A stretch of DNA of 40,921 nt from Deltaproteobacteria bacterium (GTDB lineage: Bacteria > Myxococcota_A > Polyangia > Haliangiales > Haliangiaceae). This document shows positions 1 through 40,921 of the stretch, piece by piece. Both the position numbers and the translations under genes were made by a program. Each line of letters begins with the position of its first letter. The stretch's first letter is position 1. The stretch is taken from the NCBI GenBank assembly GCA_005887925.1, contig VBLP01000157.1, positions 5,048 through 45,968 of the forward strand, in the 5' to 3' direction. The notes under the pieces were generated by a model. It was not told the origin of the DNA and made no database searches. It was given only the letters and a program-made list of their open reading frames with translations.

Positions 1-443
1 GGTTCTACACCAACCTCGAGGACAAGGACGTCACCCTCGCGATCGACCTCGCGACGCGCAAGGTCATCGCGACCTGGAAGCCCGCCTGCGGCGAGGAGGG
101 CCCGCGCGGCCTGCGCCTCGCCGACGCCGAGGGCATCTTGCTCGTCGCCTGCACCGGAAAGCTGGTCAGCCTCGACGTCGCGCACGACGGGGCCGCTCTC
201 GGCTCCCTCGACGTCGGCGAAGGCATCGACGACTTCGACTACTCGCCCGCGGATCACCGGGTCTATGTCGGCGCCGCCAGGGCTGCCAAGCTCACCGTCG
301 CCACGCTCGACGCGCACGGCGGACTGACGCAGATCGCCACGGTGCCGACCAAGGAAGGCGCGCGCAACGGCGTGGTCAGCCGAGACGGCCACGTCTACCT
401 CGCCAACTCCAAAGACTCCGAGCTCGTCGTCGTCGGACCGTAA
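1..443 (+). CDS. C-terminal part of a beta-propeller (YncE-like) repeat protein, cut by the window edge
   Basis: The open frame enters from the left edge and runs to a TAA at 441-443, so only about the last 146 residues are present. The protein is a series of short beta-rich repeats with the rhythm of YncE/surface-layer beta-propellers: hydrophobic strands such as ILLVACTGKLVSLDV, DHRVYVGAA and GHVYLANS, separated by turns rich in Asp and Gly. Such proteins are usually exported and bind partners through the propeller face. The signal peptide would lie outside the window, so export cannot be judged. No catalytic motif is visible. A frame beginning at position 138 is only the first ATG inside the gene, not its start. 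The family assignment rests on repeat pattern, not on a diagnostic residue. Confidence 0.7.
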   Translation, partial: FYTNLEDKDVTLAIDLATRKVIATWKPACGEEGPRGLRLADAEGILLVACTGKLVSLDVAHDGAALGSLDVGEGIDDFDYSPADHRVYVGAARAAKLTVATLDAHGGLTQIATVPTKEGARNGVVSRDGHVYLANSKDSELVVVGP

Positions 444-516
444 CGTCGCGGCGCAGAACCTACGACGAGCCGGCGATGTCGAGCTGGCTCGCCGAGTACC
501 TCGATCAGGTCGGGGC

Positions 517-603
517 GTCCTCTGGTTTCGCCACCGCGGCGGGATCGGCGGCCATGATCGAGAGCCACGACCGCCGCGGCGCGGTGGACGCGCCGCTACG
601 CGT
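517..603 (+). repeat. Remnant copy of the 3' end of corA (direct repeat, copy 1)
   Basis: This 87-base stretch matches 2438-2522, which holds the last codons of the intact corA and the bases just after its stop. I count five substitutions and a 2-base length difference by eye, about 93% identity. The matching part includes the codons for the terminal Leu-Trp-Phe-Arg-His-Arg-Gly and the sequence after the stop. The remnant is not in an open frame with a start. It points to an earlier duplication or recombination around corA that left a scar upstream of the Uma2 gene. Confidence 0.85.
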
Positions 604-676
604 GGTCGAGTCTACATCTGGGGACCAGGAGATCCGTTGAGCTGCACCTCCGGGCGCCGATGGTATAACCGTTCCG

Positions 677-1249
677 ATGGTCGAACCCGGGCCGAGCTAT
701 GTCGCCTACGAGGAGTACCTCGCGGCTGAGCAGAAGAGCGACACGAAGCACGAGTGGCTCGACGGCATGATCTACGCGATGGCGGGCGGAACGCTCGAGC
801 ACAGCCGCCTCGCGCAGAACATGGGCGCCGCCTTGAAGACAGCGCTCTCCGGCTGCGACGTGTTTCAGTCCGATGCGATGACGTTCGTGCGCGCGACCCA
901 GCTATCGACGTACGCCGATGTGGCGGTCGTCTGTGGCCCCATCGAGTCGCAGAAGATCGAACGTAACGGCCGCGTTCTCGGCGAGGCGTTGCTGAACCCG
1001 ACCGTGCTCGTCGAGGTGCTCTCGGAGACGACCGAAGACTACGACCGGGGCGAGAAGTTCGCGCACTACATGCGGATCCCGAGCCTCCGAGAGTACGTGC
1101 TGGTCTCGCAGGACACGCCGCGGATCGAGGTGTTCCGGCGCCCGGAACGAGGCCACTGGATCCGCCAGGAAGCGCGAGCCGGTGGCACGATCGCGATCGC
1201 CGGACGGACGATCCACGTCGACGACATCTATCGGCGGGCCAGCACGTAG
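677..1249 (+). CDS. Uma2-family (DUF820) PD-(D/E)XK nuclease-like protein
   Basis: The 190-residue protein has the standard Uma2 layout. It opens with a segment like 'YxxYLAxEQxSDxKHEWLDGxIYAMAGG' (residues 8-38). Next comes the helix with EHSRLAQNMGAAL, then the beta strand with ADVAVVCGP. The strand and helix with LVEVLSETTEDYDRGEKF follow, ending in Y..IPSLREYVLVSQD and a final strand with R-x-V-D-D-I-Y. The Asp of ADVAV, the Glu of VEVLSE and the Lys of EKFAHY are the positions expected for a PD-(D/E)XK active site. Uma2 genes are abundant in cyanobacteria and myxobacteria, often as many paralogues, and their biological role is not settled. Length is typical and the gene looks intact. It stands alone between the corA remnant and corA. 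Confidence 0.9.
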   Translation: MVEPGPSYVAYEEYLAAEQKSDTKHEWLDGMIYAMAGGTLEHSRLAQNMGAALKTALSGCDVFQSDAMTFVRATQLSTYADVAVVCGPIESQKIERNGRVLGEALLNPTVLVEVLSETTEDYDRGEKFAHYMRIPSLREYVLVSQDTPRIEVFRRPERGHWIRQEARAGGTIAIAGRTIHVDDIYRRAST

Positions 1250-1504
1250 CCGCGCAAACCGGCCGGGCATCGTGCTGACCTGTTGCCGACCATGACATCG
1301 TCCGTCCGCGCGCTGCGACCGACGGCATGCCCCTGCCCCACCGGTCAGTGGCTGAAGGGGCGGCCAGGCGATAAATTCCTCGGCCGAAGGTCGCGGCGTA
1401 CAGCGCCCGCTGTCGAGGCTTTCATGCGACATCGCTGACCAGGACGTGCGGCGGCATCCCACTCGACAGCTGGCTGAACGGCGAGCCGGGATACAGTCGC
1501 GCGC

Positions 1505-2491
1505 ATGCAGGCGCGCATCCTCGACGGCGACAAGCTGCTGACCACGACCGACCCGGCCGAGATCCGCGCCGCGCTCGCGGCCCAGCAGCGGATCTGGATC
1601 GACCTCGAGCGCCAGACCGCCGAGGCCGACGCACTGCTCACCGACGTCCTCAAGCTCCACCCGCTCACCGTCGAGGATATCTGGGCCGACCGCTCGCGGC
1701 CCAAGATCGACGACTTCGACGACTACCTCTACGTGATCATCCACGGCATCGGCGCCGCCCGCCATGACAAGCTCAAGACCGTCGAGATCGACGTCGTCAT
1801 CGGTCCCCACTGGCTGGTCACCCACGACCCGACTGGCCTGGTCACCGACGACGTCGGCACCGATCTCGACCACTCGACGCGCACGATGGTCAAGGGCATC
1901 GCCTGGCTCGCCCACGCCGTGCTCGACCGCGCGGTCGATCGCTACATGCCGGTGATCGATCAGCTCGATACCGAGATCGAGCAGCTCGAGAACGACGTCC
2001 TCGATCGCGCCGGCACACCGCGCGGCCGGGGCGTGCTGATGCGGATCCTCGCGTTCAAGCGCCGGCTCCAGGAGCTGCGCCGGATGAGCATCCACCAGCG
2101 CGAGATCCTGCTCCGGCTGTCGCGCGGCGAGTTCGACGAGATCCCCGCCGACGCGCTGCCGTTCTACCGCGACATCTACGACCACTTCCTGCGGATCAAC
2201 GACATCGCCGAGGGCTACCGCGACCTCGTGACCTCATCGCTCGACGCTTACCTCTCGGTGCAGTCCAACCGGATGAACGAGATCATGAAGACCCTGACCC
2301 TGATGTCGACGGTGATGATGCCGCTGACCTTCATCGTCGGGCTCTACGGCATGAACTTCAAGCACATGCCCGAGCTCGACTGGGTCTGGGGCTACCCCGC
2401 CGTGATCGGCCTCATGATCGCGGTTGTCACCGGAATCGTCCTCTGGTTCCGCCACCGCGGCTGGATCGGCGGCCACGATCGAGAGCCATGA
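1505..2491 (+). CDS. corA: CorA-type divalent cation (Mg2+/Co2+) transporter
   Basis: The 328-residue protein has a long cytoplasmic N-terminal funnel domain (about 1-265, alpha/beta then long helices rich in Glu and Arg). Two C-terminal membrane helices follow. The first ends in the family signature YGMNF and is followed by the acidic MPELD loop, and the second is VIGLMIAVVTGIVLWF. The GMN motif forms the ion selectivity filter of the pentameric channel. The protein ends in a short basic tail, as usual. The ATG at 1505 is preceded by a weak ribosome-binding site, but no better start lies downstream before the conserved domain. A convergent gene ends about 175 bases later and a hairpin at 2576-2611 lies between them. 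The 3' end is duplicated at 517-603. Confidence 0.95.
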   Translation: MQARILDGDKLLTTTDPAEIRAALAAQQRIWIDLERQTAEADALLTDVLKLHPLTVEDIWADRSRPKIDDFDDYLYVIIHGIGAARHDKLKTVEIDVVIGPHWLVTHDPTGLVTDDVGTDLDHSTRTMVKGIAWLAHAVLDRAVDRYMPVIDQLDTEIEQLENDVLDRAGTPRGRGVLMRILAFKRRLQELRRMSIHQREILLRLSRGEFDEIPADALPFYRDIYDHFLRINDIAEGYRDLVTSSLDAYLSVQSNRMNEIMKTLTLMSTVMMPLTFIVGLYGMNFKHMPELDWVWGYPAVIGLMIAVVTGIVLWFRHRGWIGGHDREP

Positions 2492-2522
2492 CCGCCCCGG
2501 CGGTGGACGCGCCGCTACGCGT
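2438..2522 (+). repeat. Direct repeat copy 2, overlapping the corA 3' end
   Basis: This is the parent-like copy of the repeat at 517-603. It covers the last 18 codons of corA including its stop, and about 31 bases beyond. Because coding and non-coding bases are both repeated, the event was a DNA duplication and not similarity of protein sequence. Confidence 0.85.
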
Positions 2523-2575
2523 TACCTGCGGGCCGCGATTTCCAGGCTCCTGCTGCCTTTGCCGCCCGTGCTGAC

Positions 2576-2611
2576 GTCGTTGTCGGGCGTCCGGCCGGAT
2601 CTCGGAACGAC
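2576..2611. terminator. Hairpin with TCCGGCCGGA core between convergent genes
   Basis: Arms GTCGTT (2576-2581) and AACGAC (2606-2611) flank a GC-rich interior that contains the perfect palindrome TCCGGCCGGA at 2590-2599. There is no T-tract, so a classical intrinsic terminator is not proven. The place, between the ends of corA and the convergent phosphoesterase gene, fits a two-way terminator. A close relative with the same palindrome lies at 22698-22748 after nrdJ. Confidence 0.5.
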
Positions 2612-2666
2612 CTCAGATGAGCTTGAAACTACTCGAGATCTACTGGTTTTCGATACGTTGACCATT

Positions 2667-4538
2667 TCAACGCGTGTCCAGGCGTTTCACGGCGCCACGA
2701 GAACGTAGGACGAGATCCGGCAGGAACCGCGGTTGGGACGGTACTGCCCACCGAGCGTCGTCGGGCTTGCGCGATGACAGTGCAGGCCGGTGCACGGGCC
2801 GGAAGGGGTTCGTACGGACGCGAAACAAGGCTCCGGAGCTGCCGATCTCGTCTCCCAGCTTCATTCGAGGGTACTTGTTCTTCGCACCCTCGAGGTGACT
2901 CGCCCAGAGGGCGCAATCGGTCTCTCTGCGCACGATGTCCGGATCGAGACCGAGCACGACGCGATCGTACTCGATCGCGCTGGCCAGCACCCTGCGTCGC
3001 TCCTTGTCATCAACGCTCGGCTGGGCAACCCGGCGGACTTCGTCCAGGTATTGCTCTGCCTGTGGATAGCGTTCCTGTGCCCCCGAATCGCATCTGAGCG
3101 AGGTCGCATAGCCCAACATATGCTCGTAGATGGTCAATGATCTGAGCACATATTTTTCTACGGTTCCGTAGTCCATCTCTTCGCGAGATTCCGTGCTGTA
3201 GGCGCACGTGCCCGGCGTTGGCGTGATCGGCAGTGATCGCACATTGATATCCACGTAGCCGTGTCCGGCCCAGTAAGCGACTCGTGCAAACTGCATGGGC
3301 CAGTCGGTGATCGACGCCACATTGAGCTCCCACTGCTCGCCAGCTCCAAATCCGACAGTCGTCGTGGGGTAATGCATGTGGCCGGAGATATAGGTCATGA
3401 AATTCTCGTCGGACATCAAGTCCTTCAAGTTGCTGGCACCGATGACGCTGATGCTTTGCCAGTCATGGTGGCCCATCAAGAAGAACCGCGTGGAGCCGTG
3501 CTCGCGGTGCAGTTCCCTTGCCTTCGCGGCCTGGTGCCGGCTGACCCGTCCACAGACTCCCGGAAACTTGCACTTGTTCAATACCGTGGTCAGTAGCTGC
3601 GAAAATCTCGACGATGGCGGTCTGCCCTCATAGTCGGAGGTGTCCAGAAGAATCGCATGATCGCCGCGAGGCAGCTCCACGTCCTGCAGCAAGTAAGCCT
3701 GCCATGATCGGGAAAACGTATCGGACTTCCGGGTCGCAGACGCACCGACGGCAGCGATCGCTCTGACCGTGAGTGACCGGCCGGCCATGACATACGCACC
3801 TCGCGCATCGAAGACCCAGTAGTCGCCATCGAGGGTCCAGCTCCCCGGGTCCAGCGGATCCCTGGAGAGCCCGGTGCGTCGGTTCAGGTCATCCAGAAAC
3901 ATCCAGACGGCCACGGCCTTCGTCATGGTACCCTGCGCTGCATTGGAGTGCTGCTGCCCGAGGAGTTCGTCCTCCAGCCGTGCAAGCTTCGAGACAAGCA
4001 GTGGGGAGCCCGTGCCAGCGTATTCGCAGGCACCTTGCCAGGTGAAATCTGCGGGGTTCTCGAGGGCATCCGCCGCAAATGTCAGATTCCCCATGTAATA
4101 ACCATCATGGTTGCCGAGGACGCCAAACCACGGAAGCCCCTCCATGGCCCCAAGGAACCGCACCATCTCGCCGGTGCACGACGTGTTGGCAGCGTCGCCA
4201 AGGAAGAACACAGGCAGCGGCGTTTCTTTCATGTGCTGCACCACGGCGCTCAACAGGTGCCCGGACCACAGGTCCACCGTGGGTGGACGGATCGCATGCA
4301 CGGCACGGTCGTCCAGCATCTTGGTCCTGGATCGTGTCGAGGCTCCGGCCACGTTGTTCAGCTGAGGGTCGGCAAACACCCAGAACGCTTCCGGGCTCTC
4401 GGTGTGACTCTCCGCCGGGGCGCGCGGCGGCCGGATCGCAGGCCTCGGCGGCGACAAGCAGGCGCCGTAGCTGATCACCAGCGCGATGGCAGCGGATGCC
4501 CGCAACCAGACGACCGAGCGCCCTCCGGGAGCGCGCAT
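2667..4538 (-). CDS. Calcineurin-like metallophosphoesterase, predicted lipoprotein
   Basis: The 623-residue protein begins with a lipoprotein signal peptide: a basic start, a hydrophobic stretch and SYGAC, with the lipidated Cys at residue 27. The calcineurin-like metal motifs are complete: D57-P-Q59, G114-D-A-A-N118, G142-N-H-D145, GHHD near 356-359 and GHMH near 386-389. It should be an envelope-anchored, two-metal phosphoesterase, substrate unknown. The last 200 residues follow the catalytic domain and I do not recognise them. Its start ATG overlaps the stop of the upstream gene by one base (TGATG at 4540-4536), so the two are probably translated together. The length is well above a minimal phosphatase because of insertions between motifs. 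Confidence 0.85.
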   Translation of the reverse strand: MRAPGGRSVVWLRASAAIALVISYGACLSPPRPAIRPPRAPAESHTESPEAFWVFADPQLNNVAGASTRSRTKMLDDRAVHAIRPPTVDLWSGHLLSAVVQHMKETPLPVFFLGDAANTSCTGEMVRFLGAMEGLPWFGVLGNHDGYYMGNLTFAADALENPADFTWQGACEYAGTGSPLLVSKLARLEDELLGQQHSNAAQGTMTKAVAVWMFLDDLNRRTGLSRDPLDPGSWTLDGDYWVFDARGAYVMAGRSLTVRAIAAVGASATRKSDTFSRSWQAYLLQDVELPRGDHAILLDTSDYEGRPPSSRFSQLLTTVLNKCKFPGVCGRVSRHQAAKARELHREHGSTRFFLMGHHDWQSISVIGASNLKDLMSDENFMTYISGHMHYPTTTVGFGAGEQWELNVASITDWPMQFARVAYWAGHGYVDINVRSLPITPTPGTCAYSTESREEMDYGTVEKYVLRSLTIYEHMLGYATSLRCDSGAQERYPQAEQYLDEVRRVAQPSVDDKERRRVLASAIEYDRVVLGLDPDIVRRETDCALWASHLEGAKNKYPRMKLGDEIGSSGALFRVRTNPFRPVHRPALSSRKPDDARWAVPSQPRFLPDLVLRSRGAVKRLDTR

Positions 4539-5773
4539 CAGTGGATCTCCTTGGCGGTATTACCGGCCGGTATCAGGCTGAGAATGAAGGTGGTGCCCTC
4601 CGATCCGAGGGGCTTCAGGAGCCTGGCGACGAGCATTCCCTGGAAGGTCTTCTGGAACTTGCCGCCGAGATAGACGCCGACCTCGATCTCGCGGCGCTGG
4701 CTGCCCGGCATGGCGGTCCCCGCGGGATCGGGGCCGTGCCACCACGCATAGCTCGCCACGCCATAGACGCCCACCCGTGGCAACGCGTCCTCCCCGTCGA
4801 CGACATGCGACCCGCGGAACTCGTAGCCCGCCGAGACCCGCAGGTTGCTGAACTGGGGATACTCCACGGCGGTGGTCCCCAGCATGTCCGTGGCGCCTTC
4901 GATACGCATGCCCGACAGGCTGCCGAAGGCGCTGTGGCTATGAGCCTTGGTCTGGGAGTCATAGGAGTACATCAACTCGAACGCGCCCCCGGCCGATGCC
5001 TTCCCGCTGTCCTGCAGCGCGGAGCGACGCATGACGCGCGCGCCGACGGACACGGTGTGAAAGCTCTGTCCCTGAACCTGACGGAGGCAGTTGGTATCCA
5101 CCTCCACCTTCGTTGCATCCGCCATCGTCGAGTGTTCCAGCTCACGTACTTTCTTCAGGCAGGCCCGGTCCTGCAGCTCCGAGACCCACAGCTTGGGACT
5201 GACGAGGACGCGCATTCTCAATCCGACGGTCGACAGCTTCGTTGCAGATAGCTCCGTGTCGACCGGCTCGCGCAGAAACCGAGGCAGATCCTGCTCCATC
5301 AGCTCGGCGAAGGCATCGGCCTTGACCCGCTCGCTGATATCGAGCCCACCGAGCTGTGTGTACAGATTTGCGTCCTGGCCCAGGAGCTGCGCATCCAGGT
5401 TCGCCTGAAAGCCATCGATCGGCGTGAGCGATGGGATGCCGAGCGTTCCACCACGAGCCGCGCTGAGCTGCTGAAGGCTTGCGGTATCGAGGTCGCGCCG
5501 CAGGAGCCGCCTGGTCTCGATTTTGTCCACCGGAGTAGCCTCATCGTGAACGGCGCCGGACACCGCTCCCGTGTTGTTCTCGGCGCCCGCGGCAGCCGCC
5601 GTGGCGTCCGCCGCCGCTGCTGGCTCGTCGTCCGCCGCTGCGGGTCGCACACACCCGAGGAGCAGACCCATGACCAGGCCTCGCCTCCACCAGCCACCCG
5701 CCGACCCGCCGCACCGTCGCCGCAACCACGAACCGACCATTTGCTGCATACCGTCCTGCCTCTCCCTGCGCAT
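4538..5773 (-). CDS. Conserved envelope protein of unknown function, probable lipoprotein
   Basis: The 411-residue product starts with a basic segment and a hydrophobic run ending in GLLLGC (Cys41), then an Ala/Asp-rich linker. This fits a lipoprotein signal, although a start at residue 9 or 12 is also possible. The middle (about 90-190) is helical. The second half is rich in amphipathic strands such as VSAGYEFRG, VGVYGVASYAWW and IEVGVYLGGKF, separated by turns, as in surface or outer-membrane beta proteins. I recognise no named domain. It is the first gene of a coupled pair with the metallophosphoesterase and may be its partner at the envelope. It is divergent from the GAF/AAA+ regulator, with about 190 bases between them for promoters. 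Confidence 0.7.
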   Translation of the reverse strand: MRRERQDGMQQMVGSWLRRRCGGSAGGWWRRGLVMGLLLGCVRPAAADDEPAAAADATAAAAGAENNTGAVSGAVHDEATPVDKIETRRLLRRDLDTASLQQLSAARGGTLGIPSLTPIDGFQANLDAQLLGQDANLYTQLGGLDISERVKADAFAELMEQDLPRFLREPVDTELSATKLSTVGLRMRVLVSPKLWVSELQDRACLKKVRELEHSTMADATKVEVDTNCLRQVQGQSFHTVSVGARVMRRSALQDSGKASAGGAFELMYSYDSQTKAHSHSAFGSLSGMRIEGATDMLGTTAVEYPQFSNLRVSAGYEFRGSHVVDGEDALPRVGVYGVASYAWWHGPDPAGTAMPGSQRREIEVGVYLGGKFQKTFQGMLVARLLKPLGSEGTTFILSLIPAGNTAKEIH

Positions 5774-5967
5774 CTCGCGCGTCGTGACCGATCAGCAAGC
5801 CGGATGCCGTCGCCTGCGTGGCGCCGCGGCGCTGCAACCTCGCGTCATCTCGAGGCGAATCGCGACGCGCGGCGACCGGCAGTCCGGTTCTCCGCACGTG
5901 GCTGGGCCGAAAGTCAGGGAAACCGGACGGTCGAGGAGCGAAGCGGCTTGCCTGGCCGCGGCGATCC

Positions 5968-7428
5968 ATGTCCAGATCGTTCGGCGCCTCGAACATGCCC
6001 GCGTCCTCCGATGCAGAGACTTGTGCCGTCGAGCGCGATTTCTATCGGCGCCTGCTCGATCTGGGGGGGCAGAGCGAGATCGAGCCGCTGCTCGATCAGG
6101 CGCTCGCCCTGATCGCGGAGGTCACGCAAGCGTCGACCGCGTACCTCGAGCTCCACGATGACGAGCTGGCGCCGCGGTTCTGGCGGGGTCACGGTTGCTC
6201 GGCCGACGATGTCGCATCGATCCGCGAATCGATCTCCGGCGGGATCATCGCCCGGGCGATCGCGGATGGCCGGACCGTGGAGACCCCGTCTGCGCTCGGT
6301 GATCCGAGGTTCGAGAGCATGACCAGCGTCCAGACCCACGAGATCGAGGCCGTGCTGTGCGCGCCCGTGGGCGTGCCGCCGATCGGCGTCATCTACTTGC
6401 AGGGACGCACCGGCGGCGATAGCTTCACAGCCGTCGATCGCGAGCGGCTGGAGCTGTTCGCCCGCCAGCTCGCGCCGATCGCCGATCGGCTCGTGGCGCT
6501 GGGGCCGGGCCGCGAGCGGATCGATCACACGCGCGCAATTCGCCAGCGGTTTCGCTGCGACGAGCTGGTCGGGCGGTCCGAGGCGCTGGCACGCGTGCTG
6601 ACCGAGGCATCGCACGTCGCACCGCTGGAGATCAGCGTGCTGATCACCGGTCCGACGGGCACGGGCAAGTCGGTCCTGGCACGCGCGATCGCAGCCAACA
6701 GCAAGCGCGCACAGCAGCCGTTCGTCGCGATCAGCTGCGCCGCGATTCCGGAGGCGCTGATCGAGAGCGAGCTGTTCGGCGCCGAGCGCGGCGCGCACTC
6801 CACCGCGACGCATCGCATGTCCGGCAAGATCGCGGCGGCCGCCGGCGGAACGCTGTTTCTCGACGAGGTGGCGGAGCTGTCGAGCGGTGCGCAGTCCAAG
6901 CTGCTCCAGCTCCTGCAGGAACGGCAGTACTACCCGCTCGGCGCGAGCACGCCCGTCGCAGCCGACGTGCGCATCATCAGCGCCACGAACGAGGACCTCA
7001 AGGCACGGGTGACCAGGCGCCAGTTTCGCGAGGATCTGTATTACCGCCTCCACGTGTTGCCGATCGAGATGCCGGGGATCGCCGAGCGGAGAGACGACAT
7101 CCCGGAGCTCGTGGAACACTTCTGTTCCGCGGCATGCCAGCGGCACGGGCTGCGTCTGTTGCGGATCGCGCGGCGCACGCTGCAGGCCTGCCGGGACGCG
7201 GCGTGGCCGGGGCACCTCCGTGAGCTGGCCAACGCGATCGAAGCCGGGGTCGTACGGGCGCAGATCGATGACTCCGAGACCTTGCTCGAGCACCACGTCT
7301 TCCCCAGAGCTTCGAAGACCGCAGACGACCTGATGACCCTGCACGAGGCGACCCGACAGTTCCGGCGGCGCTATGTCCGGGATGCGCTGATCCACGACTT
7401 CGGTCTGCGGCGCGACGACGAGCGTTGA
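5968..7428 (+). CDS. GAF-AAA+ enhancer-binding-type regulator lacking GAFTGA and most of its HTH
   Basis: Counting from the ATG at 5968 (ATG 5995 is an alternative), the protein has 486 residues. It carries a GAF sensor (about 25-180) and a sigma-54-activator-type AAA+ domain: Walker A GPTGTGKS at 228-235, Walker B FLDE at 297-300 and REDLYYRL at 354-361. The loop that should read GAFTGA and touch sigma-54 reads GAHSTA (275-280). The usual C-terminal Fis-type helix-turn-helix is nearly absent. The conserved helix before it (FRRRYVRDAL) runs straight into the residues that normally follow the recognition helix (IHDFGLRR), so about 24 codons are missing in frame. As written, the product could bind ATP and signal through GAF but probably cannot bind DNA. 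The divergent envelope gene may be its former target. Confidence 0.85.
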   Translation: MSRSFGASNMPASSDAETCAVERDFYRRLLDLGGQSEIEPLLDQALALIAEVTQASTAYLELHDDELAPRFWRGHGCSADDVASIRESISGGIIARAIADGRTVETPSALGDPRFESMTSVQTHEIEAVLCAPVGVPPIGVIYLQGRTGGDSFTAVDRERLELFARQLAPIADRLVALGPGRERIDHTRAIRQRFRCDELVGRSEALARVLTEASHVAPLEISVLITGPTGTGKSVLARAIAANSKRAQQPFVAISCAAIPEALIESELFGAERGAHSTATHRMSGKIAAAAGGTLFLDEVAELSSGAQSKLLQLLQERQYYPLGASTPVAADVRIISATNEDLKARVTRRQFREDLYYRLHVLPIEMPGIAERRDDIPELVEHFCSAACQRHGLRLLRIARRTLQACRDAAWPGHLRELANAIEAGVVRAQIDDSETLLEHHVFPRASKTADDLMTLHEATRQFRRRYVRDALIHDFGLRRDDER

Positions 7429-7640
7429 GCAGCCACGGCCGTTCGGCGACGCATCGTCCAGCAGCCGAGCGAGTCAGCGATTCCGGACGCCATGGGACCA
7501 TCGCAGGTCTCGCCGGGTCAGCGCACGATCGGGATCCGCGTGGTTCCGGGCGCTTCGCCGCGTTCGCGTCGGACGCAGCTCTGCGGTCTCGTACTTGCTA
7601 GAGCAATTCACACTCGAGAGCGGGACTGATCTCAACGAAC

Positions 7641-7648
7641 CGGAGGGG
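7641..7648 (+). promoter_or_regulatory. Strong ribosome-binding site fixing the start at 7656
   Basis: CGGAGGGG lies seven bases before the ATG at 7656. This fixes the start of the small HExxH gene, since a second ATG follows at 7659. Confidence 0.7.
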
Positions 7649-7655
7649 CATTGTC

Positions 7656-8168
7656 ATGATGAGAGTTGAATTTGACGGGATCTGGGATGTTGTCACGGAG
7701 GCCACGAATCAGGCCAATCTGCTTCTGGCAAAGGCGGAGTTCTACGAACGGATCCGCACTTGTCCGCGTTTCGAGCTCACGAAAGCCTCGCCGCGTGACA
7801 TCGCAGACCTCATGGAGCGATGCACGGCGCGCCTGACCGTCCGGCTGTACAAGAGCCGCTGGCCATGGTCCCGCGCGTTCGGGTACGAGGACGCGAGATT
7901 CCCCGATATGGTCTTCCTCAACACCCGCAAGCTCGATCGCAGCATGGCCAGCATCGTCGGCACCATCATCCACGAATCGGTTCATGCCGCAGACGCACAC
8001 AGTCCCCTGGACTTCGGCCACGGCAGCAACTCGTCCGCGGACAAGGAGAACACGGCCCCCTACTGGATCGGGAACCTGGCGATCAGCATGGTGAGCGATC
8101 AGCCGTTTGCCGCCGTCGACCATGCAGCAATCGATGTGCTCGACGACCCGGCGGAGGCAGTGGCCTGA
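7656..8168 (+). CDS. Small protein with HExxH zinc-peptidase motif
   Basis: The 170-residue protein has no signal peptide or membrane helix. Its centre carries IIHESVHAAD (H106, E107, H110), the HExxH motif of zincin metallopeptidases, with D113 three residues on and H122 in the following DFGHG. Either D113 or H122 could be the third metal ligand. The N-terminal 100 residues are helical and would pack around such a site. I cannot place it in a named peptidase family. Proteins of this size with HExxH also occur as anti-phage effectors and as proteins that are metal-binding only. It is transcribed towards the kinase-STAND fusion and ends 61 bases from that gene's end, so the two are neighbours but not an operon. 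Cytoplasmic action is inferred from the lack of a signal. Confidence 0.6.
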   Translation: MMRVEFDGIWDVVTEATNQANLLLAKAEFYERIRTCPRFELTKASPRDIADLMERCTARLTVRLYKSRWPWSRAFGYEDARFPDMVFLNTRKLDRSMASIVGTIIHESVHAADAHSPLDFGHGSNSSADKENTAPYWIGNLAISMVSDQPFAAVDHAAIDVLDDPAEAVA

Positions 8169-8229
8169 CCTGCGTGTCACGTGTGGCCATGATGCAGGAA
8201 CGACCCGGCCGATTTGCCGGAGCGCGCGG

Positions 8230-11200
8230 CTACGGCGACTCGGTAACCCACCGGTCGGTGATCTCGATCTCCGCGGCGATCGGAGAGCGCAGGATGCCGT
8301 CCTTGATCTCGTGGGGGCTCGCGCGTTCTCCTATCGGCCGCCGATCGCACGAGTCGTCGTCGAGGCCGAGCGCAGCGCGCTGGCGCTGCCGCGGCGCCTC
8401 CGGAAGACCCTGCGCCTTGCCGAGGGCTGCGAGGCGCGGTGCGAGGGCAGGATCGAGGACGGCGTCGAGGAACCGGCACAGGCGCGCGGGGATCGGCTGG
8501 TCGCGTGCCACGGCGAGATACAGCCAGAGCACCTTGCGGCCGTCGAGACGCTTGCCGTGTTCGCTATCGATCGTGACGAGTGGGACCACCTGATCGGTCG
8601 AGAACGACCGGGTCGATAGCGCCAGGACATCGGGATCGGTCGCGCGCCGGGTGAGGACCTCGTCCGCGGATATGTCGGCTGCGCGATCGGAAGGGCAGAG
8701 TTGCCGCGGAGCGCAGAGCCATACATCGGCCTGAAGGATTGTCGAGGACGTCGAATCGTTCGGCAGCGGTGGCGCTGTCCGCCCGAAGACCGTCCAGCCG
8801 ACGTTCCGTCCGGCGAACGGCGGCGTCGAGAGCCCGAGGTCTGCCCATATCGTCGGCGCCAGCACCTGGCCGCGACCGCAGCACAGGTGGGCACGGATCG
8901 CTGCGAGATCGATCCGGCGTAGCGGGTTCTCGCGCCGGACGAACAGCGCCGTCTCGTCGAACCCGACCGGCACCTCCACCATGACCTTGCCCGCCGCGCG
9001 AAGATCCTCTGGGGTCTTCTGTTCGAAGCGTACCGAAACCGCGGCGAAGTCGAACTCCGCGGCGCGGAGGCTGCGTATCGCACCCCCGGAGCCCACATCC
9101 TGGATCGACTCGAGTGGGATCGAGGTGGAGCTCCGTTCCTCCAGAAAGGTGCGTACCGGCGCGAGGAAGCCAAACAGCACCGTTCCGCTGCCGCCGACCA
9201 TGACCCGAGGCGGCTGGCGCAGGAGCGGCCTGACTCCGAACAAGGCGGCTCCCAGGATGAGCGCGAACAACGCCACAAACCATGCGATGCGCCGCCGAAT
9301 ATCGTGCGTGGGACCGGTCGGGGCGACCTCGGCCGGCTCCTCGATGAGCGCCGCGCCGCCGCTGCGTTCGTAGTGTGCCCGGGTCAAGCGTGCCTCATCG
9401 GCGGCCAGCGCGTCGTAGAGGACCGAGCACGCGCGCCGGAGGTGCGGCGGATAGACGCCGCGGCCTGGCCCGGCGTCGGGCTCACGAGCAGCCGCCCGCT
9501 CGAGGTCGTCCAGCAGCAGGGTCACGAGATCCTCGTCGATCGTCAGCCGGAGCTCGGAGAGCAGGCCGACGATCGCCTCGCGCGCGCCGTCCCGGGTGAG
9601 CAGGCCAAGCGTCACGACGAAGGCCTCCGCCCCGCCGACGCTCAGCACCGTGGGGCTCGGCGTGCGGACGGACGTGATCACGGTGACATCTGCGTCCGCA
9701 GGCCAGCGCTCGGGAGCGAACACGTCGCGGACGATCTCGTCGAGTCCGCGCTGACCATCGGGCAGCAGCCCCTCGAGCTGATCGAGGACGAGGATCAGCT
9801 TTCCCGCAGCGCGTGCTTGCCAGCGCTCTATGGCACCGGCGACATCGGGCGCGGCGGGATCGATCCCGTGCGCGAGCGCCGCAGCCGCGACCGCTGTCGC
9901 ACCGGGGCGGCAGGCAGCGTAGACCACGCGTGCGCCGAGCGCGTCGAGGTGCGGGATGACGCCGCGGCGCAGGAGCGTCGTCTTGCCGATGCCCGCGGGC
10001 CCTGCGAGCACGACGGTGCGGCGGTACAAGACGTGATCGGCGAGCGACTCGACCTCACGGTCGCGGCCATAGAGCTCCACGGCGGTGCCGAAGCGCTCGG
10101 CAGGCTCCAGCGCGAGCGCGCGGCGCAGTACCTCGCGCAGCCGAGGCTCTGCGATCTCGTCGAGCGGCGGGACGAGCATGTCACGCGAGCGCCGCCGCCA
10201 TCCGGTCAGCAGCGTGACGAGGACGAGCGCCACCGCGAACAGGTCGGAGCGCGCATCGACCCGCCCGTTGTGGAGCTGCTCGGGTGCCATGTACGCTGGC
10301 GTGCCACCGACAGAGCGCGTCGGATGATCCGGCGCGCGAAGACGCGACAGACCGAAATCGACGAGGACGACCCGCTCGCCCGCTCGCGCAGGAGCGAGCA
10401 GCACGTTCGCGGGCTTGATGTCAGCGTGGATGAGCCCGGCTTCGTGCGCCGCTCCGAGACCGGCGAGGAGCTGGCCGACGAGCATGCGCGCGCGGTCCAC
10501 CTCCAGGCGTCCTTCCACCTGGATCACCTGCTCCAGGTCGCGGCCGTCCAGCAGCTCCATCGCAAAGAACAAGCGGCCATCGGGCGTGACGTCGGCCTGA
10601 TAGATCCGCACCACGTTCGGGTGATCGATGCGCCCGACGCTCTGGATCTCGTGCACGAACAGGCGGCCGCCGGGCGACGATGGGTCGACGTCGGCGTGCA
10701 GGATCTTGACCGCGACATCGCGTTCGACACTCAGCTGGCGCGCTCGATACACGGTGCCGAACCCGCCGCGCGCGATCAAGCCGTCGATCCGGAAGCGCCC
10801 CGGCAGGATCGCGCCGACGAGCACGTCCGGTTCGGCACTCCCGTGCGCTGGAGGCGGGGCGCGACGCGGACGGCGCGTCAGTCGCGGATCCCATCTACTC
10901 GTCAGCGGTGGTGGTGTAGCGAGGGTGTCGGCGAGCGCCGGGGACAGGAGCGCGAGCCCCGGAACCTCTCGCGCGAGGTAGCCGCCGAGACTCCGGAAGG
11001 TGATCGTGCCAGTGCGCTCGTCGACGGCATCGCCGGCAAAACCATCGCGCAACGTCTCGATCATGCGCACCGCTCGCAGTCCCGCACCGACGGCGATGAG
11101 GTCCTCGGGTCGCGTCGTCGCGAGCGCGGCCAGCCAGACTTGCTCCAGCCGGTCCATGTCGTCGGCACTCGTCGCGGGATCGCTCCAGCCGGCGAGCACA

Positions 11201-11610
11201 AAGACGACACGCGCCGCCCCGGACGCACGGAGGCGAGATCCGATCATGGCCAGAGGTAGCGATCCGGCGACTCCCGCGTGCTCCGGCTCCGGCGCGGTCA
11301 TGAACGCGGGCTCGCCGTCAGAGCGAATCACCCCTCCCATCGCGACCACGAGCGCAACGTTCACCTCGAGCGTGCTCAGCGACGTCAGCTCGCGCTCCAG
11401 GTTGGTGTACCCCGGGAGCTGATCTGGCCGATCGCCGGGTGCGAGCCGGGTGACGCGCCACGCGGGGTTGGCGGCAAGCAGCGCTTCGCCGATCTGCCCG
11501 AGTGTTTGGACCAGCGAAGCATGCTGCGCCGGCTCGTCCACCGTATGGCCTGCGATGAGGAGAGCGGTGTTGCTTGGCGAAGGTGCGTCCATGGGGGATG
11601 GACCGGTCAT
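8230..11610 (-). CDS. Fusion: caspase-like domain, Ser/Thr kinase, STAND-type NTPase, membrane helix, PstS-like domain
   Basis: The 1126-residue protein has five parts. Residues 14-215 have the strand/helix order of a caspase-like (C14) fold, but the positions expected for His and Cys read VVAMGG and VFVLAG, so it is probably inactive. Residues 270-510 are a protein kinase: G-loop IARGGFGTVY, K302, HADIKPAN at 395-402 (Ala replaces the usual Arg of HRD), DFG at 418-420 and APE. Residues 514-750 are a STAND-like NTPase, with Walker A GPAGIGKTT at 537-545 and Walker B LILVLDQ ending at 611. One membrane helix lies at about 775-794. Residues 802-1070 resemble a phosphate-type periplasmic binding protein (GSGT and GSGGAIRSL). 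I infer a membrane sensor that reads an external ligand and signals through kinase and NTPase. It stands alone, and no substrate gene is evident. Confidence 0.8.
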   Translation of the reverse strand: MTGPSPMDAPSPSNTALLIAGHTVDEPAQHASLVQTLGQIGEALLAANPAWRVTRLAPGDRPDQLPGYTNLERELTSLSTLEVNVALVVAMGGVIRSDGEPAFMTAPEPEHAGVAGSLPLAMIGSRLRASGAARVVFVLAGWSDPATSADDMDRLEQVWLAALATTRPEDLIAVGAGLRAVRMIETLRDGFAGDAVDERTGTITFRSLGGYLAREVPGLALLSPALADTLATPPPLTSRWDPRLTRRPRRAPPPAHGSAEPDVLVGAILPGRFRIDGLIARGGFGTVYRARQLSVERDVAVKILHADVDPSSPGGRLFVHEIQSVGRIDHPNVVRIYQADVTPDGRLFFAMELLDGRDLEQVIQVEGRLEVDRARMLVGQLLAGLGAAHEAGLIHADIKPANVLLAPARAGERVVLVDFGLSRLRAPDHPTRSVGGTPAYMAPEQLHNGRVDARSDLFAVALVLVTLLTGWRRRSRDMLVPPLDEIAEPRLREVLRRALALEPAERFGTAVELYGRDREVESLADHVLYRRTVVLAGPAGIGKTTLLRRGVIPHLDALGARVVYAACRPGATAVAAAALAHGIDPAAPDVAGAIERWQARAAGKLILVLDQLEGLLPDGQRGLDEIVRDVFAPERWPADADVTVITSVRTPSPTVLSVGGAEAFVVTLGLLTRDGAREAIVGLLSELRLTIDEDLVTLLLDDLERAAAREPDAGPGRGVYPPHLRRACSVLYDALAADEARLTRAHYERSGGAALIEEPAEVAPTGPTHDIRRRIAWFVALFALILGAALFGVRPLLRQPPRVMVGGSGTVLFGFLAPVRTFLEERSSTSIPLESIQDVGSGGAIRSLRAAEFDFAAVSVRFEQKTPEDLRAAGKVMVEVPVGFDETALFVRRENPLRRIDLAAIRAHLCCGRGQVLAPTIWADLGLSTPPFAGRNVGWTVFGRTAPPLPNDSTSSTILQADVWLCAPRQLCPSDRAADISADEVLTRRATDPDVLALSTRSFSTDQVVPLVTIDSEHGKRLDGRKVLWLYLAVARDQPIPARLCRFLDAVLDPALAPRLAALGKAQGLPEAPRQRQRAALGLDDDSCDRRPIGERASPHEIKDGILRSPIAAEIEITDRWVTESP

Positions 11611-12164
11611 GCCGGCTCACGCGAATGTACTCGTGAAGCGACCGATCGATCTGCCATGGAGCAATACGCGGCACCGCGAAGCTCTCCAGATCATCCGACG
11701 CGCGCGGATCTGGTCGGCGTCATCCTGCGGCGGGCGTCGAACGTCGTCCTGCCGCTGGTCGCCGCAACGGTCGCCGGACTCGTAGCCAGGACTGCGAGCG
11801 GTAAGAACCGAGCTTCAGATGACGAAGCAGCACCGACGGCTCGTCGATGCTGCGTTGGGCAGCGCTGTCCGGTGACTGGCCGACATCCGGACGCGTGTCC
11901 GCCCGCCGGCCACGGCGCACCGGCACTACTGATCGGCAACGCCCACGCGTTGACGCGAGACGTGCTGAGACCTGGCGCAGTGAGTCGCCCGAGGGCAGCG
12001 AGAAGGTCTCGTCCGGTCCACCGTGGCGGCCCCGCCACACGCAAGCTCCCGCCGATCATCACCATGGAATCACCGACCGCCGCACACAGCCCGCAAAGGC
12101 CGCCGGTATCGCCGGCGAAGTGCAGAACATGCGCTTGCATCCGCGCTGCTCGTAACCATAGTAT
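11611..12164. other. 555-base stretch without a convincing gene
   Basis: Long open frames here on both strands are typical of high-GC sequence and show no family pattern. The only recognisable piece is a 44-base copy of phosphoesterase coding sequence at 11971-12014. The stretch probably holds the promoter of the kinase fusion and eroded sequence before the gene at 12165. Confidence 0.6.
11971..12014 (-). pseudogene. 44-base fragment of a phosphoesterase gene
   Basis: This piece matches 16116-16159 at 42 of 44 bases. Read on the minus strand it encodes DETFSLPSGDSLRQV, the peptide just after the GHEH metal motif in the phosphoesterase at 15838-16917. The similarity stops at both sides, so it is a relic of a second copy of that gene and not a functional unit. 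Confidence 0.75.
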
Positions 12165-13214
12165 TTGCATGGTCGCAGCGGCCTGCTCGATGCGCGGCAG
12201 CAGCGCCGCTATCTGTGGACCGACGCATTCGCCGTCTGCAATTTTCTCGCGCTCGGCCAGATCGATCGTGCGCTCGCGCTCGTCGGTCGCGTTCACCGCG
12301 AGCTCGGCCGACACCATCCCGATGATGCGCGACGCGGATGGATCAGCGGGCTCGGCGATGCCGAAGGCGACGCGCATCCCACGCTCGGCGGCCTTCGCAT
12401 CGGCAAGTCGCTGCCCGAGCGCAGCGACCACGAGCTGTTCGACGAACGGCTGGAATGGGACCGCGATGGGCAGTACTTCCACTACCTGACCCGGTGGATG
12501 CACGCGCTCGATCAGGTGGCGCGCGTGACCGGCGACGAGCGCCACGCCATCTGGGCGCGCGAGCTCGCCGACACCGCGCACCGGCGATTCGCGTACGGGC
12601 CACCGGGCCACCGCCGCATGTACTGGAAGATGAGCGTCGACCTGACGCGGCCGCAGGTCGCCTCGATGGGCCACCACGACCCCCTCGACGGCTACGTCAC
12701 GTGTCTGCAGCTCGACGCCACCGCCCCGCGCGGGGTGGACCTCGGCGACGCGATCGCCGACTACCGCGGCATGATCGATCCGAGCAGGCTCACCACCGGC
12801 GATCCACTCGGCATCGGCGGACTGCTCGTCGACGCCTACCGGCTCACCCAGCTCGACCGCGATCGTCCGCTGCGCGACGCGTTGCTCGACGCAGCACGCG
12901 CCGGCCTCGCGCATTACGTGATGCAGCCCGACCTGCGGCTCTCCGCGGACCATCGGCTCGCGTTCCGCGAGCTCGGCCTGGCGATCGGGCTCGCGGCGGC
13001 GCTGGCCATGGACGCCCCCGGCTTCAAGCAGTATGCGCAGCTGCGCGGCTCGATCGAGGCGTTCTGGCTCGACGGCGCCCATCGCCGCTCGCGAACCTAC
13101 CGCGGCCACGAGGACATCAGCGACGTGATGCTCGCGACGAGCCTTCAGCCCGACGGGTTCCTCGTGCTCCGCCACCACGGCGCGGTCGCCTCCGCCGCGG
13201 TTCGTCCGCGCTGA
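12165..13214 (+). CDS. Conserved helical protein of unknown function, possibly an alpha/alpha-barrel
   Basis: The 349-residue frame starts with TTG at 12165, immediately after an in-frame stop, so the true N-terminus may have been longer or lost. The sequence is strongly coding-like and made of paired helices with conserved aromatic and acidic positions: WTDAFAVCNFLALG, RRGWISGLGDAEG, LRIGKSLPER, WDRDGQYFHYLTRWMHALDQ and HHDPLDGYVTCLQL. Repeated helix pairs of this type are typical of six-hairpin (alpha/alpha) enzymes such as glycoside hydrolases and epimerases. I cannot name catalytic residues, and the fold is inferred. No signal peptide is visible from this start. It is followed by a broken uspA gene on the same strand. 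Confidence 0.65.
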   Translation: MHGRSGLLDARQQRRYLWTDAFAVCNFLALGQIDRALALVGRVHRELGRHHPDDARRGWISGLGDAEGDAHPTLGGLRIGKSLPERSDHELFDERLEWDRDGQYFHYLTRWMHALDQVARVTGDERHAIWARELADTAHRRFAYGPPGHRRMYWKMSVDLTRPQVASMGHHDPLDGYVTCLQLDATAPRGVDLGDAIADYRGMIDPSRLTTGDPLGIGGLLVDAYRLTQLDRDRPLRDALLDAARAGLAHYVMQPDLRLSADHRLAFRELGLAIGLAAALAMDAPGFKQYAQLRGSIEAFWLDGAHRRSRTYRGHEDISDVMLATSLQPDGFLVLRHHGAVASAAVRPR

Positions 13215-13348
13215 TGCACGCACGCCTGCAGGATCTGCGTACCCAGGCTCCCGCCATGAAGATCTTGCGCACTTGTCGCATCCGCCTGGCGCGAGTCCGG
13301 GCACATCCGTGCACCGGCGCAGGCACGTGATGTGCTGCGAGGTCGGTC

Positions 13349-13760
13349 ATGACCTTCCAGAAGATCCTGTGCCCCATCGACTTCTCCGAGGACTCGCAGC
13401 AGGCGCTGCAGGTCGCAGCCGAGACCGCAGCAATGGATGACGGACTACGGGATGCAGTGGCCCAACGAGGTGCTGCTGGAGGCCCAGGCGCTCGAGGAGG
13501 GCAAGCTCGCGACGTATCGCACGGACGCCCAGCGCCTCGGCGCGCCCGAGGTCGTGACAAAGCTGCTGCGCGGTGAGCCATGGGACCAGATCGTGTCGGT
13601 GGCCCGCGAGGACCCGGGGATCGACCTGATCGTCATGGGCACCCACGGCCGCACCGGCCTCCGGCGCGCCCTGATCGGCTCGGTCGCCGAGCGGGTCGTG
13701 CGCCACGCGCCCTGCACCGTGATGGTCGTCCGGGCGCCGCAGGCAAAGCAGCCGGCGTAG
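13349..13760 (+). pseudogene. Broken universal stress protein gene (UspA family)
   Basis: The first part, from ATG 13349, encodes MTFQKILCPIDFSEDSQQAL, the typical UspA start with the first strand and helix. The rest is in another frame (about 13437-13760): DYGMQWPNEVLLEAQ, then the ATP-site region LIVMGTHGRTGLRR and SVAERVVRHAPCTVMVVR. Between them the expected second strand (LVLVHV-type) is missing, so the lesion is a deletion of roughly 50-60 bases that also shifts the frame near 13425-13440. An intact protein of about 140-150 residues would bind ATP through G-x2-G-x9-G(S/T), and that half is still readable. Either decay or a sequencing deletion explains it. Confidence 0.8.
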
Positions 13761-13806
13761 GCCCGCAACGACTCGATCGTGATCAGCGAAGCATTCCATA
13801 TTCAAG

Positions 13807-14025
13807 GTGGTGTTCCCGTCCAACCATCGACCATCTCGAAAGAATATCGACTTCGCGTTTGTGACGGCCGTGACGAATCAGAAGCACCGCGTGGTTCCGG
13901 ACCCGAATGAGCTGACAGAGACATTGGCCGACGATGACCGGGTCGAAAAGATCGAATGGTCCATCGATCATCCCGACGATGATCGAAGCTATCGCATCTA
14001 CTGGAACTGGCCCGAGTTACTCTAG
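13807..14025 (+). CDS. Possible small hypothetical protein
   Basis: A 72-residue frame opens at GTG 13807 (GTG 13861 is an alternative) and ends in an unusual low-GC, aromatic tail, RSYRIYWNWPELL. The composition differs from the high-GC shadows around it, which is the only reason to list it. It has a weak ribosome-binding site, and I recognise no family. It may be a stray small gene of the accessory region. Confidence 0.3.
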   Translation: MVFPSNHRPSRKNIDFAFVTAVTNQKHRVVPDPNELTETLADDDRVEKIEWSIDHPDDDRSYRIYWNWPELL

Positions 14026-14179
14026 TCTCGTCGATCGGGAATCGCCTCCACGGGCAACTCGGAGCGTGGGCACGGTTCGCCGCGCCGGGCGGGGCCGCAA
14101 GCCGGCGGTGGCTGCGACGTGGATGAGGCGGCGGCCACGGGTCGGCTGCGAGCGCGCCGGGCAGAGCTTCGTCGCTGGC

Positions 14180-14432
14180 GACCGCCGGGGTGAAGTGGTG
14201 TAGGGTCTCACCGCTTCGAAACGATGCAGCGCCGGCGGAGGCGCGGATGCGGGTGCCGTCCTGGGCGACGCGATGGAGATCGATGAGGTCGTATTTCATG
14301 AGCCGCGCCGGGCGCTGGGTCACGAGCTCGCTGAAGACGTCACCGTGGTCGCTGCGGAAGTCGTTGAGGCGGTGATAGGCGCGGCGCGGCGCGCGGATCT
14401 CGCGCGGGCAGCTCTCCCAGCTGCTCGGCATC
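14180..14432 (-). pseudogene. Fragment of an IS1182-family transposase
   Basis: The minus-strand frame contains YHRLNDFRSDHGDVFSELVT, then HRVAQDGTRIRASAGAASFR. This is a hallmark of the N-terminal half of IS1182-type DDE transposases, between the DUF772-like region and the catalytic core. Sequence downstream (about 14040-14180) reads only in mixed frames. The Asp-Asp-Glu core and the ends of the element are absent. It is a relic that marks past insertion next to the toxin-antitoxin pair. The 160 bases between it and the toxin gene hold nothing I recognise. Confidence 0.8.
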
Positions 14433-14592
14433 GACCAGCAACGCCACGCGCCGGCCGGGCCCCGGCCCGAGCTGGCTATGGGGCTCCGCAGGGCCCCGGC
14501 AGGCTCCTGGTCGCTATCCCGAGCCTTCCAGGGCCATCCGCGGCTCCGTCTTCAGCCCCCGATCCTTGGCGCGCCGAATCGTGCCCAGGCTC

Positions 14593-14970
14593 TCAGACCG
14601 TGACGACCTCGGCATCCACGCCGCGGGCCTCGATCAGCCGTGCGAGGTCGTCGGGATCACCTGTCACGATACGGTCCGTGTCGTCGGCAAGCAGCGCGAC
14701 ATGACCGTCAATCACATCGTTAGTTCGGGTGACCGCAAGCAGCTCTCCGACGCGGGTGTCGTCGCCCGGCGCAAGAGCTCGGACGCCAACACCGGCCAGG
14801 ATGCGCGCAAGCAGGGCTTGCTTGCGACCGTCTCGCCAGACCTGGGCGACGACGGCGGCGCTGGTCCAGAGCGGCACGCGCTGCTCGTGGAGGACGCGCA
14901 GCATCGCTTCGATCCGCCGATCTCGCCGCTCTATCGCGACGAACGCACCGGCGTCGAGGATCACCTTCAC
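14593..14970 (-). CDS. vapC: PIN-domain toxin, VapC family
   Basis: The 125-residue protein starts VILDAGAFVAIE and shows the acidic residues of PIN nucleases: D6 in strand 1, D85/D88 in NDVIDGHVALLA and D105 in the IVTGDPDDL motif. VapC proteins are Mg2+-dependent RNases that cut tRNA or rRNA when freed from their antitoxin. Length is normal and the frame is intact. The start ATG overlaps the stop of the upstream antitoxin gene by four bases (14967-14970), the usual arrangement for coupled synthesis. It is placed beside an IS1182 remnant, in keeping with horizontal gain. Confidence 0.88.
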   Translation of the reverse strand: MKVILDAGAFVAIERRDRRIEAMLRVLHEQRVPLWTSAAVVAQVWRDGRKQALLARILAGVGVRALAPGDDTRVGELLAVTRTNDVIDGHVALLADDTDRIVTGDPDDLARLIEARGVDAEVVTV

Positions 14971-15218
14971 GCGCGTCGCGCCTTGCGGCGCCGCGACAGC
15001 CCGAGGGACTCAGCCGCTCGGTCCAGATCTTCTTGCGTCAATGCGCCCTCTTCGGCTTCCCACCGATCGAGCGCCTCACCGAGCAGCTCGTTCCGGATCC
15101 GGTCGGCGGTTGCCTCGGCGATCCAGGTCGAGAGACTCACCTTGGCGCGCTTTGCCGCCTTGCGCGCCGCGGCCCCGAGTCTCGGGTCCAGGGTGATCGA
15201 GAGGCGGTCGACGTTCAT
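14967..15218 (-). CDS. vapB: VapB-like antitoxin of the VapC toxin
   Basis: From ATG 15218 the product has 83 residues. The N-terminal part (NVDRLSITLDPRLGAAARKAAKRAKVSL) has a strand followed by helices, as in ribbon-helix-helix DNA-binding domains. The C-terminal part is acidic and charged (EAEEGALTQEDLDRAAESLG), as expected for the toxin-wrapping tail. An in-frame start 12 codons upstream would place the operator inside the gene, so the shorter start is preferred. It should neutralise VapC and, with it, repress its own promoter at the repeat cluster 15219-15249. Confidence 0.85.
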   Translation of the reverse strand: MNVDRLSITLDPRLGAAARKAAKRAKVSLSTWIAEATADRIRNELLGEALDRWEAEEGALTQEDLDRAAESLGLSRRRKARRA

Positions 15219-15249
15219 GCATACGATCGTATTGCATACCGCCGTATGC
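15219..15249. promoter_or_regulatory. Operator repeats of the vapBC pair
   Basis: Directly before the antitoxin start lies a perfect 12-base palindrome ATACGATCGTAT (15221-15232). It is followed by a second inverted repeat, GCATAC (15234-15239) with GTATGC (15244-15249). The half-site GCATAC also occurs at 15219-15224. Spaced half-sites of this kind are typical for ribbon-helix-helix repressors that bind cooperatively. Touching the start codon, they would block both transcription and ribosome access. Confidence 0.75.
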
Positions 15250-15287
15250 GTCAAGGCTGGGTGACCAAGCCAAGCTCTGCCAGCGCG

Positions 15288-15659
15288 TCAGTCGTCGTCG
15301 CCCGCGCGCTCGACCACGACAAGGTTGTACGGGTCGATTCCAACGCCGGTGACGGTGGCGACCTGCTGGTTCGTCGCGAGATCGAGGACGAAGACGGTAC
15401 CGGTCGGTGTCGGCGACGGTAGCGTGTTGGCACCGCCGGTCACCACGGCGAACCGCCCATCGGACGTCACCGCGGTACCCTTCGGGCGCGCCGACGTGTT
15501 GTTGTTCGCCGGCCGCAGCGCCTCGCGCAGATCGATCGCATAGATCCGTGGATCGCGTCGGCCGGTTGCCAGGACAAACCGGCGATCTGCATCGACGATG
15601 CCGGTCAGAGCACACAGCGCGCCGAGCACGGCGACGCACGACCAAGACTTGCACTTCAT
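15288..15659 (-). CDS. Short exported beta-propeller-like protein
   Basis: The start ATG 15659 has a good ribosome-binding site (GGAAAGGGG), and the 123-residue product begins with a signal peptide (MKCKSW then a hydrophobic run ending near IVDA). The mature part has two or three YncE-like repeats: RRFVLATGRRDPRIYAIDL, RFAVVTGGAN and TVFVLDLATNQQVATVTGVG, then an acidic end (ERAGDDD). A full propeller would need several more blades, so this is either a truncated relative of the protein at the left edge of the window or a small multimer-forming version. No active site is visible. Confidence 0.6.
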   Translation of the reverse strand: MKCKSWSCVAVLGALCALTGIVDADRRFVLATGRRDPRIYAIDLREALRPANNNTSARPKGTAVTSDGRFAVVTGGANTLPSPTPTGTVFVLDLATNQQVATVTGVGIDPYNLVVVERAGDDD

Positions 15660-15837
15660 ACGAGCACCCCTTTCCTCGGTACGCAGCACAATAGCCAATC
15701 AGCGTTGCACCAAAGGCCGGGTATTTTGCTGCATGGCAGCCGCGATGTGGCACGGCTCCCACATCACCGGTAATTTGCCCCGGCTCCAGCGCAGCTGGTC
15801 GACGCGCGCCTCGATCGCCGCTCGCGAGGCCGGCTGA

Positions 15838-16917
15838 TCAAGAGTCGCTGAGGTAGAACGCGTGTAGATGACCGTCGCCGTCGACTGTCATCGGGTTCAC
15901 CTGCACGTCGTCGCCGGTCACGGTGAATACCGTGAACGTGTTGCCGTCGTGCTCGACCATGCGCTGACTTCGATCGCGAACCAGCTCGAAGCGGCCGCCG
16001 TTGGGCATCGTGCAGCTGAGCGTCCCGTGCTCTCCATGACCCTCGCAGGCGGCGCGCCGCTGCGCCGCCTTGGACGGCGAGAAGACATAGAAGCCCGACG
16101 CACAGCCCACGGTCACCTGGCGCAGCGAGTCACCCGAGGGCAGCGAGAAGGTCTCGTCCCACGTGACGTGCTCGTGACCGGCCACGTAGAAGTCCGCATG
16201 GCCGTGATCGAGGATCGGGCCGAACCGGTCGACGAACTGCCGGGCCGGGCGGCGGATCACCGAGAACAGCGGGACATGGCCGAACACGAAGCGAAGCCGT
16301 GCGTTCGCGGCGGCCGCGAGATCGTCGGTCAACCAGTCTGCAACGTCGCGATCGATCGCCTGGTCGACGACATGTGCGAGAGCGAAGTGCACGCCGTCGA
16401 CGTCGAGGCTGTAGCTGTACGGGGTCCGCGCCTCCCCGAGCCCGGTGCCGGCGTTGAGCTTGAACGGCGCCGCCCAGCGCTCGAGGTCGGCGAACGCTTG
16501 CTGGTAGCCCTCGCGCTGCCAGCTCAGGTACGTGTCGTGATTGCCGGCGATCGGCAGGACCGCGATCCCGGCGTCGTGCAGCGGCTCGAGCGCATCGGTG
16601 ACGCGAGCCCACCACGCCTTGACCCGACCGCGTCGGTGATCCACCCTGGCCGACCCGCTGTTGGGAAGGTGCAGGTCGGACAGCACGGCGAAGCTCCACT
16701 GCTGCGGCGTGCCGGAACCGACGATCAGACTCGAGAGCGGCTCGCGCGCCGAGCACGTCGTCCCGACCGGCTCGATCGTCAACAGCGCCTGGTCGTCGTC
16801 GGCGTCGCCCGCGTCGCCGGTGTCGGCGGTGTCGGCGGTGTCGATCGGCGCGTAGGCGCACCCCGAGCTCGACGCGATGCGTAGCGCACCAAGGACGAGT
16901 ACTGCAGCCAGCCGCAT
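15838..16917 (-). CDS. Metallophosphoesterase lipoprotein missing one metal motif
   Basis: The 359-residue product has a lipoprotein signal (SSSGC, Cys20) and an Asp/Thr/Ala-rich linker with repeated DTADT/DAGDAD. Calcineurin-like motifs visible are SDLH at 80-83, GNHD at 125-128, GHVP at 213-216 and GHEH at 247-250. The GDxx(D/N) motif that should lie between the first two is absent. SDLH and GNHD are only 42 residues apart, and the sequence passes from LPNSGSARVD directly to RRGRVKAWW. The bridging metal ligand Asp is therefore missing, and activity as written is doubtful. An in-frame loss of about 30 codons is the simplest explanation. Part of this gene is repeated at 11971-12014. Confidence 0.8.
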   Translation of the reverse strand: MRLAAVLVLGALRIASSSGCAYAPIDTADTADTGDAGDADDDQALLTIEPVGTTCSAREPLSSLIVGSGTPQQWSFAVLSDLHLPNSGSARVDHRRGRVKAWWARVTDALEPLHDAGIAVLPIAGNHDTYLSWQREGYQQAFADLERWAAPFKLNAGTGLGEARTPYSYSLDVDGVHFALAHVVDQAIDRDVADWLTDDLAAAANARLRFVFGHVPLFSVIRRPARQFVDRFGPILDHGHADFYVAGHEHVTWDETFSLPSGDSLRQVTVGCASGFYVFSPSKAAQRRAACEGHGEHGTLSCTMPNGGRFELVRDRSQRMVEHDGNTFTVFTVTGDDVQVNPMTVDGDGHLHAFYLSDS

Positions 16918-17339
16918 GGAGCATGAACGCGGTGCGGACCTGCGCTATTCGAGGATCCCGCCTTGCGCGCGCGGCTCGACTTTCCGCCGGTGCTGCTCGC
17001 TGGCTCGGGGCCGGAGGCGAGGCCGCCGCGCCCGCGTCGCTCTTGAGAAAGCCCGGCGGGCGCGATCCTCGGCACACGCGCTCGCCATGCGCGGGTGACA
17101 ACCCTCGACGAGAGTTCTGCGCGTTTCGCGCGCCCGGACGGAGCTACGAGAGGCACGATTCGTGCTCCTCGTCGCCAGTACGATGCTGCTCGTCTACGGG
17201 CATCGTCTCGACGATCCTCCATGTTGCGACCGACCTCGTCGCGAACCCGTCCTGGTCGCGTTCGTGGGGTGGGTGGTTGACGCTGACGGTAGCGCTGCTG
17301 CGGACACCGAACGCGGCCAGAGAAACTAGGTAGGTAGCC
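16918..17339. other. 422-base gap with a possible membrane-protein remnant
   Basis: No intact gene. Near 17205-17335 the plus strand encodes GIVSTILHVATDLVANPSW, which resembles the start of the DUF998 protein that follows, so a decayed second copy is possible. This rests on a short stretch and is weak. The rest probably holds promoters for the divergent flanking genes. Confidence 0.35.
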
Positions 17340-17993
17340 ATGCTGCGACGGATCTTGCTCGCCTGCGGAATCCTGGGCTCGCTGCTCTACGTTGGTATCG
17401 ACGTCATCGCTGCGATCGGGTACCCCGAGTACCACAGCTTCACCTCGCGCGTGATCAGCGAGCTGATGGCCCGTGGCGCGCCGACCGAACACCTGGTCGA
17501 TCCGCTGTTCCTGCTGTACGACGTGCTCGTGCTCGCGTTCGCTGTGGGCGTCTGGATGTCGCGCGCCGCGACGCGCCTTCGCCTCGCGGCTGCGTTGCTC
17601 GCCGCCTACGCGGTGCTCGGGTCGCTCGGGCCGACCATCGCCGAGATGAACCTGCGGGGAAGCGGCGGGCCGAAGAGCGCTGACATCCTGCACATCGCGC
17701 TCACCATGGTGTTGGTCATCCTCATGCTGGCGACGATGGTGCTCGTTTACTCGTATGCGACCATGGCGATCATGGCCCTGTTCGGGGTCCTGACCTCGTT
17801 CGCGATGCGCGGCGTCGACACCGGCGAGCCGACGCCGTGGGTCGGGCTGCTCGAGCGCATCGACATCGGCGCGTTCTTGCTCTGGGAAGCGCTGCTCGCG
17901 ATCACGCTGCTGCAAAACCAGGCCGGCATGGGCGTGACAGCGATGCAAGGGCCCGGCACCGAGATGCCGCAGTCGCCGCTGCCCGCCAGGTAG
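17340..17993 (+). CDS. DUF998-family integral membrane protein
   Basis: The 217-residue protein has about six membrane helices and the DUF998 pattern. The first helix is ILLACGILGSLLYVGIDVIAA, followed by a segment like SFTSRVISELMARGAPT. Later come LHIALTMVLVILM and the C-terminal EPTPWVGLLERIDIGAFLLWEALLAI. DUF998 proteins are bacterial membrane proteins without an assigned function. The loop between the helices at about 140-150 seems short compared with relatives, so a few residues may be missing. The start has a modest AGGTAGG ribosome-binding site. Confidence 0.75.
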   Translation: MLRRILLACGILGSLLYVGIDVIAAIGYPEYHSFTSRVISELMARGAPTEHLVDPLFLLYDVLVLAFAVGVWMSRAATRLRLAAALLAAYAVLGSLGPTIAEMNLRGSGGPKSADILHIALTMVLVILMLATMVLVYSYATMAIMALFGVLTSFAMRGVDTGEPTPWVGLLERIDIGAFLLWEALLAITLLQNQAGMGVTAMQGPGTEMPQSPLPAR

Positions 17994-18362
17994 ACCCGGC
18001 CGCAGCGAGCGAGCGCAGCGCCTACCGAACCGAATCAGCAGCTGCCCGTACGCTCGTGTCGGCTTTGCCTCAGAATTGCCCCGGAGCGCTGAATTCTGAG
18101 GCAACCGCGCCAATTCTGAGGCAGCGCATTTGACGCGGCACGGCACGCTATGGGTAGAGTTCTCGGTCCGCATCCGGGACGTGCTTGGCGCGCAGCTGGA
18201 GCCTGTCCGAGCTGGACGAGCAGGGGGCGAATGTCGAACGCTCCCGCCTCGGACTCGGCGCACGCTGCCGAACAATACGACGGGCAACCCTTATGCATCG
18301 GGTCAGGTCGGGTCGGGTCGGAACCTTACGACCTTACGCGGCAAGCAAAGTGGTCTGAATCG
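17994..18362. other. 369-base intergenic stretch with IS-end-like repeats
   Basis: The only structure I see is the group of AATTCTGAGGCA repeats at 18065-18123. Open frames here show no family pattern. It separates the DUF998 gene from the end of the convergent DUF4276 gene. Confidence 0.6.
18065..18123. repeat. Three copies of AATTCTGAGGCA, one inverted
   Basis: TTGCCTCAGAATT at 18065-18077 is the exact reverse complement of AATTCTGAGGCAA at 18092-18104, and AATTCTGAGGCA recurs at 18112-18123. Closely spaced, repeated 12-13-mers are characteristic of the ends of IS21-type elements, where IstA binds several sites. An istB remnant at 21065-21364 supports a past IS21 insertion, though joining the two is an inference. 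A protein-binding operator is the alternative. Confidence 0.5.
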
Positions 18363-19037
18363 TCATCGGGACGAAACGCCGCGTCGCGATGAGTGTTTCC
18401 GAACTCGTGATCGCGGTTGTCGACGCGGCTGTGGATCCCTATCCCCACTCTGGGAAGCCAGTGAACTCACAGCAACGAAGAAGTTGCGAAGGTCTGCAAA
18501 CGACTGGCACCTCTGCGCGCACAACTCCAGATCGACTACTTCGGCTAGCCGAGGATTGTCGTTGGTTGAGTACAGCGGTTTTCCGCCGACGTCGCACGAA
18601 AGTCGCTGCAACGCCTCCTTTGGCTTCATCTTCAAATGCGGCGAAGGTGTAGCACTACCCTTTCCTTTGCCGATACGTTTTATCAGCTTCGGATCGGACC
18701 ACCACCATGCCTCCATTTCTTCCACGGGGATACATATTGTGCGTTGAACACCGGCTGGTACTGCAAAGCCATTTAGACGAGCGCGGAGGGCCTCCTCGTC
18801 GTTTAATTGCATGTTCCGACCGAGGTCCAAATCGTGAATGATGACGATGAAGTTGCATCCGTCTCGCGCTAGATCGCGCATCCATCGCTCCGCTTTCCGT
18901 CGAAGCGTTCCACATCCGTTATCCGCTCGCGCGTGAACCGTAACGTTGTTTCTCGCAAGGAACCGACGCGCAAGAACACGCACAGTATCACAATCGGTTT
19001 TGTCCTCGGCAAGAACACCGAAGCGCGGCTCAGTCAT
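18363..19037 (-). CDS. DUF4276 protein, TOPRIM-like partner of the adjacent ATPase
   Basis: Counting from ATG 19037 the product has 224 residues. It starts FGVLAEDKTDCDTVRVLARRFL, where E11 takes the place of the first TOPRIM acidic residue. HDLD at 68-71 supplies the DxD pair, and PVEEMEAWWWSDP near 105-116 is a DUF4276 hallmark. These are the features of Mg2+-dependent TOPRIM-like nucleases such as RloB and AriB. The last 30 residues are Arg/Ser-rich and unlike the core. Its start lies inside the end of the ATPase gene (8-base overlap), so they form one unit. The base composition is visibly lower in GC than the flanks, which suggests horizontal gain. Confidence 0.75.
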   Translation of the reverse strand: MTEPRFGVLAEDKTDCDTVRVLARRFLARNNVTVHARADNGCGTLRRKAERWMRDLARDGCNFIVIIHDLDLGRNMQLNDEEALRARLNGFAVPAGVQRTICIPVEEMEAWWWSDPKLIKRIGKGKGSATPSPHLKMKPKEALQRLSCDVGGKPLYSTNDNPRLAEVVDLELCAQRCQSFADLRNFFVAVSSLASQSGDRDPQPRRQPRSRVRKHSSRRGVSSR

Positions 19038-20245
19038 CGATACCGCCGCTGAACATAAACTCTCCAAGTGTCCCATCGTCGCAAAGGTAGTCCTTCAAGC
19101 GAGTGAACTGTTCAGGGCTCAGAGTCGCAATGGATGTTATATTATTCACTCTCCGGACCAAGCGCAACTCATCTGGCTTCGATTGTGAAACAACATCAGG
19201 CGAGTGAGTTGATACAACCACCTGCCTTTGTAAGGAGTACGAATCCACCTCGTTAAGAAGTTTCCGAAGTAGACCGGGATGTATCGAGGTTTCCGGCTCC
19301 TCAATCAAGAGCAGTCTTCCTGTAGGGCTCACCAACACAGCTAGGATCTCCGCAGCCCTAAGGGTGCCATCTGACAGACAGCCAAAATTGACCTTGTCGA
19401 CCGATAGGATTCCCACGTCTCTAGCCGCAGCATCTGGAGTGGACGGAGCAACAGCCTTGGGTAAGACGGTCGGTTGAAGTTTCTTCCACAACCCCAACCG
19501 TCTGCCCAAGGCGTCATATTCGTCAAATCTCTCGCGGTCCGATTCAAACCAAGTCAAAATGCTACGAGCGACGAATTCGACACGATAATCGGGTCCGTGC
19601 GCGTGCGGAGGAAACCACAAGTTTCTATTATTCGGCTCGCGCATGAGAAACAACTCCGTGCGCGACTCCGATCTGCGAGGGACGCCGGCGCTTACTCGCC
19701 TAACGCGTCCTAGAATCTCTCGAACGATCAGGAGTTCGGTGGGCACATGAACAGAGGCTGCCGGAGCTACACCCAATAACCCGACGCCCTGTTCTAACTT
19801 GATCTCCTGTCCGCCAACCGTAGCGACACCATTATCCACTCTCCACAGCACATCCTGTGGCGCCGACAGATCGGTGCACCTTTCGGTCCAATCCCAAACG
19901 ACCCCGCCCTGGCTGCTAGGATCCTCTTCGACCGAGGCGTTGCGAGAGGCGCGCTCGAACGAGTAGTTGAGGTGCTGGGGGCCGCACTGAATTTCACAAC
20001 TGAATGACGTGATGCCCAGGTGCCGACGAAACGTTCAATGATTCGAGGAAAAGAGATTTGCCTGCGCCGTTGCGACCAACGAGCACTGTCCGCTTGGATT
20101 CAAGTTTTAGATGGACACTGCCGCCAAGCGCGCCGTCTGCGATCGACACAGTCGTAAGCCTCGCGTCCTCCCGGCTCGGCGAGCGAACCGTCTTTCGCTT
20201 TTGCGACTCGCTCACTTGGACCCGCCTGTAACTTGGCTTGAACAC
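19030..20245 (-). pseudogene. Frameshifted SMC/ABC-type ATPase of a two-gene defence-like module
   Basis: The N-terminal part (GTG 20245) carries Walker A LVGRNGAGKS and stops at TGA 19996-19994. The rest is open in another frame from about 20034 downstream: FSCEIQCGPQHLNYSFE, then GVVWDWTERC. It contains the ABC-like signature region SDGTLRAAEILAVL, Walker B RLLLIEEPETS and the switch His in VVSTHSPDVV. All ATPase parts are therefore present but split over two frames, with a missing segment probable around 19990-20035. ATPases of this type sit beside TOPRIM nucleases in RloAB, PARIS and OLD-like systems, sensing phage factors and controlling the nuclease. Here the DUF4276 gene follows with overlap. 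If the frameshift is real, the module is dead. Confidence 0.75.
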
Positions 20246-20612
20246 CGCCGAAACAAGGGTCTTCCAAACGGCTTACGGCTTCGCGCGGCGAGCATCTCCG
20301 ACACCTTCTGAACACAACCACCCGGCTGCGGGAGCTTACGCCTCCATGTATCGTTCCTCGTTGCTTCACGACCCATTCCGGGCACCTTCCCATCCCCTCG
20401 CGTTGAGTTCCAGAAATACGAGGTCGATTCTACCCGCGCGTCGCGGGCGAACGTCTGAGCTGTGCGTCTTCGTCGCAGTTTCTGGCGCACGGGGCGCACG
20501 ATGATAACATCCGCTTTTTTCCGCAAGTTCAAGCGTCGCGCAGCGTATGGGCTGCGGGAGTTACACCTCGTCCCAAATGTAAGAATAACTACAGTTGGAG
20601 GTGCTAAGATAG
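20246..20612. other. 367-base upstream region of the ATPase module
   Basis: Lower-GC sequence with a candidate minus-strand promoter at 20504-20532. A 54-codon minus-strand frame, from the ATG in MGREATRNDTWRRKLPQPGG (near 20373) to TGA 20214-20212, overlaps the ATPase start. It is basic and Arg-rich but unlike anything I know, so I do not call it a gene. Confidence 0.4.
20504..20532 (-). promoter_or_regulatory. Candidate promoter for the ATPase-DUF4276 unit
   Basis: On the minus strand, TTGAAC (20532-20527) and TGTTAT (20509-20504) are separated by 17 bases and surrounded by A-rich sequence that stands out in this GC-rich DNA. Each box matches 4 of 6 bases of the sigma-70 consensus. The distance to the ATPase start is about 260 bases, so a leader or a small gene would lie between. 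Confidence 0.4.
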
Positions 20613-20883
20613 CTAGAGGGTCGGCACCTCCGCCACGACGCGGTAGCGCGCCCCGTCGACCCGCTCGACGAAGCCGCGACGCTTCGCGGCGTCGAGCCAG
20701 CGGGACACGGTCTTCGGCGCCGTGCCGAGCCCGCTGGGCGATCTCGCGCGGCGGCAGCGGGGTGCCCGCCACCTGCATCACGCGCAGCATCTCGCGCTCG
20801 TGCTCGCGGTCGGCGCCCTGCGCCTGCGCCGCGTTGGCCTTGGGCTTGTCGAGCGCGGCGACCTGGCGATCGAGGTCGGCCAT
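20613..20883 (-). pseudogene. Small winged-helix-type DNA-binding protein with a one-base frameshift
   Basis: From ATG 20883 the frame encodes MADLDRQVAALDKPKANAAQ and a helix-turn-helix start: EMLRVMQVAGTPLPPREIAQR. The sequence then continues in the next frame as LGTAPKTVSRWLDAAKRRGF and VERVDGARYRVVAEVPTL to TAG at 20613-20615. Removing one base from the CGGGCT near 20735 restores a continuous 89-residue protein with an intact recognition helix (PKTVSRWLDAAKRRG) and wing. A single-base lesion in a G run is also the commonest sequencing error, so this gene may be functional. It lies upstream of the ATPase module in the same direction and could be its regulator. Confidence 0.65.
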
Positions 20884-21064
20884 CTCTAGCCCCAAAAGAA
20901 GCGATCAAAGGGGCCTGACACTTGGTCGAGTAGCCTTGGACGCATGCTGTTGATGGTGGAGAATTTCCGTAGAGATCTGACGGTCGAGCCGATCACCGGC
21001 GTGTCGTGGCCGACCGCCGATCCTGTCGGCCCCGGTCGTTCTCACGGTCCGACGGCGCGAGTGA

Positions 21065-21364
21065 TCAGCTCCGCTTGCGGCGTGACCGGCTTGGTGGCGG
21101 GTCGGGGCGATCGGTATCGAGTCGATGCTTGTCGCGCCAGGACTCGCCGAGGATCTCGACACGGTGGCAGTGCTGAGCAAACCGGTCGACGAGCGCGACG
21201 ACACACGCGGCGCCCGGGAACGTGGTGCCCCATTGCTTGAACGCGAGGTTGGTCGAGATGATCGTAGAACGCTGCTCGTGGCGGCGGCTGATGATGTTGT
21301 AGAGTAGCTCCGCGGCTCGCGAGTCGCAGGGGAGGTAGCCTAGGATTGCAGTCGGTCGGATCAT
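21065..21364 (-). pseudogene. istB: C-terminal fragment of an IstB helper ATPase (IS21 family)
   Basis: The frame reads ILGYLPCDSRAAELLYNIIS, RRHEQRSTIISTNLAFKQWG and FPGAACVVALVDRFAQHCHR, ending soon after ESWRDKH. This is the strongly conserved C-terminal third of IstB after Walker B, including the sensor region STNLAFKQW. The Walker A half and all of IstA are absent. IstB loads the IS21 transposase on target DNA, and the fragment alone is not functional. It abuts a Cys-rich fragment at 21360-21704. Confidence 0.88.
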
Positions 21365-21704
21365 CGTCGTGGCTCCCGCCGTTGGCCTCGACTGCGCCGT
21401 CCATCGGCGAGAGCGGACCCTTCGGCAACCACACGCTGCTCGACGGGACCAGTATTTCGGAACCCTGATCCATCACGCGCGGTGCTGCGCACTTGCGCAG
21501 CTCACGATTGCGATCGCGGTGATCCTCACGCCCCTCAGGCGAGCCCTGGTACGTCGCACGCGCTGCGCTCTTCTGCGCTGCACGCGCTGGAACACGACAG
21601 TCATCCCCGCAGTAGGTCTGTCCTCGATAGCAGCAGCGGCAAATCGCGAACAGGTGAAGGCAACGTCCGCACCGCTCGAGGCGAAGCAGCAACTTGTCGT
21701 CCAT
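21360..21704 (-). pseudogene. Cys-rich zinc-ribbon protein fragment next to the IS remnant
   Basis: The minus-strand frame starts MDDKLLLRLERCGRCLHLFA, then ICRCCYRGQTYCGDDCR, so seven Cys lie in the first 36 residues. It continues AARATYQGSPEGREDHRDRN and VMDQGSEILVPSSSVWLP. From memory, proteins with C-x2-C ... CxRGQxYC and a following YQ...GR..H..R region occur next to transposase genes in proteobacteria, with no assigned role. The reading frame then runs into the istB fragment in a different frame, so the original right-hand part has been replaced. Confidence 0.6.
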
Positions 21705-22818
21705 CGGTCTCCGACCGCGGAGACGACAAACTTGCCCGCGACGCCAACTCCGAGCATCGTGTGCTCACAGCCGGCGTCCATCGGCTGAGGGTCTCGGGCG
21801 GATACCCGGGACCCTCGTTCTTTTGGGCGTCCTCACGGCCTGTAATCTTACCGGCGCGATCGCCGATGCCGCGACTATCCTGCCGACTGTCGCCACCGGC
21901 GACGGTGCGTACCAGATCCACCGGATCAACGGGCCCTGTGCAGCGCTCGACGAGCAACTGCGCCAGGCCGCGCCACGTGAACCTACGCGCTGCCCTCGAA
22001 GTGCTGCACGCGCGGACACGGCGGGCATCTGCAGCCGCGACACGCCAGCGCTTGGACATCGGTGAGCGATGGCTCTCTCCGGAGCGCCGAACGGACGACC
22101 CTCGAGACCGCGAACGCAGGCCTGCCGATCGAAGCCGCGACGATCCGATACAGGGCTCGAGCGCATCGCAAGATTCCCCTACCTCCGTCTCACGGCGGGT
22201 AGAGCCATCATCCACCGTAGACGACGCGCCCGCCATGTGCACCCTGCTTTGGCATCGAGTCCTGATCGGTGCGGTCACGGCGAGCGACAGCGACTGGCGA
22301 GGCGGCGCGGCCAGGGCGAGGCCGGCGGCGGCCTGGCGCGAACGGCGGCGGCCAGCGCGCGATGGCGGCTTTGCGTGCTCGCGGTGGGGCGCCCGGCCGG
22401 CGGCCACAGCGAACGGCACGCCCGGCGTGCCCCGGCAGTCCCCAGAGGTCCTCTCGCACAGCCTGCGGCCGTTCACGCGGCCGAAGGCGGCAGTGCACGG
22501 GTGGCGAGACCGGGCAGCTGGGACCTAATTCAGCGAGCGCTGATTCCGACGAAGATCAGGCTCAGATCCCGTTGCCAAAGTTTCGCCACTACCAGCGGGA
22601 TCCAGCGGTCCGCGGCGGTCCCCAGCGGGATCGGACTCCCGTCCAAGTGCCTGAGAGGCTTGCACAGCGTCGTCGACAATCAGGTTTCTCTCAGGTGCTT
22701 GTCCGGTGTCCGGCCGGATTTCGGACAGCCGTCCGGTAGTCGGACAAGACGGTCGTGCAAGTGTGCTGAATCAGCTGGGCGATTGTCGGCGCGGAGTTTG
22801 CTGTGGTGGCGCGCGATG
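21705..22818. other. 1.1-kb stretch of eroded sequence without a recognisable gene
   Basis: Open frames on both strands are numerous but none shows family motifs or a convincing start. Given the IS fragments on its left I read it as mobile-element debris. Near the right end are an imperfect inverted repeat (AAGTGCCTGAGAG near 22646 with CTCTCAGGTGCTT near 22688) and the hairpin at 22698-22748. Confidence 0.6.
22698..22748. terminator. Nested hairpin downstream of nrdJ
   Basis: CTTGTCCG (22698-22705) pairs with CGGACAAG (22741-22748), and inside lie further GTCCGG/CCGGAC units and the palindrome TCCGGCCGGA (22709-22718). It sits about 70-120 bases past the nrdJ stop on the minus strand. It resembles the hairpin at 2576-2611: 24 of 27 central bases agree by eye. 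No T-tract is present. Confidence 0.5.
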
Positions 22819-24633
22819 TCAACCACAAATGGACCAGCCGCAATGCCGGCACAATCGACAACCGCTTTGAACGATCAGCTGGGAGCCGCACTCGGGGCAG
22901 CGTGGGGAGGCGGCGATGACCGGGCTCCGCCCGCCGGTGACGAGGACCTGGCCTTCGCGGCTGCCGTCCCGATAGACGGTGATGCCCTTGCAGCCGAGCT
23001 CGTAGGCGAGCTGGTAGGCGGCCTTGACGTCGCGTGGGGTGGCGGCGTGCCGGAGGTTGATGGTCTTGCTGACAGCGGCGTGAACGTGGCGCTGGAAGGC
23101 GGCCTGCATGCGGACGTGCATGGCGACGTCGACGTCGTGGGCGGTGGGGAACAGGCGCTGGACGTCGTCGGGGACGTCGGAGCGGCCGCGGATGCCGCCG
23201 TGGAGGGCGACGGCGGCGAACAGGTCGTCGGAGCCGAAGCCGCGCTCGGCGGCGAGCCGGCGGAACTGGGGATTGATCTCGGACAGCTCGGCGCCGTCGA
23301 GGACGTTACGGTGATAGGCGAGCGCGTAGAATGGTTCGATGCCGCTGGCACAGCCGGCGATGATGCTGATGGTGCCGGTCGGGGCGATGGTGGTGGTGGT
23401 CGAGTTGCGGAGCGGACGGTGGCCGGCGCGATCCCACCGCGAGCCGCGCCAGGCCGGGAATGGTCCGCGCCGCTCGGCGAGGGCGGCCGAGGCTGCCAGC
23501 GACTCGCGTTCGAGGAACTCGGCGACTCGTTCGGCGAGCTGGATGGCGCCTTCGGAGTCGTAGGCGATGCCGAGCGCGGCGAGCGCGTCGGCCCAGCCCA
23601 TGATGCCCAGGCCGATCTTGCGCGTGGCCACGGTGGTGCGCTCGATGTCGGGCAGCGGATAGCGGTTGGCATCGATGACGTCGTCGAGGAAACGGACGGC
23701 GTGGTGGATCGCGACGCCGAGCCGCGGCCAGTCGAGCTCACCGGTGACGACGAAGCGACCGATGTCGATCGAGCCGAGCGTGCAGGACTCGAACGGCAAG
23801 AGGGGTTGTTCGCCGCAAGGGTTTGTCGCCTCGATCGCGCCGAGATCGGGAGTGGGATGGGTGTCGTTGATCCGGTCGATGAACACGACGCCGGGGTCGC
23901 CGCACGCCCACGCGGCGTTGGCGATCGCGTCGAACACGCGGCGCGCGTCGAGCTGCGCGGTGACCGCGCCGGTGCGCGGATTGACCAGGTCGTGGGTCGT
24001 GCCGGCGTGGACGGCGGCCATGAACGCGTCGGTCACCGCCACCGAGAGGTTGAAGTTCCGCATCCGAGATGGATCGAGCTTGATCGAGATGAACTCGAGG
24101 ATGTCCGGGTGGTCGACGCGCAGGACGCCCATGTTGGCGCCGCGGCGCGTCCCGCCCTGCTTGATCGCCTCGGTCGCCACATCGAACACCTGCATCAGCG
24201 ACACGGGTCCCGATGCGGTCCCGCCGGTGGAGGCGACGAGGTCGCCGGCGGGGCGAAGCCGGGAGAACGAGAAGCCGGTGCCGCCACCGGTCTTCTGGAT
24301 CTCGGCGGCCCAGCGCACGGCCTCGAACACGCCGGTGGTGGAGTCCTCGACGGGAACGACGAAGCACGCGGCGAGCTGGCCGAGGGGCCGGCCGGCGTTC
24401 ATGAGGGTGGGCGAGTTGGGGAGGAACTCGAGCGCGGACATCATGCGCTCGAAGGCTTCGCGGGCTGCGGCGACCTCGGCGGCGCTGTAGCCCATGGCGG
24501 CCTCGGCGGCGGCGACGTGCGCGGCGACGCGGTGGAACAGCTGGTCGGGGGTCTCGATCACGACGCCGCGGTGGCGCACCAGGTAGCGAGCGCGGAGGAC
24601 CGCGAGCGCGTTGTCGGTGAGCGTCGCCAGCAC
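22819..24633 (-). CDS. nrdJ: Adenosylcobalamin-dependent (class II) ribonucleotide reductase
   Basis: The 604-residue protein converts ribonucleotides to deoxyribonucleotides with coenzyme B12, independent of oxygen. Visible active-site features are the first redox Cys (C90, in LAACFVVP), the NPCGEQ motif with C273 and E275, GGGTGFSFSRLRP and GTRRGANMG. The phosphate-site sequence PTGTISIIAG is also present. The C-terminus carries a Cys-rich ribbon (CPECGSQL and CRLCRHCGWSIC) that serves as the redox tail and zinc site. The frame remains open far upstream, but the family N-terminus (LTDNALAVLRARYL) begins at GTG 24633, which is the only start near it. The gene starts back to back with an opposite gene at the palindrome CACGTG. 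It looks complete and is probably a single-gene unit. Confidence 0.95.
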   Translation of the reverse strand: MLATLTDNALAVLRARYLVRHRGVVIETPDQLFHRVAAHVAAAEAAMGYSAAEVAAAREAFERMMSALEFLPNSPTLMNAGRPLGQLAACFVVPVEDSTTGVFEAVRWAAEIQKTGGGTGFSFSRLRPAGDLVASTGGTASGPVSLMQVFDVATEAIKQGGTRRGANMGVLRVDHPDILEFISIKLDPSRMRNFNLSVAVTDAFMAAVHAGTTHDLVNPRTGAVTAQLDARRVFDAIANAAWACGDPGVVFIDRINDTHPTPDLGAIEATNPCGEQPLLPFESCTLGSIDIGRFVVTGELDWPRLGVAIHHAVRFLDDVIDANRYPLPDIERTTVATRKIGLGIMGWADALAALGIAYDSEGAIQLAERVAEFLERESLAASAALAERRGPFPAWRGSRWDRAGHRPLRNSTTTTIAPTGTISIIAGCASGIEPFYALAYHRNVLDGAELSEINPQFRRLAAERGFGSDDLFAAVALHGGIRGRSDVPDDVQRLFPTAHDVDVAMHVRMQAAFQRHVHAAVSKTINLRHAATPRDVKAAYQLAYELGCKGITVYRDGSREGQVLVTGGRSPVIAASPRCPECGSQLIVQSGCRLCRHCGWSICG

Positions 24634-25584
24634 GTGCGCACCGTACGATCCGCGGCATGGTCGCGCAACCGACCCCGACGATGTCTGGCGTTGCTGGTCG
24701 TGCTGGTCCTTCTGGTGCTGATCGCGCTGGCGGCCCGGGTCGACGCGGCGCCGGCGGCCAATCCGATCGACCTGGCGGTGCGCTATGCGGATGCGCTCAC
24801 GGGTGCCGAGCTCGATGCCGATGGCGCGCGAGGGCTGCACGACCGGGTCATGCGCGATGTGCGCAATGACGACGAGGAGGAGGAGGGTGACGACGACGAG
24901 GAGGACGAGGAGACGGCCGCGCTCGCCGGAGCCATCGGCGAGATCGATCACTGCGCCGACGAGGAGGAGGACCTCGACGGCGGCGGTGACGCCCACGACG
25001 ACGATGATGGGCGAGGCGGTAGCGGTCACCGCGGCGAAGACGTCACCGCTGGCCACGAGGACGACATCGCGGATCGGATCCTCGACGGCAACGCCCGATC
25101 GACCGGCGCCGGCGATACCAGCGATACCGTTGCGGAGGCCCGCGGAGGGGTTCCGGCGGATGATTTCCTTGCGGGGCCACCGGATGAGGACGCTGTACGG
25201 GAGAGCAACGGGCTCGCAGAGGATGCGGCGCGGCAGCTCACGGAGAACGCCGAGTCGGCGCTGGCCGAGGATGCCGAGCTGGCGCCGGCGGAAGGCGGCG
25301 AGCTGGCGCTCGCGACCGATGGAGACGATGCCGAGCCGGGTGCGCTGGCGATGCTCGACGCGGAGCTGGATCCCGGGGAGCCGACCGCGGGTGCCGACGC
25401 CAGCGCGGCGGCCTCGACGGCGGGCGCAGCGGAGGTCTACGAGCAGTGGATGCGGCATCGCCGGCCGTCGCCGTGGGGGCGCCTCGACGTGGGCGTGGCG
25501 TGGCGGTGTCGCTGGAGCGAGCCGATGCACGCGCCGGCCAACCGCTACAACGAGATCTGGCTCGTCGCGACGTGGAGGCGGTGA
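24634..25584 (+). CDS. Exported protein with a long acidic low-complexity middle, function unknown
   Basis: If GTG 24634 is used the product has 316 residues. It has a basic start (NRPRRC), one hydrophobic stretch (LALLVVLVLLVLIALAARVDA), an ordered piece (PIDLAVRYADALTGAELDAD) and then nearly 200 residues very rich in Asp, Glu, Ala and Gly. The last 45 residues look folded and beta-rich (WGRLDVGVAWRCRW, NEIWLVATWRR). TTG 24691 or GTG 24700 are alternative starts. The stop overlaps the start of the next gene (TGATG at 25582-25586), so the two proteins probably act together in the envelope. The acidic middle could bind cations, or could be spacer sequence. No known domain recognised. Confidence 0.6.
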   Translation: MRTVRSAAWSRNRPRRCLALLVVLVLLVLIALAARVDAAPAANPIDLAVRYADALTGAELDADGARGLHDRVMRDVRNDDEEEEGDDDEEDEETAALAGAIGEIDHCADEEEDLDGGGDAHDDDDGRGGSGHRGEDVTAGHEDDIADRILDGNARSTGAGDTSDTVAEARGGVPADDFLAGPPDEDAVRESNGLAEDAARQLTENAESALAEDAELAPAEGGELALATDGDDAEPGALAMLDAELDPGEPTAGADASAAASTAGAAEVYEQWMRHRRPSPWGRLDVGVAWRCRWSEPMHAPANRYNEIWLVATWRR

Positions 25585-26231
25585 TGCGGACCTCGATCAA
25601 GCTGCTGATGTGGACGATCTTGCTGACTCCGTCCTCGCTCGCGGTGGCAGCCCCCCGAGCATCGCTCGGCGCCGATGGTGCGGTCGGCGATGCCAGCGAC
25701 GATCTGGAGCTCGCCGGGCCGGTGCTGGCCGTGCGGGGCCCGATGGTCGGCGCGGTGCTCGGTGCGGCGTACGCGGCGGCGGGCCTGGATCGGGATCCCC
25801 AGGGCGGCTGGATCCGGCGAGCGCGGCTGGCGGGGCTGGTTCCCTGGATCACGGTGCGCACCACGCGCGATACGAGCTGGCAGGACGACCACTCCGAGGT
25901 CGGTCATGGCACGAGCCTGGAGCTCCGCGCGACGTGGCGGCTCGACCGCCTGATGTTCGATAGCAAGGAGCTGCAGGTCGCGGCGCTCGAGGCGGCGCGG
26001 CGGCGCGAGCGGCGCCGGCTCGCGACGCGGGTGATCCGGGCGTACTTCACGTGGCGGCGGGCCGCGAACGCGGCGGCGGCCGACGAGCGCGCGGCGACGC
26101 GGGCCGACGAAGCGGCGGCAGAGTTAGACGCCCTCACCGATGGCTGGTTCTCGGAGCAGCTGCGGCCGCCGGCGCGGCCAGTCGAGCCGGCGGGCTCAGC
26201 GAAACCCGCAAGCGAAGGACCCCAGCGATGA
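25584..26231 (+). CDS. Exported conserved protein coupled to the acidic protein
   Basis: The 215-residue product has a clear signal peptide (MRTSIKLLMWTILL, ending near VAAP). A beta-rich segment follows (IRRARLAGLVPWITVRTT and GTSLELRATWRLDRLMFDS), then a long Arg/Ala/Glu helix (LQVAALEAARRRERRRLATR) and the motif ELDALTDGWFSEQL. The final 25 residues are Pro/Ala-rich. Strand-then-long-helix proteins of this kind resemble parts of outer-membrane efflux or surface-assembly proteins, but I cannot name the family. Start overlap with the preceding gene shows they are made together. The next gene, a PilZ protein, follows after about 50 bases and may belong to the same unit. Confidence 0.7.
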   Translation: MRTSIKLLMWTILLTPSSLAVAAPRASLGADGAVGDASDDLELAGPVLAVRGPMVGAVLGAAYAAAGLDRDPQGGWIRRARLAGLVPWITVRTTRDTSWQDDHSEVGHGTSLELRATWRLDRLMFDSKELQVAALEAARRRERRRLATRVIRAYFTWRRAANAAAADERAATRADEAAAELDALTDGWFSEQLRPPARPVEPAGSAKPASEGPQR

Positions 26232-26279
26232 CCGGGCACGGCTTCCCTGCATCGGACGGGGCCTACAAGCTTTCTGCAG

Positions 26280-26669
26280 GTGAGCCGTCAGGAACGCGAG
26301 CACCCGCGGTACGCGCACGAGGCGGCGATCACGCTGCACACGCCGGGTCGCTCGATCACGGGTCGCACCTGCAATGTCTCGCGCGGTGGGCTGTGCGCGC
26401 TGCTCGCCGAGCAGATCGCGGTGGGCACCGACATCGAGATCGACCTGCAGCTGGTGTTCGATGGCGACCTGCAGTCCGAGCCGCTGCGCGTGCCGGCGCG
26501 CATCGTGTGGTGCACGGCGATCGACGACCGCCACCAGCTCGGCGTGCGGTTCCTGCGGCTGGCGGACGACGTCGCGGCGGACCTGACGATGTTCCTGCGC
26601 TACCTCGACGGGCGCGCCGGCGGCCGGACGGCGGCGGCGCAGGTCCCGGTCGACGATCGGTTCCGCTGA
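26280..26669 (+). CDS. PilZ-domain c-di-GMP receptor
   Basis: The 129-residue protein from GTG 26280 is a stand-alone PilZ domain. Both binding motifs are present: RxxxR in EREHPRY near the N-terminus and N-x-S-x2-G in NVSRGGLC near residues 34-41. The rest is a six-strand barrel followed by a C-terminal helix (LTMFLRYLDG) and an Ala/Gly tail. It should bind cyclic di-GMP and pass the signal to a partner, in myxobacteria commonly motility or surface functions. There is no strong ribosome-binding site. It may be translated after the two upstream exported proteins on the same message. Confidence 0.88.
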   Translation: MSRQEREHPRYAHEAAITLHTPGRSITGRTCNVSRGGLCALLAEQIAVGTDIEIDLQLVFDGDLQSEPLRVPARIVWCTAIDDRHQLGVRFLRLADDVAADLTMFLRYLDGRAGGRTAAAQVPVDDRFR

Positions 26670-26680
26670 ACCGGCCGGGA

Positions 26681-27313
26681 TCAGCCGCGCACCAGCAGCC
26701 ACGCCCACGCCAGGTACTCGCGGACGAGCCAGCGCACGGCGCGCCGGCGATCGCGGTACTGAACGCTGTCGGTGATGTGCCAGACGTGCGCGTCGAAGCC
26801 GGCGCGGCGAAACAGCCGCGCGCTGCGCCGGCCGTGGAACGGCTGGGTCACCAGCCACAGCGACCGCACGCCGTGCGCGTCGAGCACGGGCTTGGTCAGC
26901 CGCGCGTTGTCGCGGGTGGTGCGCGCGGCGCGCTCGATGATCACGCCGGGCACGCCGAGCTCGCCGAGCGCCTCGGCCATCGCATCGGACTCGGCGCGCG
27001 CGGCGTCCCGGGTGACGCCGCCGGTCGCGACCACGATCCGCCCGCCGTCGGCGTGCCACAGCGCCGCCGCTGCCACCACGCGCTCCCACACGACCGGAGA
27101 CAGCTCGCCGCCGGGAGCGAGCGGCGCGCCGAGGACGACGATCGCGTCGAGCGCTGTGAACGGCTCGCGGATCACGAGCGGGCGCTCGAGCAGCCGGGCC
27201 AGGCGATCGAGGATCGGTCGACCGGATGGGCGAATCACCTCGCGCGGAGGGTCCGTCTCGGAGTTAGATTCCACCGGTGCGCTTCGCCTGGCTCTCGCTC
27301 GTTGCGGCGGCAT
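26681..27313 (-). CDS. DUF218 (YdcF/SanA-like) protein
   Basis: The product, 210 residues from ATG 27313 (GTG 27274 possible), carries the DUF218 core. This is the strand DAIVVLGAPLAPGGELS, then WERVVAAAALWHADGGRIVV, ATGGVTRDAARAESDAMAEA, the strand with VIIERAARTTRDNA and SLWLVTQPFHGRRSARLFRR. In SanA/YdcF proteins this fold is linked to envelope integrity and vancomycin tolerance, with no proven reaction. The N-terminal 60 residues are Arg-rich and contain no clear membrane helix, unlike many relatives. It is divergent from the MFS carrier, with about 70 bases between starts. Confidence 0.82.
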   Translation of the reverse strand: MPPQRARARRSAPVESNSETDPPREVIRPSGRPILDRLARLLERPLVIREPFTALDAIVVLGAPLAPGGELSPVVWERVVAAAALWHADGGRIVVATGGVTRDAARAESDAMAEALGELGVPGVIIERAARTTRDNARLTKPVLDAHGVRSLWLVTQPFHGRRSARLFRRAGFDAHVWHITDSVQYRDRRRAVRWLVREYLAWAWLLVRG

Positions 27314-27383
27314 GTGACGATACACCACCGCAGCCGTCCGGCGTGCAGGGCGCCGGCTTCGACGCAGCCGGCGATGGCAGGCG

Positions 27384-28694
27384 ATGACCGATCCGGCGAC
27401 GGCAACGAGCACTGCGCGATCGAAGGTCGCGACGGTGCTCCGCCTGACCAGCGGCAACTTCCTCGAGATGTTCGACTTCTTCTTGTTCGGCATCTACGCG
27501 ACGAACATCTCCAGTACGTTCTTTCCGGCGAGCAGCGAGTTCGCCTCGCTGATGCTCACGTTCGGGACGTTCGGCGCCGGCTTCCTGATGCGGCCGCTCG
27601 GCGCGGTCGTGCTGGGCGCCTACGTCGATCGCGTCGGGCGCCGGCGTGGCCTGATCGTGACGCTGTCGATCATGGCGTCGGGCACGGTGCTGCTCGCGTT
27701 CATGCCCGGCTACGCGACGATCGGCCTGGCGGCGCCGCTGCTGGTCCTGGTCGGACGGCTGCTGCAGGGCTTCTCGGCGGGCGTCGAGCTCGGCGGGGTC
27801 TCGGTCTACCTCTCGGAGATGGCGACACCGGGGCACAAGGGCTTCTATGTCAGCTGGCAATCGGCGAGCCAGCAGCTGGCGATCGTCGTGATCGCCGCGC
27901 TGGGCTACGCGCTCAACGCCGCGCTCGTCCCGGCCGACCTCGCGGCGTGGGGCTGGCGTGTGCCGTTCTTTGTCGGCTGCCTGATCATCCCGGTGATCTT
28001 CATGATCCGCCGGTCGCTGCAGGAGACCGCGGAGTTCCTCGCCCGCCGCCACCGCCCCGACCTGCGCGAGGCCTGCCGCGCCCTGCTCGCGCACTGGCCG
28101 ATCATCGCCGGCGGCATGCTGCTCGTCATCATGACGACGGTCAGCTTCTACCTGATCACGATCTACACGCCGACGTTCGGCCGGAGCGTCCTCAAGCTGA
28201 CGGCGGCCGACAGCTTGATCGTGACGTTCTGCGTGGGGCTGTCGAACTTCTTCTGGCTACCCGTGATGGGCGCGCTGTCCGATCGCGTCGGCAGGAGGCC
28301 GCTCCTGATCGCGTTCGCGGCGCTGACGATCCTGACGTCGTACGCGGCGATGTCCTGGCTGGTCGCGGCGCCGAGCTTCTCGCGCATGCTGGCGGTCGAG
28401 CTCTGGCTGTCGCTGCTCTACGGCAGCTACAACGGCGCGATGGTGGTGGCGCTGACCGAGGTCATGCCGGCGCACGTGCGGACCGTGGGCTTCTCGCTGG
28501 CCTACAGCCTGGCGACCGCGCTGTTCGGCGGCTTCACCCCGGCGATGTCGACCTGGCTGATCAAGGTGACCGGCGACCGCGGCGCACCGGGGCTATGGAT
28601 GGGATTCGCGGCGGTGTGCGGCCTGATCGGCGTGTGGATCCTGTATCGCCGCTACGGCGCGTCGACCCGCTCGGGCATATCGGCGACCACATAG
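27384..28694 (+). CDS. MFS transporter, metabolite:H+ symporter type (citrate/tricarballylate-like)
   Basis: The 436-residue protein has 12 predicted membrane helices. The N-terminal [15 protein letters not shown] and the loop [10 protein letters not shown] (motif A), followed by [20 protein letters not shown], are hallmarks of the metabolite:H+ symporter family. The first sequence in particular resembles citrate and tricarballylate carriers. A second motif-A-like loop ([11 protein letters not shown]) begins the second half, as expected. It would import a carboxylate with protons across the inner membrane. Substrate is inferred from similarity only. No catabolic genes are near. The 3' end overlaps the convergent peptidase gene by 43 bases. 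Confidence 0.9.
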
Positions 28695-30163
28695 GCGAGC
28701 GCGGCCACCGCGGCGACGTCGTCGGCCAGCGCCTGCGGATCGACCTTGTCGAGCGTGTCGGCCTCGGTGTGGTGGATATCGAAGTAGGTGCGGCCGTCGG
28801 TGTCGAGCCCGACCATCGGCACGCCGGCGGGCCCCATCGGCTCGATGTCGGCGCCGCCATGCCCGGCGGTCACCCGGGTCGCGCTGATCAGGCGCAGCAG
28901 CGCGGCGATGTCGGCGACGCGCGCCTTGACGCGGTCCCGGACCTCGGGCTTGGTCTGGACCGAGAACCCGCGCGGCGCGAAGCCACCGCTGTCGGATTCG
29001 ACCGCGAGCACGGTGCTGGGCAGCTCCGCGGCGTGATCCTTGGCGTAGGCGCGGCCGCCGCGCAGGCCGTTCTCCTCGTTGGTGAACAGCACCACGCGGA
29101 TCGTGCGGCGCGGCTGGAGGCCGAGCTTTCGGATCGTGGTGAGCGCCTGCATCATCGTCACCGCGCCGGCGCCGTCGTCGTGGGCGCCCTGTCCGACGTC
29201 CCACGAGTCGATGTGGCCGCTGATCACGACGATCTCGTCGGGCCGCTCGCGGCCGCGCAGCTCGCCGATCACGTTGGCCGACTCGGCGTCCGGCAGCATC
29301 TGATCGTCGGCGCGCAGGTGGACGGTGACCGGGCCCTGCGCGGCGAGCCGCGCGATCAGCGTCGAATCCTCGACGGTGACCGCGAGCGCCGGGATCTTCT
29401 CGACGCCGTCCTCGTAGTTCATTGCGCCGGTGTGCGGCGTGCGCAGGCTGTGCGCGGTGACCGAGCGAACCAGCACCGCGACCGCGCCGTGCCGGGCCGC
29501 GCGCGAGGCGCCCCGACCGCGGTACTCGACGGTCTGGCCATAGCCCGAGCCCTTGTCCTCGCTCCACTTCGGCATCGCGACGTCGTAGAGCACGATCGCG
29601 CCCTTGACGGCGTCGCGCCTGGCGTCGAGCTCGGCCCAGTCGTGGACGACGACGACGGGCGCGGTGATGCCGGCCTTGGGCGTGGCGATCGTGCCGCCGA
29701 GGCCGAGCACGTGCAGCGACCGCGAGATCGGCGCCGTGATCTCGGCCGCCTCGACGCCGCGCACCCAGTGCGGGACCATCACGGTCTCGGTGTGGACGTC
29801 GTGGCCGTCCTCCTTCATCGCCTGCGCGGCCCACGCGATCGCATGGCCGAGCGCCGCCGACCCCGACAGCCGGTTGCCGATCCGGTCGGTCAGGTACGAC
29901 AGCTTGCGATACGCCTCGCGATCGGCGTGCGCCGCCGTCACGATCTTGTCGACCGCACCGCGGTAGCGCTCGGCGATCGCCGACGCTGCGGCGGGCGATG
30001 GCACGGAGGCCGTCGCTGCCGCGGCCGCTCCCGACGGGCCCGAGCCCGCGGACGCGGTGCCGTACGGTTTGGTCTCCGAGATCCATTCGGGGGCGCGATG
30101 CGGGCCCGAGGGACCGGCGGTCGGTGCACAACTGATCACCAGGACGAGCAGCAGGCGTTTCAT
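28652..30163 (-). CDS. M28-family zinc aminopeptidase/carboxypeptidase, predicted lipoprotein
   Basis: The 503-residue protein has a lipoprotein signal (LLLVLVISC, Cys12), a Pro/Ala/Gly linker, a lid-like PA domain (about 150-290) and an M28 peptidase domain. Zinc ligands are in order: [19 protein letters not shown] (His and Asp), FTNEENG (catalytic and ligand Glu), ESDSGG (Asp) and DIHHTEADT (His). The set matches the carboxypeptidase Q/plasma glutamate carboxypeptidase group, which removes terminal residues from small peptides. It should work on the outside of the inner membrane or in the outer membrane. Its start overlaps the preceding membrane-protein gene by four bases (ATGA at 30160-30163), so the two are coupled. 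Confidence 0.9.
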
Positions 30164-31711
30164 GCTAGCTCCGCGGGTTCCGGCGTGGGATCGCCCGCCG
30201 GCCTGGCAGGAATACCACGCAACGCAACCTCGAGGAGTAGCTCGATCACATGGACCAGACGCTCGGCGGTCACCGATCCCCGACCGAACGCCAGGTCTGA
30301 CAGCGGCATCGGATGGTCGAGCGGCGCGCCGCGGCCGGGGTAGACGCGGTAGCGCAAGCCCTCGTCCTCCCAGTAGGCGAGCCAGCCGTAGAGCGTCGCT
30401 GTGGCGCGGGCGCGCAGTCCGTCATCGAACAGCTGGTGGAACACCTGGATGTTGCCGCGGGTCTTGAACCGCTCGTCGAACTGCGGGTCGCCGGTCTTGA
30501 AGCTCGGGGTGGCCGGTGGTCCGGCCGGATTGACGCCCAGCGCGCGCTGGGGGATCGCCCACGCCGTCACGGTGGCGCCGCGCAGCTCGTCGATCTCGCG
30601 GCCGAGCACCACGTCGAGCGCGAGCACCGCACCCTCGATCCGCTCGATCCGCACGCGGACCGCGATCCCGCTGGCGTCGCCGACGATCACCGACGACGCG
30701 AGCCCGCCCTCGCCGCGCGTGGTCAGGCTGTGGACATCGTCGAACGTGCGGCGCAGCCCGTGGGTGACCAGCGTGATGTACGCCGACCACGCCGTGTCCC
30801 CGATCGGCGGGGTCTGGCTCGCGAACGGCAGCGCGGCGAGCTCCTCGTCGCGGACGCTGCGGGCCGCCTCGGCGATCAGCGTCAGACCGAACAGCGGCAG
30901 GAGGTAATGATGCGGCCACTTGAACCCGTAGCCGCCGAGCACGATCAGCGCGAGCCCGACGCCGACCGAGCGGCGGCCCGACGCCGGAGCGCCCGCACAC
31001 GCCGCCAGCGTCCACGCCAGGGTCGCCACCGCGAGCAGGTACATCGCGAGCCGCGGGTCCGGTTGCCCGGGGCTGAGCTCGACGCCGATCGCCAGCGTCG
31101 CGGCGCGCGCCAGGTAGCCGTATTCGCCGCGCGCCAGCGCGACGCCGAGCCCGGCCACCGCCAGCGCCACCACCAGCGGCCGGAGCCGGAGCCGCCAGCG
31201 CGACCCCGGGGCCATCGAACGTGTTCTCCGACCACACGAACCGCGTGCCGAGCGCGTTCGCCGTGTGCATCACCAGCGGGACCGACACAATCAGCAGCCC
31301 GATCTGGATCCCGAGATCGCGGTGCGCCCCGAGCGCGGCGATCGCCGTCGCGACCACCGCGACCGCGAACGCGACCTCGAGCGTCACGCTCAGCGCCGCC
31401 GGCGCATCGACCACCAGCGGCGCCGCGGCCAGCACCGCCGTGACCAGCACCAGCACCGCCGTGGCCCGCGCCCGCCCCCCCTGCTCGCGGATCTCCCGCC
31501 AGCAGTGCGCCGCGAGCAGCAGCGCCGCGAGCGTCCCCGCGAAGTAGAACAGGAACAGCCCCGTGTAATCGAGGTACGTGTGCCACGACGGCGGTGCGGC
31601 GTCGCTCGGCCTCAGCAGCGGGACCGCGACCCGGTTGACCGCCACCTCCAGGAGGGCGACCAGCAGGAGCACATGGAGGGCGGTCAACCCTGAGAGGCGG
31701 CGTGTGGGCAA
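30160..31711 (-). pseudogene. Multi-pass membrane protein gene with a one-base frameshift
   Basis: The upstream frame (ATG 31711) encodes four or five membrane helices up to RFVWSENTFDGPG, then becomes Gly/Ala/Arg-rich. The second frame takes over at about 31212 with SRWRLRLRPLVVALAVAGLG, two to three further helices and a soluble C-terminal domain of about 200 residues (FKTGDPQFDERFKTRGNIQV and similar), to the stop at 30160. Dropping one base in the CCCCGGGG run at about 31205-31212 joins both into a protein of about 516 residues. The C-terminal domain is unknown to me. The gene is coupled to the M28 peptidase. The lesion may be a sequencing error. Confidence 0.75.
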
Positions 31712-31801
31712 CTAAAAAAACGTAGCCGTATAGAGCAGTTGGGTCAAGTCACAGGTCGAAAACTGGGCTCACCGGAGCCCCACCTCTATATCCTACATGT
31801 C

Positions 31802-32554
31802 GTGAAGCCGTCGGCTCTGCCCGTTCTCTGCGTGGCCGCCGCGCGCCTGGCGCTCGCCGCTCCCGCCGGGGCATCGCCGCAACCCGGCCAATCCGCTGGA
31901 CACATCCCGATCGTCGTCCTCGATCCCGGCCACGGCGGCTCCAACCCCGGCGCCACCGGCGCCACCGGCCTGCGCGAGAAGCAGTTGACCCTCGCGCTCG
32001 CACGCGCCGTCGCGGACCGCCTGCGCGCCCGCGGCATCGCGGTCCGCTTGACCCGCACCACCGATCGCACGCTGACCCTGCGCCAGCGCGTCGCGATCGC
32101 CGACCAGCTCCCCGCCGATCTGTTCGTCTCGATCCACGCCAACGCCTCCCCCACCCGGACCCAGAGCGGCTACGAGACCTACGTGCTCACGCCGCACGGC
32201 ATCGACATCGACGGCCGCGCCCTGCGCAGCGACACCACCACGCCGCGCCCCGGCGTCGCCCCCGACATCGCGCTCGTCCTCGACGACGTCGAGCGCGGCG
32301 CATCGCAGTGGGAAGCCGCCGATCTCGCCGCGCGCATGCAGCGCGCCCTCCGCGACCGGCGCGGCCCCGACGGCGACCGCGGCGTGCGGCAGGACGCCCA
32401 GCACGTCCTGCTCGGCGCCACCATGCCCGCCGTCCTCGTCGAGGTCGGTTTCCTCGACCACCCGCTCGAGGGCCGCCGCCTCGCCGATCCCGCGCTCCAG
32501 TCCCAGCTCGCCGACGCGCTCGCCGAGGCGATCGCCGACCAGCTCGCCGACTGA
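31802..32554 (+). CDS. N-acetylmuramoyl-L-alanine amidase (Amidase_3)
   Basis: Starting at GTG 31802, which gives a good signal peptide (KPSALPVLCVAAARLALA, cleavage near GAS), the protein has 250 residues. The longer TTG-start frame from 31739 would put a hydrophilic stretch before the signal and is less likely. Zinc and catalytic residues of Amidase_3 are present: H44 in VVLDPGHGGSNPG, E59 in LREKQLTLAL, H112 in VSIHANAS and E214 in AVLVEVGFLDH. It cuts the amide bond between muramic acid and the stem peptide in the periplasm. No cell-wall-binding domain is attached. It ends five bases before the stop of ctaF on the other strand. Confidence 0.92.
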   Translation: MKPSALPVLCVAAARLALAAPAGASPQPGQSAGHIPIVVLDPGHGGSNPGATGATGLREKQLTLALARAVADRLRARGIAVRLTRTTDRTLTLRQRVAIADQLPADLFVSIHANASPTRTQSGYETYVLTPHGIDIDGRALRSDTTTPRPGVAPDIALVLDDVERGASQWEAADLAARMQRALRDRRGPDGDRGVRQDAQHVLLGATMPAVLVEVGFLDHPLEGRRLADPALQSQLADALAEAIADQLAD

Positions 32555-32559
32555 CCCGG

Positions 32560-32894
32560 TTAGCCCGACGTGGGGCGCGGGCCGATCGGGGCGGCTGGCG
32601 GCGCGTCGGGGTTCCAGATGTTGGTCTGCTGGTACTGGTTGGTGTCCATCAGGGTGAAGCCGACGAACAGGGAGGCGGCGAGGATCGCGGCGGTGAAGAC
32701 GATCGAGTGGAACAGCCGGTCGTAGCGAAGGTGCATGAAGAACAGGATGACCAGGGTCGCCTTGGTGACGGCGATCGCCATGGCGATGCCGAGGTTGATC
32801 GGGGGGCGACGAGCACCTTGATCGTGGCGACGTGCGACAGGCTGTGATGGTCGTCGTGATGGCCATCGTGATGGGATGGAGCGGCGGCTGACAT
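32560..32894 (-). pseudogene. ctaF: Cytochrome c oxidase subunit IV gene with internal deletion and frameshift
   Basis: From ATG 32894 the frame encodes a His/Asp-rich start (HHDGHHDDHHSLSHVATIKV) and then, at the G6 run 32801-32806, the conserved remainder continues in another frame: INLGIAMAIAVTKATLVILF, FMHLRYDRLFHSIVF and a C-terminal tail ending at 32560. In relatives a first membrane helix of about 20-25 residues lies between these parts, and it is absent. The lesion is therefore a deletion of that helix plus a shift. The subunit stabilises the oxidase and is last in the operon, 9 bases after ctaE with a GAGGCGC ribosome-binding site. As written it would not make a full subunit. Confidence 0.8.
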
Positions 32895-32903
32895 GGTGCG
32901 CCT

Positions 32904-35738
<2,835 letters not shown>

Positions 35739-35749
35739 GGTGCCCCTCG

Positions 35750-37249
35750 CTACTTCAGCGACTTGATGTACGCGATGATGCCCGCGATCTCGCGTTCCTT
35801 GAGCTGGCCCTGGAACGATGGCATCGACGGGGGAAAGCCGGGCCGCGACTTGGCCTGCGGGAACAGCATCGACTCGGTGATGTAGTTCTCGTCCATCTTG
35901 ACCTGCGAGCCGTCCGACAGCGGCACCACGGTGCCGAACACGCCCTTCCACGATGGGCCGACGCGCGGCGTGCCATCGACGGTGTGGCACGCGTTGCAGC
36001 CCTTCTTCTCGTACAGCATCTTGCCGAGCTGCTCGGGCGGCAGCTGGGTCGACAGCGCCGCCTTGTCCGCGAGGTAGCGCTCGTAGCCGCCGGGCTCGTG
36101 GACGACGAGCACCGCGCGGCGGCCGTCGTTGGTGATGCCCATCTGCGAGTGGTTGGTGCCGCAGTACTCGGCGCAGGTCAGACGGTACGTGCCGGGCTTG
36201 GTCGGGAAGAACCACGCGTAGGTGTAGCGGCGCGGGATGATGTCCTGCTTCACGCGCATCACCGGCGCGTAGAAGCTGTGCAGCACGTCCTTGGACGTCA
36301 TCACCAGCCGCACCGGCGTGTTGACCGGGACGTGGAGATCGGAGTCCTGCACGCCGTTGGAGTGCGTGAACTGCCAGTTCCAGCGCCAGGCGAGCACGTT
36401 GATCTCGACCGCCTTGGTCGGCGGGGTCACGACGCGGACGTAGGTGTTCCAGCCGTAATAGAACAGGAACACGCAGAGGATCGTCGGGATCACCGTCCAG
36501 GTGATCTCGAGCGCGTCGTTGTGCGCCGGCGACGGCTCCGGCTTGTGACCGGGGCGGTGGCGATACTTGATGACGAAGTAGACGATCGCGCCCGCGATCC
36601 CGAAGAAGAAGAAGGCCGAGAGCCCGAGCGTCGCGTAGTACATCAGGTCGGACTCGTCCGCCGTGAGGTTGACGGCCTTGGGCATCCAGAAGTTGCCGCC
36701 CTTGAGGTCCTCGACCTGCTTGTTGACCAGGATGTCGTACCACTGGCGCGCGGTGATCGCGCCGTGCTGGTTGGCCGGCGAGTGGTAGAGGAACGTGCCG
36801 TCCTTGTCGAACCGCAGGCAGTGGGTCTCGCCGGCCTTGACCTCGAGGCCGGCGCTCGACGCGTTGTCGGGGATGACGCCGACGCCGGGCGGCATGGTGA
36901 ACTTCACGACGCCGCCGGTGGCGATCTCGCCATCGACCACGCCGTTGAACGAGCTCGCGAGGGTCGCGCCGTCGCACGGCACCTCGACGATCGACGGCTT
37001 GGCCGCCTCGGGGGCCGCCGAGCCCGCGCCCGAGCCGGCGGCGGAGCCGGAGCCCGCCTCGGCGCCGGGCACGATGGAGGCGGCGCCGGGGTTGCTCGTC
37101 GGTGCCGGCGGCGGCGCGGTCTGTGGCTGTGGCTGTGGCTGTGCATCGGCGGACGGCGAGCCGAGCACGCCGGAGATCAGCGTCGCGAGGCCCAGGGCGA
37201 CCGCCGCGGTCACCGTGGTCGTGGCGGTGTAGCGAAGGAAGCGTTTCAT
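35750..37249 (-). CDS. ctaC: caa3-type oxidase subunit II with fused cytochrome c and an extra N-terminal domain
   Basis: The 499-residue protein has a signal-like N-terminal helix, a Pro/Ala/Gly/Ser linker and an extra domain at 86-190. Two membrane helices follow (205-228, 248-268), then the CuA cupredoxin domain with H324, C359, E361, C363, H367 and M370, and a C-terminal cytochrome c domain (C418-x2-C421-H422, probable Met ligand M476). It accepts electrons from the Act complex or a cytochrome and feeds them to subunit I. The extra domain has cupredoxin-like strands ([29 protein letters not shown]) but lacks a Cys at the expected copper position. It is preceded by sco and followed by ctaD. 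Complete. Confidence 0.93.
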
Positions 37250-38286
37250 GTGACTCCGTTGGGTGCAGCCGGCCGGGCGGACGTTGCCCCCCGCCGAGCC
37301 CTCCGACGCGCGCGATGCATCACACCGAGTGCCGAGAACAGCAGGAGGACGAAACCACCGGCGCCGAGCCGCAGCGCCATCACACCGGCGCGGGCATGGC
37401 TGTTGGCATCGGGATCGTAGTGGTAGCAGCGCAGGAGGAAGCCGACGGCGGCGGCCGGCTCGGCAAGCCCGGCCCTGTAGATCGAGTCGCGCAGCGCCGC
37501 GGGCTCGTGGTCGATGCCGTAGAGGTAGCGGGTCACGACCCCCGAGGCACTCAGCAAGATCAGGGCCGCGGGATGCGCCCACTCCGCGCGATCCTTGATG
37601 TACGTGTAACGGAACCCGACCGCGTCGGCGACCTGCCGGATCGCGGTGGCGTCCCCGGGCGTGGCCGCGACCAGGAACGTCCAGCCGGCCCGCGCGGCCG
37701 CGCGCTGGTCCTCCGGAAAGCGCGCGAGGTAGCGCTCGCGCATCGCGCGCGCCTTGTCGAGCGACTCGGTCGGCTCGAGGTCGATCGTCACGATCCGGAA
37801 CTGCGCGCCGACGCGGAACACGGCCTTCTGCCCCGGTGACGCCACCGCGGCCCCCGGACCGCTCTGGCCCGGCGCGGCGCGATCCGCGTCCGGCAGCACG
37901 GCGGGCGCGGCCACGGCCGGCAGCGCCGCGGTGAGCCCGTTGAGCTGCACGCTGCACAGCATCGGGCAGTCGGAGTAGTTGAAGGTCAGGATCGCCGGCA
38001 GCCCGCCGCTCAGCAGCTCTCGCAGCGAGACCAGCACGCCGTCCTGGGTGCGAAACTTCGCATCGAGCGGAACCCGCGCGCCGAGGTGCTCGTCGACGGT
38101 GACGCCGTTCGCCTGATAGGTCGGCGGCGGCGCGACGATCTCGTCATCAGGGGCAGGCGCAGCAGGCGCCGCGGGTCTGGCCTCGTCACCCGGGGTGTCT
38201 GGATGCCCCAGGGCGCGCGCCGGCATCGCCGCAACCGCGACTGCGCCGAACATTCCGGCGACCGCGAGGATCGAGCTACTTGCCAT
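37246..38286 (-). CDS. SCO1/SenC-family copper chaperone with C-terminal membrane helix
   Basis: The 346-residue product begins with a signal peptide ([20 protein letters not shown]) and a Pro/Ala linker. The thioredoxin-like SCO domain (about 65-265) holds the copper site C-P-M-L-C ([13 protein letters not shown]) and a His in [15 protein letters not shown]. Near the end are the [20 protein letters not shown] segment and one membrane helix ([16 protein letters not shown]) with a basic tail. An insert of about 35 residues (PADRAAPGQ-type) separates strands after the CxxxC. It probably inserts copper into CuA of ctaC, the next gene. Its stop overlaps the ctaC start by four bases, and its own start lies 11 bases inside the previous gene. 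Confidence 0.9.
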
Positions 38287-38998
38287 TGCCTTTCGGTGGT
38301 GTGACAACCGGGGCGGGCGTCGTCGGTGCCGCCTTGCTGGCGGCCGGCCCCGTCGGATTCCCCGGTGTACTCGGTGCGGCCGATTTGTCGAGCGCGCCTG
38401 CGCCGCTGACCGGCGCGGGACCGGTGCCGGTGCCCGTCGGGACCATCGGTGCCGCGGGGAGATCGGTCGCGCTGCCGCTGCCCGCACCGGCGGGCGGGGC
38501 ACCGGCGGGCGGGGCACCGGTGGGCGGCGCACCGGCGGGCGGCGCACCGGCGGGCGGGGCGGTGGGCGCCGCGGGCGCTGGCGCTGCGGGGATCGGCCTG
38601 GGCCGGCCGAAGATCGGCAGCACGGTGGCCTTGTCCGACGGGCCGAGCGCCGGGATCAGCCCGCCCGGATCGGCCTTGGCGCCCTCCGCGACGAGCTTCA
38701 TCGCGACGTCGATCGGGATCCGGTAGGTCTGCGGCCGCTGCGGCTCGTTGGCCTTGGCCGCCGCGGGCCTGGGGTTGGTGCCGTACTCGTTGACCCGGGA
38801 CAGCTGCTCGGCGCGCAGCGACCGCGCGCTGGTGTCCTGGCCGCCGTAGTCGGCCATGGTCTGGATCTCGGACGTGTCGTTCACGTAGAACGCCTCGAGC
38901 GCCACGATCGTGACGTAGACCAGCACCGCGCCGCAGATCCCGACGACGATGACGCCGATCGTGTTGAGCCGGTCTGGATTTCGCTTGGGTCCCGACAT
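38276..38998 (-). CDS. Act-cluster membrane protein with a Pro/Ala/Gly-rich tail
   Basis: The 240-residue protein has one membrane helix near the N-terminus (IGVIVVGICGAVLVYVTIVA). A short folded part follows, containing VNDTSEIQTMADYGGQD, YRIPIDVAMKLVAEG and KATVLPIFGRP, which resembles small cytochrome-oxidase-associated proteins. The last 100 residues are Pro, Ala and Gly, including five PPAGA/PPTGA units encoded by a 15-base repeat. It lies between actF and the sco gene on the same strand. The gene order suggests a role in assembly of the Act or caa3 complex, but no function is known to me. Its repetitive C-terminal stretch may be extended in the periplasm. Confidence 0.7.
   Translation of the reverse strand: MSGPKRNPDRLNTIGVIVVGICGAVLVYVTIVALEAFYVNDTSEIQTMADYGGQDTSARSLRAEQLSRVNEYGTNPRPAAAKANEPQRPQTYRIPIDVAMKLVAEGAKADPGGLIPALGPSDKATVLPIFGRPRPIPAAPAPAAPTAPPAGAPPAGAPPTGAPPAGAPPAGAGSGSATDLPAAPMVPTGTGTGPAPVSGAGALDKSAAPSTPGNPTGPAASKAAPTTPAPVVTPPKGNGK
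38484..38558. repeat. Tandem 15-base repeat, five copies
   Basis: Units of the form GCACCGGCGGGCGGG run from 38484 to 38558 with one or two substitutions per unit. In the minus-strand gene each encodes five residues (PPAGA or PPTGA). Such coding repeats change length easily, so copy number may vary between strains. Confidence 0.85.
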
Positions 38999-39007
38999 GG
39001 TCAGCTC

Positions 39008-40330
39008 CTAGAGGTTCTCGTGGGCGAGCGACAGGCCCAGCGTCGGGTCCTTGATCGGGATCAGGTTGCCGCGCAGGTTGCGGCCGATCCCGAACAGCAG
39101 GACGCCGATCAGACCGAACCACACGGTGAGATCGAGCAGCGAGAACCCGACGTGATGATCGAGGATGCTGCCGGTCAGTGGGCCGGTCAGGACCTGGTGG
39201 CCCTCCTGTGCGCTCGACAGCCAGTCGTACGACGGCATCACGTTCCAGTACAGGTCGAGCCAGTGGAACACGAGCTGCCACACCGCGAAGAACACCAGCG
39301 ACGGCACGATGCGCTTGGTCCAGCGCGACATCAGGAACACGAACGGGAACGCCCAGAACCCGAACAGCATCGCGATGCTCACCCACTGCCACTCACCGAA
39401 CAGCCGGTACTTGTACCAGACCGTCTCCTCGGGGAGGTTGCCGTACCACTGCAGCATGAACTGCGAGAATGCGGTGTAGGCCCAGAAGAACGTGAATGCG
39501 AACATCCACTTGCCGATGTCGTGGTAGTGCTCGGGATTGACCGAGTGGGTCAGCCGCCCGGTGCGCTGGATGCCCAGCACGACGAGGCCGAGCGCGGCGA
39601 AGCCGCCGACGCACGAGCTGCCCCAGAAGTTGACGCCGTAGATCGTCGAGTACCACTTGGGCGCCATCGACATCAGGACGTCGAACGAGGTGAAGCAGGT
39701 GATCAGCGCATAGACGATCATCGCCGGGCCCGACGCGATCCGCATGCTGTCGGAGAGCTTGGGATCGCCGCTCTCGTCCTGCTGGCGCGACTTCCTCGCG
39801 AAGTACGCCGCCATCGCCGTGTAGAGCACGCCGTAGACCACGTAGCGGCCGAAGAAGAACCCGGGCGACAGCCAGCCGAGCTTGTGGACCAGGGTCGGGT
39901 TCAGGTACTCCTGGCAGGTGCCGCTGGCGGCCTTGACCACGCACGCCGCCGCGTCGGGATGCGCCCAGTAGTACAGGTCGTGGTAGCCGGCGAGCAGCGG
40001 CAGCACGAACACCAGGCCGGCGACGAACACGACCGGGAACGCCATGGTCATCGCCTCGGCGACCCGCCGCACCGCGGTGGCCCAGCGGCCGCGCACCAGG
40101 TGGTGCAGGAGGATGAGCCAGAACACGCCGACGCAGATGCTGAAGATGAACGACCAGCCCACGACGTAGGCGTAGAAGAAGCGCTTCCACTGATCGTAGT
40201 GGAACGCGACCACGACCGAGACGCCGAGGAACACGGCCGCGATGACCAGGCCGATCCGCCCAAGGCTCTCGCCGAGCCGGCCGGCCTTGTACTTCTCGTC
40301 GGGATGGAGGGACTTCTGCAATACGCTCAT
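39008..40330 (-). CDS. actF: Alternative complex III subunit ActF (NrfD-like membrane subunit)
   Basis: The 440-residue protein has about ten membrane helices and matches the quinone-site-type subunit ActF. It begins MSVLQKSLHPDEKYKAGRLG, then IGLVIAAVFLGVSVVVAFHY. Later stretches are FSICVGVFWLILLHHLVRG, FTSFDVLMSMAPKWYSTIYG, FFWAYTAFSQFMLQWYGNLP and EETVWYKYRLFGEW, which are strongly conserved in the family. ACIII oxidises menaquinol and reduces cytochrome c or the oxidase directly. The start ATG overlaps the actE stop by four bases. The gene is complete, and the rest of the act genes (A-D) would lie to the right of the window. Confidence 0.93.
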   Translation of the reverse strand: MSVLQKSLHPDEKYKAGRLGESLGRIGLVIAAVFLGVSVVVAFHYDQWKRFFYAYVVGWSFIFSICVGVFWLILLHHLVRGRWATAVRRVAEAMTMAFPVVFVAGLVFVLPLLAGYHDLYYWAHPDAAACVVKAASGTCQEYLNPTLVHKLGWLSPGFFFGRYVVYGVLYTAMAAYFARKSRQQDESGDPKLSDSMRIASGPAMIVYALITCFTSFDVLMSMAPKWYSTIYGVNFWGSSCVGGFAALGLVVLGIQRTGRLTHSVNPEHYHDIGKWMFAFTFFWAYTAFSQFMLQWYGNLPEETVWYKYRLFGEWQWVSIAMLFGFWAFPFVFLMSRWTKRIVPSLVFFAVWQLVFHWLDLYWNVMPSYDWLSSAQEGHQVLTGPLTGSILDHHVGFSLLDLTVWFGLIGVLLFGIGRNLRGNLIPIKDPTLGLSLAHENL

Positions 40331-40921
40331 CGGGTCGGCGCCTCCGGCATCTGCATGCCACTGCGGTGATCCGGTGGGATGTCGTCGAGCGCCGCGTTCT
40401 GGCTGCGCTGCAGCGCGCGGACGTACAGGACGATCGCCCAGCGGTCGGCGGGTGGGATCTGGGCCGCGTAGCCCATCATCGTGTTGTAGCCGTTGGAGAT
40501 CGTGTTGAAGAGCTGGCCGTTGGGCATGTTGATCGCGACCGGGTTCGACACGTCGACCAGGTTGCGCGCCTGCCACGCGCCGCCGGTCGTGGCGACCCGC
40601 GTCGGCACCGCGCCCATGCCGCGGCCGTCGTAGCCGTGGCACGGCGTGCAGTAGATCTCGAAGCGGTTCCGCCCGCGCCTGACCAGCGCGTCGTTGATCT
40701 CGAGCTGGCGCGGGAACCCGGTGGTCCAGTGGTCGCCCTCGGGCGCGTGCTCGATGCCCTTGTAGAACGTCTCGTCGGCGTTCAGCGAGCCGCGCGCGAC
40801 CGTCCCGGTGATCTCGCCGCGGTTGGCGCGGCCGTCGCCGAACAGGTCCATCGGCTGGTCCGACTTGTACTTGGGCTGGAAGTCCATGTCCGGGAAGATG
40901 TGGAAGTGCGGCTCGCTCGAG
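40327..40921 (-). CDS. actE: Alternative complex III cytochrome c subunit ActE, 5' end beyond the window
   Basis: The frame stays open to the right edge, so the N-terminus (with its signal peptide) is cut. An internal ATG at 40887 is not the start, because conserved residues (SSEPHFHIFPDMDFQPKYK) continue upstream of it. Visible features are the QPKYKSDQPMDLFGDGR segment and one haem c site CTPCHGYDGRG. NLVDVSNPVAINMPNGQLF and the C-terminal helix (WAIVLYVRALQRSQNA) complete the class I cytochrome fold, and a Met in MPNG or MMGY may be the second haem ligand. It passes electrons out of ACIII. It is coupled to actF. Confidence 0.92.
   Translation of the reverse strand, partial: SSEPHFHIFPDMDFQPKYKSDQPMDLFGDGRANRGEITGTVARGSLNADETFYKGIEHAPEGDHWTTGFPRQLEINDALVRRGRNRFEIYCTPCHGYDGRGMGAVPTRVATTGGAWQARNLVDVSNPVAINMPNGQLFNTISNGYNTMMGYAAQIPPADRWAIVLYVRALQRSQNAALDDIPPDHRSGMQMPEAPTR

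Follow-up and report, generated by a model that had tools for sequence, protein, structure and literature searches.

The DNA analysed here (the window, 40,921 nucleotides) contains a gene on the reverse strand for a putative receptor of 1126 amino acids and, close by on the forward strand, a gene for a transcription activator of the enhancer-binding type, which the original prediction for this locus had overlooked. The features discussed below, with the evidence for each, are as follows:

5818 to 7428, forward strand: GAF-AAA+ enhancer-binding-type activator with a GAHSTA loop, the partner (Pfam; subfamily linkage; loop)
7387 to 7392, forward strand: site in the partner at which about 24 residues (the helix-turn-helix) are missing (alignment; frame retained)
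7656 to 8168, forward strand: 170-aa protein with an HESVH motif, between partner and receptor (Pfam; BLAST)
8230 to 11610, reverse strand: receptor gene, 1126 aa (open frame; coding-like base composition throughout)
10939 to 11571, reverse strand: caspase-fold domain, inactive, approximately residues 14-224 (Peptidase_C14 proteins reached by profile; AlphaFold model with its PDB matches)
10066 to 10815, reverse strand: Ser/Thr kinase domain, about residues 266-515 (Pfam Pkinase 277-470; HADIKP and DFG)
9352 to 10071, reverse strand: nSTAND1 NTPase module lacking the C-terminal third, residues 514-753 (Pfam profile 17-256 of 379; motifs)
9232 to 9288, reverse strand: single membrane helix, residues 775-793 (hydropathy 2.54)
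8371 to 9219, reverse strand: PstS-like (PBP_like_2) domain, about residues 798-1080, with six Cys (Pfam 802-906; PstS-like alignment; weak model)

The true start of the partner gene may lie further in than position 5818. The 170-aa protein had no Pfam match, and BLAST matched it in the window's own locus only, with none at the relatives' loci.

The receptor frame runs through 1126 codons without an internal stop. When GC content was followed by codon position in 75-codon steps, position 2 held the minimum in all 15 full steps and position 3 the maximum in 13 of the 15, with the reading frame constant across all steps. From the N to the C terminus the product comprises a caspase fold, a Ser/Thr kinase, an nSTAND1 module, a membrane helix and a PstS-like domain, and the predicted arrangement of five parts in one chain in this order is thus borne out by the unbroken frame together with Pfam, hydropathy and fold evidence. 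Neither a stop nor a frameshift separates the parts, the GC pattern showing no change of frame. The genome comprises 778 contigs (81% complete, 3.4% contaminated), and the joint between the kinase-STAND and PstS-like parts was not found in a second genome, as might be expected if genes from different organisms had been joined during assembly. We consider such an artefact very improbable: the joint lies in a single open frame within a 57.6-kb contig, base composition is even across it, the membrane helix directly follows it and is itself followed by the outer domain, and a partner of the same subfamily adjoins the receptor, as in its relatives.

A direct Pfam search with residues 1-255 returned no caspase match and no Pfam family at all, and a family profile of the N-terminal domain found nothing credible among PDB sequences. 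These negative sequence searches stand beside positive profile and fold results. With the same family profile, four proteins assigned by Pfam to the caspases (Peptidase_C14) were matched, and an AlphaFold2 model of the domain (pLDDT 89.5, pTM 0.87) matched caspase-clan structures in all 50 of the PDB matches listed, although with TM-scores of only 0.41-0.57. The suggestion of a caspase-like fold in residues 1-230 is therefore supported. In the alignment, AMGG and VLAGW of the receptor lie opposite GHG and DAC, the motifs found in homologs that look active, as anticipated from the Met-Gly and Ala-Gly noted at the His and Cys positions. The catalytic His is absent from all 16 aligned family members and the Cys from 15 of 16 rows, with L115 keeping a Cys near that place. 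Lacking its catalytic residues, the domain cannot perform His/Cys proteolysis, and its most likely role is as a scaffold for docking or dimerisation.

The kinase domain is matched by Pkinase above the cut-off (residues 277-470, E 1.5e-38) and retains HADIKP and DFG in the motif table; judged by these motifs, it is probably active. HAD in place of HRD had been taken as a sign of altered regulation, a view we do not share: among 18 kinases examined, family members or sisters, 17 carry HAD[LIV]KP, so the motif is not special to this receptor. The nSTAND1 match that follows (residues 514-753, E 1.8e-18, above the cut-off) covers only positions 17-256 of the 379 in the profile. Both Walker motifs are present, GPAGIGKT as A and ILVLDQLE as B, as predicted for a STAND module, but the domain is incomplete, its C-terminal third being gone. 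Homology to L112, one of the receptor's relatives, stops at residue 761, and a 41-residue linker that the relatives have between kinase and STAND is likewise missing.

One strong hydrophobic segment (residues 775-793) corresponds to the single membrane helix predicted; a weaker one (77-95) falls within the caspase fold. Two Cys lie ahead of residue 775 and six behind. The outer domain was matched by PBP_like_2 at residues 802-906 (E 2.1e-7, 31.4 bits vs a cut-off of 27), while the second lobe is supported by alignment and a weak model only. This model was poor (pLDDT 60, pTM 0.48), and while its first 24 PDB matches were all phosphate-binding proteins, its input alignment consisted of PstS-like sequences and so biases it toward that outcome. 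The GSGT and GSGGAIRSL motifs attributed to the outer domain both lie in the PstS-like part. Aligned with PstS-like proteins, the domain retains the GS.T and GSG loops of the first lobe and an Asp, and the RQNNSGT loop of the second lobe is altered; we take these to be the phosphate-binding site positions of PstS-like proteins. Identity to the 15 PstS-like proteins aligned does not exceed 24%. Kinase, STAND, FGE (C-lectin-fold) and N-terminal domain matches were absent from all 31 frames matched by the PstS-like query (24 from the phylum and 7 from the order, L106 and L136 being the same place).

The order of pseudo-caspase, kinase, nSTAND1, membrane helix and sensor is a family plan and is not unique to the window receptor. 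Receptors of the same plan were found inside the taxonomic order (L112, L114, L116-L122 and L177) and outside it (L232). All 11 full-length relatives scanned comprise a pseudo-caspase, kinase, nSTAND1, membrane helix and outer sensor ending in FGE, and they share parts and order with the window receptor up to residue 761. They differ in having FGE last, a full nSTAND1 and the kinase-STAND linker, whereas the window receptor ends in the PstS-like domain, with nSTAND1 shortened and no linker. Within the family, the window receptor alone carries a PstS-like sensor instead of FGE. The original view of the order as unfamiliar is therefore not supported, the order being that of the FGE-bearing family; the PstS-like version was seen in one genome only. 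It had also been proposed that separate PstS-like and kinase genes in all relatives, with a stop or frameshift here, would speak against the fusion; no other genome showed a PstS-like part on kinases of this family, but no such break was found. Identity was highest with L112 in the tree set (59% over 479 columns of kinase and STAND), and the kinase and STAND tree (16 rows; L121, with its catalytic motif off pattern, L111, L115 and L232 left out) did not resolve the position of the window receptor. Since its relatives have another sensor and mostly lie next to one kind of activator, the window receptor looks like a natural receptor whose outer sensor was exchanged.

That activator kind, a GAF-AAA+ subfamily, is the partner of the receptor family. 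The window copy matches Sigma54_activat, the AAA+ sigma54-interaction domain (Pfam, E 1.1e-61), and has GAHSTA in place of the GAFTGA loop, as do 13 of 17 aligned activators including itself. Twelve of 35 genomes contain the subfamily, at 17 places in total, of which 15 adjoin a kinase-STAND-FGE receptor, the window receptor or an FGE fragment and the other two lie at contig ends. The 10 genomes with a match to the N-terminal domain all fall within these 12. For the L120 and L122 receptors, no subfamily activator was found in the flanks fetched. Among 40 control activator loci, STAND, FGE or N-terminal domain matches occurred at none, while another kinase adjoined 17 of 20 in the first set (L184-L203), which looks like one orthologous group, and a kinase match was found in 11 of 20 in the second (L204-L223), both sets having been hand-picked from a ranked activator list and being non-random and phylogenetically non-independent. 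Because activators of this order often have a kinase nearby, linkage to any kinase is weak evidence; the specific part of the linkage is the STAND-FGE receptor type. Outside the order, the L232 receptor and an activator with an FHA domain in front of AAA+ are encoded by adjacent open frames of the same strand, with 26 bases between them. FHA domains read phosphothreonine, and FHA-type sigma54 AAA+ activators of Myxococcus (Jelsbak 2005) reportedly are likely readouts for Ser/Thr kinases; the window partner differs from these in having GAF and the GAHSTA loop instead of FHA.

We favour, with modest confidence, an envelope receptor kinase that signals to a dedicated transcription activator and has here been rewired by sensor exchange. 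The receptor would be a single-pass inner-membrane kinase in a myxobacterium of the Kofleriaceae type, its outward-facing PstS-like domain binding phosphate or another small anion or solute. A ligand-induced change would travel via the single helix into the kinase-STAND part, with the caspase fold presumably serving for docking or dimerisation, and the output would most likely be the adjacent AAA+ activator, which may be phosphorylated or otherwise controlled; the linkage itself is observed. In the window copy, the usual FGE sensor and the last third of nSTAND1 would have given way to the membrane helix and PstS-like domain. All 16 other aligned activators have the Fis-type helix-turn-helix that the window partner lacks, so a direct path from kinase to DNA is doubtful for this copy. 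Together with the sensor replacement, this loss marks the locus as a rewired version, which may work without binding DNA or through a paralogous activator. A search of the window for sigma54 -24/-12 promoters gave 30 matches vs 37 expected by chance; hence, no target promoter can be named.

The same losses could mean that recombination cut an FGE-type receptor short and appended a stray PstS-like gene as an in-frame fusion, leaving a hybrid with no selected function and a partner that is decaying too. The missing third of nSTAND1 and linker, the partner's lost helix-turn-helix, the divergent PstS-like domain with its changed second-lobe loop, the restriction of the fusion to one genome and an internal stop within another subfamily activator of the same genome would all fit such decay. 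Nonetheless, the 3.4-kb frame has coding-like composition in every step, the kinase and Walker motifs are present, and the partner's frame is open and 56-70% identical to subfamily members. We therefore regard decay as unlikely, albeit a serious contender.

Components of the family recur in conflict systems described from multicellular bacteria; on this reading, invaders would be sensed by the caspase, STAND and FGS (lectin-fold) parts, with the kinase as effector. Caspase, STAND, kinase, FGE and PBP parts are all published in that setting (PMC7159879, PMC8195603), and PADLOC models match the kinase. However, the 25 PADLOC matches listed are kinase models on the kinase, some extending into STAND, the caspase is dead throughout the family, and the family is linked to a transcription activator, not an effector. 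A role in immunity thus appears improbable. A comparable case is the EACC1 system, with a caspase bearing variable tails that include STAND, or a membrane helix with an outer PBP domain; there, an active caspase is constant and an EACC1 gene adjacent, while the receptor has a dead caspase, a kinase and an activator neighbour (PMC7159879). Among the 10 window frames scanned, no EACC1 match was found beside the receptor, and Pfam presumably includes an EACC1 model. C-lectin-fold proteins of diversity-generating retroelements have kinase or orthocaspase parts and, in the available account, combine these with a lectin-fold sensor as the FGE relatives do (PMC7517822). These retroelements differ from the family in that an RVT_1 search for reverse transcriptases in seven genomes gave 12 matches, none on a receptor contig, and the window receptor is without a lectin-fold part. 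Orthocaspases often lie beside FGE, and inactive variants (pseudo-orthocaspases) are known; the caspase fold is common to them and the receptor, but in the parts of those papers available, neither an intervening kinase and STAND nor a PstS-like sensor is described, and the receptor has both (PMC3501461, PMC6426788). The combination of pseudo-caspase, kinase, STAND, FGE and activator was not found in the parts available of the open-licence literature, which is no proof of absence from print.

A periplasmic ligand domain on a STAND kinase, as originally proposed, agrees with the PstS-like domain behind the helix, but L225, L226 and L227, which are kinase-TM-PBP_like_2-OmpA proteins, occur independently within the same taxonomic order. 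Like the receptor, they join a Ser/Thr kinase, one helix and a PstS-like domain; they end in OmpA, lack caspase and STAND, and their PstS-like part is hardly similar to the receptor's (best E 0.003). Overall, the observation behind the original prediction is confirmed and its interpretation partly supported.

Ser/Thr kinases are numerous in myxobacteria and, to our knowledge, neither input nor output is known for most of them. The receptor family supplies both ends: ligands can be tried on the outer sensor, and the linked activator can be examined as a target. The window copy would provide a natural sensor-exchange experiment. More tentatively, the family may form a modular receptor class, a Ser/Thr-kinase analogue of a two-component system with a dead caspase scaffold, kinase, STAND switch, dedicated GAHSTA activator and exchangeable sensor, in which a C-lectin-fold sensor gave way to a phosphate-type one as STAND was shortened; this would mean that an envelope receptor of one kind became a solute receptor. 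The family-wide dead caspase inside a signalling chain would be a bacterial counterpart to pseudo-caspase scaffolds, and with an activator subfamily that is conserved and has a non-canonical sigma54 loop, it becomes directly testable what such activators act on. Elsewhere in the window lie two calcineurin-like phosphoesterase genes, and a link to a phosphate regulon was considered as a lead.

The receptor gene is carried by a 12.2 Mb genome (778 contigs, 81% complete, 3.4% contaminated), with the window on a 57.6-kb contig. Along its frame, codon position 2 was lowest in GC in all 15 full steps of 75 codons and position 3 was highest in 13 of 15, with the C-terminal part covered too, which makes a chance frame or a frameshift unlikely. 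The gene, its domains (as receptor residues) and its surroundings comprise:

8230-11610 (-): receptor gene, one uninterrupted frame of 1126 codons
Residues 277-470: Pkinase (Pfam)
Residues 514-753: nSTAND1 (Pfam), profile positions 17-256 of 379 only
Residues 775-793: one strong hydrophobic segment
Residues 802-906: PBP_like_2 (Pfam)
5818-7428 (+): partner, a GAF-AAA+ activator
7656-8168 (+): 170-aa protein between activator and receptor, with a HESVH (zinc-peptidase-like) motif and no Pfam match
13437-13760 (+): piece of a universal stress protein (Usp), matching the profile only at positions 58-141 of 141

With a caspase-fold N-terminal domain (N-domain) as well, the receptor is a real five-part protein, and its kinase motifs are in place. 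The STAND module proposed for it was upheld in that nSTAND1 and its Walker motifs are present, but the domain is incomplete. Two cysteines lie on one side of the hydrophobic segment and six on the PstS-like side; this split and the helix position agree with a predicted cytoplasmic kinase-STAND part and outer PstS-like part. Below the NCBIfam cut-offs, PknB/Stk1-type kinase families ranked first, and a weak PstS match covered residues 804-906. The 25 PADLOC matches listed (of 33 families) all fell on the kinase, some extending into the STAND part, and carry no defence-specific information.

The N-domain is a dead caspase, as the original prediction held. Pfam returned no convincing match for residues 1-255. 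A profile built from 10 family members and run against the 377 genomes of the phylum matched family members and six weak places outside the family (L158-L163); the four scanned by Pfam in the matching frame (L158, L159, L160 and L163) are Peptidase_C14 proteins. When the receptor is aligned with L158 and L163, its AMGG stands over their GHG motif and its VLAG over their DAC motif. The caspase His is missing in all 16 family rows and the Cys in 15 of 16 (L115, a receptor with a Cys near that place, is the exception), while a D..TG.(I/V)T..SL stretch is almost invariant across family N-domains. An AlphaFold2 model from the 16 rows (pLDDT 89.5, pTM 0.87) gave Foldseek matches in the PDB of which all 50 listed were caspases, metacaspases, legumains or MALT1; the best E was 1.9e-6, and query TM-scores reached only 0.41 to 0.57. 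A PDB sequence search with the profile found no caspase.

N-domain matches occurred at 14 places in 10 of the 35 genomes of the order, including two further copies in the source genome (L111 and L117); the profile added one place inside the order (L166/L177) and one outside (L157/L232). All 11 full-length members scanned by Pfam (L112, L114, L116-L122, L177 and L232) combine Pkinase and nSTAND1 with FGE-sulfatase, the C-lectin-fold domain (FGE) that ends these receptors; contig ends cut L110, L113 and L115, and L111 has both a stop and a contig-end cut. The window receptor aligns with L112 over residues 6-761, with 77/103 identities at residues 257-359 and nothing alignable beyond 761, and its kinase-STAND linker is 41 residues shorter than that of L112 (gap at 512/513). 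Among the 80 public contigs listed, of 155, in a whole-protein search, three have matches that end at residues 752-756, and no match reaches further. Five receptor genes (L110, L111, L114, L115 and L116) are flanked on the other side by a gene 73-80% identical between loci, the L110 copy being an ABC transporter by Pfam.

The window receptor thus belongs to a kinase-STAND-FGE family that has a dead caspase and its own dedicated activator, and in this copy the sensor has been exchanged. Because FGE ends 11 of 11 full-length relatives, we infer that the exchange ran from FGE to PstS-like; the kinase and STAND tree leaves the direction unsettled. The PstS-like query matched in 8 of 35 genomes of the order and 25 of 377 of the phylum (own genome counted in both), and none of the 31 other matches (30 distinct places) had a kinase, STAND, FGE or N-domain match; four (L123-L126) were confirmed by Pfam as PBP_like_2 proteins. 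In the 35 genomes, PF12849 matched at 58 places; leaving aside the receptor's own frame, we inspected the five longest (1185, 877, 870, 847 and 771 aa) together with a 519-aa frame. Of four scanned by Pfam, one was DUF4388-PBP_like_2-OmpA and three were kinase-PBP_like_2-OmpA, with a single hydrophobic helix separating kinase from PBP. These three, from three genomes of the order, join a kinase to a PstS-like and a cell-wall-binding-type domain:

L225:1839-4448 (-): Ser/Thr kinase-TM-PstS-like-OmpA
L226:1593-4223 (+): the same architecture
L227:2148-4688 (-): the same architecture

Hence, membrane kinases of the order acquired a PstS-like domain on at least two occasions. In the window domain, first-lobe loops are preserved and the second-lobe RQNNSGT loop is altered; its model is weak (pLDDT 60), and its best 24 PDB matches are phosphate-binding proteins.

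Linkage of the activator to the receptor family is conserved. Partner homologues (58-65% identity) adjoin seven relatives. Across the 35 genomes, the partner search found 17 places at ≥55% identity (window counted) in 12 genomes, which include all 10 N-domain genomes, plus one partial place (L183) with only another kinase nearby. Nine of the 17 adjoin a pseudo-caspase receptor, two (L176, L179) kinase-STAND-FGE proteins with no caspase domain detected, and four (L172-L175) a contig-terminal FGE fragment; for the other two (L171, L178), close to a contig end, no receptor is visible. Beyond these, identity falls to 44, 43, 40 and ~35% over the full length, and the activators at L181 (43%) and L182 (40%) adjoin kinase-STAND-FGE proteins while L180 (44%) does not. 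For L120 and L122, the activator was absent from the fetched flanks. None of 40 control activator loci had a STAND, FGE or N-domain match nearby, and some kinase match was present in 17/20 and 11/20 of their two sets. The first of these sets (L184-L203; 31-35% identical to the window's activator) is a second activator group, in which the kinase adjoining those 17 loci is another one, mostly of ~600 aa; kinase-activator pairs may be a general theme of the order. Outside the order, the L232 receptor and activator frames share a strand, 26 bases apart, and this activator has FHA and AAA+ domains. FHA-type activators of Myxococcus were reportedly described by Jelsbak in 2005. FHA domains bind phosphothreonine proteins, according to a passage in PMC2875238.

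GAFTGA is the sigma54-contacting loop. In 17 aligned activators (named loci: window 5818-7428, L112, L114, L116-L119, L121 and L172-L177), it reads GAHSTA in 13, SAFPGA in two, and GAHSQA and GAYTGA in one each; activators without GAFTGA are reported in PMC10274813 to be active on sigma70 promoters. The window partner also lacks, in frame, ~24 helix-turn-helix residues present in the 16 others. With the receptor changes, both genes of the window locus therefore deviate from the family pattern, and functional decay of this copy is possible; one of the source genome's other two subfamily activators carries an internal stop. The missing helix-turn-helix suggests that the partner acts in mixed rings with one of those two activators, or independently of DNA binding. 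In the most likely mechanism, the PstS-like domain would bind a ligand outside, the signal would cross via the single membrane helix and bring the kinase under its control, and the activator would be phosphorylated, with the caspase fold as a putative scaffold. The truncated STAND part suggests that the receptor does without oligomerization of the kind thought typical of full STAND proteins.

Published examples exist of orthocaspase-FGE fusions (PMC3501461), C-lectin-fold proteins that contain a kinase or an orthocaspase (PMC7517822), inactive orthocaspases (PMC6426788) and caspases that carry STAND or TM-PBP parts as tails (PMC7159879). In the text returned by an open-licence literature search, we found no description of this chain with its activator partner. 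The two-gene receptor-activator module is of broader interest than the receptor protein alone. Two calcineurin-like phosphoesterase genes lie near the PstS-like receptor, at 2667-4538 (-), as part of a two-gene row that diverges from the activator gene, and at 15838-16917 (-); they may point to a phosphate link.
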